DNA of 64,000 bases, from the NCBI RefSeq assembly GCF_000969985.1, contig NZ_CP009526.1:2790001-2854000 (forward strand). Reading direction: 5' to 3'. Numbering within the stretch: position 1 is the stretch's first letter; each line of letters starts with the position of its first letter. The translations under genes were made by a program, and so were the position numbers. Under the pieces are notes generated by a model. It was not told where the DNA came from. It saw only the letters and a list, made by a program, of their open reading frames with translations, and searched no databases. Positions 1-64,000 of this stretch are shown piece by piece. The stretch comes from Methanosarcina barkeri str. Wiesmoor (lineage in GTDB: Archaea > Halobacteriota > Methanosarcinia > Methanosarcinales > Methanosarcinaceae).

Positions 1-79
1 TAGTAACAAGAAACAAAAAGTAAGTGTTAAATATCAATTAGTAGTATAGGTAATATGTCTCTTGCGAACAGACACAAAT

Positions 80-158
80 CTTAAACTACCTCCCGAATAG
101 TTTAAGACCTGAACTTCTTTTTGCCCTGTCTGCTTTCACAGACAGGGATAAAGTTCAG
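80..158 (+). ncRNA. Candidate structured RNA: two adjacent perfect hairpins
   Basis: Two hairpins lie back to back. The first pairs CTTAAACTA (80-88) with TAGTTTAAG (98-106) around a nine-base loop, CCTCCCGAA. The second has an outer stem CTGAACTT (109-116)/AAGTTCAG (151-158) and an inner stem CCCTGTCTG (124-132)/CAGACAGGG (139-147). A TATA-like AAATATC lies near 29-35. If transcribed on this strand, the first loop exposes CCUCC, which is complementary to a Shine-Dalgarno sequence, as in some regulatory sRNAs. It could instead be a leader element of cbiM, about 480 bases downstream, or a terminator region of an upstream gene. I recognise no known riboswitch family. The rest of 1-641 is AT-rich and I see no gene in it. 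Confidence 0.35.
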
Positions 159-641
159 ATAATTCAGGAAAGATATAAGGCTCCGTAAAAAGGTTCAGTA
201 AAAATTCTTCAAAAAATCTTCATTAATTTGAACTGAATGGTCTGATCTATTTTTACTCATGTCTTTTCAGTCATTTAATGTTGATTCATGGATAGAATTT
301 CTACAAAATCAAGACAAAATATTTAATAAGAATTATTTATGAATAAAAAAGATAGAGATAAAGGCATTTAATTTTTATTTAAAAATTAAATACAGATATC
401 AAATTATATTTGAGTACTGATATATCAAAAAAAGTAATATCAAAATATATATAAGTAACATAAAACATTTCTGCCATGTCAGGGCAATGTTCAGAAAAAT
501 AACTATCAAAACGTTATAAAATATACAAATAAGTTGAGTTTCCTTTCTTTCAGAAAAATATTCTAGATCATACAGAATTACCCAGTCAAAATAAAGAGTC
601 TCAGTTATAATTTTTATAAATAAATGAGGGAAGAACGAAAA

Positions 642-1361
642 ATGCATATTCCAGATGGATATCTAGGGCCGTATACCTATGTCGCGTTTTGGATCATTAT
701 GATCCCGATATGGTATTACGCTGGAAAAAAACTGAACACAGAACTTAAGTCCAGACAGGTCCCTCTGCTGGCACTATCAGCTGCTTTTTCATTTGTAATA
801 ATGATGTTCAATGTACCTATTCCAGGAGGCAGCACGGGTCACGCCGTGGGAGGTGCAATTATCGGCATAGTTCTAGGTCCATGGGCAGGAGTTATATCTA
901 TTTCTGTAGCTTTGGTATTACAGGCATTGATGTTCGGTGATGGAGGAATAACGGCCATAGCCGCTAATTGCTTCAACATGGGAGTTGTGATGCCCTTTGT
1001 CGGTTACTATATTTACAAGCTTATTAGCGGAAATTCTGATATCACCTCCTCTAAAAGAGTTATTGCTTCGGCTATAGCTGGCTGGTGTTCTCTGACCATA
1101 GCAGCTTTCTTTACAGGTGTTGAATTCGGAATACAGCCTATCTTGCAACACACAGCTGCCGGAACCCCACTTTATATGCCTTACCCATTGAGTGTAACTG
1201 TTCCTGCCATGGTAGCGGAACATGCTTTTGGATTTAGCATCCTGGAAGCACTGATAACTGCACTTATTTTTGCCTATATCCAGAGAACGGATGCGTCTCT
1301 ATTTTATAGCGAAAAATCTGAAGTGCAGAAGAACAAAATGAAGAAGGCAGTCACAGCCTGA
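642..1361 (+). CDS. cbiM: Energy-coupling factor cobalt/nickel transporter, membrane subunit CbiM
   Basis: This is the substrate-specific S component of an ECF-type Co2+/Ni2+ importer in the cytoplasmic membrane. The protein starts MHIPDGYLGP, the conserved N-terminus of CbiM/NikM, in which the second-residue histidine helps bind the metal. It is 239 residues long with about seven hydrophobic segments, normal for the family. I chose ATG 642 over ATG 624 because GAGGGAAG at 626-633 serves as ribosome binding site for 642 and because the family begins MHIPDG. The next gene starts 9 bases after the stop, so cbiM and the N subunit are co-transcribed. Cobalt feeds corrinoid synthesis and nickel feeds F430, CODH and hydrogenase. 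The metal cannot be decided from sequence alone. Confidence 0.93.
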   Translation: MHIPDGYLGPYTYVAFWIIMIPIWYYAGKKLNTELKSRQVPLLALSAAFSFVIMMFNVPIPGGSTGHAVGGAIIGIVLGPWAGVISISVALVLQALMFGDGGITAIAANCFNMGVVMPFVGYYIYKLISGNSDITSSKRVIASAIAGWCSLTIAAFFTGVEFGIQPILQHTAAGTPLYMPYPLSVTVPAMVAEHAFGFSILEALITALIFAYIQRTDASLFYSEKSEVQKNKMKKAVTA

Positions 1362-1370
1362 GGTGAGAAC

Positions 1371-1685
1371 GTGGAGAAAATAATAAGAAACCTAAGCATT
1401 GGCTTGATAATCCTTATGATTTTTGCACCATTGGGTCTTTTGGCCGTCGGCGAAACCTTCGGTGAGTGGGGACCTGAAGAAGTCAAGGAGAAACTCGGTT
1501 TTGTGCCTCCAGGACTTGAGGAGCTCTCGGACCTCTGGAGCGCTCCAATGCCTGATTATGCTTTTGCAGGCGGCGATGAGTCGATGACCATGTCTTCTGT
1601 AGCGTACATTCTGTCCGCAGTGATCGGAGTAGTAGTCGGCGGTGGTCTTCTGTATTTTATAGGAAAAAAAGCTGCCAAAAATTAA
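1371..1685 (+). CDS. cbiN: CbiN/NikN-type (PDGLE) accessory subunit of ECF metal transporter
   Basis: This 104-residue membrane protein has an N-terminal hydrophobic helix (about 7-27), a conserved extracytoplasmic segment with VPPGLEELSDLW and MPDYAF (about 45-63), and a C-terminal helix (about 73-97). This is the layout of the N subunit (PDGLE domain), which helps CbiM load metal. It starts with GTG. AGGTGA at 1361-1366 overlaps the cbiM stop and acts as ribosome binding site. cbiQ should follow directly in a typical cbiMNQO operon, but 578 bases containing an IS200/IS605-like remnant intervene. Confidence 0.82.
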   Translation: MEKIIRNLSIGLIILMIFAPLGLLAVGETFGEWGPEEVKEKLGFVPPGLEELSDLWSAPMPDYAFAGGDESMTMSSVAYILSAVIGVVVGGGLLYFIGKKAAKN

Positions 1686-1939
1686 AATTTTTAAATATTG
1701 TCGTGAGTTTGCCATAAATTGAAAGCCAAATATTTGATATTGTGAGAATTTCAATAAACCTGTGAGTTCGATAGATTGTTTATAATACTTATAAAGATGA
1801 TAAATATGAGATTTATTGAAGTTCTCTATAATTTATTTGGTTCTCTTTATGTAAAATTCGTCTTCCGATAACTTATGGAATATAAAATTTTGTATAAAAT
1901 CGACACCTTTTTATAATTTTAATTTTTGTTTATTACTAC

Positions 1940-2200
1940 GGGAGCGCAGAAGGTCACGAATACCCTATTCTTTAGATTGGGGATGAAGTGAACCCTCGCC
2001 TCTGTTTGGTTTCGTTTAAACCTCTGTACCGTTGCTTCTTTGTAAAGTAGGTTTCTTAGTCTCATGGTTACATAAGTTGGTAATGAAACTCTGCATCAAG
2101 GAAGTCTTGTAAATGGATACTTAACTATTCCCCAGAAACCGGGCGGGAGGCCTGAAGCATACCCCATCCTTTAGGGTGGGGTGGCCGCACGCAATTTGAT
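1940..2200. mobile_element. Non-autonomous IS200/IS605-like remnant inside the cbi operon
   Basis: The segment is bounded by two similar hairpin-forming ends. One lies near 1960-1990 (ATACCCTATTCTTTAG followed by GGGGATG). The other lies near 2158-2185 (ATACCCCATCCTTTAGGG followed by TGGGGTGG). Subterminal hairpins of this kind are typical of IS200/IS605 ends. The motif GCGCAGAAGGTCACGAATAC at 1946-1965 recurs in reverse orientation at about 41014-41034. No transposase reading frame survives. The flanking 1686-1939 is AT-rich and holds no gene that I can support. The insertion separates cbiN from cbiQ, which suggests either read-through or a separate promoter for cbiQO. Confidence 0.5.
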
Positions 2201-2263
2201 TTTTAATTAACTCATATCATATTTTAATACTAGCTGGAATTCAGGTTTTAGAGCGGGTGAACA

Positions 2264-3199
2264 ATGATCCCAGATTGGATGACAAAAACAGATACCGGTC
2301 CATGCCGGTGCTCAGCGGTGCATCACGGTAAGAAGGGTTTCATAGGAAAGACGATTGACGGAATCTTTGGCTTTTTGGAAGAAGCTTTTGTCTCAGATAG
2401 TTTCTCTAAACGCGATGGTTTCCTGCAGAGTTTAGACCCAAGAGCCAAGCTGGTTTCCATCCTGACAGTGATATTCGCAATGAGTTTAATCGGAGACCTT
2501 AGACTATTGATCTTTGTTTATATGCTTACTTTGCTGTTTGCATATCTAAGCAAAATCGAGATTTTATTCTTCATTAAGCGGGTGTGGCTCTTCATACCAA
2601 TTTTTGCAGGAATCATCGCCATACCAATGATCTTCAATGTCTTCTTTCCAGGAGATCCTCTTATCAGGTTAGTAGATCTCGGCTCTGGAGCTCACCTCGG
2701 ACCATTTTCACTACCTAGTAGCATCTACATCACCAAGCAGGGCGTCAACTCTGCTGTAATATTCACAATGCGTGTCGCAACGTGCGTATCTGCCGTAGTT
2801 TTGCTTTTTCTCACCACACCTCAGCAGGTTCTTTTTAAGTCCCTGCGCTCGGTGGGAGTTCCTAAAATCTATGTTTTCACGCTGGAGATGGCCTACAGAT
2901 ACATTTTTCTGCTAACTGATATGGTGCGGGAGATATACATTGCCAAGAAAGCCAGGACCATTAAGACTGGAGGCATGTTCGAAGAGCAGAAATGGGTTGG
3001 TGGCCGAATCGGCTATACGCTAATAAGGTCTCTGGATACAAGTGAAAAAGTTCATGCAGCCATGATGTCTAGAGGATACAATGGTGATGTTAAGATCATG
3101 CATGATTTCAAAATGCGTAATCGAGATTACATTTCAGGGGCAATTGCGGTATCCATGAGCGTATTGCTAGTGTTGATCTCCCATAACATCATAAGGTGA
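2264..3199 (+). CDS. cbiQ: ECF cobalt/nickel transporter, transmembrane subunit CbiQ
   Basis: CbiQ is the T component coupling the CbiO ATPase to CbiM. The protein is 311 residues with about five membrane helices. The coupling motifs are in the C-terminal half, including ARTIKTGG (about 228-235) and a second motif around AAMMSRGYNG. It carries a roughly 60-residue N-terminal extension before LDPRAKL. The extension contains CRCSAVHH, a possible metal-binding patch. GGGTGA at 2253-2258 is a good ribosome binding site for ATG 2264. The stop overlaps the ribosome binding site of cbiO, so the two are translationally linked. I infer function in cobalt or nickel uptake from the gene cluster. Confidence 0.92.
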   Translation: MIPDWMTKTDTGPCRCSAVHHGKKGFIGKTIDGIFGFLEEAFVSDSFSKRDGFLQSLDPRAKLVSILTVIFAMSLIGDLRLLIFVYMLTLLFAYLSKIEILFFIKRVWLFIPIFAGIIAIPMIFNVFFPGDPLIRLVDLGSGAHLGPFSLPSSIYITKQGVNSAVIFTMRVATCVSAVVLLFLTTPQQVLFKSLRSVGVPKIYVFTLEMAYRYIFLLTDMVREIYIAKKARTIKTGGMFEEQKWVGGRIGYTLIRSLDTSEKVHAAMMSRGYNGDVKIMHDFKMRNRDYISGAIAVSMSVLLVLISHNIIR

Positions 3200-3206
3200 T
3201 ATGAAC

Positions 3207-4031
3207 ATGGAAACAATTTTTGATGTGAGAAATGTATCATATACATATGTTGGAAAAATAAATGCATTAAATGGTGTTAGCTTCAAGGTGATGCCAGGTG
3301 AGCAAATCTCCATAATGGGCTCTAACGGCAGTGGGAAATCGACTCTACTAACCCTTCTGGATGGACTTATATATCCTACCTCGGGAGAATTCTATGCTTT
3401 TGACAGTCAGATAAGCGAAGATGTTTTCGATGCTATTAAAGATAATGAATTTAGGTCTTATTTCCGGAAAAGAGTAGGATTTGTCTTTCAGAACTCAGAT
3501 GTACAACTCTTCTCATCCACAGTTTTTGAAGAGATTGCCTTTGGACCCTTGCAGCTCAATATGACTCCAGAAGAAGTTAAAACCAGAGTGATAGAAGTCC
3601 TGGAGATGATCGGAATTACCAAGCTTAAAGATCGATCTCCTCATACACTGAGCGGAGGAGAGAAGAAAAAAGTCTGTATAGCCGCTGTTTTGGCTAATAA
3701 CCCGGATGTCCTTCTACTGGATGAACCAACCGCAGGATTGGACCCAAGGACTCAGCTCTGGTTGGTAGAGTTATTGCAGGAGCTTGGGAAAGCGGGAAAG
3801 ACTATAATCACTGCCACTCATGACCTTGAAACGGTAGAGCAAATTAGCAAAAGAGCCATAGTCATGGGCGAAGATCATAGAATTATTGTGGACGGGGATG
3901 TGGAAAAGGTGCTCAATAACAGAGAACTTTTACTTTCTACAAATCTTATTCATGAACACATGCACTTTCACGGCAAGCTTGTTCATGAACATCTGCATGT
4001 TCATTATAGAGAACATATACATGAGCACTAA
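3207..4031 (+). CDS. cbiO: ECF cobalt/nickel transporter ATPase CbiO with histidine-rich tail
   Basis: This ABC ATPase energises CbiMNQ. From the second in-frame ATG the motifs are Walker A GSNGSGKST (about 38-46), signature LSGGEKKK (about 147) and Walker B VLLLDEPTAGLD (about 167-178), followed by the H-loop TATHD. The last 26 residues contain 11 histidines in HEHMHFH and HEHLHVH patterns. This tail probably binds the transported metal or senses it. GGTGA at 3195-3199 overlaps the cbiQ stop. Its spacing of 7 bases favours ATG 3207 over ATG 3201, which is only one base away. The protein ends the operon. Confidence 0.93.
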   Translation: METIFDVRNVSYTYVGKINALNGVSFKVMPGEQISIMGSNGSGKSTLLTLLDGLIYPTSGEFYAFDSQISEDVFDAIKDNEFRSYFRKRVGFVFQNSDVQLFSSTVFEEIAFGPLQLNMTPEEVKTRVIEVLEMIGITKLKDRSPHTLSGGEKKKVCIAAVLANNPDVLLLDEPTAGLDPRTQLWLVELLQELGKAGKTIITATHDLETVEQISKRAIVMGEDHRIIVDGDVEKVLNNRELLLSTNLIHEHMHFHGKLVHEHLHVHYREHIHEH

Positions 4032-4216
4032 AATGGAGTTACTTTATATAATTTAATAACCTGTTGTCTGGTTATTACATAATTTGATTTGTCCATTTGT
4101 ATTCGGTTAAGATACAATCTATGAGAAACGTGTTATATTTGTTGACGTTTCTGTAAACATAATAATATGTAGATCGATATGCATAAATGATTGCATTAGG
4201 TATTTTTACGTTAACG

Positions 4217-4343
4217 GATTCCTTAACCGAATTAACGTCAATAGATTCCTTAACCGAATTAACGTCAATAGATTCCTTAACCGAATTAACGTCAATAGAT
4301 TCCTTAACCGAATTAACGTTAACGAATTCCTTAATCGAATACA
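4217..4343. repeat. 27-bp tandem repeat, about 4.7 copies
   Basis: The unit begins GATTCCTTAACCGAATTAAC and repeats with 27-bp spacing at 4217, 4244, 4271, 4298 and 4325. The middle copies are identical and the edges diverge. Because 27 is divisible by three, a minus-strand frame stays open through it (VNSVKESID repeats), but I do not regard that as a gene. The rest of 4032-4723 holds a MITE and AT-rich DNA. Confidence 0.95.
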
Positions 4344-4440
4344 AGTGAATAGTTCTTTGTAATTATTCCCAATTTTCCACATAGAATATACATTAAGAAA
4401 ATATTGTAAATATTTATTTTATTTTAAATATTTATTTTAT

Positions 4441-4570
4441 GAGGTCATCCCAAAACTTGAAATTTGCTTCTTGGACCTTGTATTTTGAATAATCAATCAA
4501 GCTCATGATCATGAAAATAATTCTGAGAATTCCCAATGATTAAGAGTAAAGTGGCTTTTGGGATAGGCTC
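4441..4570. mobile_element. 130-bp MITE, GAGCC..ATCCC family (subtype A)
   Basis: The left end GAGGTCATCCCAAAAC and right end GTGGCTTTTGGGATAGGCTC are imperfect inverted repeats. The flanks show a possible 3-bp duplication, TAT on both sides. A close relative lies at 46262-46391. Other family members are at 13029, 41071 and 58271. It has no coding capacity. Confidence 0.8.
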
Positions 4571-4723
4571 TATTCTAAATATTTATTTCGATTTTATTTT
4601 TCTTTGTATTATTCCCTATATATTTCGTTTTTACTCTATCCTTCGCAGAAACAGCAATTTTTTATAAAAATTTAATAAGAGATATTTAATAAAAGTGTAG
4701 TGCCTTATGAACTAGTGGGAAGT

Positions 4724-5554
4724 ATGAGCTTGGGGTACGTAAGAAATCTGGTTACCAGAACAATAAAGGAATGGATGGAAGATAATGCAATGACTTACAG
4801 CGCCGCGCTGGCTTATTATTTTGTACTGAGTCTTCCTGCTCTCTTATTGTTTTCAGTATCCATAGGAAGTATTTTTTTGAAATCTGAAAATCTTCAGAGT
4901 AAAATAATAAACAACTTGCAAGGAGCTGTTGATGAGAGAATCATCAATATGATAATTCTACTTTTTGAACGTATTCCGGAAATAAATTCTCTTTCAATAA
5001 GTGCATTAATAGGTTTTATATTTCTTCTCTGGAGTGCAAGTAACGTTTTCAGGCAGTTGAAAAATTTCCTTGAGAGAGCATGGGATATCAAACCCGTTGA
5101 ATCAAACAACATTAAAGATTTTATCAGAGATGCAATCATGTCCTTTTTTATTGTTATACTCTTTGGAGGGTTGCTCGCAATGAGCATATTTATTGAAGGA
5201 TTTGTTTATGCGGCTTCAAATTTGTTCCAGCAATTTCTACCATTTTCACCTTTAATTGCTGATTATACAGGTTCAATAGTCAGCTTCCTTATTCTTGTGC
5301 TGTTTTTTATACTTGTGTATAGAGTGCTTCCAGATAGGAGTTTTGACTTGAAATCGATTTTTGTAGGAGCTTTCGTAACAGCAGTTCTTGTAACAATAGG
5401 AAAATATGTTATTGTACTTTTTATTGCATACAGTAACCCAACAGACGTCTATGGAGCAATAGGGTCTATTATAGGGTTATTTCTTCTATTTTACTATTCC
5501 TCAATTATGATTACGCTTGGTGCGGAGTTCACAAAAGTTTATTCGGAATCTTAA
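4724..5554 (+). CDS. YihY/virulence-factor BrkB family membrane protein
   Basis: This multi-pass inner-membrane protein belongs to the YihY/BrkB (UPF0761) family, whose transport or regulatory role is not established. About six hydrophobic segments follow an amphipathic N-terminus. The conserved features are NAMTYSAALAYYFVLSLPALLL near the start, LWSASNVFRQLKNFLERAWDI in the middle, and GAIGSIIGLFLLFYYSSI near the end. A GTG at 4700 would add eight residues. I prefer ATG 4724 because AGTGGGA precedes it, though both are possible. The gene stands alone between repeat-rich spacers. Confidence 0.85.
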   Translation: MSLGYVRNLVTRTIKEWMEDNAMTYSAALAYYFVLSLPALLLFSVSIGSIFLKSENLQSKIINNLQGAVDERIINMIILLFERIPEINSLSISALIGFIFLLWSASNVFRQLKNFLERAWDIKPVESNNIKDFIRDAIMSFFIVILFGGLLAMSIFIEGFVYAASNLFQQFLPFSPLIADYTGSIVSFLILVLFFILVYRVLPDRSFDLKSIFVGAFVTAVLVTIGKYVIVLFIAYSNPTDVYGAIGSIIGLFLLFYYSSIMITLGAEFTKVYSES

Positions 5555-5647
5555 AAATGCGTAACTCAGGAAATAAGGTCTAATTATTCTTTAAATTTTG
5601 ATCCTATTTTATTATTACTGTTAGATTTTAATGAAAGATAGAATCAC

Positions 5648-5756
5648 CTGCAATCGGCTGCGTTTTCCGTGTTACAGAATTCCATGTGACTTTAAAATAA
5701 TATTTGCGTCATAAGCTGTAATTATTTTCTTATTGTGTATTTATTTGAGAATCAAT
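5648..5756. repeat. 109-bp dispersed repeat, copy 1
   Basis: This block matches the reverse complement of 17836-17944 almost throughout. Shared stretches include TTACAGAATTC, TGTGACTTTAAAATAATATT and ATTATTTTCTTATTGTGTAT. It is probably a small mobile or palindromic element of unknown type. The remainder of 5555-5810 shows no gene. Confidence 0.85.
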
Positions 5757-5811
5757 ACATTAGTCATAAGTCGACGTTAAAATCCTCCTTGAGACAAGCA
5801 CCGGGAATCTT

Positions 5812-5865
5812 CTTATACTATTAAAGATATGGGAGAAATGCGTTATGTCTTATTAAACATAACGC
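5812..5865 (+). promoter_or_regulatory. Promoter with ModE-like operator upstream of modA
   Basis: A perfect palindrome pairs GCGTTATGT (5840-5848) with ACATAACGC (5857-5865) across 8 bases. Its halves resemble the bacterial ModE molybdate-repressor consensus, which contains CGTTATAT and ACATAACG halves. A TATA-like TTATACTAT sits at 5812-5820, which would place the transcription start inside the palindrome, a position suited to repression when molybdate is abundant. ModE binding is an inference from this similarity and from the modA gene downstream. Confidence 0.6.
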
Positions 5866-5882
5866 TTTGTTTGTCATATATG

Positions 5883-5929
5883 TCCTCTGACTAATGTGAT
5901 CTATAACATAATATTACTTTGTCAGAGGA
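5883..5929 (+). other. Inverted repeat in the modA leader
   Basis: TCCTCTGAC (5883-5891) pairs perfectly with GTCAGAGGA (5921-5929) across a 29-base spacer. It lies between the ModE-like palindrome and modA, inside the predicted leader. It may be a second operator or an RNA stem. I do not recognise a Moco-type riboswitch. Confidence 0.5.
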
Positions 5930-6040
5930 TATCATCATGAAAATATAAAAATAATTGGTACTGCCAAAAGTTTATTGTTATCAATGCTGAGTTCAACTGC
6001 ATAAGTAATTATAACAAAAATATTTTGAGTAGGTGAAGTT

Positions 6041-6874
6041 ATGAGAAAAGAACTGATAGTTCTGTTAGTAATATTAGGCGTATTCCTTGCAATAGGATGT
6101 ACTGGTAATGGAAATGAAGCTACAAACGAAACTGATAACTCAGTCGTAGCAGAAACTTCGTCTTCCGAGCAGAACCCTGATGCTATAACAGTATCTGCAG
6201 CTGCCAGTCTTACCGAAGCCTTTACTGACATAGAATCCCAGTTTGAAACTGAAAACCCTGACGTAGATGTGAATTTCAATTTTGCAGGGTCAGGGAATCT
6301 ACGTCAGCAGATTGAAGGAGGAGCTCCTGTTGATGTTTTTGCTTCGGCTAACCAGAACCACATGGACATACTTGCCGGTGAGAAACTGATAGAAAACAGT
6401 ACAAGGAAAGACTTTGCTCAGAACTCCCTTGTGCTTATAGTCCCTACAAACAGCGACCTCAATATAACTGGAATAAAAGACCTGACAGCCCCTGAAGTAG
6501 AGAAAATCAGTATTGGAAACCCCGAAACTGCCCCGGTAGGCAAATATGCAACCCAGGCATTGACCGAAGCAGGAATCTGGGACCAGATAAAAGATAAGAC
6601 GATACTTGCTGAAGACGTCAAACAAGTACTTACATACGTGGAAAGAGGAGAAGTGGATGCAGGTTTTGTGTACATGACCGATGCAAAGACCGCAGATCCT
6701 GGAACTATAAAAATCGTTGCCACTGTCCCTGTAAATACTTCTATCAGTTATCCCATAGCCGTGGTTTCTGATTCTGATAACAAAGAGGAAGCACAGGAAT
6801 TCGTGGATTTCATAACTGGAGACGAAGGACAGGAAATACTGGAAAAATATGGATTTACTCCCGAATCCGAATAA
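6041..6874 (+). CDS. modA: Molybdate ABC transporter substrate-binding lipoprotein ModA
   Basis: ModA captures molybdate or tungstate outside the membrane and delivers it to ModB. The first 20 residues form a lipoprotein signal ending LAIGC, with Cys20 as the lipid anchor, followed by an Asn/Thr/Ser-rich linker (about 21-48). The binding domain shows SAAASLTEAF, NFAGSGNLRQQIEGGAPVDVF and VGKYATQAL, all ModA hallmarks. The total of 277 residues is normal. GTAGGTGA upstream of ATG 6041 is the ribosome binding site. It pairs with modB 22 bases downstream. Sequence places it with bacterial-type ModA rather than archaeal WtpA. Methanogens need Mo or W for formylmethanofuran dehydrogenase. Confidence 0.93.
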   Translation: MRKELIVLLVILGVFLAIGCTGNGNEATNETDNSVVAETSSSEQNPDAITVSAAASLTEAFTDIESQFETENPDVDVNFNFAGSGNLRQQIEGGAPVDVFASANQNHMDILAGEKLIENSTRKDFAQNSLVLIVPTNSDLNITGIKDLTAPEVEKISIGNPETAPVGKYATQALTEAGIWDQIKDKTILAEDVKQVLTYVERGEVDAGFVYMTDAKTADPGTIKIVATVPVNTSISYPIAVVSDSDNKEEAQEFVDFITGDEGQEILEKYGFTPESE

Positions 6875-6896
6875 AAAATAAGCTAAAAGCATAAAA

Positions 6897-7580
6897 ATGA
6901 TCTCTATGTTGGACAAGATCTGGTTTCCTATATCTATTACATTCCGGATAGCTGCCCTCTCTTCCTTTCTCGTACTGTGCAGCGGAGTATTCCTGGCTTA
7001 TATATTTGCAAGACGTGATTTTCGGGGAAAAGAACTTGCAGAGTTGCTAGTAACACTTCCTCTGGTCCTTCCACCCACTGTAATTGGCTATCTTCTGGTT
7101 ATTCTTGTAGGTAGAAACGGACTTCTTGGCCACTTCATTTACAATTTTTTTGGCACAGGGATCCTGTTTACCTGGCAGGCTGGAGTTATTGCGGCTTATA
7201 CGGTTTCCCTCCCACTTATGGTAAGAACTGCACAAGCAGCCATTGAAGCCGTGGATAAAGAGCTTGAATACGCAGCTTATGTTCTTGGAAGAAGTGAAAT
7301 TGAAACTGCTTTCCTGATAACCTTGCCACTTGCAAAAAAGGGTATTCTGGCAGGTCTGGTGCTCAGTTTTGCACGAGCTGTCGGAGAATTTGGCGCCACT
7401 CTCATGCTTGCAGGAAACATCCCGGGAAAAACAAACACTATGTCAATTTCAATATACAGCGCTTTTCAAGCAGGAAACAACGAACTTGCCAATTTCCTGG
7501 TTTTAGTTCTTACTCTTATGTCCTTGCTGTCCATTGCTCTTACTGGAAAAATTGCTAGCAGAGGAAAGTTAGAGGTATAA
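6897..7580 (+). CDS. modB: Molybdate ABC transporter permease ModB
   Basis: ModB is the membrane channel of the molybdate transporter. It is 227 residues with five or six helices. The conserved EAA loop has the form AAYVLGRSEIETAFLITLPL, followed by RAVGEFGATLMLAGNIPG, which is diagnostic for ModB. ATG 6897 and ATG 6906 are both possible starts. No clear ribosome binding site is seen and translation may be coupled to modA. The next gene should be the modC ATPase, but only a broken relic follows, so an ATPase acting from elsewhere in the genome would be needed. Confidence 0.92.
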   Translation: MISMLDKIWFPISITFRIAALSSFLVLCSGVFLAYIFARRDFRGKELAELLVTLPLVLPPTVIGYLLVILVGRNGLLGHFIYNFFGTGILFTWQAGVIAAYTVSLPLMVRTAQAAIEAVDKELEYAAYVLGRSEIETAFLITLPLAKKGILAGLVLSFARAVGEFGATLMLAGNIPGKTNTMSISIYSAFQAGNNELANFLVLVLTLMSLLSIALTGKIASRGKLEV

Positions 7581-7582
7581 GC

Positions 7583-7830
7583 TTGAGTGTTAAGTTAACA
7601 TTTGAAAACGTTGCCATGAAGCTGAAGGCATTAAGAAAATAGGGGCCAAGAAGGCTTTTACGCTTGACTTCAGCTTAAAAAAACGAATTTCTCGTACTTT
7701 TTTGGCCACCTAGGTCTTGGAAAAAGCCACCTGGGTCTTGGAAAAAATACTTTTCAAACGCTTTTCAGGAACTACGGCATCTGATTCCTTCACTGGCTAA
7801 AATAAGAATGACTAAGGAAGTAGTACTTTG
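7583..7830 (+). pseudogene. Degenerate modC (molybdate ABC ATPase) N-terminal relic
   Basis: From TTG 7583 the frame reads LSVKLTFENVAMKLKALRK and then hits a stop. After a frameshift the DNA continues with GAKKAFTLDFSLKK and a degraded Walker A-like stretch around 7705-7740. That stretch is partly duplicated: the text CCACCTRGGTCTTGGAAAAA occurs twice. The order (FENV..., TLDFSLK..., P-loop) is that of a ModC start. Stops and shifts remove any function, and the C-terminal three quarters are absent. It directly follows modB, where modC belongs. Confidence 0.65.
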
Positions 7831-7839
7831 AACGAGAGT

Positions 7840-7925
7840 AATTGACGGCTTTCATCCCCCACCTGCCACCTTCCGGTTTTCACCGGAAGCTATCGAGGAA
7901 GGGGACTTCACGCATTAGAGTTAAA
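7840..7925. mobile_element. Hairpin end resembling an IS200/IS605 terminus
   Basis: A perfect stem CTTCCGGT (7870-7877)/ACCGGAAG (7882-7889) sits inside outer runs of C and G (TCCCCC about 7853-7860, GGGG about 7901-7904). This matches the look of IS605-type ends elsewhere in this window. It lies at the point where modC is truncated. No transposase is present. Confidence 0.35.
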
Positions 7926-7954
7926 ACAGTCTTGACACTTTGAATAAAAGCTAA

Positions 7955-8436
7955 ATCAAAAAGAAATTTTCAATTTTTTTAAAAACTCTTCCATTGCATA
8001 TCCGAGTGCCAGCGTTCCATGTGCCTTGCATGGATTTCAAAGTAGGCTCCTTTCTCATAGAAATGATCATAAAACTCAAGGTCAAGATGATGAGCCTGAA
8101 GATAGACATAAAAAAGATACTTGGAACCGTGCCAGGAGATTTCCCAAAGCGGTTATAAATATGCTGGGCCTGCAAAGCAACGCAGGCTTTAAAACTCTTC
8201 ATTGTGGCGCTTGACCCTGTTCCGTACTACACTCGTATCCCTTTAGTACCCGAGTGTTTCAGGATTGAAAGGGCCTCCTTTCCGAATTTCCTTTCTGTAA
8301 GGGTATCTACTGCATGGCGCATATTTGTGTGATGAGGAGGAGTAAAACCCTCAAACACGCCTGGAAGCCGGTAGGATTAGGAAGATCCCAGCGTTCATAC
8401 GTAATTTTATCCAGGGAAGGATTTCATTAATTTTAG
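7955..8436 (-). pseudogene. Unidentified degenerate gene
   Basis: Reading leftward, protein-like text is split over several frames. One block reads MRHAVDTLTERKFGKEALSI then LKHSGTKGIRV. After a stop comes MKSFKACVALQAQHIYNRFG, and a third frame gives LFYVYLQAHHLDLEFYDHFY and EIHARHMERWHSD. The pieces run in the same direction with coding-like composition, so this was once a gene of about 160 residues or more. I do not recognise the family. It is inactivated by at least one stop and one frameshift. Confidence 0.5.
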
Positions 8437-8985
8437 GATTTTTGTGAATAGGTTAATATTTAAGATTTCACTTGTAAATTAGTATTTAATCCCTGATTTA
8501 ACAAAAAACACATGAAAATATTGTGCATACTTTGGTTTTTTCCTCACGCAGTTTGTATAAGTTCGACAGAATAGTATAATATCAATACTTTTATATAATA
8601 TTGCCTCATATTTTAGATATAAGGCATCTGGTAAATGTTTTTTATACATTCAACTATTTTTATACCCCCTAAAACCCCAAACTAATCCCCCACATCAGAT
8701 GCCTGTTTCATTCAAACTTTTTCTCCTCAACTTTTCCTTCCTTTTTATCTCAAACTTTTCCTCAAACTTTTCTCTCAATGTTTTCTCCACTGAAATTTTA
8801 TCCTCTAAACCTGAAATCATTTAAATTTCTTACTTATGTTTCATTTTAAATGCATTGTATAACACTTATAAAAATTTCAAATATCCTTTGCATACTTGTA
8901 TTCTCACTTTACAATTTAGTGACTTTAAGCCCTCTTGAATATTATTCAGCATAAACATTATATAAAAGTAAGCCAAATCGTGTAC
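8437..8985. other. Non-coding, pyrimidine-rich spacer
   Basis: No gene is supported. The stretch 8690-8810 is pyrimidine-rich with loose repeats of TCAAACTTTTCCTC. A TATA-like TTATATAAAA at 8958-8967 lies about 20-25 bases before ATG 8986 and is the likely promoter of the acetyltransferase gene, giving a nearly leaderless transcript. Confidence 0.5.
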
Positions 8986-9516
8986 ATGCCTCTTTCCCTA
9001 CACCCTATCAATACCGAACGTCTATATCTGCTCCCTGCCACCTCGGAGCTGTATCTTCTGGAACTGCACGACCGCCCAGCATTTGCTTTAACTCTCAATG
9101 CTCATGTCCCTGCAGAATGGCCACCTGACCAAATAACCCCTGAAGTGATAGAAGATTTTATCGGGCGAATTCAGGCCAGGGACCGGAAACTCTGGAGTTT
9201 TTACTGGGTTCTCTCACGGAAAAGTACTGAACAACCTGTTCTGATAGGGAGCGGAGGATTTCTTGCTCACAAGAAAGGAACAGTTGAAATAGGATATTCT
9301 TTGCTTGAATCATATCATGGCAGAGGATATGCAACTGAAGCTGTTCAATCAATGATTCAATGGGCTCTTTCCAGCCTCAAAAGCGATAGTATAGTAGCCT
9401 ATACATACCCTCATCTTAAAGCTTCAATTCGCGTCCTGGAAAAGAATGGTTTTATTTTAAAAGGAGAAGGGCCGGAAGAAGGAACAATAGCTTACGAATT
9501 TCTGAATGAAAATTAA
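8986..9516 (+). CDS. GNAT-family N-acetyltransferase (RimJ/RimL-like)
   Basis: This 176-residue protein starts MPLSLHPINTERLYLLPATS, the opening strand of the RimJ/RimL-type GNAT group. The acetyl-CoA-binding region is EIGYSLLESYHGRGYATEAVQSMIQW, with the RGYATEA motif, followed by YTYPHLKASIRVLEKNGF, the conserved C-terminal NxxSxxxxxKxGF-like motif. The acceptor is unknown; relatives modify ribosomal proteins, peptides or small amines. A TTG at 8935 would give a longer protein, but the TATA element at 8958-8967 lies inside that extension. I therefore take ATG 8986, perhaps leaderless. Confidence 0.85.
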   Translation: MPLSLHPINTERLYLLPATSELYLLELHDRPAFALTLNAHVPAEWPPDQITPEVIEDFIGRIQARDRKLWSFYWVLSRKSTEQPVLIGSGGFLAHKKGTVEIGYSLLESYHGRGYATEAVQSMIQWALSSLKSDSIVAYTYPHLKASIRVLEKNGFILKGEGPEEGTIAYEFLNEN

Positions 9517-9817
9517 AACCATATCTCCGATTCCAGAGAAGTTTGAATAGAGAATATTTTTACAGAAAATAATTTAAGTACTTCGATAAAATCTCATAAA
9601 ATAGCAGTATAAACTCAATTTTATATATTAATGAGTATTATATTTAGTTGGGCATCTGTGAACTCTTCATTTAAACACCCTCCATCTATCTCCGTTCCTC
9701 CTCTCTAAAAACGGATGCCCTATTTATTCTAAAACTTTCTGAATTCTTTACCGAGAAATATATGCATAAAAAACGAACTACGTCCTTTTTACTTTCTGCC
9801 TTTCTTTTTTGATCTTT

Positions 9818-9877
9818 TTTATCTTCTCCTTTTAACCTTTATCTTCTCCTTTTAACCTTTATCTTCTCCTTTTAACC
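9818..9877. repeat. 20-bp tandem repeat, 3 copies
   Basis: The unit TTTATCTTCTCCTTTTAACC repeats at 9818, 9838 and 9858 inside a long pyrimidine-rich spacer (9517-10098). No gene is seen in that spacer. Confidence 0.9.
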
Positions 9878-10098
9878 TATTTCTCTTTCTTTTTGACCTT
9901 CTTCTCCTTTGACCTATTCCTCTTTCCTCCTTTATCTCCACTCTTTCACTTGATCTATTTCTTTTTCTACTTTCGTTCCCGTTTGTTCGAAGGAAGGACT
10001 TTAAATTAATTGATGGGTATAATAATTAAAAAACGGATTTAATAAAATGGAATAGACAATAAAATCAAGATTTACTCAAGAGAAACGGAGATGGTACA

Positions 10099-10398
10099 TT
10101 GACAGAAAATCCACTACAGGTTATTGTAGACAAGGATCCTCAATTATTTGCTCTACTCGAAAATACACGCGAACTTGCTTTCGTGGAGGACGGAATACCC
10201 CTCAAGTACAAGTTCCTGCTTGCAATGTCCCTGGATGCAGCTAATGGTGCGGTAAACGGAGTAAAGTTCCTTGCAGTTCAGGCGATGCAGGCAGGGGCGA
10301 CAAAAGAAGAAGTAATGCAGGCGATAAGAATAACTCAGTATATTTTTGGAGTTGGAAGCGTTTATACAGCTTCGGAGGCTCTTAAGGACATTCTGTAG
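10099..10398 (+). CDS. Carboxymuconolactone decarboxylase/AhpD-like protein
   Basis: This all-helical 99-residue protein of the CMD fold has the characteristic order of an acidic N-terminal helix, IPLKYKFLLAMSLDAANGAVNGVKFLAVQAMQAGATKEEVMQAI and a final helix with GVGSVYTASEAL. Many family members carry a CxxC disulfide reductase motif at the position where this one reads AANGAVNGV. The redox cysteines are absent, so a peroxidase-reductase role is unlikely. It starts with TTG, and GGAGATGG at 10088-10095 is the ribosome binding site. Its function is unknown. Confidence 0.75.
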   Translation: MTENPLQVIVDKDPQLFALLENTRELAFVEDGIPLKYKFLLAMSLDAANGAVNGVKFLAVQAMQAGATKEEVMQAIRITQYIFGVGSVYTASEALKDIL

Positions 10399-10577
10399 AC
10401 AGTATAAAAGGAATCCATTGAACCAAAGGAATCCATTGCACCAATCAAGTAGTTTTCTTATCTGTATGTATTGATTTGGAGCAAAAAATAGTCCCAAATT
10501 CCTGGCATTGAAGCTAAAATAGATCTGCCGCATTTGCGGCAGAATATTAAAACAAATGAGAAAATTATTTACTTTTT

Positions 10578-10811
10578 TTAGGCTGGAACACCCATGTAAA
10601 CTTTATGAAGTTCCTCTGCGATATCTTCAGCACTATTGTACTTTTTGTCAGGAAGCATGCCAAGTTCCCGCAGTATATCCGGAATTGCTTTACTATTTCT
10701 TGCTTGTTCAATAATCCCGTTCCTTTCTATAGGAAAATCCAGATTTTTTAACATCTTTTGAATTTCAACAGGAAGTTCAGTAATGTATTCAGATTTATTT
10801 TCAGTTTCCAT
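10578..10811 (-). CDS. Small DUF2795-like protein
   Basis: This is a 77-residue soluble acidic protein. The pattern LPVEIQKMLKNLDFPIERNG, then QARNSKAIPDILRELGMLPD and KKYNSAEDIAEEL resembles DUF2795, a small helical domain of unknown function with a conserved LP(D)xxYxSxxD segment. AAGGGGAAAT upstream of the ATG on the minus strand is the likely ribosome binding site. It stands alone, convergent with the preceding AhpD-like gene. Confidence 0.6.
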   Translation of the reverse strand: METENKSEYITELPVEIQKMLKNLDFPIERNGIIEQARNSKAIPDILRELGMLPDKKYNSAEDIAEELHKVYMGVPA

Positions 10812-11128
10812 TGTATTTCCCCTTTACTTTTGTTTAGTTTCCTTAAATTCCCTGGCGACATCTGTAGCTTTTCTGCACTCCCTTTTCGAAAATCATTATA
10901 TTTGCAGAGTGCCGCCTCTAGCGTGTTTATCCATATAACTTAACAACAGATTCCTTCTTTGCAGAATGCCAATACTTTTCAAAGTTTCAGAAGGAAGCTG
11001 AACTTTTTAGTAAGAATTATAATGACGATTTACTATTTAAATCTTAACATTATTCTAGAATTGTATATTAAAAATTAATACTTTAATTTATGTTAGTAAT
11101 AATACATGTTTTAAATTAGTAATTTTTA

Positions 11129-12313
11129 TAGTCCCCTCTTAATTTCTTCATTCAGAGAAGGCTTGCAATTCCTTCCTTTCATTAATACCGTAATTTACAG
11201 TTACCCCTACTAAAAGTACAGCTAAAGAACAGTACTTTTGGACAGAACTCCTTGTATATCTGTGTAAATTCTCCATAGAGTATGCTTTCTTCGCTATTTT
11301 GAATACATCTTCTATGATTGACCTTACAGATCTGAGTTCTTTCCATTTGCTTATTAACTCTTTAAACTTTGCAATTATTTCTTTGTAGAATTTAATTTCT
11401 TTTTCAGTATTTCTTCTTAAATCAAATATTTTCAGAGGATATCTAAACATATTGAAAAGTTTCTTAAAATTACAGTTTTTCCTTGGAAAAATTAAAGGTA
11501 CTACCTTAAAATTTCTTACAGATATAACGTAGTTTTCATAGGAATAGTATCCTCTATCAGCATAGATAACGTCACCTGCTTTTATTATTCTCTTTCTTTT
11601 AAGTTCTTTAAGTATTTCAGGATAAATTTTAGATTCTGCTACATTTGCTTCATTAATCAGAAACGCTAAAGGTTTTAATGTTTGAGAATCAAGTGCAAGA
11701 GTAAGTTTCATACCAATGAAGAAACCTCTATGGGTTGAATGGCCCCACTTGTATTCTTTGTTTTTTAGGCTTTCTTTGGTAATCTTTTTAGCGTGCCAGT
11801 TCAGGTTAAGGTTTATGTCAGTACTATCAATAATAATGTCTCTTGATCCATTTTTTCTCTTAGGGCATAAATCATTCAATATTTCAAAAACAAAAGCAGT
11901 AAACTCTTGGGGTTCATACTTACTAAGAATGCCATAAACTTCCTTTTCAGTTGGTACTAAACTGATTTTTAAAAAGTTTCTCAAGCTTTCTCTTTCTTTT
12001 AATTCCTTTATAGCATAAGAGATTTCACAAGAAAAAAACATGCTTAGAAGAACAATTTTTATAGTAGGTACTGATCTGTGGAGGGGCACAATGCCCCTCC
12101 TTGTAAGAGTTTGCTTACAGAATCTCAAATCAAAAACATTTAATATTTCGGACAACAATTGCCATTTGAAATCTTCATTTAGTGGTATAAGTGGAGGTTT
12201 CGTAATAATCACCAGAGAAGGATTGAAAATCCTTCTCAATAAAATTTACGATTTTTTATGACATTAATTAAAATTCAGACGAAAAATTGAATGTACTTTT
12301 TTGAGGGGAACTA
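11129..12313 (-). mobile_element. Insertion sequence with DDE transposase
   Basis: An intact transposase gene is bounded by short imperfect inverted repeats: TAGTCCCCTCTTAA on the left (11129-11142), and on the right, as reverse complement, TAGTTCCCCTCAA (12313-12301). The total is about 1185 bp. A target duplication could not be assigned with confidence. Confidence 0.7.
11148..12239 (-). CDS. IS4/IS5-superfamily DDE transposase
   Basis: The transposase has 363 residues. The likely catalytic acidic residues are the first Asp in IIIDSTDIN (about 139), the second Asp in YADRGYYSYEN (about 226), and the Glu in RSIIEDVFK (about 314), giving an RNaseH-fold DDE_Tnp_1-like layout. The reading frame is full length with no stops, so the element may be active. 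It fills almost the whole distance between the inverted repeats. I cannot name the exact ISfinder family. Confidence 0.8.
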   Translation of the reverse strand: MRRIFNPSLVIITKPPLIPLNEDFKWQLLSEILNVFDLRFCKQTLTRRGIVPLHRSVPTIKIVLLSMFFSCEISYAIKELKERESLRNFLKISLVPTEKEVYGILSKYEPQEFTAFVFEILNDLCPKRKNGSRDIIIDSTDINLNLNWHAKKITKESLKNKEYKWGHSTHRGFFIGMKLTLALDSQTLKPLAFLINEANVAESKIYPEILKELKRKRIIKAGDVIYADRGYYSYENYVISVRNFKVVPLIFPRKNCNFKKLFNMFRYPLKIFDLRRNTEKEIKFYKEIIAKFKELISKWKELRSVRSIIEDVFKIAKKAYSMENLHRYTRSSVQKYCSLAVLLVGVTVNYGINERKELQAFSE

Positions 12314-12637
12314 CTAATAACCTTAATTAATGGAACAAAGAAGTAATAACCTCTAGTTTGAGAGTGAGTTTAAGAGGACCCTAAAAATAGAAGTACCAGT
12401 TTGAATTTATATTTTAGCAACTTGGGTATAAATTAGATTTACAAAGACAATATTATATTTATAAAGATAAAACTTATATTACTATGGATTATTGCTGATA
12501 TAGGTGCTGTTAAAAACACGATAATAATAAAACCAAAAATATTATATACATGAAATAAAACAGTATCAAAGCAACACTCAGTTAATTAAGTTGAAAAACG
12601 AATCCATGTAACCTAATGTATTAAAAATGTGATCCCT

Positions 12638-12934
12638 ATGCCCAGAAAATACACCAATAAGACAACCCATTTTATTCTCCATGATGACGGCACATTCGAC
12701 GTCTATATAGATAAAAAGTTTAAAGAATGTGGACTATATGAGGAAACCCCGGATACTGTAAAATTGAACTACTACAAACACTCTTCAATATTCCAAAAAG
12801 AAGTAGGATGTTTAATTTCTGAGAATTACAGAATCTGGATAGAGGACAGAAAAATTAATGTTCCCGGTGGCATCCTAGACAATGGAGTGTTCATAGCTAA
12901 GTGTGATGATGGAAGTACCATCCTGAAAGATTAA
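12638..12934 (+). CDS. Hypothetical protein, about 98 residues
   Basis: I do not recognise this protein. It is soluble and beta-rich, with FILHDDGTFDVYIDKKF, a middle EVGCLISENYRIWIED and a C-terminal GVFIAKCDDGSTILKD. There are two cysteines in addition to Cys from KECGLY but no metal-binding pattern. GTG 12629 would add MIP. I prefer ATG 12638 (MPRKYTNKT), although neither has a clear ribosome binding site. The gene is isolated, downstream of an insertion sequence and upstream of a MITE. The spacer 12314-12637 shows nothing else. Confidence 0.5.
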   Translation: MPRKYTNKTTHFILHDDGTFDVYIDKKFKECGLYEETPDTVKLNYYKHSSIFQKEVGCLISENYRIWIEDRKINVPGGILDNGVFIAKCDDGSTILKD

Positions 12935-13028
12935 AGTTTATGATATTTAGAAAAATAGACAAAAATTATTTGGATTCGAAGGAATCCATTTTCGGAATTT
13001 TTCATTCAACGTTCGGAAAATATATACT

Positions 13029-13157
13029 AAATTTATCCCAAAACCAGTTTCATCTTCAAATAGATAAAAGTTTCAGAACTATTTTCCGTGATCTGAAATC
13101 CATTGATCATTCCTGATTAGAGATTCAGGAAGCAGTTTTGAGTTAGGGGATAGGCTC
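13029..13157. mobile_element. 129-bp MITE, GAGCC..ATCCC family (subtype B)
   Basis: The right end GGGGATAGGCTC (13146-13157) is intact, while the left end has decayed to ATTTATCCCAAAACC. The interior matches the copy at 41071-41200 closely, for example CAAATAGATAAAAGTTTCAG and ATTTTCCGTGATCTGAAA. Confidence 0.75.
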
Positions 13158-13251
13158 AGTAAATAATGAGTTAATTGAAATCGATTACTCTTTTAGAACT
13201 AAGCTCTAAGTGCTTATTGATGAGGAAGCTATTGAATTCCTGAAAGCTTCA

Positions 13252-13310
13252 CAATAATTATAATAATTATAATAATAACAATAACAACAATAACAACAAT
13301 AATAATAGTG
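13252..13310. repeat. AT-rich trinucleotide-like microsatellite
   Basis: This is a run of AATAATTATAATAAT grading into AACAACAATAAC units. It lies in the non-coding spacer 12935-13541, which otherwise contains only the MITE and the promoter region of the methyltransferase. Confidence 0.85.
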
Positions 13311-13541
13311 ATAAGAATATTTTTTAATTGTTTCGCCCTTCACCTTAAGATTTATCTTCTTAGAGTAGTACCTTTAGTTAACAACGTTTACTGATATTAG
13401 TATAAAGTAAATTTCTTATCATATTAATTATTACGCTATTTTATCAGATTACTATTTACAGTAGACAAACATACTAAAATATTAAATTTTTAAAATTGAT
13501 CTGTGAAAAGTGTGGAAGAATTAATAAAAAGGAGATAGGGC

Positions 13542-14816
13542 ATGGAAAGTAAAATTGATGATAAAAAAGAACCTTATACTGAAGTTAATGCACAAGCTAC
13601 AGATAAAAACAAAGTAGAACGTGAACTCGACGCTAGCATAAAGCTTAAAAATGAAGAAGAGACCCGAAAAATTCTGGATTTAATGCAAAAGCCTGAGATC
13701 GATTTTGATTGTTTTTTCAAGTTTATCGATTCTTCTATTCAGGGTTTAAAGGAATATAAGCTGATTGTTTCGGCTCTTGAGCTCGGAGTGTTTGAAGCAC
13801 TTAAATCTCCTTTGTCAGCGGAGGAACTGGCTGAAAAGCTTGGCTGTGATCCTTTGCTCATGCCTTATTTTTGTGAAGCTCTCCATAGTCTCGGGTTCCT
13901 TGACAGGTTTGAGGAGGGAATAGACAAGGAAGAAGAAAAGGCGCAGATTGTAAAAATAGATGCAATCACCAGTCAAGACAAAGGAAAATCTGAAACCGAA
14001 TCTGAGAACCATGATAACGGAACAAAGGATGGCGATGCAGTGTACCTTGTCTCGGAACTCAGTGCAACTTATCTCCTAAAAAGTTCTCCGTTTTCTCAGC
14101 AACATTACCTTGCTGAAAGGCTCAGAAATGTCGAACGCTGGGCTCGCCTTCCTCAGATTATAAAACAGGGTCCCGATGTTGTTGAGAAAGGACCTTTTTT
14201 CGGGGAAGTTGTCCACTGTATGGCTGAAAATGCACGCTGTGGTCTGCTTCAAGAAACTGTACAGGTTGTCATGCAGAATGTTGACTTTACAAATGTCAAA
14301 AAGCTGCTTGACATCGGAGGAGGCCACGGGCTTTATGCAATCGCTTTTTCAAAGCTGAATGAAGACCTTCAGGCTTTCGTATTCGACCTTCAACCCGTTA
14401 CTGGAGAAACAAGATATTTCATAGAAAAATATGGAGCTTCAAGAGTGGATACAATTCCGGGAGATTTTTTTAAAGATGAACTCGGAAGTGGCTATGACCT
14501 TATTTTTTCTTCCTTTAACCCCGGAGGAAAAGTGCCTTCCTTAATCCCCAAGCTTGCTGAAGCCTTAAATCCTGGAGGCGTTTTCGTAACCAGGCAGATG
14601 CCTGATGAAAAAATGAAATCAAGCCCACTTATCAGCCTTGACTGGAACCTCTGGACTTTTGAAGGTGTGAAAAAAGGAGGATCCGGTTACAGTTTCGAAA
14701 ACAGCGTCCCCTTTAATGAGTATATAAAGCTGCTTGGCAATTACGGGCTTGAAGTCTTCCGTGCTCTTGACATGACGGACGGCTCAAGGATTGTATTTGC
14801 GCGGAAAGCAACCTGA
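13542..14816 (+). CDS. SAM-dependent O-methyltransferase-type protein (Methyltransferase_2)
   Basis: This 424-residue protein has a plant-type O-methyltransferase layout. The N-terminal 45 residues are charged and probably disordered. A winged-helix dimerisation domain follows (about 60-190: GVFEALKSPLSAEELAEKLG). It is interrupted by a 40-residue acidic insertion (about 126-166). The Rossmann domain then contains motif I LLDIGGGHGLYAIAF (about 254-268), GDFF and LNPGGVFV. Relatives methylate phenolic or tetrapyrrole-like substrates, and the substrate here is unknown. GGAGAT at 13530-13535 precedes ATG 13542. The gene appears monocistronic. The insertion is unusual and would lie outside the SAM site. 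Confidence 0.82.
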   Translation: MESKIDDKKEPYTEVNAQATDKNKVERELDASIKLKNEEETRKILDLMQKPEIDFDCFFKFIDSSIQGLKEYKLIVSALELGVFEALKSPLSAEELAEKLGCDPLLMPYFCEALHSLGFLDRFEEGIDKEEEKAQIVKIDAITSQDKGKSETESENHDNGTKDGDAVYLVSELSATYLLKSSPFSQQHYLAERLRNVERWARLPQIIKQGPDVVEKGPFFGEVVHCMAENARCGLLQETVQVVMQNVDFTNVKKLLDIGGGHGLYAIAFSKLNEDLQAFVFDLQPVTGETRYFIEKYGASRVDTIPGDFFKDELGSGYDLIFSSFNPGGKVPSLIPKLAEALNPGGVFVTRQMPDEKMKSSPLISLDWNLWTFEGVKKGGSGYSFENSVPFNEYIKLLGNYGLEVFRALDMTDGSRIVFARKAT

Positions 14817-15113
14817 AATTTTCAAGAAGATTACTTTTTTCTCAGTCTTTTTATTATTTCTGAATTTCAGAAATTACTTTTTCCTTTCTTTCCTGAAGAG
14901 ATAACTATTAATTATCATGAAATATAATCTAACTTATTGCTTACGATAAATTGAATTCGGAAAGTATCAGTAAACTTGTTTTAACGTTATTACTTGTATA
15001 ACCAGGTATCCTGTCCATAAAAAATAGAGCTTATCTGTAAATTGAGTGCCAAAAAACTTGATGTTCGAGAACCTCTAAAGAAGGAAAATGAAGGACTATA
15101 AGGAAGAACCAGA

Positions 15114-17573
15114 ATGTCAGGAAAGGACGATAGCACGGTAAACAAAGATAAAATGACAAACGAGCTAGAAGCCTCAAATGATATAGTTTGTAGCCAGGTA
15201 AAAGTATCTGGTGAAAAAGGCAAGATCTCAGATCTTATTTTTCGGGATGGTTCTCATATTATAGAAAATGTGCTTGATACTATGGTCAATCCTGTCTCAT
15301 ACAAGGATAAAAATGGTGTTTTCCTTCTTGTAAATGAGGCGCATGCAAGGACGATCATTGGTCTTCCAAAAGAAGAGGTTATCGGGAGAACACTCCTCGA
15401 ACTCGCCAGGAAATTTTCGGATAGTCCCAGAAAATATATTGTAGAAAAGAATGACCTTCTGGAAGGTTATAACGAGGAAGGCTGTAACGAATGGATCCGG
15501 ATTGAAAATGAAATTCTGAATCATGGTGGAACGAGAACCATAGAACAGGAACTTATAGTTGCGGACGGGACAACAAAGACTTTTATTTTAAATAAATCAG
15601 CCTTATGCGACGAAGAAGGGGAGACTATAGGGATTGTTACTGTAATGCAGGATATAACCGAACTCAGAAAGACGGAAAAAATCCTGAAAGAAAGTCTCAG
15701 TTCTAAAAATGAACTGAGTGAACAAATTAAGAAAAATGAGGAAATGTACAAAACAATTCTGGAAAAAACAGGGCAGATGGTATATAATTGTGACATCCTG
15801 GCTGATAAGGTCGACTGGCTTGGTTCGGTTGAAGAAGTTACGGGATACACGCCTGAAGAATTAAAAGGTGCAGGTGTGAACTTATGGATGCAGTACGTTC
15901 ACCCTGAGGACAGGCATAAACTCTGGATAAACAATGAAAACCATATGAAAAATGGAGGAAACTTCCGTCTGGAATACCGGTTCCGAAAAAAGAATGGCGG
16001 CTATGCTTGTCTTGAGGAAAACGGAACCGATATACTGGACTCAAGCGGAGGTATAAGCAGGGTCATTGGAGTTGTAAAAGATATAACAGAACAGAAGTTT
16101 GCAAGCCAAAACCTGCAAGAAAGTGAGGAAAGATACCGCACCGCAGCTGAACAGACAGGGCAGTTAGTATTTGATTTCAGGATTGAGACACATAAGGTTG
16201 AATGGGCAGGAGCCATCCGGGAAATAACAGGATATTCTCCGGAAGAGTTCAAAAATTTTGGTGAATCTTCATGGATAGAGCATCTCCACCCCGAAGATAG
16301 GACCAAGATGATTAAAAGTATGGAGAACTTCTTCAGGAAAAAAGCGAGAATTCAGGCGGAGTTCAGGTTCAGGAAAAAAGATGGAAAATATATCTACGTT
16401 GAAATCCGGGGCATCTGGCTAAATGATGAAAAGGAGAAAGTTTACAGGGCCATTGGTGTAATGAAAGACATCACAGAATGGAAATGCACGCTGGAAAAAA
16501 TTGAAGCGAGTGAAATAAAATATCGTTCTCTCATACAGAATTTCCAGGGTATTGCCTTCCAGACGGACAAGAACTTCATTCCCATATTCATACACGGGGC
16601 TGTTGAAGAGATCACAGGACATACCGAAGAAGAACTTATGTCCAGGGGTAAGTGGAAAGAGATAATCCTTCCTGAAGATCTGCCTTTAATCCTCAAAGAA
16701 GAAGAAAGGATTCGGGATTCACCGGGTAGGAAATATGCCAAAGTTGATTTTCGCATAATACACAGAGACGGAAAAATCCGATGGTTACATGAAATTTATC
16801 AGAAAATCCTGGGAAAAGATGGGAAACCGAAATTCTACCAGGGCACAATTTATGATATAACCGAAAGGAAAGAAACCGAAGAATTTCTTGCGAACATTAA
16901 AATTGCCCGCCAGAGAGAAATTCATCACCGTATCAAGAATAATCTCCAGGTAATCTCTTCCCTGCTGGACCTCCAGGCTGAAAAGTTCAATAACATGGAA
17001 TGCGTTACGAATTCTGAGGTACTTGAGGCCTTCAGGGAAAGCCAGGACCGGGTACTCTCTATTTCTTTAATCCACGAAGAATTGCATGAAGGCGAGGGAA
17101 CTGAGAAGCTTAACTTTTCGCCATACCTTAAGAAACTCATCGGAAACCTTTTCCAGACTTACAGGCTTGGAGATGCAGCTATCAGCCTCAAAACGGAGCT
17201 GGAGGAGAATATTTTTTTTGACATGGATATTGCTGTACCTTTAGGGCTAATTGTCAATGAACTGGTCTCCAATTCCTTGAAACATGCGTTTTCCAATGGG
17301 AAAAACGGAGAAATTCGGATCAGACTTTCCAGAAACGACAAGCTCAGACACCTCAGAGAAGGAATAGGTCAAGAAGGCGAAAGTACAGAATTTAACCTTA
17401 CAGTATCGGATAATGGCAAAGGTATTCCGGAAACCGTAGACTTCGAAAATCCTGAAACTCTTGGCCTGCAGCTGGTAAGCATTTTGGTTAATCAGCTGGA
17501 AGGTGAAATCAAACTGAAAAGAGAAAACGGAACCGAGTTCAGCATGAGGTTCAAAGTGAAAAATAAGTTATAA
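15114..17573 (+). CDS. Cytoplasmic multi-PAS sensor histidine kinase (HisKA_2 type)
   Basis: The protein has 819 residues with no signal peptide or membrane helix, so it is a soluble sensor. Four PAS domains occupy about 45-180, 205-325, 335-460 and 465-590. Each of the last three ends in a PAC-like KDITE or YDITER. The dimerisation/phosphoacceptor helix is REIHHRIKNNLQVISSLLDL (about 601-620), the HisKA_2 form, with His at HHRIKNN. The ATPase domain shows the N box VNELVSNSLKHAF, the G1 box DNGKGIPE and the G2 box TLGLQLV. No response regulator is adjacent. PAS domains 2 and 3 are similar to each other (TGQMVYNCDI/TGQLVFDFRI), suggesting internal duplication. GGAAGA precedes ATG 15114. Confidence 0.92.
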   Translation: MSGKDDSTVNKDKMTNELEASNDIVCSQVKVSGEKGKISDLIFRDGSHIIENVLDTMVNPVSYKDKNGVFLLVNEAHARTIIGLPKEEVIGRTLLELARKFSDSPRKYIVEKNDLLEGYNEEGCNEWIRIENEILNHGGTRTIEQELIVADGTTKTFILNKSALCDEEGETIGIVTVMQDITELRKTEKILKESLSSKNELSEQIKKNEEMYKTILEKTGQMVYNCDILADKVDWLGSVEEVTGYTPEELKGAGVNLWMQYVHPEDRHKLWINNENHMKNGGNFRLEYRFRKKNGGYACLEENGTDILDSSGGISRVIGVVKDITEQKFASQNLQESEERYRTAAEQTGQLVFDFRIETHKVEWAGAIREITGYSPEEFKNFGESSWIEHLHPEDRTKMIKSMENFFRKKARIQAEFRFRKKDGKYIYVEIRGIWLNDEKEKVYRAIGVMKDITEWKCTLEKIEASEIKYRSLIQNFQGIAFQTDKNFIPIFIHGAVEEITGHTEEELMSRGKWKEIILPEDLPLILKEEERIRDSPGRKYAKVDFRIIHRDGKIRWLHEIYQKILGKDGKPKFYQGTIYDITERKETEEFLANIKIARQREIHHRIKNNLQVISSLLDLQAEKFNNMECVTNSEVLEAFRESQDRVLSISLIHEELHEGEGTEKLNFSPYLKKLIGNLFQTYRLGDAAISLKTELEENIFFDMDIAVPLGLIVNELVSNSLKHAFSNGKNGEIRIRLSRNDKLRHLREGIGQEGESTEFNLTVSDNGKGIPETVDFENPETLGLQLVSILVNQLEGEIKLKRENGTEFSMRFKVKNKL

Positions 17574-17620
17574 TTGCTGCTTATTCTGTACAAGCAATGG
17601 TATCAATGCAGGATGCGGCT

Positions 17621-17820
17621 CCAAATCATATTGTTTCAGATCTTATTGTTTCAGATTTTATTGTCCCAATCTTATTGTTTCAGATTTTATTGTTCCGATC
17701 TTATTATTCCAGATCACATTATTCCAGATCACATTATTCCAGATCACATATTTCAGATCACATTATTTCAGATCACATTATTTCAGATGTTATTGCTCCA
17801 AAGATTATATTGTTTCAGAC
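17621..17820. repeat. 15-bp tandem repeat array, degenerate, about 12 copies
   Basis: The units vary around TTATTGTTTCAGATC and CATTATTCCAGATCA with 15-bp periodicity. Reading frames stay open through it because 15 is divisible by three, but nothing suggests a protein. The array lies just after the histidine kinase gene. Confidence 0.9.
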
Positions 17821-17835
17821 CGCATTACTAGTACA

Positions 17836-17944
17836 TCGATTCTCAAATAAATACACAATAAGAAAATAATTACAGTTTATGGCTCAAATATTATTTTAAA
17901 GTCACATAGAATTCTGTAACACAGAAAATGCAACCAGTTGCAGA
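17836..17944. repeat. 109-bp dispersed repeat, copy 2 (inverted relative to 5648-5756)
   Basis: This is nearly the reverse complement of the block at 5648-5756. The two copies lie about 12 kb apart in opposite orientation. The following 17945-18191 has no gene. Confidence 0.85.
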
Positions 17945-18191
17945 GTGATTACATCTATATATTACAACCACGGAAAACACAGAAAGCACGGAAGAAACAT
18001 GCCTTTACTACTTATTTCCACGTCTACCACGCTTTCCATGGTTTTCAAAAAATTCATTCCTGACATACTTTGGAATCAATGCACTAGGTGCAGAAATTAC
18101 CTATAAGTTGACCATTTCTTTCTGAAGAACTGGAAAAATCTGAAACAGCAACATTATTATGCTGTAAAACAATTTCTAAATGGGGATTGCT

Positions 18192-19244
18192 GTGATAAAA
18201 GAAGCCATGCTCTACGAGAAAATCGGAGACAATAAAGTGCACTGTAAGCTCTGTGCCCAGAGTTGCAAAATTTCTCAGGGAAAAAGGGGCTTTTGTGGAG
18301 TCCGGGAAAACAGGGATGGAGAACTATATACTCTTATCTATGGGACGGTTTCAAGCGAAGCAGTTGACCCTATCGAAAAAAAGCCACTTTATCACTTTTA
18401 TCCTGGGTCTTACGCTTATTCAGTTGGGTCAATAGGATGCAATTTCCGCTGTAAGCACTGTCAGAACTGGTCGATTTCCCAGATCTGCCTGGAAGATGCT
18501 TACACAATGGATATCCCACCTGACGAACTTATTCAAAGGGCACTTCTCTCCCGCTCAAGCTCAATTGCCTGGACCTATAATGAGCCCACAATCTGGCACG
18601 AGTATACCTATGAGTGTGCAAAACTGGCAAAAGAAGCAGGGCTTGGAACAATCTATGTGACAAATGGGTATATGACGCCTGATGCCCTCAGGCATATAGC
18701 GCCCTATCTGGATGCCGCGAATATCGATATTAAAGCATTTACTGAAAAATTCTATCACGATGTCGCCAGCGCAAAACTCGCTCCTGTGCTCGAGTCTTCT
18801 GCCCTTGCAAAGCAACTTGGAATACATGTTGAGATTACAAACCTCATTATCCCCGGTGTAAACGATTCCCTTGATGAGATCAGGGAACTTTCAAAATGGG
18901 TATATAAAAACCTCGGACCTGAGACCCCCCTGCATTTTACCCGGTTTCATCCTCAGTACAAAATGCAGAATCTCTCCCCGACGCCTGTAAAAACCATGCA
19001 GGAAGCCTGTAAAATTGCAACCGAGGAAGGGATGAAGTATGTTTACATGGGCAACGTCCCTGGCAGTGACCGCAACAATACTTTCTGCCCGAACTGCGGA
19101 AAAATGTTGATCAAGCGCGGCTATTTCGATATTGAAAAGTATGAGATCACACCTGAGAAAACCTGCCCGAAATGTGGGGAACACATTCCCATAGTAGGTG
19201 AATATGCAGGTTCAAAAAATGTACCGGGTGAATACGGATATTAA
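18192..19244 (+). CDS. AmrS-type radical SAM protein (AmmeMemoRadiSam system)
   Basis: This is a radical SAM enzyme of the family formerly labelled pyruvate-formate-lyase-activating-like. An N-terminal cysteine cluster (CKLCAQSCK...GFCGV) precedes the 4Fe-4S site CNFRCKHCQNW (about 82-92). TYNEPTIWHEY and YVTNGY are the SAM-binding strands. A C-terminal zinc-ribbon-like domain has CPNCGKM and CPKCGEH. AmrS belongs with AmrA and AmrB homologues in a conserved but poorly understood archaeal trio; those two are not next to it here. I prefer GTG 18192, preceded by GGGGAT, over ATG 18180. The reaction is unknown. Confidence 0.88.
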   Translation: MIKEAMLYEKIGDNKVHCKLCAQSCKISQGKRGFCGVRENRDGELYTLIYGTVSSEAVDPIEKKPLYHFYPGSYAYSVGSIGCNFRCKHCQNWSISQICLEDAYTMDIPPDELIQRALLSRSSSIAWTYNEPTIWHEYTYECAKLAKEAGLGTIYVTNGYMTPDALRHIAPYLDAANIDIKAFTEKFYHDVASAKLAPVLESSALAKQLGIHVEITNLIIPGVNDSLDEIRELSKWVYKNLGPETPLHFTRFHPQYKMQNLSPTPVKTMQEACKIATEEGMKYVYMGNVPGSDRNNTFCPNCGKMLIKRGYFDIEKYEITPEKTCPKCGEHIPIVGEYAGSKNVPGEYGY

Positions 19245-19336
19245 GCGGAGTATTCAGCAAACGACAGATAAGAATAGGCACCAGACAAGAATCGGAAAGA
19301 AACTCCAGGGCAAAACCGCAAATTTACCATTTAGGT

Positions 19337-19402
19337 ATTCTCTATTGAACCAATCATGATTCTCTATTGAACCAATCATGATTCTCTACTGAATTAATCA
19401 TG
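19337..19402. repeat. 22-bp tandem repeat, 3 copies
   Basis: The unit ATTCTCTATTGAACCAATCA + TG repeats at 19337, 19359 and 19381, the last copy diverged. It lies between convergent genes. Confidence 0.92.
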
Positions 19403-19431
19403 TACTCTCACTGAGAAAGTTCCATTAGATC

Positions 19432-19980
19432 TCAAAAAATATATTTTTCGCACCCTTCGTGGAAAATTTTTATAATTCCTTCTCTCAGGGAAGGCGTATA
19501 TTTCTCAGGTTCAGTTTTGATGTCCCTATGCAGTTCTTCAAGTTCAACCCATTCTACAGATACAGCTTCTTCCGGATCAGGCCGAATTAAGCTTGCATTT
19601 TTTTCCGAACAAAGGCCTGAAAATACCATATGGAAGGCTCCTTTGTTTTCGACGATGCAGGGAATTTTAAATAATTTTTGGAATGGAACCGAGATTCCTA
19701 TTTCTTCAAGCATTTCCCGTGCCATGCAGGCTTCATAAGATTCATTTGCTACAGTACCGCTTACTGAGTATGTATAACGGCCCGGAAACCACCGCTTTTG
19801 AGGCGCCCTTTTCTGGATGAGCATTTTATTTTCAGGGTTGAGAAGGATAAGTTGGGCAGCCCTGTGAATATGCTTTCCCGAATAAAACTCCTCTCGTTCG
19901 CGCAGCCCGAGAAAGTTATCATTTTTGTCAACTTCAGTGATTAGCTCTGCCACGAAAGCACTCCTATTAAGTTGTTTCAC
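19432..19980 (-). CDS. NUDIX hydrolase, isopentenyl-diphosphate-isomerase-like
   Basis: This NUDIX domain protein carries GTVANESYEACMAREMLEEI, the Nudix helix with the catalytic REMLEE core, after the strand RAAQLILLNPENKMLIQKRA. The WFPGRYTYSVSG segment resembles YfcD and type 1 IPP isomerase relatives. Archaeal isoprenoid synthesis usually uses the type 2 isomerase, so this is more likely a nucleoside-diphosphate-type hydrolase. A frame extends upstream to ATG 20043, adding a hydrophobic 21-residue segment of doubtful value. I favour GTG 19980 (VKQLNRSAFVAEL). The start remains uncertain. Confidence 0.78.
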   Translation of the reverse strand: MKQLNRSAFVAELITEVDKNDNFLGLREREEFYSGKHIHRAAQLILLNPENKMLIQKRAPQKRWFPGRYTYSVSGTVANESYEACMAREMLEEIGISVPFQKLFKIPCIVENKGAFHMVFSGLCSEKNASLIRPDPEEAVSVEWVELEELHRDIKTEPEKYTPSLREGIIKIFHEGCEKYIF

Positions 19981-20106
19981 TACTCTTATTCGGGTGGGAC
20001 AAAAAATAAAAATTTCGGTTAAAATAAAAAAGAGAGACTTCATTAAAAAGGTTAAACCTAGAATAATGCCATGAAAAGGAAAAAGAAATTCACTTTTCAG
20101 GATATT

Positions 20107-20412
20107 TCAGGGTTCTGAGACCTCTTTTGGCTTTTCTGAGGCTCTCTGGATCTCATCCAGAAGCTGATCGTTGGTCTTACCTCTTATGTCAATCCCGAGT
20201 TTCTGGGCAGTTTCCTGTACCTTGTTCATTGGAGTTGTGGGTTCTGTTATGGATTTTTCAAATTCTTTAAGGCTTTTTTCGGATTCCTTCTGAGCTTTCT
20301 TGAATTCGCCCACTGAACTTCCCATGGACCTGGCCAGCTCCGGAAGTTTAGCTGCCCCAAAAAGGAGTACAACTACTGCAAAAATAATCATGAGTTCTTG
20401 TGTGCCTATCAT
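20107..20412 (-). CDS. tatA: Twin-arginine translocase subunit TatA/E (copy 1)
   Basis: The protein has 101 residues: a single N-terminal membrane helix (about 5-20), the hinge FGAAKLPELARSMGSS, and an amphipathic helix EFKKAQKESEKSLKEFEKS, typical of TatA. A charged tail follows. TatA oligomers form the pore for folded Tat substrates. GAGGTTAAGCC before the ATG is the ribosome binding site. It lies downstream of a second tatA and a tatC on the same strand. Confidence 0.93.
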   Translation of the reverse strand: MIGTQELMIIFAVVVLLFGAAKLPELARSMGSSVGEFKKAQKESEKSLKEFEKSITEPTTPMNKVQETAQKLGIDIRGKTNDQLLDEIQRASEKPKEVSEP

Positions 20413-20686
20413 GGCTTAACCTCAAGCTTTTCGTTTTCTTAATGAAATATAATTCAGCAGGTGATAATGATCTGAAAATTGTAAATATCTATGAATTAAG
20501 CTAAGATTTTTTATGTTATATAAAGTTTCTATTTTTAGTTACTATTTTGGAGATTTTATATATTTAATTCTTTTTATTTTGCTTCTTCCTTTTTGTTACA
20601 TTTCTTCCTTTTTAGTCTTCTACCCAGATTTCTCTCCTTTTACCCAGAATTGGTCCTGGATTTCAGATTTTCCGGGACTCCTTCTG

Positions 20687-21079
20687 TTAAGGTACAGACT
20701 TTCCGGCTTCCGGCTTATCTTCCAGGTCTGTATCGGTTTTCAGCTCTGGATCGGTTTTCAGCTCTGGATCGGTTTTCAGCTCTGTATCAGTTTTCAGGTC
20801 TGGATTGGTTTTCAGCTCTGGATCGGTTTTTGCTTCTTTACTGCTGCTTGGAGTTTCTTTTTGCTCCTTCCCTTTCTCTTTTTCCTCAGAGGCAACTGTA
20901 TTAGCAGCCTTTCGAGTGTAGGCATCGAATTGATTGAGCTCAAGCTCAGAAGCGCGCTGTGCTTTTTTAAACTCCCCCATTGCACTTCCTAAAGATCGTG
21001 CAAGCTCAGGAAGCTTCTTAGGCCCAAAGAGGAAGAGAGCTACAATAAGGATTACTATTAATTCCTGTGTGCCTATCAT
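20687..21079 (-). CDS. tatA: Twin-arginine translocase subunit TatA/E (copy 2) with repetitive tail
   Basis: This is a 130-residue TatA with the N-terminus MIGTQEL, the helix VILIVALFLFGPKKLPELAR and an amphipathic EFKKAQRASELEL. The C-terminal 50 residues are six-residue acidic repeats of the DPELKT/DTELKT kind, encoded by an 18-bp DNA repeat at about 20731-20830. The tail is probably disordered. No Shine-Dalgarno sequence is visible. A TATA-like TTTATATT lies about 22 bases upstream of the ATG, so the mRNA may be leaderless. The gene is close to but separate from tatC. Confidence 0.92.
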   Translation of the reverse strand: MIGTQELIVILIVALFLFGPKKLPELARSLGSAMGEFKKAQRASELELNQFDAYTRKAANTVASEEKEKGKEQKETPSSSKEAKTDPELKTNPDLKTDTELKTDPELKTDPELKTDTDLEDKPEAGKSVP

Positions 21080-21208
21080 TATTGGTTATTATCAACAATC
21101 AAATATAAAAGTTCTTGTAATTAGATCGGTGGACTGACTTATTCGGAAATTCTTTTAAAAACACCTGTTTTTAAAAATAAAGGGTCCCATAAATAGGCAA
21201 ATTGACTA

Positions 21209-21991
21209 TCAAAATAGCCGTATAAGTAACAGGCTGAATTCAAAGAGAACCCCCAGTAAAAACGCCACAAGGATCTGGGCAATGAATGTAGGATCAGGCG
21301 AAAGGAAAAGTGAAACTGCTATAATCACACTGTAGACCAATACCCTCTGCTTTTTAAGTGTTTGATACTCTATAAGCCCCATTTTCACGGTAAAAACCAC
21401 AAGCAGAGGAAGCTGGAATACAATACCGAAACCTGCCAGGATTGTGGTCACTGCTGAGAGAGTATCCTGAACGGAAAGCTGCGCTGTAGCCATATCACCT
21501 GAGTAAAATAGAATGTATTTGAACATAACAGGCAGGACGATAAAGTAACCTATAGAGGCCCCAAAAATGAAAAGCAGGAAAGATGCCGGGATAATCTTGA
21601 GGAAGAAGCGCTTCTCATTTGGATAAAGCCCTTTGCCTGCAAACTTGTAAAGCTGGTAAAAGAGCAGAGGAATTGAAGTGGCTAGAGCAAAAACGAGGCA
21701 GAGTTTAAGGCGAGCCAAGGTCCATTCGAGAGGCGAGTAAGCTGTCATGTAAAGGTCAGTATTTATAAAATCCTTCCAGACAAGCAGCATCCCTTTTGCT
21801 GAAAATGGGAAAGCGATAATTATTCCCAGACAGAGCCAGATCAAAACGATTGCCAGCCGGTTTCTGAGCTCTAATAGGTGGGCCATGAGAGGTTCTTCGA
21901 TATCTCCTGGGACACCGGAAGTATAGGAATTCATCCCCAAGGCTTTTCCGGTAGCAGCTGTTGTTCCGTTGCCTGTGTGCTGTGAGTTCAT
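21209..21991 (-). CDS. tatC: Sec-independent protein translocase TatC (copy 1)
   Basis: TatC is the receptor for twin-arginine signal peptides. The protein is 260 residues with six membrane helices. The conserved N-terminal EPLMAHLLELRNRL and the loop YSPLEWTLARLKL are seen. The final helices include FLSPDPTFIAQILVAFLLGVLFE, matching the TatC signature near its C-terminus. An N-terminal 35-residue extension rich in Gly, Thr and Ser precedes the core. It is co-oriented with both tatA genes and likely forms a unit with them. Confidence 0.94.
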   Translation of the reverse strand: MNSQHTGNGTTAATGKALGMNSYTSGVPGDIEEPLMAHLLELRNRLAIVLIWLCLGIIIAFPFSAKGMLLVWKDFINTDLYMTAYSPLEWTLARLKLCLVFALATSIPLLFYQLYKFAGKGLYPNEKRFFLKIIPASFLLFIFGASIGYFIVLPVMFKYILFYSGDMATAQLSVQDTLSAVTTILAGFGIVFQLPLLVVFTVKMGLIEYQTLKKQRVLVYSVIIAVSLFLSPDPTFIAQILVAFLLGVLFEFSLLLIRLF

Positions 21992-22152
21992 TTTTTCCGC
22001 TCTTATATGTATCTAGGTAAATATATTAATATCGGAACATAATATTGAATGTAAATATGCAACTCCCTGGGAGTATTCCGATTTCCTGGTGCAAGAGATC
22101 TTCACCATCCATTTTATAATCTCTCTTCAGAATATCTTTCTACTATATATTT

Positions 22153-22242
22153 GCATACCTGAGAGTTGCATACTTGAGAGTTGAATGCCTGAGAGTTGCA
22201 TACCCGAGAGTTGAATGCCTGAAAGTTGCATGCCTGAGCATT
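22153..22242. repeat. 15-bp tandem repeat, 6 copies
   Basis: The unit GCATACCTGAGAGTT and close variants repeat six times exactly in phase. It lies between the divergent tatC genes, in a spacer (21992-22851) with no gene. Confidence 0.93.
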
Positions 22243-22282
22243 TATGGCACTGAGTCATTTAATAGTGCAATATAGTGCAATC

Positions 22283-22367
22283 ACTTAAAATGATTAATAT
22301 AACTACTTAAAATGATTAATATAACTACTTAAAATGATTAATATAACTACTTAAAATGATTAATATA
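22283..22367. repeat. 22-bp tandem repeat, about 3.9 copies
   Basis: The unit ACTTAAAATGATTAATATAA + CT repeats at 22283, 22305, 22327 and 22349. The DNA that follows to 22560 is very AT-rich, with scattered TTAATATA motifs. Confidence 0.92.
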
Positions 22368-22851
22368 CCCCGATTAAGAGAATTTGTTTAATGCATTCGA
22401 GTAATTTATATAACTTAATTAAGATAATTTATAAACTATAGTTATTCGATTAATATAAATTTAGTTATGATAATTAATATAACCGAATTAAGATAATTAA
22501 TTAATGGATTGTATAAACGAATTAAAAGAATTAATATAATATACTCGTAATAAATACTATAACCTACTAAAGCAACTGCTGTTTCCCGGTTCCCTACACC
22601 TGAACCCACTGTTTCAGTATTCGGATTTCGTGACTTTCATCAATTGAATCTCCTGAATGGCTTGAAGTCTCAGGGATATTTGAAGGATTCCATGAAAAAA
22701 GCCGAAAAAACCTAAATCGAAAAAACAAAATAGGTAAAAAGAAAGTTGATATAAAAATCTCTGCAATGAATAGATCTAACTGCAGTGAATATAAGAGTCC
22801 CCTTAAATAGGATAAAGAACTTTCTTTTGCTTTTCCGGATAGGTACTCATT

Positions 22852-23634
22852 ATGTCTGAAGCCATTGAAAATCTCAGTGTAATTCTGTTAACCCTGCGAA
22901 ATAAGTTACTTGTGATTGCTGGGGTCCTTATCACAGGCGTTATTATCTCTTTCCAGTTTACAGGCCCTCTAATTGAAAAAATGACGGTTGATCTTCTCCC
23001 CGAGGGCGCAAAACTGGTGTATGTATCTCCCCTTGAGGTAATGATGCTGGAGCTAAAACTCTCTATTATAATGGGAGTCCTTCTCACCCTGCCTCTCATT
23101 GCATTCTATGCTTACAGGGCAATCTCGAAGCGGTACTCAATTAAAATTCCGACATCTATTGGAAAAAGTCAGTTTCTCTTTCTGTGTTTAGCAGTTGTTA
23201 TCATGTTTGTCATTGGGGCCTCGTACTCTTATTTCCTTATGCTGCCTATCTTTCTTAAGTTTCTCTATATTGATGCAGCAGAGTCAGGGGTGACTGCAAC
23301 TTATTCGATTTTCAAGTTTATCTCATTCATAGCAACAACTACAGCAATCTTTGGTCTGGTTTTCGAACTCCCTATAATACTTACTTTCCTTACCCGAAAT
23401 GGATTTGTAAAATACCGTACTCTTGCGACCTACCGCAAGCACATATACATTCTGTTCTTAGTCTCAGGAGCTACTATCACTCCTCCCGATGCCTTCAGTC
23501 AGGTAATGGTTGCCGTGCCCATGGTGGTCTTCTTTGAGATAAGTATGGTGATTGTGCGGTTAATTGGAGTAAAGAACAAGCTTTCCAAGCCTGATCCTTC
23601 AGCAACTGCAGTAGGGATTACGAAAAGAAACTAA
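22852..23634 (+). CDS. tatC: Sec-independent protein translocase TatC (copy 2, divergent)
   Basis: This second TatC-family protein, 260 residues with six membrane helices, is divergent in sequence. YVSPLEVMMLELKLSIIMG and GATITPPDAFSQVMVAVPMVVFFEISM match the TatC signature regions. The N-terminal HLxELRxR motif is weak (ENLSVILLTLRNKLL). It is transcribed away from the other tat genes. AGGTACTC and GATAGGT lie just before ATG 22852. Together with the first set it gives two TatA and two TatC proteins, suggesting either substrate specialisation or a mixed complex. Confidence 0.9.
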   Translation: MSEAIENLSVILLTLRNKLLVIAGVLITGVIISFQFTGPLIEKMTVDLLPEGAKLVYVSPLEVMMLELKLSIIMGVLLTLPLIAFYAYRAISKRYSIKIPTSIGKSQFLFLCLAVVIMFVIGASYSYFLMLPIFLKFLYIDAAESGVTATYSIFKFISFIATTTAIFGLVFELPIILTFLTRNGFVKYRTLATYRKHIYILFLVSGATITPPDAFSQVMVAVPMVVFFEISMVIVRLIGVKNKLSKPDPSATAVGITKRN

Positions 23635-23972
23635 AGGAAGAAAAGTGACATAATAAGTACAGCTTAAGTACCTAAAAGTAAAATGAAGTTTGATAATGTG
23701 CAAGTTAACTTCAATTATGTGCAAGTTAACTTCAATTAAGACCATAAATTATTCAGCAGTCCAGATACACATCTGAACCTTAAAAATAATATTTCTATAT
23801 ATTTTAATTTAGACATTTGACGGTTTAATGCTAACGTTTTCCATTTCAAGTGTGTAAGTCATATCCCAATTAGAACAAGGTTTAATTTTAAGACACGCTA
23901 TAAAGGAAAAGTAGTATAATCAAGGCTAAAAGAAAATCGGTGTCTTCAACGAGATATGCAGATAAGAAGCAC

Positions 23973-24026
23973 AGGCGTGTTTGGGGGTGATATGATGAAG
24001 GTTGAGAAAGCAATCCAAACACGCCT
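23973..24026 (+). other. 12-bp perfect stem-loop overlapping a small ORF start
   Basis: AGGCGTGTTTGG (23973-23984) pairs with CCAAACACGCCT (24015-24026). The loop carries the ribosome binding site GGGGGTGA (the first bases lie in the stem) and the start codons of the small ORF at 23992. It could regulate translation, or be an attenuator-like element. Confidence 0.6.
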
Positions 24027-24075
24027 CTCATCATTCTTTTCTTCACTCGCCTATCCATTTATTATTTTGTTTTGA
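23992..24075 (+). CDS. Candidate 27-residue small protein
   Basis: The frame reads MMKVEKAIQTRLSSFF followed by SSLAYPFIILF and a stop. GGGGGTGA at 23983-23990 is one of the strongest Shine-Dalgarno matches in the window, spaced 4 bases from the second ATG (23995). The peptide has a basic amphipathic start and a hydrophobic end, which suggests membrane association or a leader peptide. The gene start is embedded in a perfect hairpin. No homologue is known to me. Support comes only from the ribosome binding site and the structure. Confidence 0.4.
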   Translation: MMKVEKAIQTRLSSFFSSLAYPFIILF

Positions 24076-24150
24076 GAGCATTTAAGATTATCGAAATCAA
24101 TTTTATAAAACAGTTTCCTGGTTGTTTTTTAGACGACTGTTTACAAAATG

Positions 24151-24270
24151 TCGACTGCTAATAGTCCAACTGCTGATAGTCCAACTGCTAATAGTCCAAC
24201 TGCTAATAGCCCAACTGCTAATAGTCCAACTGCTAATAGTCCAACTGCTAATAGTCCAACTGCTAATAGT
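24151..24270. repeat. 15-bp tandem repeat, 8 copies
   Basis: The unit CCAACTGCTAATAGT repeats eight times with few changes, in the spacer before the EamA gene. Apart from the small ORF above, 23635-24343 holds no gene. Confidence 0.95.
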
Positions 24271-24343
24271 TCGATTGTCTGGATATTACTTTCAGCATAC
24301 TCAGGATAATCTTATTTAACAGAAACCCTAATTTGAAGAGGTC

Positions 24344-25270
24344 ATGGAGCCGCAGCACGTAAAAGCAAATATCCAGATAATTGCCGCATCCGTCATCTAC
24401 GGATTTTCAGGAATTTTTTTCATGTATGTAAAAAACATGGCCGCAGGAACTGTTGTGTTTTATCAGCTTCTTTTCGGGCTTCTTGCACTTGTGGGTTATC
24501 TGGCAGTTACTGGAAAACTGTCAGGAATCAGGCTCCGGGGAAAAAGAAAAACCTTGATACTGCTTGGAGCTCTCAATGCAGGGGTAATGGTCTCTTATTA
24601 CATGGCTGTGAGCTTTATTAATGTCTCGATATCCGTACTTCTGCTTTATACAGCTCCTTTTTACGTTTTACTGCTTGCTCCTCTCTTTTTGAAGGAGAAA
24701 CTTAACAAAAAGAATTTTTTTGCTCTGATTCTTTCTCTTGCGGGTGTAGTAATGGTAATTGGCCCTGAAAACTTTGTTTATGGATCGGGAATTGAGCCAG
24801 CATATCTTTTTGGGGTGCTTATGGGCCTTTTTTCAGGTTTTTTTTACGCCTGTGTTACCATCACTTCCCGCTATCTCAGGAACGAGTATTCAGGTTTAGA
24901 ACAACTTTTTATCTCAACCTTCGTAACACTTTTACTATTACTTCCTTTTGTAAAACAGGCCTCAGTAACAGCTCTTATTGAGAATTTGCCAGTCCTCCTC
25001 TTTCTAGGAGTAACAATCACTTCAGTAGGTTCGATTCTTTACTTTACAGGGCTTTTACACGTCAAAGCCCAGAATGCAAGCATACTTTCTCTGCTTGAAC
25101 CAGTAAGTGCGATTTTTTTCGCTTATCTACTCTTAAAAGACCCTATATCTGCTGAAACCCTTCTTGGCTGTGTCCTTATCCTTTCCAGCTCTTTCCTGGC
25201 AAGCCTTGAGGAGGAAAGCAAAACCGAAGAAGAACCTGTTTTCAAGGAAAAGCTACCTGCAGTCCCTTAG
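24344..25270 (+). CDS. EamA/DMT-family transporter
   Basis: This 308-residue membrane protein has ten predicted helices arranged as two EamA repeats (about 8-140 and 155-290). Examples are ASVIYGFSGIFFMYVKNMAA and VSYYMAVSFINVSISVLLLY in the first half, and LLHVKAQNASILSLLEPVSAI in the second, the conserved EPV signature. Relatives export amino acids, nucleosides or sugars; the substrate here is unknown. GAGGTC before ATG 24344 is the ribosome binding site. The charged tail EEESKTEEEPVF is cytoplasmic. The following spacer 25271-25611 shows no gene. Confidence 0.9.
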   Translation: MEPQHVKANIQIIAASVIYGFSGIFFMYVKNMAAGTVVFYQLLFGLLALVGYLAVTGKLSGIRLRGKRKTLILLGALNAGVMVSYYMAVSFINVSISVLLLYTAPFYVLLLAPLFLKEKLNKKNFFALILSLAGVVMVIGPENFVYGSGIEPAYLFGVLMGLFSGFFYACVTITSRYLRNEYSGLEQLFISTFVTLLLLLPFVKQASVTALIENLPVLLFLGVTITSVGSILYFTGLLHVKAQNASILSLLEPVSAIFFAYLLLKDPISAETLLGCVLILSSSFLASLEEESKTEEEPVFKEKLPAVP

Positions 25271-25611
25271 CTTACCGGCAGCGGGGAAAAGTAATGTTAA
25301 CTTCTCAAGTCCAGAAAACTTTTTGAAAACACTCATGAAAAAAGAAATATAACGAAAATACGAATAACTGTAATTTTTAGAAAAACTCTAATAGTAAGGA
25401 AATAGTTCTCAGATATAACAAGAAAATATTCTTAAATGTGTTATTCTTAAGAATTTCATTCTTAAAAAAATTCTAAGCCATCCGGATTGTATTTTTTTCT
25501 ATTCATAGCTCTGTTTCCGGTTGGAATGAATAAAATTTATTAGTATGTGCTCTGTATTCTATTAGTCTTAAACATATTTCACAGATTATTTCAAAAGAGT
25601 CTGGTATTCTT

Positions 25612-28600
25612 ATGGTAGACGTAGTTAAGGAATTGGAAGCCCTGAGGCAGAATTTGCTTGATCTGTCCCTTCGAAATAATCTTCTCAATTACCGTCCTTC
25701 CCAGAAAAGAACCGTCTCGATTACGGGTAGGAAGCCGAAGGAAATTTACGAGCTCTTTGTTCTCCAGGAAAAATCAATGAGATTCGGGGCAATAGCCCAG
25801 GTAAGAAAAGACAGAAAAACTGGAAATGGAGAGAAACACGAGGCTTCTGAAACGGAAAAACGGCTTTTGAAAACAATAGGAAATATTCTTGTCTCTGAAG
25901 ATAAACCCCAGACTTCTCGCTCTGAAACTTTTCTAGAAACCCCTGATGACAGCGAAATCCTTGATAAAAAGCTTTTTTATGTATTTAACCAGGCAAACTC
26001 CATATTTGAAGAACAGGGATATCCTGTGCTCTACCTTGCACTGGGCTTTCTGCAGTGGAGTGATAGCCGATCGGCCATAAAAAATCCGAAAGCCCCTCTA
26101 CTTCTTATTCCCGTTGAACTCAAACGCATAGGTAAAGGCCGAATTTTCAGCATCCAATGGACAGGGGATGAAATCTTCACTTCAATTACCCTCCAGGCAA
26201 AAATGAAAGAATTCGGAATCGCTATTCCCGAATTTGAAATGCCTGAGGAGGCTTCAGGAGTCGAGGAATATTTCAGGACTGTATCCAGAGAAATTCATGA
26301 AAAGAGGGACTGGAAACTCCTGCCTGAGATCTGCCTTGACCTTTTTAACTTCAAAAAATTTGTCATGTATAAGGATCTTGACCCTGCGACCTGGCCTGAA
26401 GACATGTCTCCTGTCGACCATCCATTAATCCAGGAAGTCTTTAACCCTGAAGACCCTGAATGTGAGGCTTCCGGTTTCCTGGAAGAAGAGGTTGACCTTA
26501 AACTTCCGGCAAAAGACACTTACCAGATAATGGATGCCGATTCTTCCCAGATCGCGGTCATTGAAGATGTGAAGGCCGGGAAAAACCTTGTTGTAGAAGG
26601 GCCTCCAGGAACCGGCAAGTCCCAGACAATTGCAAATACAATCGCAGAACTTATGGCCCAGGGAAAAAGCGTACTATTCGTGAGTGAAAAAATGGCTGCC
26701 CTTCAGGTTGTAAAAAGCAGGCTGGACTCTGCCGGCCTTGGAGAACTCTGCCTGGAGATCCACAGCAACCAGACCCGCAAAAAAGCCGTGCTCGAAGAAC
26801 TGGAAAAAACTCTGAACCGCGAAGCTCCTGCATCCATACGCCCTGACAGGGATATCAATGAGCTCGAAAAGCTAAAACATGAACTCAACCAGTATGCCCA
26901 GTCCATTGGAGAACCTGCGGGAAAAATCTACCCAAGCCTCTATACCCTTTATGGCATAAGGGAAAATACAAGGGCTTATTTTGAATTAAAAGGCCTGAAA
27001 ATGCCCTTATATAAGTTTCAAGAACCTGAAACCTGGGATCCTGAAGCCTGGACTGATGCAGAAACTGTTATAGAAAAACTGAGTCAGGTCCTTCCTTTTC
27101 TAGGACCAATTAAGAAAAACCCCTGGTACGGCTGCGATCCAGGGCTTGTACTGCCTTCGGATCTGGGTGAAATCGGAGACCTGATAGACGAATGCGCTGC
27201 GGCTTTTGAGACCCTTGAAGCCGATATAAACACCCTTAATGAACTTTCTGCAACCTCAAAACCTGATACTCTCGAGAGAATTGCAACCGTAATCAATGCC
27301 GCAAAATTCCTTGAAAACTCAAAACCTTTACCTGAAAAAATGTTTCCGGATTCGGGATGGGAATCCGAAAACTCAAAAATAGAGGCCGAAGCTCTGGTTT
27401 TAAAACTCAGGAAATACCTTGAGCTCGAAACTTTTGCGGATAAAACTTTTCGCCCTGAGATTTTTAACCTTGATACCTCTGAATTCGAGAAACTTTCCAG
27501 CAGTCTTATCAAGCTTTTAAACCCGAAATACAGGAAGCTCAAAAAAGAAATTTCAGCCTGCTATCTCTCACGAGTACCTTTCTGGGACAGTAAAATCCTG
27601 CTTGACCTGACCGGTCTTTCCGAATACAAAACCCTCAGACTGGAACTTGAAAATTCAGGTGCAGAAGGGGAAAAATACTTTGGGAATTACTGGAAAGGCT
27701 TTGAAAGCGATCCTGACCTGCTTGAGGAATACAGCCAATGGATAATTCTCTTCCAGCAGTACCTGAAAGAAGGCACTCTCACAGACAGGAGTTTCAGGCT
27801 TATAGGACTCGGAATTGACAGCGAAGCCCTCGAAGCTGCAGCCAGCCATGTACTGGGCGCAACGCAGGAGTTTCTGGAGGCATTTAAGAGAGTTGGGATT
27901 CGCATAGGCGCAGATTTCGGGAAAATATGTCCAGAAGGCCTGGAAGCCGCAAAGCTAAATTCATTGAAAAACCTGGTAACCTGCTGGGAAAACGAGACTT
28001 CGTCCCTGGTGCTCTGGAGCCAGTATCTTGGTTACAGGCAGGCCTGTCTTGAAACAGAGGCAGCCCCGATAATGGGAGACCTTGAAGCCGGAAAACTCGC
28101 AGTTTGTGATGCAATTCCTGCTTTTGAAGGCAACTACGCCGAAATCCTCCTGAATCGTACTTTCAGGAAAAGGCCTGCACTTTCTACTTTTATCCGGGAA
28201 CTCCACGAAAGCAAACTTGGCAAGTTCAGGAAACTTGACAAAAAAGTCCTTATGGAAAACCGAAAAAGGATTGTATGCTCGGCTTATAAGGAAACTCCAA
28301 AATTAGCTTCAGGAGCCTCAAGATCTTCAGAGGCGGGCATTCTGCTCAATGAGTTTAACAGGAAAAGAGGGCATATGCCTATCCGTACCCTTATGAAAAA
28401 GGCAGGCAGCCTGATCCAAAAAATCAAGCCCTGTTTCCTGATGAGCCCGCTTTCCATTGCTCAGTACCTTGATCCTAGAAGCACTCGCTTTGATGTGATT
28501 ATTTTTGACGAAGCCAGTCAGGTCAAACCTGAAGATGCAGTTGGGGCTCTCCTGCGCGGAAAACAGGTCGTAGTAATGGGAGATTCAAAACAACTTCCAC

Positions 28601-31278
28601 CAACCAACTTTTTCGATACTGTACTCGATTCTCCGGAAAGAGAGCCTGATGACTGCATTACAGCCGTAGATATGGAAAGTATCCTGAATGTGTGCAAACG
28701 CAGTTTCCCGGTAAAGACCCTGCGCTGGCACTACAGGAGCAGGCATGAGTCCCTGATCGCAATTTCAAACCAGGAGTTTTACAATAATCGTCTCTATGTT
28801 TATCCCTCTCCCATGCAAAAAGACGAAAAACTTGGGCTGAAGTTCGTGCATCTTCCGAACTCAATTTATGAAAGGGGTAAAAGTGGAGCCAACCGGGTAG
28901 AGGCAAAAGCCGTTGCAAGGGCAGTCTTTGAACACTTCAGCAGATACCCCGATAAAAGCCTGGGAGTTGGGACTTTCAATATAAAACAGCAGGAAGCTAT
29001 CCAGGAAGAAATCGAGGCCTTGCTTAAAGTAAATCCTGGACTTGACCTTAACTCTGGAAACGAAAAAGGTGAGCATTTCTTTGTTAAAAATCTTGAGACT
29101 ATCCAGGGTGATGAAAGAGATGTTATACTGCTGAGCGTGGGTTTCGGCTTTGACGGCAACCACAAGCTTTCCCTTAACTTCGGCCCGCTTAATCGCGAGG
29201 GAGGAGAAAGGCGCCTAAATGTTCTTATTACACGGGCCAGGGAAAAATGCGTAGTTTTTGCAAATTTTACATCAAGGGATCTGAAGCTGGATGAAAACTC
29301 GCCTTTCGGGCTCCAGGCCCTGAAAGTCTTCCTCGAATTTGCAGAGAGCGGCAGGCTTCCCTTACCTGCATACCGCAGGGAAAAGCTCGATTCGCCTTTC
29401 GAAGAGGCAGTTTACAATTTCCTGGCAGAAAACGGCTGTGAAATCCACAGGCAGATCGGCTGTGCAGGATACAGACTTGACCTTGCAGTCCCTGACCCCG
29501 CCCATCCAGAACGGTATGTGCTTGGAATCGAGTGCGACGGAGAAAGCTATTATTCCCTGCACGTTGCACGGGACCGCGACCGTCTGCGCCAGCAGGTGCT
29601 TGAAGGGCTGGGCTGGAAGATCTACAGGGTCTGGTCAACGGACTGGTACTTACATCCGAAAGAGAGCAGGGAAAAACTGCTTGAAGCTGTGAGGAAATCT
29701 ATAAAAGAAACAAAAATACAGGCAAAATCCGAAATTGAACCCAGGGTTCCTAAGGTTAACGAACCGTCTGCCTGGGCTGGACCTGTGAATCGAAGTCCTG
29801 CAGGAAGGGATCCCGGTTCTCCTGCAAATCCGGGTTTATCCCAGATCCCGGTTTTAACTGCTGTGAGTGTAGAGAGTGAAGGTGGGGATGAGAATGAACT
29901 TGAAACTCGATTTTATAATAAAGCCTGTCTTTCGGAAACTTTTGAGGCCAAACTTCTTTTAGAGCCCTCCTTTGAAAATGAGGCTGAAGAGCCCTATTCA
30001 GATTCGTTTTTTAAACTGGAAGAAGGACTTACAGCTCCATCAGATACAGATTTCTTACCGGAAATGGATATGAGAGCCAGGTCGATGGCTCTGGTAGCCG
30101 ATGAAAACTCCCTTAAGAAGCCCGTAAGAAGGTCAAAAAAATCAAAACTCCTTAAATTCAGTGTAGATCCTCGCTCTAAGGGAAACGAAAACAAATTGAT
30201 ACCTGAACCAGAGCCTGAGAAAGTGAGTTTTTATCAAGCTTACCCTGAGATTAACTTCAATGCAGGCCCTGAAATGAAGAAAAAACGCAAGCGTATTAAT
30301 GAGTTTGCGTATATTTACGGCTCAGGCAACTATTCTGAGCCTGAGCCAGATTTCGAGGAAGATAATTATACAGACGAGGACGACAGCTATACAGGGATAT
30401 GTGACTCAGAAACTCAAGTTGAGCGCGAAGCCGAGTCTATAATTGAGCGCGGCATAAAGAGGAAAGCTGAGACACTGTTAACTGAGCCTGCTCTCGAACA
30501 TACGTTTAAGACCGAAACCAGACTCCTAAAGAGATCACTATCTTCAACCCCGGCTAAAAAAGAAGGGAAGTTCTATGAGAAACCCGATACTGGACGCTCC
30601 TTAAAACTCAGAGCCGGTAATACCGGATCGAGAACTGTAGAAATTCCATATGTTCTTGAAAAAAAGCCTGAACCGAATAATTCAAAAAAAGGGAATGAAA
30701 AGTTATCTAGAAAAACTAGTTCACTCGAAGCTGCCGTACCCCTTTATCAGGCCTGTCTTTCCTCAGGACTTCCACAAACCGGCGATCTTTCAGAGGTTTC
30801 GGATAAGCAGCTTGAGGAGGCGATTATACGAATTGTATCGTGTGAAGGTCCAATTCATGCGCAACTCCTGCAGCAACGAATAAAATCGCATACAGGAATT
30901 TCCCGCATGTTCAGTAAAATCAAGCAGCGAATATCTGATGTTGCAGCTCTTGCCGAAAGTTCCGGAGAAATCAGGGCCAAAGACGAGTTCTACTGGCCAG
31001 ATTCGGAACCTGCATGTATTCTGCGCAGGCGTGAGGGAGAAGAATCTGCAAAAATAGAGTGGATCTGTGACGAGGAAATAAAAGAAGCTATCCGTTTTGT
31101 TTTGCACAGCCAGTATTCAACTCCTCTTGAAGATCTTATTGTCCAGACTTCGAGAGTTCTCGGGATAAAAACCACACGAAAAAACGTAAAGAAACGAATC
31201 GAAAAGCTTGTAAAAGCAGGAATAGAAAATGAGGAATTGACTCTCATGCCTAATGAAATGATTTATTTTGTCGAATAA
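25612..31278 (+). CDS. DUF4011 SF1 helicase with Vsr/MTES_1575-like nuclease and DUF3320
   Basis: This giant cytoplasmic protein has 1888 residues. The N-terminal DUF4011-type region (LRQNLLDLSLRNNLLNYRPS) spans roughly 1-300. The SF1 helicase core shows Walker A GPPGTGKSQT (about 329-338), DEAS (IIFDEASQVKP, about 961), GDSKQLPPT, ETIQGDERDVI and NVLITRAREK (about 1205). The restriction-endonuclease-like domain (about 1259-1350) has EEAVYNFL, YRLDLAV and LGIECDGESYYS, with the D...ExD-type catalytic residues visible. A low-complexity acidic linker (about 1380-1735) leads to a C-terminal DUF3320-like region. This architecture has been catalogued as a single-gene antiphage system (Hhe, from memory). 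Nuclease plus helicase suggests attack on foreign DNA. No partner gene is adjacent. Confidence 0.9.
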   Translation: MVDVVKELEALRQNLLDLSLRNNLLNYRPSQKRTVSITGRKPKEIYELFVLQEKSMRFGAIAQVRKDRKTGNGEKHEASETEKRLLKTIGNILVSEDKPQTSRSETFLETPDDSEILDKKLFYVFNQANSIFEEQGYPVLYLALGFLQWSDSRSAIKNPKAPLLLIPVELKRIGKGRIFSIQWTGDEIFTSITLQAKMKEFGIAIPEFEMPEEASGVEEYFRTVSREIHEKRDWKLLPEICLDLFNFKKFVMYKDLDPATWPEDMSPVDHPLIQEVFNPEDPECEASGFLEEEVDLKLPAKDTYQIMDADSSQIAVIEDVKAGKNLVVEGPPGTGKSQTIANTIAELMAQGKSVLFVSEKMAALQVVKSRLDSAGLGELCLEIHSNQTRKKAVLEELEKTLNREAPASIRPDRDINELEKLKHELNQYAQSIGEPAGKIYPSLYTLYGIRENTRAYFELKGLKMPLYKFQEPETWDPEAWTDAETVIEKLSQVLPFLGPIKKNPWYGCDPGLVLPSDLGEIGDLIDECAAAFETLEADINTLNELSATSKPDTLERIATVINAAKFLENSKPLPEKMFPDSGWESENSKIEAEALVLKLRKYLELETFADKTFRPEIFNLDTSEFEKLSSSLIKLLNPKYRKLKKEISACYLSRVPFWDSKILLDLTGLSEYKTLRLELENSGAEGEKYFGNYWKGFESDPDLLEEYSQWIILFQQYLKEGTLTDRSFRLIGLGIDSEALEAAASHVLGATQEFLEAFKRVGIRIGADFGKICPEGLEAAKLNSLKNLVTCWENETSSLVLWSQYLGYRQACLETEAAPIMGDLEAGKLAVCDAIPAFEGNYAEILLNRTFRKRPALSTFIRELHESKLGKFRKLDKKVLMENRKRIVCSAYKETPKLASGASRSSEAGILLNEFNRKRGHMPIRTLMKKAGSLIQKIKPCFLMSPLSIAQYLDPRSTRFDVIIFDEASQVKPEDAVGALLRGKQVVVMGDSKQLPPTNFFDTVLDSPEREPDDCITAVDMESILNVCKRSFPVKTLRWHYRSRHESLIAISNQEFYNNRLYVYPSPMQKDEKLGLKFVHLPNSIYERGKSGANRVEAKAVARAVFEHFSRYPDKSLGVGTFNIKQQEAIQEEIEALLKVNPGLDLNSGNEKGEHFFVKNLETIQGDERDVILLSVGFGFDGNHKLSLNFGPLNREGGERRLNVLITRAREKCVVFANFTSRDLKLDENSPFGLQALKVFLEFAESGRLPLPAYRREKLDSPFEEAVYNFLAENGCEIHRQIGCAGYRLDLAVPDPAHPERYVLGIECDGESYYSLHVARDRDRLRQQVLEGLGWKIYRVWSTDWYLHPKESREKLLEAVRKSIKETKIQAKSEIEPRVPKVNEPSAWAGPVNRSPAGRDPGSPANPGLSQIPVLTAVSVESEGGDENELETRFYNKACLSETFEAKLLLEPSFENEAEEPYSDSFFKLEEGLTAPSDTDFLPEMDMRARSMALVADENSLKKPVRRSKKSKLLKFSVDPRSKGNENKLIPEPEPEKVSFYQAYPEINFNAGPEMKKKRKRINEFAYIYGSGNYSEPEPDFEEDNYTDEDDSYTGICDSETQVEREAESIIERGIKRKAETLLTEPALEHTFKTETRLLKRSLSSTPAKKEGKFYEKPDTGRSLKLRAGNTGSRTVEIPYVLEKKPEPNNSKKGNEKLSRKTSSLEAAVPLYQACLSSGLPQTGDLSEVSDKQLEEAIIRIVSCEGPIHAQLLQQRIKSHTGISRMFSKIKQRISDVAALAESSGEIRAKDEFYWPDSEPACILRRREGEESAKIEWICDEEIKEAIRFVLHSQYSTPLEDLIVQTSRVLGIKTTRKNVKKRIEKLVKAGIENEELTLMPNEMIYFVE

Positions 31279-31404
31279 ATCAGGTTTTTCAGAAAACGAA
31301 TGGACTTTTCAGAAAACAAACAGGTTTTTCAGAAAACAAACATGACACTATTTAAATAAGATGCACACTCAATGAAAGCGCTTGCAGATGGCAGCATTTT
31401 CATG

Positions 31405-31542
31405 CTTAGGAATAATTAAATAATAAACTCAAGTTTTCACTTTGATCACTTTGGTAACGGCCATATAATTCCATTTTCCAAATAGCCTTCAAAGATAATA
31501 TTGGTACATAATGATTGAAATTATATTTTCGTCATTCCTAAG
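31405..31542. mobile_element. 138-bp MITE with CTTAGGAAT terminal repeats (empty copy)
   Basis: The ends CTTAGGAAT (31405-31413) and ATTCCTAAG (31534-31542) are perfect inverted repeats. The interior matches the reverse complement of 41038-41309, except that the latter has a second MITE inserted. It lies in the spacer 31279-31806. At 31282-31342 the spacer also carries three loose copies of GGTTTTTCAGAAAACAAACA. Confidence 0.8.
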
Positions 31543-31615
31543 TGGCAGTTCCAGTATTTTAAGTATTTACTGTTATTTGACTTTGCATCTATCTTATTCT
31601 TCTGCTATTATTAGT

Positions 31616-31729
31616 CTATTGTTTACACGAATCAAAAAGCGATAGAAGTTCTTTTTCGATAAAGTCCAACTTTACATGCTTACTGATACAGTTGTCAAAA
31701 GAAAATTCACAGCTATCGGCCTTATACAT
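31616..31729 (-). CDS. Possible 37-residue small ORF
   Basis: The frame starts MYKADSCEFSFDNCISKHVK and continues LDFIEKELLSLFDSCKQ, with three cysteines and an even charge pattern. No ribosome binding site is evident, and the frame may be chance. It is reported because the stretch otherwise lacks features and the codon use looks protein-like. Confidence 0.2.
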   Translation of the reverse strand: MYKADSCEFSFDNCISKHVKLDFIEKELLSLFDSCKQ

Positions 31730-31806
31730 TTAAGAGTTCTCGTATAAAGGCAAACTGCCCATAAAATCTGGATAAGGGTAGAGATCTAATATGCCCTCAA
31801 ATGATT

Positions 31807-32184
31807 TTAGGAACCCTTGCTGGGAGTTACTTTGATTACTCCACCTCCGCTGGTATTATTTTTAGCTTGAATGTTCTCCAGAATACGTTCCTTCTTTCTT
31901 TGGGTACTACTCATATGCGTAGTTACGTTTTCTACTCCAGTTACATTTTCTGCTTCAGTAACTACCTCAGCTGAAGTTACTTCTGTAACAGGAGTTTCTT
32001 CTACAGCTTCAGTTGCGGTTACGACTTCCTGAACCGGAGTCACAGCTTCAGTTCCAGTTACTGCTTCAGCCCCGGTTACAGCCTGGACTGGAGTTTCCGT
32101 TTCATTTGGAGCTTGCTGACCAGCGCATCCAATGGCCAGGAATACACCGAACAATACTATCAAAATAATCAATGATTTTTTCAT
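31807..32184 (-). CDS. Small Thr/Val/Glu-rich lipoprotein
   Basis: This is a predicted lipoprotein of 125 residues. MKKSLIILIVLFGVFLAIGC is a signal sequence with an AIGC lipobox, nearly the same core as ModA in this window. The mature part is a run of ETETPV, AVTGTEAVTP and EVVTEAENVTG repeats, rich in valine, threonine and glutamate, ending in a basic segment STQRKKERILENIQ. It is probably an unstructured cell-surface protein. I take ATG 32184 rather than GTG 32196 because GTGGGGG just upstream is the ribosome binding site. No enzymatic domain is seen. Confidence 0.75.
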   Translation of the reverse strand: MKKSLIILIVLFGVFLAIGCAGQQAPNETETPVQAVTGAEAVTGTEAVTPVQEVVTATEAVEETPVTEVTSAEVVTEAENVTGVENVTTHMSSTQRKKERILENIQAKNNTSGGGVIKVTPSKGS

Positions 32185-32473
32185 ATTTTCCCCCACTTAT
32201 AATTATGTTATTATTAACTGATACTTTATAATTGATGTCTGGATTTTATAACAATTCCTACTAGATTCTGAATATAGTTCATCACATGAGATTAAAGATA
32301 GCTATATGTCTCGGATGTTTCAGTTATATGCCTCAGATGTTTCCTTTTTATTATGCTTTTTGAACGTAGGTAAGATCCAGATTCTTTATATTCTGTTCGA
32401 TTTCCTTAAGTTATAATACTGGGAATTCCAATATTGTTAAATGACCTTTAAATGACTTTTTTGGGGGGAAGTC

Positions 32474-33838
32474 ATGAAAATAAAATCCGTTAATCCTTAC
32501 ACTGAAGAAGTAAACTGGACATATGATTCGTTTTCTTTCGAAGAATGTGAGTCCAGGATTGAAAATTCCAGGGCTGCCTTTTCCGGGTGGAGTTCGTTAT
32601 CTGTTGAGGAAAGAACAAAATACTTTTCAAGGGCTGGGAAGGTCATCAGGCAGAATGCCGAAATTTATGCCGAAATTATTACGAAAGAGATGGGAAAACC
32701 TATCAGACAGTCAAGAGGCGAGATTGAAAAATGCGCCTGCCTCTGTGATTATTACGCAGAAAACGCGGCAGAGTTTCTGAAAGACGAAGTTGTGGATATC
32801 GGAGCTGAAAAAAGTTACGTAACCTTTGAGCCTCTTGGATTAATTTTCGGGATGATGCCCTGGAGTTTCCCGTTCTGGCATGTTTTCAGGTTTGCGGTGC
32901 CTGCAATGTGTGCAGGAAATGTGTGCGTAATCAAGCATTCTTCGAATATGCCTGCTTCGGCGCTGGAAATTGAAAAAATATTTCTTGAGGCCGGATTTCC
33001 TGAAAATGTTTTCAATACCCTGTTAATTGACTCAAAAACTGCAATGGAAATTATTGAAGAAGAACTGGTCGATGGGATTTCACTCTCTGGCAACATAGAC
33101 GCAGGCTCGGAGATAGGGGAACTTGCAGGAAGCCTGGTAAAACCTCTTGTACTTGAACTGGGAGGTTCGGACCCTTTCATAGTACTAGAAAACGCTGATC
33201 TCGAGAGAGCTGTGCAGGTTGCTGCAAAGTCCAGTTTTCTGAATACCGGGCAGAGCCATATTGCTGCCAAGCGATTTATTGTCTTGGAAGATATTGCTGT
33301 GGACTTTATTGAGGCATTTGAGCTTGAAATTCAGAAACTGAAAATCGGGGACCCTATGGATGAAGAAACCGATATTGGACCTCTTGCAAAGAAAGAATTT
33401 CTCGATAGTCTTGAAAGAGTCCTGAAAGACGCAAAAAAGAAAGGTGCAGAACCCCACGTTTACGGAGAGGAACAGAGTAAGGGTTTTTTCTTCAGACCGA
33501 CCCTCATTCCTGCAGCCAGTACCGATATGAAGGTTTGCAATGTAGAGGTTTTCGGGCCCATTGTCCCGGTGATCACGGTAAAAGACGAAGATGAGGCAGT
33601 CAAAGTTGCAAACTCCACCGAGTTCGGACTTGGAGCTGAAATATGGTCCAGAGACCTTGAAAGAGCTCAGAGACTGGCAAAAAGCATAAAATCCGGATTT
33701 GTGGTCATTAATGGAATGGTTAAACCAGATCCGAGGCTGCCTTTTGGAGGAGTAAAAAAATCAGGAATCGGACGAGAGCTTTCTCATTATGGGCTCAAGG
33801 AATTTGTGAACATAAAAACGGTTGTGGTCAACAAGTGA
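32474..33838 (+). CDS. Aldehyde dehydrogenase family protein lacking the catalytic cysteine
   Basis: The protein is a 454-residue member of the ALDH superfamily closest in look to succinate-semialdehyde dehydrogenases. Features seen are MMPWSFPFWHVFRFAVPAMC, KHSSNMPASALEIEKIF, LELGGSDPFIV with the conserved Glu, and the C-terminal EVFGPIVPVITV and PFGGVKKSGIGREL. In the active-site strand family members read GQSC or GQTC, whereas here it is NTGQSHIAAKR with CAT at 33257-33259, so residue 262 is His. The hydride-transfer thioester chemistry should not work. It may be a non-catalytic binder or a degenerating gene, although the frame is otherwise intact. TTGGGGGGAAG precedes ATG 32474. Confidence 0.88.
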   Translation: MKIKSVNPYTEEVNWTYDSFSFEECESRIENSRAAFSGWSSLSVEERTKYFSRAGKVIRQNAEIYAEIITKEMGKPIRQSRGEIEKCACLCDYYAENAAEFLKDEVVDIGAEKSYVTFEPLGLIFGMMPWSFPFWHVFRFAVPAMCAGNVCVIKHSSNMPASALEIEKIFLEAGFPENVFNTLLIDSKTAMEIIEEELVDGISLSGNIDAGSEIGELAGSLVKPLVLELGGSDPFIVLENADLERAVQVAAKSSFLNTGQSHIAAKRFIVLEDIAVDFIEAFELEIQKLKIGDPMDEETDIGPLAKKEFLDSLERVLKDAKKKGAEPHVYGEEQSKGFFFRPTLIPAASTDMKVCNVEVFGPIVPVITVKDEDEAVKVANSTEFGLGAEIWSRDLERAQRLAKSIKSGFVVINGMVKPDPRLPFGGVKKSGIGRELSHYGLKEFVNIKTVVVNK

Positions 33839-33903
33839 ATCTAAAGGGCTGAGAATTTTGATTGAAGTTTTTATTGAATAAACCTTATCCAGAATTAAGA
33901 GAA

Positions 33904-34011
33904 TTTGTTTAAGTTTGAAAATCAGTTTGTTTAAGTTTGAAAATCAGTTTGTTTAAGTTTGAAAATCAGTTTGTTTAAGTTTGAAAATCAGTTTGTTTAA
34001 GTTTGAAAATC
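33904..34011. repeat. 22-bp tandem repeat, 5 copies
   Basis: The unit TTTGTTTAAGTTTGAAAATC + AG repeats at 33904, 33926, 33948, 33970 and 33992, almost without change. It lies between the aldehyde dehydrogenase and the TPP enzyme genes. Confidence 0.95.
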
Positions 34012-34137
34012 TGCTTAATCCTAAATAGTAAACTCAATTAAGTTTAACAAATAACTTAACCAATGCTTAATAAACAAACATGAGTTAAGGCAAATTCGGC
34101 TTAAATAAAAGCCATACAGCTATATTGGAGTTTTTTC

Positions 34138-35772
34138 ATGAAAGCTTCGGATCTTTTTGTTGCCCAGCTTGAAGAAGAAGGCGTTGAATATATATTCGGA
34201 CTGCCAGGCGAAGAAAACCTTGACCTGCTTGAGTCACTGAGGACCTCCAGAATCAAACTGATCGTAACAAGACACGAACAAGCTGCGGCTTTTATGGCTG
34301 CAACTTATGGGAGGCTAACCGGAAAGCCAGGAGTCTGCTTTTCAACACTTGGACCCGGAGCCACAAATCTTGTTACAGGCGTTGCCCAGGCACAGCTTAT
34401 AGGAGCGCCTTTTATTTCCATATCCGGACAGAAAGCCCTAATTGACAACTGGCAGGCCCGCTTCCAGCTTGTAAACGCTATCAGAATGATGGAGCCTCTC
34501 TGCAAAAAGGCTGTATCCATTACCGATCCTGGAATGATCCCTACGGTGCTCCGTAATGCCTTCAAGCATGCTGAAGCTGATAAGCCAGGAGCTATACACA
34601 TCGAGCTTCCTGAAGACGTAGCTGAAGAAGAAACTGAGGCGACGGTGCAGAAGCGAAGCGAAATTAAAATTCCTTACCCTGATCCCGAGGCTGTAAAAAG
34701 AGCCTCAATTATGATCTGTGGGGCTAAAAATCCTCTGATCATAGTTTCCTCAGGAGCAAACCGAAAAGCTATTACTGAGGAGCTCGAAAATTTTGTCGAG
34801 AATACAGGCATCTACCTAGTGCATACCCAGATGGGGAAAGGAGTCGTTCCTGATGACTGCAGCTACAGTCTCTTTGCCACAGGAATTCATGCAAGGGATT
34901 ATGTTAACTGTGGAATTGACGGGGCTGACCTTATTATCACTATTGGGTATGATATAGTTGAATATCCTCCTTACCTGTGGAACAGTACACTGGACAAACA
35001 GATCATAAATATTGATTTTGTGGAATCCGTGCCTGATAGATACTTTAACCCCACAGTAGAAGTCATCGGGGATATTGCCTCTTCAATCCGGGAACTTGCT
35101 GCAAGTATTCCGGAAAAACGGGAATTTCCGATCTTTGAACACACCAGGAATTTCATTAAGGAAAAAATAAATGGTGCTGCCAGGAAAAGCTATCCTCCCA
35201 TCCCACAGGCTGTAGTTCAGAGTGTCAGAAAGGTGCTGGGGAGAGAAGACATAATCACACTGGATAATGGGATTTATAAACTCTGGTTCGCTCGCCTTTA
35301 CAAGACCTATGCCCCCAATACCGTGCTCCTTGACAATGCCCTTGCAACCATGGGTGCAGGTCTCCCTTCAGGGATTACCGCAAAACTACTTCATCCGGAG
35401 CGCCGCGTGCTTGCAATCTGTGGGGATGGGGGTTTTATGATGAACTGCCAGGAACTTGAGACCGCAATCCGCTATGAAATCCCTGTTGTTGTCCTTATCC
35501 TCAATGACAATGGTTTCGGCTTTATTAAGTGGAAACAGAAAAAGATGCATTTTGAGAATTTCGGGCTGAACTATGGAAATCCTGATTTTTCTCTCTTTGC
35601 CAGGAGCTTTGGGGCTGTGGGTATCAGGATCAAGGAAGACGATGACCTTGCAGAAGTTCTGGAGAAAGCTTTCTCCCTGAATAAGGTGGCAGTTATTGAG
35701 TGCCCGATTGACTATTCCGTAAACTATGAAACTTTCTCGATAGAATTGGGAAAGCTGACATGTAAGTTCTGA
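34138..35772 (+). CDS. Acetolactate-synthase-like thiamine-diphosphate enzyme
   Basis: This 544-residue ThDP enzyme has three domains. The N-terminal PYR domain contains VTRHEQAAAFMAATYGRLTG, with Glu47 as the cofactor-activating residue, and STLGPGATNLVTG. The middle domain resembles the FAD/nucleotide-binding region. The C-terminal PP domain has the ThDP motif CGDGGFMMNCQELETAI...LILNDNGFG. It resembles catabolic acetolactate synthase (AlsS) and related large subunits. No regulatory small subunit gene is adjacent, so a biosynthetic IlvBH role is less likely. It may work on pyruvate or another 2-oxo acid. GGAG lies 10 bases before ATG 34138. Confidence 0.85.
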   Translation: MKASDLFVAQLEEEGVEYIFGLPGEENLDLLESLRTSRIKLIVTRHEQAAAFMAATYGRLTGKPGVCFSTLGPGATNLVTGVAQAQLIGAPFISISGQKALIDNWQARFQLVNAIRMMEPLCKKAVSITDPGMIPTVLRNAFKHAEADKPGAIHIELPEDVAEEETEATVQKRSEIKIPYPDPEAVKRASIMICGAKNPLIIVSSGANRKAITEELENFVENTGIYLVHTQMGKGVVPDDCSYSLFATGIHARDYVNCGIDGADLIITIGYDIVEYPPYLWNSTLDKQIINIDFVESVPDRYFNPTVEVIGDIASSIRELAASIPEKREFPIFEHTRNFIKEKINGAARKSYPPIPQAVVQSVRKVLGREDIITLDNGIYKLWFARLYKTYAPNTVLLDNALATMGAGLPSGITAKLLHPERRVLAICGDGGFMMNCQELETAIRYEIPVVVLILNDNGFGFIKWKQKKMHFENFGLNYGNPDFSLFARSFGAVGIRIKEDDDLAEVLEKAFSLNKVAVIECPIDYSVNYETFSIELGKLTCKF

Positions 35773-36020
35773 TTGGAAAACATTATTAGGAATCCACTAG
35801 CTGAGACGTCGGAAAGACCATGGAATATTAAAAAGTCCGAAGAAGACCCCAGGTAAAAATTCTGAAATTTCATAAGAGATCATCTGGAGTGAAATTATTG
35901 CTCTGAACAGGGCATTCTGGATCAAGTATTCTGAACCTAGTAAAGGAACATTCCCTTAGGGAAATTGAAGTTCCGGTAAACACTTGTTATGGTTGAAAAA
36001 TGAGTAGAAAAGCATAAAGT

Positions 36021-36110
36021 GAAATAAAGCGTTAAAATGAAATAAAGCATTAAAGTGAAATAAAGCGTTATAATGAAATAAAGTATTAAAGTGAAATAAA
36101 GCGTTAAAAT
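36021..36110. repeat. 18-bp tandem repeat, 5 copies
   Basis: The unit GAAATAAAGCGTTAAAAT alternates with GAAATAAAGCATTAAAGT, so the higher-order period is 36 bp. It lies in the spacer 35773-36449, which has no other feature I can support. Confidence 0.93.
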
Positions 36111-36449
36111 GAGGTTAAATGTTATCAAATTAAGTAATTAAATTCAGGAAAACGAAATCAGTAAAGTTAACGGGGAGATATTTTCCCATATCAATAACCA
36201 GGTTGACTGATTGCAAATTGACTGCAGGATTTTTAAATACGAAATTTCAGTTATACCACCTTGGGACTATTCAATTTTCAATTTGAGTTTCAGGTATTTA
36301 GTCTTATAAATTTTAAGCGGTTCTTGAGCTTGTGGTTTCATATCCTGCTGATTTTAAACCCAATTTTCCAAAACCAGAGGTTGGCCACAGGTTAATTGAA
36401 TCGCAAATTAAAATTATCTCTCAAAGTGAATAAAGTATTTCAGGCATCC

Positions 36450-36797
36450 TCAATTAAGGTATCCTTTTCTTTCAAGCCATTCGACCTGTGGCCTTGTATA
36501 TTTCCAGGTAACGTCGGCTTTGGAGTCCTGAATTTCCCATGGGTTCGCTATGACTATATCGCCTTCGCGAATCCACATTCTCTTTTTTTTGGACCCAGGA
36601 ATTCGTCCCATTCGAACCACACCGTCCATACACTGTAGTGTGACTCTTTTAGAACCAAGTAAATTTAGTACTGTTGCCAGGACTTCGTTTCTGTCCTTTT
36701 GAGGAGTGCGTACCCTTGTTACTTCATGAGTATCTCCTGAAACCGATTTTCTTGATCCTGAATTTCGGTGTCTGATAGTGCTTCTGTAATTGGCCAA
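36450..36797 (-). CDS. eif1A: Archaeal translation initiation factor aIF1A (module 2 copy)
   Basis: aIF1A binds the A site of the small subunit during start-codon selection. The protein is 115 residues with a basic N-terminal tail [17 protein letters not shown] and an OB-fold core [37 protein letters not shown] and [17 protein letters not shown]. The start is TTG at 36797, placed 7 bases after GGAGG on the minus strand. The longer upstream frame to 36932 lacks a ribosome binding site and family similarity. It is the last gene of the second copy of a duplicated three-gene module. A paralogue lies at 38794-39138. Confidence 0.93.
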
Positions 36798-37097
36798 ATT
36801 AATTCCTCCAATGCTGGTTTTTAGTTTAACTATTTTAATTTTGAATAGGCTTTCCCTGATTTTATCCTCAGTTCGGCCCGTTTTTCCGTCTTTTCGAATA
36901 TCTATATAGATCTTAACCGTATTAGGTCTCAATCATTTTTAGAAAGCTCTGGTTGAATTCTCTGGTTAAATTGTTATTTTTTATTCCGTTTTTGGTTCCC
37001 AAGAAATCTCCCACAATAAAAGGTAAAAAACAAAGAGAATAATAAGTGAAAACGAACTGAATGTCAATTCGGATTATGTATTAAACTGGCTCAGATT

Positions 37098-37340
37098 TTA
37101 CATTGACACGCAGTTGAGATCATATTTAGGGTTTCCTGTGATCAAAAAGTTCTCTATTGCAATAAACAGACGTTCTTTTGGTCCGTTTGAATAGAATTCT
37201 GGTCTCAATCCCGTAGTCAGGTAGTCAAAACAGATGACCTTGTGCGTTTCGCTGGGGCCGCTGTTACCGCCTCTGAAACATCTGTAATGTATGTTTCGGT
37301 TGCCGCTGCGGTAAGAATTTCCTCTATCATAAAAACCCAT
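37098..37340 (-). pseudogene. Decayed copy of RG-rich CxxC-x17-CxxC zinc-ribbon gene
   Basis: The start MGFYDRGNSYRSGNRN is colinear with the intact gene at 39656-39862 (MGFNDRGNSYRGGNRN). After VICFDYL the zinc cysteines are lost through substitutions and frameshifts. DNA similarity still continues to the region encoding the intact gene's C-terminus. The start is also partly duplicated, with ATGAGTTTTAATAACAGAGG just upstream of ATGGGTTTTTATGATAGAGG. The ribosome binding site is degraded (ACGACTGTGA instead of GCGGAGGTGA). It is a relic rather than a working gene. Confidence 0.75.
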
Positions 37341-37490
37341 TTTCCTCTGTTATTAAAACTCATTATTGTTTCACAGTCGTTTATAGCGGATACCTGTATT
37401 CGATAAAAACGTCATCGGATATAATTATCAATAAAACAAAAATGGGATTATTAATCACAGATTATATATCTCTTTATTTTCAACCGCTTC
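37341..37490 (-). promoter_or_regulatory. Decayed copy of the conserved zinc-ribbon gene leader
   Basis: Read on the minus strand, it keeps AAAATAAAGAGATATATAAT and TCTGTGATTAATAATC...TTTGTTTTATTGAT, but the stem is weaker than in the intact leaders. The hairpin before the ribosome binding site (CCGCTATAAACG) has lost one pair. Confidence 0.6.
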
Positions 37491-37633
37491 TACCTAGTTA
37501 TTTATTTATATAAATCTTTCTGTGAAAAAATGGCCAGAAAAGTCTAAAAATCCTAAATAAATTAAAAGAAATAAAGATTTTTTTCAAGAAAGATATATCA
37601 ATATATATGGGATACAGATTATGTGGGATATAG

Positions 37634-37815
37634 ATCAATATACGTGAAATAGATATCAATATATGCGGAATAAGAATCAATATACGTGAAATAGGCATCA
37701 ATATACGTGAAATAGGCATCAATATACGTGAAATAGGCATCAATATACGTGAAATAGGCATCAATATACGTGAAATAGGCATCAATATACGTGAAATAGG
37801 CATCAATATACGTGG
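37634..37815. repeat. 21-bp tandem repeat, about 8.7 copies
   Basis: The unit ATCAATATACGTGAAATAGG + C repeats every 21 bp. Copies from 37676 on are identical, and the first two have diverged. A minus-strand frame through it (RILMPIS repeats, 37498-37905) is open only because the period is divisible by three. Confidence 0.96.
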
Positions 37816-38016
37816 GAACTTGCCGTCTTTATTTAAAAAAATTACAAAAGACTTTAAAATCTCTAAGATATATAAATAAGTTACAGGAAGATTATTATCG
37901 TTCAAATAAAAATCTTATTCAATGTGACATCATAAAAAGAAGAGAGTCCGTTTAGCCTGTTCAAGCTAAACGAAACGGACATAATTTGTAAAGTAGACTA
38001 TTGAGTGAACCGGATA

Positions 38017-38220
38017 TTAATATCTGTTTTCTCTGGGTTTCCTGTGGTTAGGAAGACAATCTCTGCAGTAGACTGGTCTGTCAGGGTCAGGCTTGAAAGG
38101 TACCTGAGTTTCAGCACCGCAGTCAGAACAGATTGCATTGTACATTTCCCTGGGAGCTCCAAAACCTCCACGGTTGCTGTCTCTTCCCCTGAAGGAATTT
38201 CCTCTGTCATTAAAAGCCAT
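38017..38220 (-). CDS. RG-rich CxxC-x17-CxxC zinc-ribbon protein (module 2, first gene)
   Basis: This is a 67-residue protein. The N-terminal half is Arg/Gly/Asn-rich (MAFNDRGNSFRGRDSNRGGF), as in RGG-type RNA-binding tails. The C-terminal half has CSDC and CRDC separated by 17 residues, the CxxC-x17-CxxC pattern known from Methanosarcina (TIGR04272-like), probably binding one zinc. GGAGGTGA is the ribosome binding site, adjoining a hairpin in a conserved long leader. It pairs with the paralogue at 40258-40479, which shares MxFNDRGNSFRGRDSNRG. I infer RNA binding or nucleoprotein work, since no function is established to my knowledge. Confidence 0.87.
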   Translation of the reverse strand: MAFNDRGNSFRGRDSNRGGFGAPREMYNAICSDCGAETQVPFKPDPDRPVYCRDCLPNHRKPRENRY

Positions 38221-38352
38221 TTTCTTTTCACCTCCGCTTACAGCGGATAGTACATAGTTTAAAAATAAGGTTGTATATTGCTCTTTGATTAAAAACAGAA
38301 ACTAGTTTTTAATAACAGATTATACATCTCTTTATTTTTAATGTTCTTAGTA
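38221..38352 (-). promoter_or_regulatory. Conserved structured 5' leader and promoter of zinc-ribbon gene
   Basis: Minus-strand features in order are a TATA box ACTTATATAATTT (about 38362-38374), then TAAAAATAAAGAGATGTATA, then the stem TATTAAAAAC/GTTTTTAATC around a seven- to eight-base loop. The hairpin CCGCT-GTA-AGCGG sits immediately before and overlapping GGAGGTGA. The same order is found before 39656-39862 and 40258-40479. Confidence 0.7.
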
Positions 38353-38793
38353 TACAGTCAAATTATATAAGTTTTACTCATAAAAATCTAAATCCCGCCA
38401 AAAGCGCCTACCGCTTTAGGGTTATCTCTACTTATTCTAATTTTAAAAAACCTTCATCAGATAGTTTCTTATGGATAGAGACTACAATTGACAGAAACTA
38501 TACAATTACAAGTTGAATTCCATCATCCAAGTGAGAAAAACTAAGAGGTTAAACACTAATGTTAGTGAGACTGAATGAAATAGGTAAAAAATTAAAGGCT
38601 TTTGTGTGAGTTATAAACAAGTTAAAAAGGTTAAAGTTGAGTTAATAAGAGTAAAAGTAAGTTGAAGAGATTAAAGGTAAGTGTTTGAAGAAGGAATATG
38701 TAAGAGGGGAAGAAGTTAACCGAAAACTGGTTAAAACCTGAATATAGTAAGAGTAAGCTGGTTTTATCAAGTTTTACGGTACTATTTCGGTAC

Positions 38794-39138
38794 TTATTTG
38801 AGGTACCCTTTTCTCTCGAGCCACTCAACCTGGGGCCTTGTGTACTTCCAGATCACATCGGCTTTAGAATCCTGAATATCCCACGGAGCGACGATTACTA
38901 CATCTCCCTCATGGATCCACATTTTCTTATTTTTGGATCCAGGAATCCGGCCCATTCGGACGACACCGTCCATACATTGCAATGTGACTCTTTTTGAACC
39001 AAGTAAACTTGATACTGTTGCCAGAACTTCGTGATTTTCCCTACGTGGTGTGCGTACTCTTGTTACTTCCTGAGTAGCGGGCACTGAGCTTCTAGTCCCT
39101 GCTTTTCTTTTTCTTATATTGCTTCTATAGTTCGCCAG
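38794..39138 (-). CDS. eif1A: Archaeal translation initiation factor aIF1A (module 1 copy), probable CTG start
   Basis: This is the second aIF1A, 114 residues if started at CTG 39138. Alignment to the paralogue shows that the basic tail ([13 protein letters not shown]) continues upstream of the only standard start, GTG 39084, which would remove 18 residues of that conserved tail. The leader GAGGAATTAACCTG corresponds base for base to the paralogue's GGAGGAATTAATTTG. So the start is most simply CTG, an uncommon start codon. The core [20 protein letters not shown] and RKGYLK is intact. It differs from copy 2 at scattered surface positions ([13 protein letters not shown]). It ends module 1. Confidence 0.9.
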
Positions 39139-39655
39139 GTTAATTCCTCTTATTATTAGTTTGTTATGTCAAATTTTATTATGCCAGATTTGATTACGAT
39201 CTGCTTTTATTATGTCAGATTTTTCAAAACTTCTGTATCTATGGCTACTTCATGTACTTTGATTTTAAGGTTCATAAATTGATAGGAATTGAAAAATTCT
39301 TTAAAGATCTGTAATCTCAGAAAAGCCCTGAGCCTCAGGAAGCGTTTTTATTTCAAAGATTCTTAAAGATCCTTTAATTGTTCTTTAGTGTTACGTTTTT
39401 GTATATACTGAGAGTTTGCTTCAAACTCCCTTCAGGGTACTTTTATACAATATAAGCTATAAAAAACATTTGCAATAGTACTACATCTGCAATAGTACTT
39501 ATGCCCCACTCAGCAAATAAATTATGAAAATACATAAAACTTAGTGTTTGGATATCCTTCACCGGCCATAAGATACGAACACAGTTTAAAAATGGAACAC
39601 GTGTTGAGATTTTTCGAATCAACACTTAACTTGAGTTTTACTAAGGAGTTTTATA

Positions 39656-39862
39656 TTAAAACTTCCTGTGGTTAGGAAGGCAATCCCTGCAATAAACCGG
39701 CCGCCCTTCGGTCGGTTTAAATGGAACCTCAGTCTCAACCCCACAGTCAGAACAGATAACCTTGTGCATTTCTCTGGGACCGCTGTTGCCACCCCTGAAA
39801 CCACCGCGACCGCTATTTCGGTTGCCACCACGGTAGGAATTTCCTCTGTCATTAAAACCCAT
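39656..39862 (-). CDS. RG-rich CxxC-x17-CxxC zinc-ribbon protein (module 1, second gene)
   Basis: This 68-residue protein has an N-terminal RG-rich tail, MGFNDRGNSYRGGNRNSGRG, then CSDC and CRDC spaced by 17 residues and the ending LPNHRKF. It is the intact counterpart of the relic at 37098-37340. Its leader has the shared TATAATCTGTTATTAAAAAC hairpin and CACT-ATA-AGTG abutting GGAGGTGA. In this stem a G-C pair of the sister genes is an A-U pair, a compensatory change. It lies 0.5 kb upstream of aIF1A copy 1 on the same strand. Confidence 0.87.
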   Translation of the reverse strand: MGFNDRGNSYRGGNRNSGRGGFRGGNSGPREMHKVICSDCGVETEVPFKPTEGRPVYCRDCLPNHRKF

Positions 39863-40013
39863 TTTCGTTCACCTCCACTTATAGTGATACGTATGTTCGA
39901 TAAAAACATGATCAGATATAACTCATTATTTAAAAACAAAAATGGAGTTTTTAATAACAGATTATATGTCTCATTATTTTTACTGAATATATAACCACTT
40001 CCATGTTATATAA
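39863..40013 (-). promoter_or_regulatory. Conserved structured 5' leader and promoter of zinc-ribbon gene
   Basis: The TATA box is CTTATATAAC near 40004-40013. Next come the conserved box AAAAATAATGAGACATATAA and the stem TTATTAAAAAC/GTTTTTAAATAA. Finally CACTATAAGTG overlaps GGAGGTGA. The transcript leader would be about 120-130 nucleotides. Confidence 0.7.
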
Positions 40014-40099
40014 GACTAATCCAATACTAACCGGAGAAAATAGAAGCAAGTTCCTCAAAGAGAAAAAAATCCTGGGATAGAGATTATATAAAAAAGTTT

Positions 40100-40189
40100 G
40101 AAGAATAAAAAGAGCTTGAAGAATAAAAAGAGCTTGAAGAATAAAAAGAGTTTGAAGAATAAAAGGAGTTTGAAGAATAAAAGGAGTTT
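40100..40189. repeat. 18-bp tandem repeat, 5 copies
   Basis: The unit GAAGAATAAAAAGAGCTT repeats five times between two zinc-ribbon genes. Confidence 0.94.
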
Positions 40190-40257
40190 GGAAACCCCTG
40201 TTACAGGAGAGTTTCCAGTGATAAAATTAAAATAAGAAAATTCTGGAATTTATGGAT

Positions 40258-40479
40258 TTAGAACTTCCTGTGGTTTGGTAGGCAGTCTCTGCAGTAAACC
40301 GGTCTTCCTTCAGCTGGCTTGAATGGAACCTGGGTCTCTGCACCACAGTCAGAACAAACTGCAGGGTACATTTCTCTGGGGCCGCTGTTGCCACCTCTGA
40401 AACCTCCGCGATTGTTGTCTCTATTTCCCCGGTTGCTATCTCTTCCCCTGAAAGAGTTCCCTCTGTCATTAAAACTCAT
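40258..40479 (-). CDS. RG-rich CxxC-x17-CxxC zinc-ribbon protein (module 1, first gene)
   Basis: This is the longest of the set at 73 residues: MSFNDRGNSFRGRDSNRGNR, followed by DNNRGGFRGGNSGPREM, then CSDC/CRDC with 17 residues between and the ending LPNHRKF. The start ATG 40479 follows AAGGTGA. The frame runs further upstream to 40620, but that stretch is the conserved leader. Its N-terminal tail matches the protein at 38017-38220, supporting the module duplication. It has 12 arginines in the first 40 residues and is probably nucleic-acid binding. Confidence 0.88.
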   Translation of the reverse strand: MSFNDRGNSFRGRDSNRGNRDNNRGGFRGGNSGPREMYPAVCSDCGAETQVPFKPAEGRPVYCRDCLPNHRKF

Positions 40480-40641
40480 ATTAGTTTCACCTTCGCTTAT
40501 AGCGGATATAGTGTAGGTTGCTATAAAAATAAGATCTATACATTCTTTTATTAAAAACAAAAGTGAAGTTTTTAATAACAGATTATATGACTCTTTATTT
40601 TTACTGCCAATATGTCCCAAGCTCTTATCGTATATAAATAT
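40480..40641 (-). promoter_or_regulatory. Conserved structured 5' leader and promoter of zinc-ribbon gene
   Basis: TATA-like TATTTATATACG near 40630-40641 precedes the conserved box AAAAATAAAGAGTCATATAA, the hairpin TATTAAAAAC/GTTTTTAATA (40556-40580) and CGCT-ATA-AGCG directly before AAGGTGA. Confidence 0.7.
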
Positions 40642-40889
40642 ATCTGCGAAGAATCCGGAATTCTAACAATAAAAGTCTGCAAATGAAATAAAATATTCCG
40701 GGCCTTAAATCGCTGTTTTAATTGAAAAAAGTAAGTATAATGGCTTGACTTAGTAGCCATGTTTCAGCAATATGGGAAAGACATTAAATCTGTAAAAAGG
40801 GATTAAAAATTGTAGGCTAGTTTTGACAAAGAGACAATGAGTACTAATTAATAAATTAAATTGAGTGAGGCCACTCCACCCTAAACAAG

Positions 40890-40999
40890 CTGTCCGACAA
40901 TTACCTTCAGTAATAAACGAATTCATTCTTTTCTGATTAAAAGGTTTTATCTGCTTTCTTTTTAGCACTTTTTCATTACTACCAATAATTGTCGGATAG
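40890..40999. mobile_element. 110-bp inverted-repeat element
   Basis: CTGTCCGACAATTA (40890-40903) and TAATTGTCGGATAG (40986-40999) are inverted with one mismatch. No coding region lies between. Immediately to the right, GTATTCGTGACCTTCTGCGC (about 41015-41034) matches an IS200/IS605-like end at 1946-1965 in opposite orientation. Confidence 0.55.
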
Positions 41000-41037
41000 C
41001 CTGTAAAGGACGGAGTATTCGTGACCTTCTGCGCGAC

Positions 41038-41309
41038 CTTAGGAATGACGAAAATATAATTTCAATCATTGAGCCTATCCTAAAACCAATTTTATCCTCA
41101 AATAGATAAAAGTTTCAGAACTATTTTCCGTGATCTGAAAACCATTGATCATTCCCTATTCGAGATTTAGAGAAGCAGTTTTGAGTTATGGGATAGGCTC
41201 ATTATGTACCAATATTATCTTTGAAGGCTATTTGGAAAATGGAATTATATGGCCATTACCAAAGTGACCAAAGTGAAAACTTGAGTTTATTATTTAATTA
41301 TTCCTTAGT
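41038..41309. mobile_element. MITE with CTTAGGAAT ends, interrupted by a second MITE
   Basis: Apart from the insertion at 41071-41200 and a few substitutions, this is the reverse complement of the intact element at 31405-31542. The right end is ATTCCTTAG, with one change from ATTCCTAAG. Confidence 0.82.
41071..41200. mobile_element. 130-bp MITE, GAGCC..ATCCC family (subtype B), nested
   Basis: The ends are GAGCCTATCCTAAAACC and GTTATGGGATAGGCTC. Comparison with the empty relative at 31405-31542 shows that ATT is present once there and on both sides here (41068-41070 and 41201-41203), giving a 3-bp target duplication. Confidence 0.88.
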
Positions 41310-41403
41310 AATAAATTATCACTTCACCTTAAAAGACCACCACTTAGCCTATTATTCGCTAAAAATGCCAAATTTTGTCAGAAGTTATTTATGAATACCC
41401 AAC

Positions 41404-41508
41404 CGAAAGCGCAAGCATCTGACCATAGACGTGTTTGATGAAACCGGGCTGAGGTTCTGGGACCTTATCATGTCCAGCAAACCAGCGGGAATGATAAAGA
41501 GCATTTAA
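41404..41508 (+). pseudogene. Gene fragment (C-terminal end of an unidentified protein)
   Basis: The frame reads RKRKHLTIDVFDETGLRFWD followed by LIMSSKPAGMIKSI and a stop, with clear protein-like composition but no start. It is a 3' fragment of a gene I do not recognise, stranded in the repeat-rich spacer 40642-42276. The rest of that spacer (41509-42276) is AT-rich and I see no gene in it. Confidence 0.4.
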
Positions 41509-42276
41509 GTTCATGCTACTGGTTTATTAGTTAAGCTGTGTACTGCATAGTTCTTGTGCTTTCAATAACCGTAAAGTAGTTTCTTATACATGCTCCTAGA
41601 AAAATAGATAAGCAAATTTATCGCTTTTTTGAAACAAAAAAGGGTTTTAAGGAGCCTTTTCCATGTTATATAAAGTATTTGTTCATATATACAGATTTTA
41701 AAGTTTAAAAAAACTTATTTGAATTAAATAATTCCAATAATCCTTTTTTTGCTTAAAGACCCTGTATTCAGGTAAAAATTGCGTAATAAATACCAGGAGC
41801 GGTAATTCGAAGACACAACTATAAGTCTAATTGTTGATCGTATTTAAAGAGCAAATACGGCCCGATTTATTTGAATGTGTTGGGAGGCTTATATACCTCA
41901 AATCTTAGCAAATCTCCTTGAAAACCCGAGAATAAGGCCGTTTATATGTATTAAATACGTTATATGTAGACAAAAATAACTTTTAAATTTTAAAAACCTT
42001 TATTTTTCAAATTAAATCGTTTAAAACTATTATTTTATTAATTAAACCTTTTTAAGCTATTTTTTGGCATAAGTATATTTATATTTAATATAGCGAATTT
42101 TAGAATTGTCAAGCTGCATGTAGTCGGCAAGACAACCAGAATAGGTAAATTAAACAGGTAATTTAAGGTACAAAACAAAATCGAGTAATATAAAGAAAAA
42201 TAAAAATAAAAAATAAAAAAAATAATTAAAGTTTTAAAAATAAATGGGGTTTAAATAAATTTCTGGAGTGAGGTAT

Positions 42277-42690
42277 GTGTTGGAAATGAAAAAGATACTG
42301 GGAATTTTCCTGGCAGTCTGCTTTGTACTGTCAGTGACAGCTGCAGCAGCAAGTGCAGCGCCTTGGGATCACAACAAGAACAAATTTAAATTTGACAAAC
42401 ACGACAAGAAAAAGTGGGACAACGACAAGAGAAAATGGGACAACGACAAGAGAAAATGGGATAACGACAAGAGAAAGTGGAATAACGACAAGAGAAAGTG
42501 GGATAACGACAAGAGAAAGTGGAACAATAAGAAACATGGCAAAGAGTACAACAAATGGTACAAAACGTATATGAGCTGGTTCGTCAGCTACAAAATATTT
42601 TACAGTTCTTACAATAAATTCTACAGCTATTATTATGAGTACTGCTACGTATTTTCTACAGTATATAAAGGCCACTATGGAAGCAGATGA
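42277..42690 (+). CDS. Secreted Trp/Asp/Lys-repeat, Tyr-rich protein
   Basis: A signal peptide MKKILGIFLAVCFVLSVTAA with cleavage near ASAA is followed by six seven-residue repeats of the WDNDKRK type (about residues 45-86), encoded by a 21-bp DNA repeat at 42405-42530. The C-terminal half is Tyr/Lys/Ser-rich (YKTYMSWFVSYKIFYSSYNK). No known domain is seen. It is perhaps a surface or matrix protein with alternating charge and aromatic groups. GTG 42277, after GGAGTGAGG, and ATG 42286 are both plausible starts. A frameshifted paralogue follows at once. Confidence 0.72.
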   Translation: MLEMKKILGIFLAVCFVLSVTAAAASAAPWDHNKNKFKFDKHDKKKWDNDKRKWDNDKRKWDNDKRKWNNDKRKWDNDKRKWNNKKHGKEYNKWYKTYMSWFVSYKIFYSSYNKFYSYYYEYCYVFSTVYKGHYGSR

Positions 42691-42796
42691 TGAGAATTGG
42701 CTGTAAAAAGACAATTATCTCGTCATACACTCCTCGATTAAATAAACAACGATCTGGATTAAGAAGTAGTTTTGATTGAAGTTGGGAGTGGGTCAT

Positions 42797-43190
42797 GTGT
42801 TGAAAATGAGACAGATGCTGGGATTTTTCCTGGCATTCTGTTTTGTGCTGTCAGTGGCGGTTGCATCAGTAAGTGCAGCACCCTTGGACAATGACAGATG
42901 ACAGGAACAAACAGGATGGCAACAGGAACAAGTTTGACGACCACGACAGGAATAAGTGGGACAACAAAAAGAAAAAGTGGGACAATGACAGGAATAAGTG
43001 GGACAACGACAAGAGAAAATGGGATAATGATAAGAGAAAGTGGGACAACGACAGGAAAAAGCGGAACAATAAGAAACATGGCAAAGAGTACAACAAATGG
43101 TACACGGCTTATATGAAATGGTTCAATATGTATATAAAATGGTTAGGAGGTTATAACAAATTTTACGGCGATTATAACAGATACTACTGA
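42797..43190 (+). pseudogene. Frameshifted paralogue of the WDNDKRK secreted protein
   Basis: The signal peptide frame starts at GTG 42797 (MRQMLGFFLAFCFVLSVAVA). It runs into a stop after PLDNDR. The mature part continues in another frame from about 42884: DRNKWDNKKKKWDNDRNKWD, then WDNDKRK repeats and the tail KEYNKWYTAYMKWFNMYIKW. Compared with the gene before it, one extra C in the run at 42881-42883 explains the shift. It could be a pseudogene, a phase-variable gene or a sequencing error. All codons on both sides look maintained. Confidence 0.7.
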
Positions 43191-43200
43191 GACAAATGAT

Positions 43201-43383
43201 CAGAGTCGGTTGTAATAGATAATCAGAGTTGGCTGTAATAGATAATTAGAGTTGGCTGTAATAGATAATCAGAGTTGACTGTAATAGATAATTAGAGTTG
43301 GCTGTAATAGATAATTAGAGTTGGCTGTAATAGATAAAATCAGAGTTGGTTGTAATAGATAATCAGAGTTGGCTGCAATTTAT
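43201..43383. repeat. 23-bp tandem repeat, 8 copies
   Basis: The unit CAGAGTTGGCTGTAATAGAT + AAT repeats eight times, with minor changes and one two-base insertion. The rest of 43191-43794 contains a terminator-like hairpin and AT-rich DNA. Confidence 0.93.
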
Positions 43384-43447
43384 GTAAACTAAGATGATAA
43401 TTGCTTCGCCATACACCCCTTTGGATTTAAAAACAATAAGAAAGTAT

Positions 43448-43512
43448 GGGAGAATCACGAGTTCTCTACCCTGAAGAACAAAGTGAACTCTCCCTGATTC
43501 CTTTTTTCTTTT
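43448..43512 (+). terminator. Hairpin followed by T-run
   Basis: GGGA (43448-43451) plus GAGTTC (43459-43464) pairs with GAACTC (43485-43490) plus TCCC (43491-43494), with a seven-base bulge. It is followed by TTTTTTCTTTT (43502-43512). This could terminate the secreted-protein transcript. Confidence 0.4.
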
Positions 43513-43794
43513 ATATTATTGCATTGTGTTACAGTACGTTATGTTATATTTTTGTTGAGTCGTATAAATTTAGCTTCCTTTTCGCTATTTATCTGTGATT
43601 GTTTTATCCCAAAATTATTTCGCTTTTTTAATTTCTTTTATTGCATTTAGATATCGTATGCATGTGATCCATTATTTTAGTCCAACTTCGAATTTGCTTC
43701 ATTTTACGTAATCATCTCACAATACAAAAATGGAGTTGGAATTTACTTAAACGTTTAACATTTAACGTTTAACATTTTTCGTCGCCTGCTGCTG

Positions 43795-44309
43795 TATCGT
43801 GTATTGGACTGCCAAATGGTTTTGAGTCTGCGAAATGATTTCAGGATACAACACTTAGACTTGTTAGTGAAAACCAAGCTGTAGCTCTGGAAATTCTGAA
43901 TGTTAAAGGTATGGCTAAGAATCACCATTTACCATAGGCTATAAGTGATTCTGCATGGAACAGTTTTGTAACAAAGTTAGAATATAAAGCTAAATGGCTC
44001 GGGAAAACTGTGTTAAGAATAGGGCAATTTGAGCCTTCTTCTAAGCTATGTAACGTATGTGGATACCACAAATAAAGAGCTTCAATTTAAAGAGCTTCAA
44101 TTAAAAGACAGAGAATGGACTTACCCCGATTGTAGAAAAAAGCATGATAGATACATAAATTCCACTATCAATATCAAGAAATTCGCTCTCATAGATCAAA
44201 ATCTAATTGGATTGTAACATCTACGGAACATGGAGAAGAGCTTGAGGACTTGTCCTCAATGGAGAGAGGAATGAACCAAGAAGCTACTCTGTCTTTAGCT
44301 GAGGGGTAG
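43795..44309 (+). pseudogene. IS200/IS605 tnpB relic (C-terminal half)
   Basis: The pieces ALEILNVKGMAKNHHLP, then AWNSFVTKLEYKAKWLGKTV and FEPSSKLCNVCGYHNKELQ belong to the RuvC/zinc-finger end of TnpB. The second CxxC reads YPDCRKKHDR with the first cysteine lost. KFALIDQNLIGL and the terminal MNQEATLSLAEG follow. It is broken by a stop near 43935, a small internal duplication (KELQFKELQ) and a frameshift after LIGL. The N-terminal half is missing. The relic's final stop abuts the end of the convergent membrane HTH gene. Confidence 0.85.
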
Positions 44310-44310
44310 T

Positions 44311-45267
44311 TCACCTGTAATTCTCATCTATTAAAATCACAATATTCTCACGCCCGTGCTTGAACTTCTTAATCAGTCCTCTCTTTTCCAGTTCTGAAAG
44401 CATGAGGCTGACTTTTACTTCGGAATACTCCAGCCTGCTGCGCAGATCCTTTTGCGTAATTCTACCCCTGTGGCCCCGAATCACATCCAGGATTTCTCGA
44501 AGATCCTTAGTAAGCGGAAGATCCTTCGTGAGAGGGAATTTACTTAAATCAGCAGGCTCAATCTTGGAATTATCTGGTACTTCTATCCCTTGTTCTCCAG
44601 GCTCTATTATCAACTCTTTTGCTGGAACTGCATCTCGGATGTTTTCAGACCCCTGCTTTACACCAGAACCAGGAATTTTAGCGAGGGTATTTGCCAGAAA
44701 CCCGGATGTATAGAACCTCCTTTCCTGATACCTGTTTATTTTCATCTTTTTCTGCTTTCTGGAAAGTTTATAACCTCCGCCGAGCAGAAAAAGAACCATG
44801 AGGGCTACCGGAAGGTAGCTTACAGTAAAAAAGCCAGTCCTGGTTTTTTCGGTGGGATCGACGTTATTGACATTACTTATTTCGTTTTCGGTTATTTCCT
44901 TTACGGGATTTTCGGAGACTGGATAAAGCAGGAGATCGAAGACATAGTTTCCTTCCTCTTCAATCTTCAAAGTTGTTTCTTTTGAATAGACAATAGTGCT
45001 GTTCCGGTAATACCTGGCTGTAATAAGGTAGTCTCCAGGTCCGAGTTCAAAAGAATAATTGCCATCTTTTGCCAGCACTGATTGAGGAGGATTGGAATTG
45101 ATACAAATCACTGTATCATTTAGGGGTTCAAGGGTATCCCATGCATATGTTGCCCCGTGGATTGTTGCAGTGATGTTGCTGTCTGCTAAGAAAGGTACCC
45201 CTGAAGTGGGAGTTACCACTAAAGCAAGTAAGGCAGTAGTGCACAGAATGTAAAACCTCAAGTTCAT
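44311..45267 (-). CDS. Membrane-anchored winged-helix regulator with extracellular domain
   Basis: This 318-residue protein begins with a signal peptide (about 1-24). An extracellular beta-domain resembling carboxypeptidase-regulatory-like folds follows (about 30-125: NGNYSFELGPGDYLITARYY-like). One membrane helix lies near 152-170 (SYLPVALMVLFLLGGGY), followed by a basic linker and a C-terminal winged helix (about 255-318: LREILDVIRGHRGRITQKDL, then SEVKVSLMLSELEKRGLIKK). Such one-component membrane-bound regulators are common in Methanosarcina and probably transmit an extracellular signal to DNA. The target is unknown. A TnpB relic abuts its 3' end. Confidence 0.83.
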   Translation of the reverse strand: MNLRFYILCTTALLALVVTPTSGVPFLADSNITATIHGATYAWDTLEPLNDTVICINSNPPQSVLAKDGNYSFELGPGDYLITARYYRNSTIVYSKETTLKIEEEGNYVFDLLLYPVSENPVKEITENEISNVNNVDPTEKTRTGFFTVSYLPVALMVLFLLGGGYKLSRKQKKMKINRYQERRFYTSGFLANTLAKIPGSGVKQGSENIRDAVPAKELIIEPGEQGIEVPDNSKIEPADLSKFPLTKDLPLTKDLREILDVIRGHRGRITQKDLRSRLEYSEVKVSLMLSELEKRGLIKKFKHGRENIVILIDENYR

Positions 45268-45882
45268 CTCTTCCAGTTATTTCTACCAGTTAATCCAGTA
45301 TTACCAGTTGATCCAGTATTGTAAGCCGAGGTTATAGGAATAAATTGCTAAAAAATTTGAATAAGATGCCTCTTCAAATTTTTCCGAATATAAAATATGT
45401 TATCCTTTTTTTCGGATGATTTCAATGACTCGCCCCCATGACCCAAACTGGATTTTGCTATAATGAGCACGTTTCAAAATTGATCCCAAGAAGTCAAATA
45501 TAGAATTTTAAAACCAGCTCACTGAACAGTTTCCCCATGTTTATAGACTAGTACGGCTATAAATTACAATTAAGTAAGTATAGATGATAAATAAATATAT
45601 CGTTTATTATTTATTTCAATTTAAATAAAACAAAAAAAACGTGACAGTGCTCTAATCCTTCTTTTTGAAACCTCACATTTTTATTAAAGCGGATAGATTA
45701 TAAAAAATTAGCAAACAAAATTACCAGAAAGATGGCAGACTGTATTATTCAACAGAAAGACTGACAGCGTTGCTAAACAGGATCATTAAAACAGGAGTTT
45801 TTATACAAAGTACTCTGCTCTGGTAATTTTGTATCATATCAGGAATTAACCTTTTTATTTTGGATTCAAAGGCTTTTATCCT

Positions 45883-46218
45883 TTATTTCAGGCATGTATA
45901 TCTATATCCATTATAACCGTCGAGGTATCCTTTTTTGTACCCGCTATTATAAGTGTCTTTGTAATTCTCAGTCCATCTGTTGTCATCGGGAGGAGAGGGG
46001 ATTTTCGAGAGGGTTTCTCTGCTGCCATATTTATTGCAATCTTTTTGTCCCTGTTTTCTGCCATCTCCGTAACCTTTTTTATAACCATCGTTATATCCGT
46101 CTTTATTCTTGCTATTACCAGCTGCGCTTGCTGCTGCAGCCGTCACTGACAGTACAAAGCAAAGTACCAGCAAAATGGCACAAGTCTTTTTTATTCTCTC
46201 AAACTTTGTATTTACCAT
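45883..46218 (-). CDS. Secreted Gly/Tyr/Lys-repeat protein
   Basis: This 111-residue exported protein has a signal peptide containing CFVLSVTAAAASAA, identical over 14 residues to that of the WDNDKRK protein at 42277-42690. The mature part is quite different: DGYNDGYKKGYGDGRKQG and YNSGYKKGYLDGYNGYR, repeats spaced about four residues as in amphipathic Gly-Tyr-rich proteins. Two cysteines are present. CAGGAGTT eight bases before the ATG is the ribosome binding site. The function is unknown. The spacer 45268-45882 beside it is AT-rich with no gene visible. Confidence 0.75.
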   Translation of the reverse strand: MVNTKFERIKKTCAILLVLCFVLSVTAAAASAAGNSKNKDGYNDGYKKGYGDGRKQGQKDCNKYGSRETLSKIPSPPDDNRWTENYKDTYNSGYKKGYLDGYNGYRYTCLK

Positions 46219-46261
46219 AAATTAACTCCTGACTTTTTTGATTGAAAAACAATTTATATAC

Positions 46262-46391
46262 GAGTTCATCCCAAAACTTGAAATTTGCTTTTTGGACCTT
46301 GTATTTTGAAGAATCAATAAAGCTCCTGATCATGGTAACAATTCTGAAAATTCCCAATGATCAAGAATAAAGTAGCTTTTGAGATAGGCTC
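46262..46391. mobile_element. 130-bp MITE, GAGCC..ATCCC family (subtype A)
   Basis: The ends are GAGTTCATCCCAAAAC and TTTTGAGATAGGCTC, flanked by TAC on both sides (46259-46261 and 46392-46394). It is close in sequence to 4441-4570. Confidence 0.85.
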
Positions 46392-46421
46392 TACGTGTGA
46401 AAAAGAATCCTTAAACTCACC

Positions 46422-46502
46422 AATCTGGACTCAATCCTGAAATTCACCAACCTGAACTCAATCCTGAAATTCACCAACCTGGACTCAATCCTTAAGCTAA
46501 CT
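46422..46502. repeat. 27-bp tandem repeat, 3 copies
   Basis: The unit AATCTGGACTCAATCCTGAA + ATTCACC repeats three times. The remaining part of 46219-46935 is AT-rich. Confidence 0.92.
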
Positions 46503-46935
46503 AACTTGAGATCTTCACTTGTATGCAATTTCGACTTGACCTTGCAGCTCTGGAAGAAATTGCCTAACTGTTTTACCGGCACCTATTAACTGACAATTCT
46601 AATATTAGCCGTATTAAATATAAATATACTTATAATAAACCCAGATTGAATACTGTTAAATTACCAAAATAATTATTTCTAAACCTTTAATTTAAAATTA
46701 AACCATATATAACCTCTTTAATCTATATTAAAATAATAAAAATCCTTTTTTATGATATCTAACTAAAATACCTGCTTTTCGCAGCTTGTACTGGTTAAAA
46801 ATAGCTTCAGTTAAAAAAATTATAATGAAATTAATATTCTCCTGAAAATTCGATATAAAAGGGCAAAAGAAAAACTAAAGAAAATGTGAAGGGAAAATCA
46901 GGCAAAAGCGCCTCTTAACTATTCGAATTTGAAAT

Positions 46936-47949
46936 TCAGATATCCGGCCTTTCCAGCTTTTCCAGTATATCCGCATATTCTTTGTGTTGCTTTTGAGCTT
47001 GCTCCTTAAGTTGCTTTTCGGATGATGGAAGCCTGAGAGCCTCAATATCCCAGTTTGCCTTCTTTGTTCCTGCTTGGTACACGCTCTCAAGAAAATCTAG
47101 AACCGCTTTTTCCGGTGAATCTGCTGCATTTCGGACATCTTCATACCTTAGAAGCGCAAGCCCGGCCTGATGGCTCCAGAAAGCTTCTTTTGGGCTTAGC
47201 GGCTCATTCATGAAGCCCGCTGGCTGCGGGTGCATATAAGCATAAAAAGCCGGTTCCCTTACCTGCTGGTCTCCAGCCCAGAACCCGAAGCTGATAATTT
47301 CATGTGAGGAAGCCTCAAGTTCTACAGAATTTGCTCCTTCCTTGACAGGCGCAGGCCTGCCTGAAAATAGAGTCAGGGCAAGGTCAGCGTGATGCCAGAA
47401 AAAGTGCACAGGCGAACTTTTTCCTATAAACCAGCCCCTGAAAACCTGAAAGATAGACCAGACCTGCACAAGGATTCTCCAGAAACGGTTCACGTATTCT
47501 TCGTCATAGGCAGTATGCTGGTAATCGGATGGAAAAGGTTCGGTACTTACCTCAGGGATATCATACGGCACAGGCCTGATGCCCACCATAATCCCAAGCT
47601 CGCCCAAACTTGAAAACACTCTGTCATAAAAAACGGCAACCGAAAGCCTTTTTAAAGGCACGGTTTTCAAGTCCCCTTCACTGGTCTCAATCCTTAAAAC
47701 ATGCTCCTTGTCCCGAAAATTAAATTCCATCTCAAAAGTCATGTCCTCATAAGGAATAGGTCCGGTAGTGAGTCCACGCACTGAAACATAAAACGGCACA
47801 TGCCACCAGTGGTTCATTTTCGGAAACAACGCAAGCCTGACCTTCCCAACAATTTGCAGGAACAGATGCAGCGTATTCTTCGTACCTTCCCATTCTTCAA
47901 GCGGCAAAGGCGGGAATTGAATATCCCGCGTAAAGCTAGTGTTTACCAT
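46936..47949 (-). CDS. DUF5996 family protein
   Basis: The protein is 337 residues. Conserved-looking segments are FPPLPLEEWEGTKNTLHLFL, QIVGKVRLALFPKMNHWWHV, VRGLTTGPIPYEDMTFEMEF and the end region SSHEIISFGFWAGDQQVREP followed by AFYAYMHPQP, all features of DUF5996 (unknown function; soluble). Several histidine/tryptophan pairs (NHWWH, FFWHHAD) and Cys-free composition suggest an enzyme or ligand-binding fold, but no reaction is known. GAGGGG lies seven bases before the ATG. Confidence 0.85.
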   Translation of the reverse strand: MVNTSFTRDIQFPPLPLEEWEGTKNTLHLFLQIVGKVRLALFPKMNHWWHVPFYVSVRGLTTGPIPYEDMTFEMEFNFRDKEHVLRIETSEGDLKTVPLKRLSVAVFYDRVFSSLGELGIMVGIRPVPYDIPEVSTEPFPSDYQHTAYDEEYVNRFWRILVQVWSIFQVFRGWFIGKSSPVHFFWHHADLALTLFSGRPAPVKEGANSVELEASSHEIISFGFWAGDQQVREPAFYAYMHPQPAGFMNEPLSPKEAFWSHQAGLALLRYEDVRNAADSPEKAVLDFLESVYQAGTKKANWDIEALRLPSSEKQLKEQAQKQHKEYADILEKLERPDI

Positions 47950-48189
47950 AAGTACCCCTCTGGAAAATTCCTGGATTACTACATCAATGACTGTGTCAAT
48001 AACATATCAATGATTCTATATTTTGGCGACGATTCTATCAAATTTATAAAACCATGATTATGAGTTGTAGATTCCGTTAATTTATAAGTTTAAAACCTTT
48101 CCTGCCCGAGTAAAAAAAATAAAATATCGACTCTGGAGCTCTGGATAAGGATTTTTGAATTAATAGCTTATGTTTTATTTATCAGGCAG

Positions 48190-48440
48190 GATTTGAATGT
48201 TCAACGTATTCTATTACCAAGTCGTCGGGATGCTTCACTGTCATGTTCCTACCGGTTGGGACCTTATCCGGGCCCTGTAGAATTTCTCACCTTTTTCTTC
48301 CAGATAAGCCTTAAATTCGCCAAGAGAATCAACAAGAAAGGTAACATGCGTACTTTTGAAGGAGTTTAGGGCTTCATCAGGTCGACCAGACTATTGGCAA
48401 ATATTTTCAATCTGAGCCAGTTCTAGGCCGATTTTTTGTT
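48190..48440 (-). pseudogene. Truncated VOC (glyoxalase-fold) gene relic
   Basis: This DNA aligns to the intact VOC gene at 52565-52927 through its C-terminal two thirds. The relic shows frameshifts (for example in GAATTTCTCACC), an altered end, and a deletion of about 130 bases covering the start region. Downstream sequence ATACTTCTATAAATCGTCAT is also shared, so the duplicated unit extends beyond the gene. Confidence 0.8.
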
Positions 48441-48569
48441 ATACTTCTATAAATCGTCATCTGCCCACAATATGAAAAATTATAGGACTTACGCACTTGA
48501 AGTTCCAAAAACTTCATTTCATAAGAAATATAATTATCTATAAGTAATCCACAAAAAACGTACGGAGTT

Positions 48570-49710
48570 ATGGACATAAACCCACCCAAGTGTAATGACA
48601 TCGACTACATTAATTTCTTCATCGCTGCTTCTAACGTTTTTAGTTGTACTGAAGCTGCTAGATGTTATCCAAACGTAGCTAATGCTCCTTCTCATGACGC
48701 TTTTACTCATTGCCTTCAAAGGCAGCCTCAAGACACGGAAGCACTATGGGAGGAAGTAAAAAGTCATGTCAAGCTTGAAGAAGGATTTCTAATTGTTGAC
48801 GATTCAACATTAGATAAACCATACGCAGAAGAAATTGCTTTTGTTCGTCGTATGTGGAGTGGGAAACATCATCGTACTGTAAAGAGGATATGTCTTGTTT
48901 CCTTAGTTTGGACTGACGGTAAAACCGTTATACCTATCGATTTTCGAATTTATAACATCGATGAAGACGACAAAACGAAGAATGACCATTTCCGCGATAT
49001 GCTTGATAAAGCCGAAAAACATGGTTTTAAGCCAGAATTTATTTTATTTGATACATGGTATGCAAGTGTGAAAAACCTTAAAGCCATTAGGAAGAAAGAA
49101 TGGCATTTCCTTACAAGGTTAAAAAGTAATCATTTGGCAAACAAAGTTAAAAAGTAATCGTTTGGCAAACAAAGTTAAAAAGTAATCATTTGGCAAACAA
49201 AGTTAAAAAGTAATCGTTTGGCAAACAAAGTTAAAAAGTAATCGTTTGGCAAACAAAGTTAAAAAGTAATCGTTTGGTAAACAAAGTTAAAAAATAATCA
49301 GTTGGTAAATCCTGACAACAAAAGGAAATGTGCCACTTGAAACAGTAGATATTTCTCCAAAAGAACGTGCTGTTCACCTCAAAGCATATGGATTTGTAAA
49401 AGTGTTTTGAATAGTTTCAAAAGATGGAGACATGCAACACTGGGTTACAGATGTGCAGGAGATGGATGAAGCAAAACGTGAGAAGTTGGCAAAGAAGTCG
49501 TGGAAAATTGAGGAATATCATAGAGGAATAAAGTAATTCTGTGGTGTCGAAAAATGCCAGGCAAGAAAGGAAGAGTCACAAAGAGCACATATAAAGTTCT
49601 CACTAAGAGCTTTTCTTAGACTGGAATTACAAAGAATCAAAAATGGAATATCCTGGTTTGAAAGTACTATGAAAATTAGAAGAGTGGTGGTGACGGAATA
49701 TTTAAATAAC
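48570..49710 (+). pseudogene. IS701-like DDE transposase, disrupted
   Basis: The intact part reads from MDINPPKCNDIDYINFFIAA, includes LIVDDSTLDKPYAEEI with the catalytic first Asp, FILFDTWYASVKNLKAI with the second, and ends LKSNHLANKVKK. There a 28-bp tandem array at 49118-49309 destroys the frame. Protein-like sequence resumes (TKGNVPLETVDISPKERAVH) but carries in-frame stops (FVKVF-stop, RGIK-stop). The final third contains KKSWKIEEYHRGIK with the catalytic Glu region. Confidence 0.85.
49118..49309. repeat. 28-bp tandem repeat, 7 copies, inside the transposase
   Basis: The unit GTTAAAAAGTAATCGTTTGG + CAAACAAA repeats at 49118, 49146, 49174, 49202, 49230, 49258 and 49286. The unit is made from transposase coding sequence (LKSNHLANK), so the array arose in place. 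Confidence 0.95.
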
Positions 49711-49866
49711 CCCCTGTACACAGTAAATTACTTTTCAGACAGGGAAAGTTGTTTAAAATGATATGTTAAGAGCCAACTGCGTAACTCCTATAATTATTTA
49801 TATGTTTTAAAACAATGGATTAAAAATTATTTTTCGAGTTGAAGTTCCATTGAGGTAGGCCAGTAA

Positions 49867-52065
49867 ATGGATAATGATGTGATAGAAGAACTGCGGGAAA
49901 TTGTACTTGAATCTCTGCAATCTGAAGAAGGAAATTTAAACAAAGCAGTTGACCTTGCAATAAACTTCTCAAGAGAAAATTCGATTTCTTTCGATCAGCT
50001 ATTAGATCTGAGCACTCTTTGTGAGTCGGAAGGATCCTATGAATTGGTATATATATTTGCAAAGACCGCTGCAAGCTTATCAACGGGACCTGAAAAAGCA
50101 GTTGCTCATTATAATGCGGGAACTGCTTCTTACTTTTTGAACCTACCTATGGAAGCAGAAGAACAGTATAAGCTTGCTCTGGAAGCAGACCCCAATGATG
50201 CAAGTACACACTCAAATTATGGAATTCTCCTGAAACAAATGGGGAGCTTTGGGGATGCAGAGAAACAATATAAACTTGCTCTGGAAGCAGACCCCAGCCA
50301 TGTCAGCACACATTCTAATTACGGAAATCTACTTTCAGATATGGGATGCCATGAGGAAGCAGAAGAACAGTATAAACTTGCTCTTGAAGCAGATTCAAAA
50401 CATGTAAACACACACTCAAATTACGGAAATCTCCTCCAAAAAATGGGGCGACGCGATGAAGCAGAAGAACAGTATAAGCTTGCTCTTAAAGCAGATCCCA
50501 ATCATCTCAACACGCATTCTAATTACGGAAATCTTCTTATGGATATGGGAAGCCTTGAGGAGGCAGAAGAACAGTATAAACTTGTTCTAAAAGCAGACCC
50601 CAAAAATGTAAACACACGTTCAAATTACGGAAATCTACTTTCAGATATGGGAAGCCTTGAGGAAGCAGAAGTACAGTATAAACTTGTTCTGGAAGCAGAC
50701 CCCAAAAATGTAAACACACGCTCAAATTACGGAAATCTACTTTTAGATATGGAACGCCTTGAGGAAGCAGAAGAACAGTATAAACTTGCTCTCGAAGCAG
50801 ACCCCAAAAATGTCAACACACACTCAAATTACGGGAATCTACTTTCAGATGTGGGACGCCTTGAGGAAGCAGAAGAACAGTATAAACTTGCTCTTGAAGC
50901 AGATCCAAAACATGTAAACACACACTCAAATTATGGAATTCTTCTCCAAAAAATGGGGCGCATTGAAGAGTCGAAACAAAGATACGAAAAAGCACTCGAA
51001 ATGAGGCAAAAACTCTTCAATAAAGACCCCGAAAATGTAGCCTATCAGTCAGATGTAGCAATGACACTGAACAATTTAGGTGCCTTGCTTTCTGATATGG
51101 GGCACATTGAAGAGGCAAAACAAAAGTACGAAAAAGCACTCGAAATGAGGCAAAAACTCCTCCAAAAAGACCCCGAAAACGTAGCTTATCAATCTTACAT
51201 AGGAACGACGCTCAACAATTTAGGTACCTTACTTTCCGAGATGGGGCACGTTGAAGAGGCGAAACAAAGGTACGAAAAAGCACTCGAAATGAGGCAAGAA
51301 CTTCTCCAAAAAGACCCCAAAAACGTAGCCTATCAGTCAGATGTAGCAATGACGATCAACAATTTAGGTGCCTTGCTTTCTGATATGGGGCGCATTGAAG
51401 AGGCAAAACAAAAGTACGAAAAAGCACTCGAAATGAGGCAAAAACTTCTCCAAAAAGACCCCGAAAACGTAGCTTATCAATCATACGTAGGGACTGCGTT
51501 CAACAACCTGGCAGGAATCTACAAAGATATGGGAAAATATGAAGAGGCAATGAACCTGTATCATAAATCTCTTAATATCCGTGAAAAATTGCTGGGGCCA
51601 GGACATTCTGATGTTGCAAATACTCTAAACAATATAGCTGTTCTCTACAGAGAAACTGGAAGATATGAACAGGCCCTTGAAACGTTTAATCGTGCACTAG
51701 AAATCCTGAAGAATATTTATGGATCAGAGAATACTGATTACGGATCAGAGCATCCTGATGTTGCAAATACTCTAAACAATATAGCTGTTCTCTACGGAGA
51801 AACTGGAAGATATGAACAGGCTCTTGAAACGTTTAATCAGGCACTAGAAATCCTGGAGAATATTTACGGAACAGAGCATCCTGATGTTGCAATTACTCTA
51901 AACAACATGGCTATTCTCAATAGGGAAATGAGAAGATATAAAGAAGCTCTCAAAATGTTTAATCGTGCACTCAAAATCCTGGAGAGTGTTTATGGATCAG
52001 GCCACCCTTATATTCAAAAAATTCAAAGAAATATAATTAGCATTAACAAAAATACTGGTAGATAA
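49867..52065 (+). CDS. Large TPR protein (copy 1)
   Basis: The 732-residue cytoplasmic protein is built almost wholly of tetratricopeptide repeats. A divergent N-terminal 75 residues come first. About nine 34-residue TPRs follow (AEEQYKLALEADPKNVNTHS, NYGNLLSDMG), nearly identical at DNA level, then about four 48-residue units (KYEKALEMRQKLLQKDPENV). Last come kinesin-light-chain-like TPRs (NTLNNIAVLYRETGRYEQAL). TPRs scaffold protein complexes, and no partner or catalytic domain is seen. GAGGT precedes ATG 49867. The upstream 60 bases are shared with the TPR gene at 53065. Confidence 0.92.
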   Translation: MDNDVIEELREIVLESLQSEEGNLNKAVDLAINFSRENSISFDQLLDLSTLCESEGSYELVYIFAKTAASLSTGPEKAVAHYNAGTASYFLNLPMEAEEQYKLALEADPNDASTHSNYGILLKQMGSFGDAEKQYKLALEADPSHVSTHSNYGNLLSDMGCHEEAEEQYKLALEADSKHVNTHSNYGNLLQKMGRRDEAEEQYKLALKADPNHLNTHSNYGNLLMDMGSLEEAEEQYKLVLKADPKNVNTRSNYGNLLSDMGSLEEAEVQYKLVLEADPKNVNTRSNYGNLLLDMERLEEAEEQYKLALEADPKNVNTHSNYGNLLSDVGRLEEAEEQYKLALEADPKHVNTHSNYGILLQKMGRIEESKQRYEKALEMRQKLFNKDPENVAYQSDVAMTLNNLGALLSDMGHIEEAKQKYEKALEMRQKLLQKDPENVAYQSYIGTTLNNLGTLLSEMGHVEEAKQRYEKALEMRQELLQKDPKNVAYQSDVAMTINNLGALLSDMGRIEEAKQKYEKALEMRQKLLQKDPENVAYQSYVGTAFNNLAGIYKDMGKYEEAMNLYHKSLNIREKLLGPGHSDVANTLNNIAVLYRETGRYEQALETFNRALEILKNIYGSENTDYGSEHPDVANTLNNIAVLYGETGRYEQALETFNQALEILENIYGTEHPDVAITLNNMAILNREMRRYKEALKMFNRALKILESVYGSGHPYIQKIQRNIISINKNTGR

Positions 52066-52213
52066 AAAGGTTCTTCTTCAAGCTAAATGGGAATATTAAA
52101 ATATTTGCGTAAAAATAAAAAATTCTGATTTATAGAAAAAGGGAGAGTCGAGAGTTCTGAATCACATTCCTGAATATAAAAAAAGTCAGAAAGACAAATT
52201 AGATGATGTTTCT

Positions 52214-52546
52214 GTGGATTACAGTGCCAGAGAAACGATCTTTGTACCAGGTGTTTACATACGTATAAATGAAGATACTTTAAGGATTTGTTTAAGTAAT
52301 CACCTGAAACAATTAGAGAAGAAGAGTCGCTGGACTACTCCTTATGCTATATTTGTCACTATTGTAATAACAGTTATCACTTCTGATTTTCATAATTTTA
52401 TCGTAAGTGGTGATACATGGCAAAAAATATTTTATATTGCTGGTATAATTTCAGCTTTTTGGTTTATTTACTCAGTTTTGAATGCACGAAAATCAGAAAC
52501 TGTAGATGATGTAATTAACAATTTAATTGAAAAAGCTCAAAAATAA
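52214..52546 (+). CDS. Small two-helix membrane protein
   Basis: From GTG 52214 it gives 110 residues with two hydrophobic helices (YAIFVTIVITVITSDFHNFI-like near 43-60 and IFYIAGIISAFWFIYSVL near 72-90). Charged N- and C-terminal parts flank them. The same frame is open back to 52136 (reading VLNHIPEYKKSQKDKLDDVS) without a standard start codon, so the start is uncertain, and a non-standard or lost start is possible. It follows the TPR gene by 148 bases. I do not recognise the family. Confidence 0.5.
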   Translation: MDYSARETIFVPGVYIRINEDTLRICLSNHLKQLEKKSRWTTPYAIFVTIVITVITSDFHNFIVSGDTWQKIFYIAGIISAFWFIYSVLNARKSETVDDVINNLIEKAQK

Positions 52547-52564
52547 CATTTAAATTATTTATTT

Positions 52565-52927
52565 TCAGTTATTTTTTGAGTGTTCCACGTATTCTATTAC
52601 CGAGCCGTCGGGATTTTTTACTGTCATGTTCCTGCCGGTTGGGACCTTATTTGGGCCCCGGAGAATTTCTGCACCTTTTTCTTCCAGATGAGCCTTGAAT
52701 TCATCAAGAGAATCGATAAGAAAAGTAGCCTGCGTGCTTCTGAAAGGTTTTAGGGCTTCATCCGAGCCGGCTATTAGTAAAATATTATCTATTTGAGCCA
52801 GTTCCAGGCCGATTTGTGGTATTTCAAAGCGCATGGCTGCGGGGGAGCCGAGGAGTTCTTCATAGAATTCGAGGGCTGAGTTGAGGTCGTTTATGTAGAG
52901 GCGGGAGAGGGTTTGAAGGATTTTCAT
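52565..52927 (-). CDS. VOC-superfamily (glyoxalase/bleomycin-resistance fold) protein
   Basis: This 120-residue single-domain VOC protein begins MKILQTLSRLYINDLNSALE, followed by FYEELLGSPAAMRFEIPQIG, and ends VPTGRNMTVKNPDGSVIEYV. These are the paired beta-alpha-beta-beta-beta halves. Family members are metal-dependent lyases, dioxygenases or drug-binding proteins; the substrate here is unknown. Only the Glu near the end of the second half (VIEYVEH) is an obvious metal ligand candidate. I start at ATG 52927 rather than 52981, where a conserved non-coding block begins. A truncated copy is at 48190-48440. Confidence 0.83.
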   Translation of the reverse strand: MKILQTLSRLYINDLNSALEFYEELLGSPAAMRFEIPQIGLELAQIDNILLIAGSDEALKPFRSTQATFLIDSLDEFKAHLEEKGAEILRGPNKVPTGRNMTVKNPDGSVIEYVEHSKNN

Positions 52928-53064
52928 TGTATCACAGAAACCTATTTTTGCTATACTTCTATAAATCGTCATCTTTCCCACAATATAAAAAATTATTTAT
53001 ATGTTTCAAAACAATGAATTAAAAATTATTTTTCGGGTTGAAGTTCCATTGAGGTAGCCAATAA

Positions 53065-55452
53065 ATGGATGATGTGGTAGAAGAACTGCTGAGAATTGTA
53101 GTTGAATCTCTACAATATGAAGAAGGAAATTTAAATGAAGCAGTTGACCTTGCAATAAACTTTTCAACAAAAAATTCGATCTTTTTTGATCAGTTATTAT
53201 CTTTGAGCACTTATTGTGGATCAGAAGGGTCCTATGAATTAGCATATGTATTTGCAAAGACCACTGCAAACTTATCAACAGGATCTGAAAAAGCAGTTGC
53301 TCATCATAATGCAGGAACAGCTTCTTACTTTTTGAACCTACCTATGGAAGCAGAAGAACATTATAAACTTGCTCTGCAAGCAGACCCCAAACATGTCAAC
53401 ACACACTCCAATTACGGACTTCTCCTTTCAGATATGGGGCGCCGTGACGAAGCAGAACAGCAGTATAAACTTGCTCTAAAATTAGACCCCAAACATGTCA
53501 ACACACACTATAATTACGGAATTCTTCTTTATGATATGAGGCGCCTCGATGAGGCAGGGGAACAATATAAACTTGCTCTTGAATCAGAGCCCAAACATGT
53601 AAAAACACACTATAATTACGGAAATCTCCTTTCAGATATGGGGAGCCTCGATGAGGCAGAGGAACAGTATAAACTTGCTCTTGAATCAGAGCCCAATGAT
53701 GCAGACATACACTATAATTACGGACTTCTTCTTTATAATATGGAGAGCCTCGATGAGGCAGAGGAACAGTATAAACTTGCTCTTGAATCAGAGCCCAATG
53801 ATGCGAGCACACATTCAAATTATGGAATTCTCCTTTCAGATATGGGGCGCCGTGACGAAGCAGAGGAACAGTATAAACTTGCTCTTGAATCAGATCCCAA
53901 ACATGTCAACACACACTATAATTACGGAAATCTCCTTTCAGATATGGGGCGCCTCGATGAGGCAGAGGAACAGTATAAACTTGCTCTTGAATCAGATCCC
54001 AAACATGTAAAAACACACTATAATTACGGAAATCTCCTTTCAGATATGGGGCGTCTCGATGAGGCAGAGGAACAGTATAAACTTGCTCTTGAATCAGATC
54101 CCAATGATGCGAGCATACATTCAAATTACGGAATTCTCCTTTCAGATATGGGCCGCCATGAGGAAGCAGAAGAACAGTATAAACTTGCTCTGGAAACAGA
54201 CCCCAATGATGCAGACATACACTATAACTACGGAAATCTCCTGAAACGAATGGGGCGACTCGATGAGGTAGAAAAACAGTATATACTTGCTCTGGAAGCA
54301 GACCCCAAACATGTCAACACACACTATAATTACGGAAAGCTCCTGGAACAAATGGGGCGACTCGATGAGGCAGAAAAACAGTATAAAATAGCAATAGGTA
54401 TAGACCCCAAAATGCCAAATAGCCACGGTGCCTATGGCTTACTTTTGTTTTTCCAAGACTTAGAAGAAGAAGCTATTAAAGAAACAGAAGTTGCATCCCG
54501 CTTATGTAGAGAAAACGGAGATAAAGTTAAGGAACATCTATCCTTGGCATGGCTTTATGAAAAATTTGCAAACAAATATTATAATTTAAAAGACTATAAA
54601 AAGAGTGGAGAATATGCTGAAATTTCAGGAGACGAATATATCGAAGCAGGTAAGCAGGCAGGAGAGAGTTTTAAGGACACTTCTTTAACTAAAGGCTATA
54701 CGCTCAAAGGAAGAGCTAAAATTCGGAAGCTTGAAATTAAAACTCCTTTTTACAAAGACATAATTAAAAGAATCTGGAACAAGGAATCTTACGAGATTGA
54801 AAAATTTACGAAAATCATTAATTGTATTAAGGATGCGTCAATATGCTATGAAAAAGCAGCCAAAGCGTCTCCAAAAGATAATCAATTATGTAATGCTTGT
54901 TCAATTTCAATGTCCTGTCTTTCGGAAATGCTCGACTATATGTTTGCAGTTATAAAGCAGAAAAAAACACCTGAGCTTGAAGATAAATTGAAAAATTGGA
55001 ATGAAAAGTTGTCAATTGCCAAAGGTGCATATCAAGAGCATAGTAAAGGAGAACTCTTTATCGAATCTCTATATAAATTAATGGGATGCATTCAGAATCT
55101 GGACAAATATAAAAAGTATGGAACGAGAGAGTATGGAAGAGCTTTTGAGGAATGTCGCAAAGAATTAACTGAAATAGCAAATAATATAGAAGGTCCTATT
55201 CAGAAAATCATTGAGAATGTAACGAAAAAAATGGATGTATGTCGGCTCAAACAATTACCTTATGCAGGTACTGAGACTGGATATATACCTCAACCTAATA
55301 AATTATCTCAATTTTTGAAATGGATTTTAGATCCAAAAAGAATAGGAATAGGAGTATTTGGAATCATAATTACAGTTATTGTTAATCATTACAATGAATA
55401 TCTTTTTTCTTTGATCAAAAGAACTGTAACTATGCTTCTCAGTAAAATATAA
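53065..55452 (+). CDS. Large TPR protein (copy 2) with C-terminal membrane anchor
   Basis: The 795-residue protein has an N-terminus similar to the TPR protein at 49867. About eleven 34-residue TPRs follow (EEQYKLALESDPKHVNTHYN, YGNLLSDMGRLDEA) with strongly repeated DNA. The second half differs: an alpha-helical region (about 460-750) with several cysteines, then a predicted membrane helix (IGIGVFGIIITVIVNHY) near the end. So it is likely tethered to the inner face of the membrane. The gene begins at ATG 53065 with GAGGT upstream and forms a duplicated pair with the VOC gene next to it. Confidence 0.9.
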   Translation: MDDVVEELLRIVVESLQYEEGNLNEAVDLAINFSTKNSIFFDQLLSLSTYCGSEGSYELAYVFAKTTANLSTGSEKAVAHHNAGTASYFLNLPMEAEEHYKLALQADPKHVNTHSNYGLLLSDMGRRDEAEQQYKLALKLDPKHVNTHYNYGILLYDMRRLDEAGEQYKLALESEPKHVKTHYNYGNLLSDMGSLDEAEEQYKLALESEPNDADIHYNYGLLLYNMESLDEAEEQYKLALESEPNDASTHSNYGILLSDMGRRDEAEEQYKLALESDPKHVNTHYNYGNLLSDMGRLDEAEEQYKLALESDPKHVKTHYNYGNLLSDMGRLDEAEEQYKLALESDPNDASIHSNYGILLSDMGRHEEAEEQYKLALETDPNDADIHYNYGNLLKRMGRLDEVEKQYILALEADPKHVNTHYNYGKLLEQMGRLDEAEKQYKIAIGIDPKMPNSHGAYGLLLFFQDLEEEAIKETEVASRLCRENGDKVKEHLSLAWLYEKFANKYYNLKDYKKSGEYAEISGDEYIEAGKQAGESFKDTSLTKGYTLKGRAKIRKLEIKTPFYKDIIKRIWNKESYEIEKFTKIINCIKDASICYEKAAKASPKDNQLCNACSISMSCLSEMLDYMFAVIKQKKTPELEDKLKNWNEKLSIAKGAYQEHSKGELFIESLYKLMGCIQNLDKYKKYGTREYGRAFEECRKELTEIANNIEGPIQKIIENVTKKMDVCRLKQLPYAGTETGYIPQPNKLSQFLKWILDPKRIGIGVFGIIITVIVNHYNEYLFSLIKRTVTMLLSKI

Positions 55453-55604
55453 TCCATTTTAATCTGTTTTTAGAAAAAAACTGGTTTTACTGTGCTCAGA
55501 TTTCATTCTGGCCCACAACAAATTATTCCACAACAAATATTACTAACCTATCTTATTATCTGGCTTCAGGTTTCAAATTGAAATACATAAGAAAGGCTAG
55601 AAAA

Positions 55605-56819
55605 ATGTTAATCCTCGATTACCCTTATGTCTCCGAATTACTAAAAAATACTGCTGCGGAATTACATATTCCTGTTTTAAAAAATGAAATGGCAGCCGGA
55701 CTGAAGACTGAAAAAAAGCTAAACCTCCTTGAGGAAGCTGAATTTATCAAATTAATAAAAGAAAAAGGCGAATGTGCCCTTTATTCCAATTCAGAAAACT
55801 CTATTGGCTGGATTTCGGAAAATCTTAGTTTTACCGGGTTGCCTGAGAAAATCGAGCTTTTCAAAAACAAAGTTAAGTTTAGAGAGTTGCTGGAAAGGCT
55901 TTACCCCGAATTATATTTCAAGAGTGTTAAATTTGAAGAACTGGACGAAATCCGGGTTGATGAAATCAAAAAACCGTTTATCATAAAGCCTGCTGTTGGA
56001 TTTTTCAGCCTCGGGGTGCATAAGGTTTCCACCAACGAGGAATGGAATTTGGTCCTGAAGTCCATAAAGGCTGAGGTTGAAGAAATCAAAAAGCTTTATC
56101 CGGCACCAGTTTTGAATGTGGAGAATTTCATTATCGAAGGAAATATCGAAGGGGAAGAGTTTGCAGTTGACGCTTATTTCAACCGCGAAGGAAAGCCGGT
56201 AGTCCTCGACATCTTCAAACATATCTTTTCTTCGGAAAACGATGTCAGTGACAGGGTATATTTTACTTCGAAAACGATTATAGAAACCTACAGGGAAGCC
56301 ATTGAGGATCTTTTAAAGGAAATCGGAAAGCTGGCCGGGCTCAGGAATTTTCCCCTTCATTTGGAACTTCGAATATCGCAGGACAGGCGGATCCAGCCTA
56401 TTGAACTGAACCCGATGCGCTTTGCCGGCCTGTGCGTTACTGATATTGCATATTTTGCATATGGGATTAATACTTACAGGTACTTTCTGGAACAGCTTGA
56501 GCCGGACTGGAATAAAATTCTTGCAGATAAAGACGGAAAGAGCTTCTGCTTTGTTATGCTTAACAAATCGGAAGACCTCAATTTGAAGGACGTAAAGGAT
56601 TTTGATTACGAAAAACTGCTTTCAGACTTCGAAAAGCCTCTGGAACTCAGAAAAGCGGATTACGAAACACGCGGCTACTTCGGGTACATGTTTACCGAAA
56701 CCAGAGATAGTAACTGGAGCGAGATTGAAAGGATCCTGAAATCGGACTTGAGGGAATATATCACTTTCAAAGAAGCAGCGTCTGCAAGTTCTGTGCTCAA
56801 AAATGAAGATAAAAAATAA
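55605..56819 (+). CDS. ATP-grasp domain protein
   Basis: This is a 404-residue protein. The ATP-grasp fold is seen in KKPFIIKPAVGFFSLGVHKV (ATP-binding strand and glycine loop), NFIIEGNIEGEEFAVDAYFN and LELRISQDRRIQPIELNPMR, which includes the ELNPMR metal/ATP motif of carboxylate-amine ligases. It probably joins a carboxylate to an amine or thiol, but the substrate is not indicated by context. TTG 55578 would lengthen it by nine residues; ATG 55605 follows AAGGCTAG. The 3' end is followed by short direct repeats of TGCTCAAAAA leading into an IS200 element. Confidence 0.85.
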   Translation: MLILDYPYVSELLKNTAAELHIPVLKNEMAAGLKTEKKLNLLEEAEFIKLIKEKGECALYSNSENSIGWISENLSFTGLPEKIELFKNKVKFRELLERLYPELYFKSVKFEELDEIRVDEIKKPFIIKPAVGFFSLGVHKVSTNEEWNLVLKSIKAEVEEIKKLYPAPVLNVENFIIEGNIEGEEFAVDAYFNREGKPVVLDIFKHIFSSENDVSDRVYFTSKTIIETYREAIEDLLKEIGKLAGLRNFPLHLELRISQDRRIQPIELNPMRFAGLCVTDIAYFAYGINTYRYFLEQLEPDWNKILADKDGKSFCFVMLNKSEDLNLKDVKDFDYEKLLSDFEKPLELRKADYETRGYFGYMFTETRDSNWSEIERILKSDLREYITFKEAASASSVLKNEDKK

Positions 56820-56837
56820 TGCTCAAAAATAATGCTC

Positions 56838-57465
56838 AAAAATCAAAGTTGCGCTGGCGCACCCCGCTGCAAGCAACGGGGTATGTTCGCGCCACCGCTC
56901 GGTTGTATTGGCTTATTGAAAATCGATTATTTTCATTTGTTTGTATGCTTCTTTTTCTTCCTGATTTCCCTGATTTTCAATATAGCTTTTTATTACATCG
57001 GAAGTTGTTCCATCTCCTACGGTTCCGATGTATCCTCCATCACTCCACAGTTCACTACCCCAAAGCTGTTTTTTGATCTCGGGGTATTGCTTAAAAATTT
57101 GTCTTGCTGTAATGCTTTTTATTATTTGCATTACTCTTGAAGGAGAATATTTTGGTTCGGCACCAACAAAAAGATGGACATGATCACCATCAGTACCAAT
57201 TGCATCAAACTCAAAACAGTACCTTTCACCAATTCCAAAGCATATGGTTTTCAAAAAACTAATGATTTCAGCATCTAAAAGAAGCTTTTTCCGATATTTC
57301 ATACAAAAAACCATGTGGTATCTTATTTTATAGACACAATGGTTAAGCATGTCTGAGTTCCATTTACAGTACAAATGTAGCTAAAAATATAAGGTAGTTA
57401 TTTAACAACGGTTCTCGGGGAAGTTTTCCATCCCCGCAGCAAGCTAGCGGGGTATTCGAATGAAA
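56838..57465 (-). mobile_element. IS200-like element (tnpA only)
   Basis: The transposase gene is flanked by hairpin-forming ends. Left: GCGCTGGCGC and CCCCGCTGCAAGCAACGGGG (about 56849-56881). Right: CCCCGCAGCAAGCTAGCGGG (about 57433-57452). These are typical of subterminal structures recognised by Y1 transposases. The element seems complete, without a tnpB. Exact termini are approximate. Confidence 0.75.
56913..57374 (-). CDS. tnpA: IS200/IS605-family Y1 transposase TnpA
   Basis: The 153-residue HUH transposase is intact. NHCVYKIRYHMVFCMKYRKK is the usual N-terminus. GDHVHLFV contains the HUH metal-binding histidines. The nucleophilic tyrosine is in DVIKSYIENQG. It cuts and joins single-stranded DNA at the element ends. 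The start may be TTG 57374, or an internal ATG (SDMLNH). The frame is full length, so activity is possible. Confidence 0.92.
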   Translation of the reverse strand: MYCKWNSDMLNHCVYKIRYHMVFCMKYRKKLLLDAEIISFLKTICFGIGERYCFEFDAIGTDGDHVHLFVGAEPKYSPSRVMQIIKSITARQIFKQYPEIKKQLWGSELWSDGGYIGTVGDGTTSDVIKSYIENQGNQEEKEAYKQMKIIDFQ

Positions 57466-57473
57466 TAAAGATC

Positions 57474-57540
57474 GAGCCTATCCCAAAACCTATTTTTAGA
57501 TATATAGAAAAAGTTCAACTTTTGGCTGGTTATTTATAAA
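57474..57540. mobile_element. Truncated MITE end, GAGCC..ATCCC family
   Basis: Only the left terminus GAGCCTATCCCAAAACC is recognisable. The right end is missing, perhaps through the nearby IS200 insertion. Confidence 0.6.
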
Positions 57541-57580
57541 GAACGTACTATCAATGGCGTAAAGCATTGTGATATAAGCA

Positions 57581-58078
57581 TTATAATATTATTTTTTGGT
57601 ATGCCATTACATCTAGCAGTTGCCCAAATTTCTCACCTACTTCCTTATAATGTGCACATTTGCTAAAGCCGTTTCTTACAAATAAATTAATACTCTTAGA
57701 ATTTTCTCCGCATATTGTCGCAATAAGTACGTGAATATTTTGCTTTTTTGCAACATCTTCAATGAACTTAACAGCCTGGATGCCTATGCCTTTACCGATG
57801 TAATCCGGCTTTAAGTATACAGTTACTTCAGCAGTTCCATCGTATGCTTCACGCTTTTTGTACTGAGTCAATATTACATATCCATTAATTTTATCAGCAG
57901 ATTTTATGACAAAAGTTTTATATTTAGGATTTTCAAAGAATACCAATTCTCGCATTTCATCTTTTGAGAAAGCATGCGCGTGAAAGGTTACATTTGTGTT
58001 GAGAACATAGTGGGTATAAATTTCCAAAACATCATTCAGATGTTCTTCCTTTATTTCATCAAAAATAACTTTGCACAT
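57581..58078 (-). CDS. GNAT-family N-acetyltransferase (phosphinothricin-acetyltransferase-like)
   Basis: The protein has 165 residues. The first helix-strand region IKEEHLNDVLEIYTHYVLNT resembles the phosphinothricin/methionine-sulfone acetyltransferase group. TAEVTVYLKPDYIGKGIGIQ is the acetyl-CoA loop, followed by AVKFIEDVAKKQNIHVLIAT. ENSKSINLFVRNGFSKCAHY is the conserved C-terminal motif. The likely substrate is a small amine or amino acid analogue, but this is not certain. AAGGCAG lies upstream of the ATG on the minus strand. Confidence 0.87.
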   Translation of the reverse strand: MCKVIFDEIKEEHLNDVLEIYTHYVLNTNVTFHAHAFSKDEMRELVFFENPKYKTFVIKSADKINGYVILTQYKKREAYDGTAEVTVYLKPDYIGKGIGIQAVKFIEDVAKKQNIHVLIATICGENSKSINLFVRNGFSKCAHYKEVGEKFGQLLDVMAYQKIIL

Positions 58079-58270
58079 TTTGATCTGCCTTTAAAAACTT
58101 AATTTTCTTGTATTAAAAAGTAATTCAATCAGATTGGATTATTTTAAAGGTTTCCTGATGGTCGTTACGTGGAATCTAAAATTTGAGACAAACACAAGGA
58201 AGTACTGCAGCTTTGCCTTATCTCATGAAATTTACAGAAAAAGGGTCAAGGCTTGGCAAAATTAATGGAT

Positions 58271-58399
58271 GAGCCTATCCCAAAACTTATTTTATTCTAA
58301 ATCATCATGAGTTTTCAGGATCATTTTAGTGATTAAGAATTCAATTGATCGTCCCAATACGAGATTCAAAAATCAAATTTTGAGTTTCGGGATAGGCTC
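58271..58399. mobile_element. 129-bp MITE, GAGCC..ATCCC family (subtype C)
   Basis: The ends GAGCCTATCCCAAAAC and TTTCGGGATAGGCTC are well preserved, and GATGAGCC/GGCTCATC extends the palindrome. The interior differs from the other subtypes. The rest of 58079-58478 shows no gene. Confidence 0.82.
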
Positions 58400-58478
58400 A
58401 TCATTAAAGAAGTAGCTATAAATTTGCCCATCAAATAGCGAAGAGCCTTGATTTTTAACCTATCATTTTTATGAAAGT

Positions 58479-58841
58479 TCATTCACTAATCCATGCTTCT
58501 GCTTCAGAAAGCTCTTCATTCTTATAGGTTCTCACCGGAAAAGGAACAATAAACTTAAAGATTTCAACGGCAACATTCATCCAGTCCACGTCTGAAACAA
58601 CTGCAATCTTTTCAAAGTCTGTAATGTTCAGTATGCCAACCTTGGCATCCTCCAGCATGGCATTAAGGGTAAACCACTCAAGATCCTTATCCATGTAATA
58701 AAGAATACGAACCTTACCGTACTTCTGGATTTTTTCCTCAACAGCAGGAATTAACACATTTTTGTAGTCATCTCCAGTTACTTCTCCACTTACATTGACT
58801 GCTACGACATTTCCCGGCAAACCCTGCATAATCTTTATCAT
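58479..58841 (-). CDS. SpoIIAA-like STAS-fold protein
   Basis: This 120-residue soluble protein has the SpoIIAA-like pattern (formerly DUF3478): GNVVAVNVSGEVTGDDYKNV, then RILYYMDKDLEWFTLNAMLE, FEKIAVVSDVDWMNVAVEIF and the end KNEELSEAEAWI. Structures of relatives show a lipid- or nucleotide-binding STAS-like fold. The role in archaea is unknown. AAAGGGGGAG six bases before the ATG is a strong ribosome binding site. It stands alone. Confidence 0.85.
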   Translation of the reverse strand: MIKIMQGLPGNVVAVNVSGEVTGDDYKNVLIPAVEEKIQKYGKVRILYYMDKDLEWFTLNAMLEDAKVGILNITDFEKIAVVSDVDWMNVAVEIFKFIVPFPVRTYKNEELSEAEAWISE

Positions 58842-58966
58842 TTAACTCCCCCTTTAGTATACGAGAAATTTGGCACTTCATAATATATTCAAATGGTTTT
58901 TCCTGCAAATTGCTATCCGATAGCAATTCAATATAATTTTCTTAACCTTATGCCATTAAATTTTTA

Positions 58967-59057
58967 AGTTTTTAATTTGAGTTTTTAATTTGAGTTTTTA
59001 ATTAGAGTTTTTAATTAGAGTTTTTAATTAGAGTTTTTAATTAGAGTTTTTAATTAG
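58967..59057. repeat. 13-bp tandem repeat, 7 copies
   Basis: The unit AGTTTTTAATTAG (first two copies end TTG) repeats exactly seven times. Confidence 0.95.
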
Positions 59058-59164
59058 AGTAGTATTTAATTTATTATTTTGAAATAATATAAACTTTGAC
59101 TCAAACCATTAGACTCAAACCATTATATTCACGTCATATTCAAAAGATTCACCACGAAAAATAA

Positions 59165-59340
59165 ATAGGACTTACGCGGTTGAATTGAGAAAACAATATC
59201 ATCAAACCTTTAACTGTCCAAAATACCAATTTAAAACAAAATGTTCAGAACAATAATTTAATCTAAACTGTTCAAAATAATATTTTAAACTACAAAGTTG
59301 ACTGTATTTGATTTCGTATCTTAAGTACGTAAGTCCTAAT
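59165..59340. mobile_element. 176-bp MITE related to the IS701-like element
   Basis: The ends ATAGGACTTACGCGGTTGAA and TTAAGTACGTAAGTCCTAAT resemble the termini of the element at 48482-49791 (ATAGGACTTACGCA). It has no coding capacity and is probably mobilised by that transposase family. The following 59341-59772 contains no gene I can support. Confidence 0.7.
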
Positions 59341-59772
59341 AAAATTAAAAGTTTCCAGTAGAATAACCGTAACTATTCAGCTTGGATAAAACAACATCAT
59401 TAGTCATCTTGTATAAACTGTAATGGGCACTTTTTAGAGAGTTCATTTTTTAAATTGTTGACTATTGCTTTCGTTTCTCAGTTTTGCAGGGGTTAGCAAT
59501 TTTATGTCTGTGATAATTAAAAATCAACATCAATAGACCGATTTTGATTACTCCGAATAGTTGCAAATAACCAGAAGTCATTGAATGAAGAAAGATAAAA
59601 ACCAATAGAAACCGATCGATAATTATAATTAAAACTGTATGTCTAAACATATGATCTGCAAGATAAGATCAAAGGTTCGCAAATCCAGGCGGATATTTGA
59701 TTGGTTTGATACATCCGTCATTCAAGGATTTCAACCAAAAAATTACCTTATTATAAGGAGATTAAAGCAAAT

Positions 59773-61473
59773 ATGAAACCTGCGCAGAATTCCAGAAGAT
59801 CTTTTCATTATTCCCTCTTTCAGGGAATATTACCCCTCAAATCCAAGCAAATACCCCTGGAAATCGCCGCAGGGATAACATTCGCAGCGTTTGCCATCCC
59901 CGAAGTGATGGGATACACTAAAATTGCAGGCATGCCTGTAGTTACTGGAATCTACACGATCCTGTTTCCAATGTTAGCTTTTGCCATTTTTGGTTCATCC
60001 CGTCATCTTGTCGTTGGCGCCGATTCCGCAACCGCGGCAATTATAGCAAGTGGACTAACAACGATAGCCGTGCCGGGATCTTCCCAATATGTCGCATATG
60101 CGAGCGCAATCGCTTTACTCGTAGCAATCTTGCTTTTCCTTGGAGGCCTGCTACAACTTGGTTTTCTCGCGGACTTCCTTTCCTATACGATTTTGATAGG
60201 ATTTCTCACAGGTGTTGGTATCTATATCTCTATATCACAGATTAGCGGGATGCTTGGGATACCTTCAGAACCGGATGGAACATCTGTGCAGATTCTCTCC
60301 TTAGTAAGAAACCTCTCGCTTACGAATACTTCCACACTCCTAGTCTCATTATCCGTAATCGGGGTTATTGTTCTTGGCGAAAAGCTCAGCCACAAATTTC
60401 CAGGTTCATTAATAGCGATTATTGGCGCAATTGCTGCAAGCCGGATATTAGATCTTTCTTCTTACGGGATTAGCATCCTTGGCGCAGTACCACAAGGTCT
60501 GCCGCAAATTTCTTTACCTCAAATCCCGCTTTCAAATCTCCCAGAGATCTTTAACATATCCATTTCTTGTTTTATAATTATCCTTGCCCAGAGTGCTGCA
60601 ACATCTCGTGCTTATGCCATTAAGTTTTCCGACACTTTTAATGAAAATACAGATCTCATCGGATTGAGCCTTGCTAATGCGGCGGCAGGGATATCAGGGA
60701 CTTTCGTTGTCAACGGCAGTCCAACCAAGACTGAAATGATCAAAAATGCCGGAGGTCGGACACAGCTTACTCAGCTCACAACGGTCTTCACTGTTATATT
60801 AGTCCTATTGTTCTTTACCAGGCCATTCGCCTATTTACCCACAGCTGTACTTTCGTCTATGGTATTCCTCATTGGTTTGCATCTTATCGATATCAAAGGG
60901 ATGACCTCCCTTCACAGACAACGACCTGTCGAGTTTGCTGTCGCCTTGATAACGGCTATAACGGTCGTAGTTATAGGTGTCGAGCAGGGAATCCTTATAG
61001 CTATTGTACTCTCGATCATTGCTCACCTGCGCCATAGTTACAGGCCACTTAATTTGCTGCTTGTTCCAAAGGCCGGAGGGGCCATGAAGACGTTTCCACT
61101 AGAAAGTGGGCAGCAAGCTGTTGAAGGATTGTTAATCTACCGTTTTGGTTCAAACCTCTACTTTGCTAACGAAGGCCGCTTCGCGGAAGAAATAATAGAT
61201 CTTGCCATAAAAAATGGTTCACTTAAATGGTTTTGCATTTCTGCCACAAACATTGGAGATATCGATTTCACCTCTGCAGAGACACTCAAAAAAGTGTATA
61301 CAGAACTGCAAAAACTGGACATTACTCTTGTATTAAGTGAAGTAGTACAGCCTGTGATGAATGAGCTGGATAGAGACGGCATAACTCAAATGATTGGTAA
61401 AGACCATATCTTTGAATCAGTTCAGGATGTTATAGAAGAGTATAAGAGATCAACAGATAGTTCGTTACGCTAG
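59773..61473 (+). CDS. SulP-family anion transporter with STAS domain
   Basis: This 566-residue membrane transporter has the N-terminal SulP signature GITFAAFAIPEVMGYTKIAG, then SSRHLVVGADSATAAIIASG, about twelve to fourteen helices to residue 420, and a C-terminal cytoplasmic STAS domain (about 440-555: LIYRFGSNLYFANEGRFAEE, DFTSAETLKKV). Family members carry sulfate, bicarbonate, molybdate or other anions; the substrate is undetermined here. AAGGAG lies 11 bases before ATG 59773, a slightly long spacing. The gene is monocistronic. Confidence 0.92.
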   Translation: MKPAQNSRRSFHYSLFQGILPLKSKQIPLEIAAGITFAAFAIPEVMGYTKIAGMPVVTGIYTILFPMLAFAIFGSSRHLVVGADSATAAIIASGLTTIAVPGSSQYVAYASAIALLVAILLFLGGLLQLGFLADFLSYTILIGFLTGVGIYISISQISGMLGIPSEPDGTSVQILSLVRNLSLTNTSTLLVSLSVIGVIVLGEKLSHKFPGSLIAIIGAIAASRILDLSSYGISILGAVPQGLPQISLPQIPLSNLPEIFNISISCFIIILAQSAATSRAYAIKFSDTFNENTDLIGLSLANAAAGISGTFVVNGSPTKTEMIKNAGGRTQLTQLTTVFTVILVLLFFTRPFAYLPTAVLSSMVFLIGLHLIDIKGMTSLHRQRPVEFAVALITAITVVVIGVEQGILIAIVLSIIAHLRHSYRPLNLLLVPKAGGAMKTFPLESGQQAVEGLLIYRFGSNLYFANEGRFAEEIIDLAIKNGSLKWFCISATNIGDIDFTSAETLKKVYTELQKLDITLVLSEVVQPVMNELDRDGITQMIGKDHIFESVQDVIEEYKRSTDSSLR

Positions 61474-61578
61474 ATCTACAGATAATTTTTCACACTAATC
61501 TTAAAGCTTCAACTTTTCCCAGTGCCCGGAATTTCTGCACTGTAATCCTTTTTGCACTGGAATCCTTTTTTTAGGCGG

Positions 61579-63903
61579 TCACTTTGAAATTAGCACAACT
61601 ACACTCCTACCCTGCACAATGTAGCTGTTCCCGTTGACCTGAGTTTCTTCTCCGGCTCCGGCAATTTCCTGAGGAGAAGGCAGGAAAGTATCGACTGCTC
61701 TATACCAGCTTCTACTTATACCTTTGAGTTCTGGAATTTCGAACTCAAGAGGCTCCCAGTACATATTCATCAGAACATGTATATCTTCTTCATCTCCTGG
61801 TTCCCCCATGGTAAAAGAAAGGGCTCTTGCATGAGGGTCATCCCAGCCTGGACTGTAGAGCTTACACCCATGCCAGGAAATATCTTTTAGCCCGCGTTCG
61901 TTTTCTTTGCCTGTAAAATATCGGGGGCGAAGGATAGTAGTATGGCGTTTCCGAAAATCAATCATCAATTTCCAGAAACGGAACATATCGTGATTTTTCT
62001 CTACTAAGTCCCAGTCAAACCAGCTGGTCTCATTATCCTGGCAATAAGCATTGTTGTTGCCTTTCTGAGTGCGTCTGACTTCATCTCCCATGCAAATCAT
62101 CGGAACCCCTATAGACAGCAACAGAATTGCAGCGAAATTTTTGATCTGTCTTTCCCGCAAGGTTTCGACCTCCGGGTCTTCGGTCTCTCCCTCAACCCCG
62201 CAGTTCCAGCTTAAATTATTCTCAATTCCATCCCTGTTATTTTCCCCGTTAGCCTCATTATGTTTGTGGTTATACGAAACAAGGTCGTTAAGTGTAAATC
62301 CATCATGGCAAGTCACGAAATTAACACTATTGATCGGAAGCCTTGATTCGGACTGGTAGAGGTCAGGGCTCCCGGCAATCCGGCTTGCAACCCTCCTTAC
62401 AATCCCGGGATCTCCTCTTACAAAGCGGCGGATCTCATCCCGATAATAACCGTTCCATTCAGCCCACCTTGGGCCCGGGAAGTATCCTACCTGATTGAGT
62501 GCAGCTGCATCCCAGGCTTCAGCAATCACTTTTATGTATCCGAGAGCATCGTCAAGTTCAATCTGCCATATAACAGGAGGATACTTCATAACCTTCCCAT
62601 TGGTATCCAGCGAAAGGATAGAGCCCTCATCAAAACGAAAACCATCAACATGCATCTCTTTTGCCCAGTATTTCAAGCAATCAACTATCAATTTTTGGGA
62701 AATCGGATGGTTGCAGCTCACTGTGTTTCCACAACCCGAGTAATTGCTGTAGTATTGCTCGTCAGGTTCCAGGAGATAATATATGCTGTTATCTATACCC
62801 TTGAAAGAAAATACCGGACCCAGGTTGTCTCCTTCAGCTGTATGGTTGAAGACCACATCAAGAACTACCTCAATTCCAGCTTTGTGCAAAGCTCTTACCA
62901 TGTCCCTGAATTCTTCCATATGAGCCCCATACTCAGGATTCACACAATAGCCGCTATGAGGCGCAAAAAAACATATAGGGTCATAGCCCCAGTATTGTTT
63001 TCTTCCGTCAAGGCTTGTTGCATCATCAAAATCAAAGACAGGCATTAATTCTACAGCTGTGATACCAAGTTCCTTGAGATATGGAATTTTGTCAATTACT
63101 CCTGAAAATGTACCGGACGCTGTAGCCCCTGATGTTGGAGATCGGGTGAATCCGCCTACATGTAGCTCATAGATGATGGTTTCATTCAGTTCTTGCAGCC
63201 TTTTTTTGCCGTAGAGCTTTTCGCCCATTCCGGGCATCTCATATATCTTTTCTGCAGTTACGTGACTGTTATTTCCCCATTTGTAGTGGGACATATCAAT
63301 TACCACGCTACGCATAGAAAACGCAAGGTTGTCTCCTGGCATGCAGGCTTTTTCTCTGTTCCAGAGTGTTTTGTTGTTTCCTTTAGAATAAGGATCTATC
63401 AGGACCTTATCTCCATCAAAACGGCATCCTCTGGAGGGATCAAAAGGACCACCTATTCGATATGCATAGTGGACTCCAGGCTTCAGGCCTCGCACATATA
63501 CATGCCAGAAGTGGAAGGTTTTATTAAGGGCAATACTTGTGGCTTCAGTGGTTTCACTATTCTCGGAAACCTTAACTGAGCTCTCAATATTTTCAATATC
63601 CTCGGAAACCTTAACTGAGCTTTCAATATTTTCAATATCCTCGGAAACCTTAACTGAGTTCTCAATATTTTCAGAATGGGTAAGTTCTCCAACTCTGTTT
63701 GTGTAAAGGATAAGAGCAGGGTTCAGATCATCACACTTATCAAAAAGCAAAAGTTCAACGTAATCTGCATGTTCGGAATAAATAGAAAAATTTACTCCAT
63801 TTTCATCAGGCGTTGCCCCAAGAGGATGTGGATATCCTCTTTCGATAATATAGTGATATTCCTTTAAATTCTGTTTGTGGTCCGTATATAATTCTCCTAA
63901 CAT
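61579..63903 (-). CDS. glgX: GlgX/TreX-type glycogen debranching enzyme (isoamylase family GH13)
   Basis: This 774-residue glycogen-debranching alpha-1,6-glucosidase has an N-terminal CBM48-like domain (GYPHPLGATPDENGVNFSIY). The GH13 barrel follows, with catalytic Asp425 (VDGFRFDEGS), Glu462 (VIAEAWD) and Asp534 (VTCHDGFTL), and a C-terminal beta domain. In CBM48 about 40 residues of 13-residue repeats (VSEDIENIESSVK) are inserted near 80-117, encoded by a 39-bp DNA repeat at 63562-63672. GlgX proteins normally lack this; it lies in a loop and should not touch the active site. The usual FDLAS motif reads FDEGS. No ribosome binding site is evident. Confidence 0.92.
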   Translation of the reverse strand: MLGELYTDHKQNLKEYHYIIERGYPHPLGATPDENGVNFSIYSEHADYVELLLFDKCDDLNPALILYTNRVGELTHSENIENSVKVSEDIENIESSVKVSEDIENIESSVKVSENSETTEATSIALNKTFHFWHVYVRGLKPGVHYAYRIGGPFDPSRGCRFDGDKVLIDPYSKGNNKTLWNREKACMPGDNLAFSMRSVVIDMSHYKWGNNSHVTAEKIYEMPGMGEKLYGKKRLQELNETIIYELHVGGFTRSPTSGATASGTFSGVIDKIPYLKELGITAVELMPVFDFDDATSLDGRKQYWGYDPICFFAPHSGYCVNPEYGAHMEEFRDMVRALHKAGIEVVLDVVFNHTAEGDNLGPVFSFKGIDNSIYYLLEPDEQYYSNYSGCGNTVSCNHPISQKLIVDCLKYWAKEMHVDGFRFDEGSILSLDTNGKVMKYPPVIWQIELDDALGYIKVIAEAWDAAALNQVGYFPGPRWAEWNGYYRDEIRRFVRGDPGIVRRVASRIAGSPDLYQSESRLPINSVNFVTCHDGFTLNDLVSYNHKHNEANGENNRDGIENNLSWNCGVEGETEDPEVETLRERQIKNFAAILLLSIGVPMICMGDEVRRTQKGNNNAYCQDNETSWFDWDLVEKNHDMFRFWKLMIDFRKRHTTILRPRYFTGKENERGLKDISWHGCKLYSPGWDDPHARALSFTMGEPGDEEDIHVLMNMYWEPLEFEIPELKGISRSWYRAVDTFLPSPQEIAGAGEETQVNGNSYIVQGRSVVVLISK
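63562..63672. repeat. 39-bp in-gene tandem repeat, about 2.8 copies
   Basis: CTCGGAAACCTTAACTGAGC starts at 63562, 63601 and 63640. The period keeps the reading frame, so the debranching enzyme gains repeats of 13 residues. Confidence 0.93.
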
Positions 63904-64000
63904 TTTTTGGGTTTCTGGAAGAATGCCTGAAGTTCTGCAAACTGCTACTCAGATCAAAATGTAACTCAGATAATCCAGCTTTTCAGTCGTTGACAGATTA

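Follow-up and report, generated by a model that had tools for sequence, protein, structure and literature searches.

In both sequence and fold, the nearest relative of known structure to the aldehyde dehydrogenase (ALDH) considered here is a cyanobacterial succinic semialdehyde dehydrogenase (SSADH), the SsaD protein of Synechococcus PCC 7002 (4it9/4itb/3vz3). The SsaD gene and that for a TPP decarboxylase, OgdA, form a pair, according to the available text of PMC5160925. For the SSADH of Cyanothece, the available text of PMC7510979 reports that the Cys262Ala, Glu228Ala and Asn131Ala mutants are inactive, that Ser419, Trp135 and Arg139 surround the substrate carboxylate, and that cofactor preference is set by Lys154 together with Ser157. 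Some methanogens have close counterparts of the gene pair for cyanobacterial 2-oxoglutarate decarboxylase and SSADH, as stated in the accessible portion of PMC12214013, where Zhang and Bryant 2011 is also described. In titles and openings of abstracts, across literature lying mostly outside subscription journals, we found no description of ALDHs without the catalytic Cys in Methanosarcina.

The locus analyzed here lies in a 64,000-nucleotide stretch of the Methanosarcina barkeri str. Wiesmoor genome (hereafter the window). Named relatives within its genus are Methanosarcina, and the first 12,000 bases of a small contig of this genome have segments 82-88% identical to plasmids of M. barkeri, M. 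vacuolata and Methanosarcina sp. Kolksee. The locus encodes an SSADH-type ALDH of 454 amino acids (32474..33838, + strand) that lacks the catalytic Cys and that we classify as a pseudoenzyme. The frame runs from an ATG start through 454 codons with zero internal stops, in agreement with an earlier sequence-only reading that had described it as full length. The PF00171 match (440.7 bits, residues 2-450) likewise covers the full length of the protein and, together with the ALDH fold, places it in the aldehyde dehydrogenase superfamily. The top NCBIfam model is NADP-dependent SSADH PRK09406 (NF006915), for which the score of 488.9 bits is below the equivalog cut-off of 730 bits; an intact paralogue in the same genome (copy B, C2:4071311-4072672) is also below this cut-off, at 503 bits. 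Copy B is equal in length to the window ALDH and 75% identical to it, but has an intact active site (GQSC, PWNFP) and a different gene neighbourhood. The AlphaFold model of the window ALDH has a mean pLDDT of 93.4, and its best PDB match is 4itb (TM 0.97), the sequence identity to the Synechococcus enzyme being 44%. Active-site residue numbers match those of Synechococcus SSADH up to a one-residue gap preceding the substrate Ser, which is residue 418 here and 419 there.

The active-site strand of the window ALDH reads LNTGQSHIAAKRF. Within it, codon 262 (33257..33259, + strand) is CAT, placing a His where copies that keep the catalytic Cys have TGT or TGC; the His had been noted in the sequence-only reading, and CAT is indeed two base changes away from TGT. 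No compensating Cys is found beside this codon within GQSHIAAK. A sequencing or assembly error at codon 262 is ruled out, since G028 and G013 carry the identical CAT and the His is thus shared by three genomes; the alignment of relatives, which had been proposed as a check, also shows Phe or Tyr in four other members of the clade. A further claim, that the remaining ALDH motifs are intact, stood for ELGG, containing the general base Glu228 (GAA, 33155..33157, + strand; Glu in 37/37 aligned rows), and for EVFGP, containing Glu358, but failed at N131S, T205S, S207N and S418P. Specifically, PWNFP reads PWSFP, with Ser (AGT, 32864..32866, + strand) in place of the oxyanion Asn at codon 131, the residue whose replacement by Ala inactivates Cyanothece SSADH (available text of PMC7510979). 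SLTGS reads SLSGN, and at codon 418 (CCA, 33725..33727, + strand) Pro replaces the substrate-binding Ser near the succinic semialdehyde carboxylate, the equivalents of which are Ser419 in Synechococcus and Ser420 in Cyanothece. Still present are Arg139, Trp135, Ser157 and the cofactor residue Lys154 (32933..32935, + strand; kept in 37/37 aligned rows). In terms of what a catalytically active SSADH requires, the window ALDH therefore retains Glu228 and the NADP residues Lys154 and Ser157, and lacks Cys262, Asn131 and the Ser419 equivalent. By analogy with the Cyanothece mutants in the available text of PMC7510979, the window protein is presumably incapable of oxidizing succinic semialdehyde.

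Matches at E <= 1e-100 were present in 26/30 genomes of the genus. Full-length copies were aligned in 37 rows, of which 34 come from genus genomes and two represent other genera of the family; the last is L045, a copy from a named Methanosarcina contig. Left out of the counts were L040 and L041, which duplicate the genomes G020 and G023, and, as fragments or broken copies, G005, G009, G011, G024 and L072; the distant outgroups L031-L033, L056 and L062 were left out of the 37-row tree. Cys262 is missing in 10 of the 37 rows, which cover the genus and near relatives, with His in three (G000A, the window copy; G028A; G013A), Phe in three (G001A, G020A, G016A), Tyr in three (G023A, G019A, G014b) and Ser in one (L045). 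Copy G022A was counted as Cys-kept because Cys262 is present, though the adjoining codon is deleted. Codon parsimony gives four independent losses, one ancestral to the window's clade (node support 99) and one each in L045, G019A and G014b. Within the window's clade it traces TGT to TAT at the base, followed by TAT to CAT and TAT to TTT. Support is weak (43-57) at the nodes around the G015 and G021 A and B copies, for which gene conversion is a possible cause. Asn131 was lost on four Cys-less branches and on two others (G018, G014a), and Ser418 on three Cys-less branches and zero others; in the single-branch losses G019A and G014b, Cys262 is the sole tested residue gone. A family-wide tendency to lose the Cys is ruled out, as it is retained in 54/54 relatives under 60% identity that are readable at both sites. 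In-frame amber codons occur in ALDH copies L131 (G003, codon 248) and L136 (G018, codon 71), and one in-frame TAG occurs in the SdhA gene of G026; all three frames are otherwise open. Methanosarcina decodes TAG as pyrrolysine.

With respect to selection after loss of the Cys, the dN/dS analysis called for in the sequence-only reading gave a signal of purifying selection. In a tree codon model of an 11-taxon set, omega was 0.170 in the window's clade versus 0.118 on branches that kept the Cys, forcing omega = 1 on the clade cost 2 delta lnL = 300, and two extra omega classes gave 2 delta lnL of 5.9; in a 19-taxon set omega was 0.176 on Cys-less and 0.131 on other branches (2 delta lnL about 8), all of these likelihood differences being approximate because the custom script capped the steps of the optimiser. 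The slightly raised omega on Cys-less branches indicates that some mild relaxation is real. Pairwise values are similar in the two groups of copies, ranging from 0.135 to 0.187 among six Cys-less copies and from 0.120 to 0.224 among intact B paralogues. The window's clade has accumulated ~0.9 neutral substitutions per site since the Cys was lost, and neutral simulation over this interval produced a mean of 6-9 stops per tip and stop-free sets in 0/300 runs, whereas all 454 codons are without stop or indel in 7/7 rows of the clade. An omega of ~0.17 and the absence of stops where drift predicts 6-9 together mark a maintained pseudoenzyme rather than a decaying gene. Of the two possibilities raised earlier, retention as a pseudoenzyme with a different role is thus upheld, and recent inactivation of the gene is rejected for the window's clade; the latter may still apply to the single-branch losses G019A and G014b.

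The amino-acid changes on Cys-less branches are concentrated at particular positions. The seven catalytic and substrate residues named in the available text of PMC7510979 take 11 of the 294 changes on Cys-less branches, codon 262 excluded, versus 6 of the 1208 on other branches (Fisher p 5e-5; 0.002 without L045, 0.02 without the window's clade, and 1e-4 for the window's clade alone). Scanning without prior choice of residues, the 13-residue windows with the greatest Cys-less excess lie at residues 120-140, which include PWNFPFW, and at the Cys262 strand. Shares of change by broad region are similar between Cys-less and other branches. A first invariant-column comparison used columns defined on the Cys-keeping rows and was biased towards them; with 116 reference columns taken from nine outside rows, departures number 6-16 in Cys-less and 1-10 in Cys-keeping rows (Mann-Whitney p 5e-5), while total differences are alike (p 0.38). 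The cofactor residues K154, S157 and E358 and the base E228 changed on no branch. E228 and K154 are, however, invariant in active copies too, which makes their retention weak evidence of NADP binding, and S207, within the cofactor-binding part, has changed to Asn.

Downstream of the ALDH gene, as the sequence-only reading had indicated, lies an intact TPP enzyme gene (34138..35772, + strand) matching PRK08322 'acetolactate synthase' at 802 bits, whose product is probably a 2-oxoglutarate decarboxylase-like partner. A tandem repeat of 22 bp (4.9 perfect copies, 33904-34011) lies between the two genes, and others are found at 36009-36112 (18/36 bp) and 37634-37814 (21 bp, 8.6 copies). In G021, G015, G003, G026 and G039 the gene order is ALDH, TPP enzyme, SdhA/FrdA flavoprotein, SdhB iron-sulfur protein and aspartase/fumarase-type lyase, the protein families having been verified on the G021 proteins; in G012 the examined stretch ends inside SdhB, and the lyase is placed next on the same contig. 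This ancestral operon is dismantled around the pseudoenzyme gene. SdhA is present in 5/30 genus genomes, and a Cys-less copy occurs in 0/5 genomes with SdhA versus 9/25 without it. The direction fits a model in which SdhA loss drove Cys loss, although the counts are low and the genomes are related to one another. We infer that the Methanosarcina ALDH/TPP pair is the one meant in the available text of PMC12214013, and that it would have served a route from 2-oxoglutarate to succinate and fumarate. One Methanosarcina genome (L159, G025) has an intact TPP enzyme but lacks a close copy of the ALDH at E <= 1e-100.

Upstream of the ALDH gene, a promoter-like block (32411..32435, + strand) made up of a TATA-like TTATAATA and, after it, a near-palindrome AATACTGGGAATTCCAATATT is conserved within the window's group, in copies with the Cys as in those without it. 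The near-palindrome is a possible operator, and a similar but diverged version of the box and near-palindrome is seen upstream of paralogue copies. A regulon sharing the block was considered and rejected, the 25 bases being single in the genome at up to 3 mismatches. A G-run preceding the start codon (32463..32468, + strand) resembles a Shine-Dalgarno sequence, is kept in the Cys-less copies and may play that type of role. Elsewhere in the window, a 1888-aa DUF4011-type helicase-like protein (25612-31278, + strand) has anti-phage ProA as its top NCBIfam model (1336 bits, cut-off 1500) and is a probable relative of that defence protein. The translation initiation factor 1A family (PF01176) is represented by two ORFs within 2.7 kb of sequence (36450-36932 and 38794-39084, both - strand), and related ORFs recur near the ALDH locus in other genomes.

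Taken together, these observations make it likely that the window protein is a pseudoenzyme derived from an NADP-type SSADH and preserved as a non-catalytic protein that folds, oligomerizes and binds NADP(H), with its present role being most likely that of such an oligomer. The basis for this reading is that catalytic and substrate residues have been lost and that the tested cofactor residues and the modelled fold are preserved, together with the purifying selection and the conserved promoter-like region. The ancestral SSADH would have shared its operon with a succinate dehydrogenase/fumarate reductase pair, an aspartase/fumarase-type lyase and an enzyme resembling TPP decarboxylases. The downstream pathway genes were lost in most Methanosarcina. 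In the SSADH copy the codon of the nucleophile would have changed from TGT to TAT, and in the lineage of the window later to CAT; the oxyanion Asn and part of the substrate pocket would also have disappeared, and the protein may then have been retained as a scaffold, cofactor buffer or regulatory partner. That the gene was instead recently inactivated and is heading for loss, its open frame being merely young, would be in keeping with the dismantled operon, with the mildly raised omega and with damaged ALDH copies elsewhere in the genus (G005 and G024 in pieces with TGA, besides the ambers of G003 and G018), but is decidedly unlikely in view of the stop-free rows and strong constraint that have persisted over ~0.9 neutral substitutions per site in the window's clade.

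Other roles for a retained protein can be considered against its genomic partners. Stabilization of the adjoining TPP enzyme, or shielding of its aldehyde product, has a minor share of plausibility: the TPP enzyme is found in 26/30 genus genomes (two of them broken) and in 8/9 with a Cys-less copy, adjoins the Cys-less ALDH in 6/7 of the window's clade, and shows unchanged omega there (0.107 vs 0.117), yet G019 has a Cys-less copy without any TPP enzyme, the TPP gene of G028 is located elsewhere than its Cys-less copy, and G025 has the TPP enzyme without the ALDH. It is unlikely that the protein acts as an inactive subunit of mixed oligomers, tuning an intact paralogue such as copy B. A close Cys-bearing paralogue accompanies the Cys-less copy in 6/9 genomes, that of the window included, but at E <= 1e-100 the Cys-less copy stands alone in G013 and G001 (99% complete) and in G020 (87% complete). 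As the paralogue and the TPP enzyme are each sometimes absent, a role needing neither is favoured, although lineages may differ. Least probable, and very unlikely, is a changed enzyme in which the NADP site and Glu228 serve a different reaction, the nucleophile's place being taken by His, Phe or Tyr. The kept NADP residues and Glu228, and an aromatic residue in 9/10 Cys-less rows, would suit such an activity; the variation of residue 262 among close relatives, Ser included, and the differing loss of N131, W135 and S418 across lineages are unlike a conserved new active site. The reading of a retained NADP(H)-binding, non-catalytic protein is the one we prefer.

Extending this reading to the genus, it is possible, though we put it forward tentatively, that a TCA-bypass SSADH was converted time and again in Methanosarcina, on four or more parallel occasions and after loss of the rest of the pathway, into a non-catalytic protein that binds NADP(H) and has a new, selected function. 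The system is a natural experiment in how an enzyme outlives its own chemistry. Close relatives carrying Cys, Tyr, His, Phe or Ser at one site under similar constraint should allow the catalytic and non-catalytic roles of ALDHs to be separated. The operon suggests that a few Methanosarcina have a 2-oxoglutarate-to-malate route, which is disappearing stepwise. The finding also corrects automatic annotation, since calling this gene SSADH would insert an SSADH step into metabolic models where the copy should not catalyse one.

In comparison with known systems, the window gene resembles Synechococcus ssaD in sequence, fold and pairing with a TPP enzyme gene, and departs from it at four residues, with wild-type Cys262, Asn131, Ser207 and Ser419 becoming His, Ser, Asn and Pro. 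The B copies stand close to it in omega, with the catalytic site preserved. Human ALDH16A1, as described in the available text of PMC10650815, is likewise a retained ALDH pseudoenzyme without catalytic residues. That protein lacks the entire triad, whereas the window ALDH keeps Glu228, and, unlike ALDH16A1, the window-type loss arose separately inside one archaeal genus.
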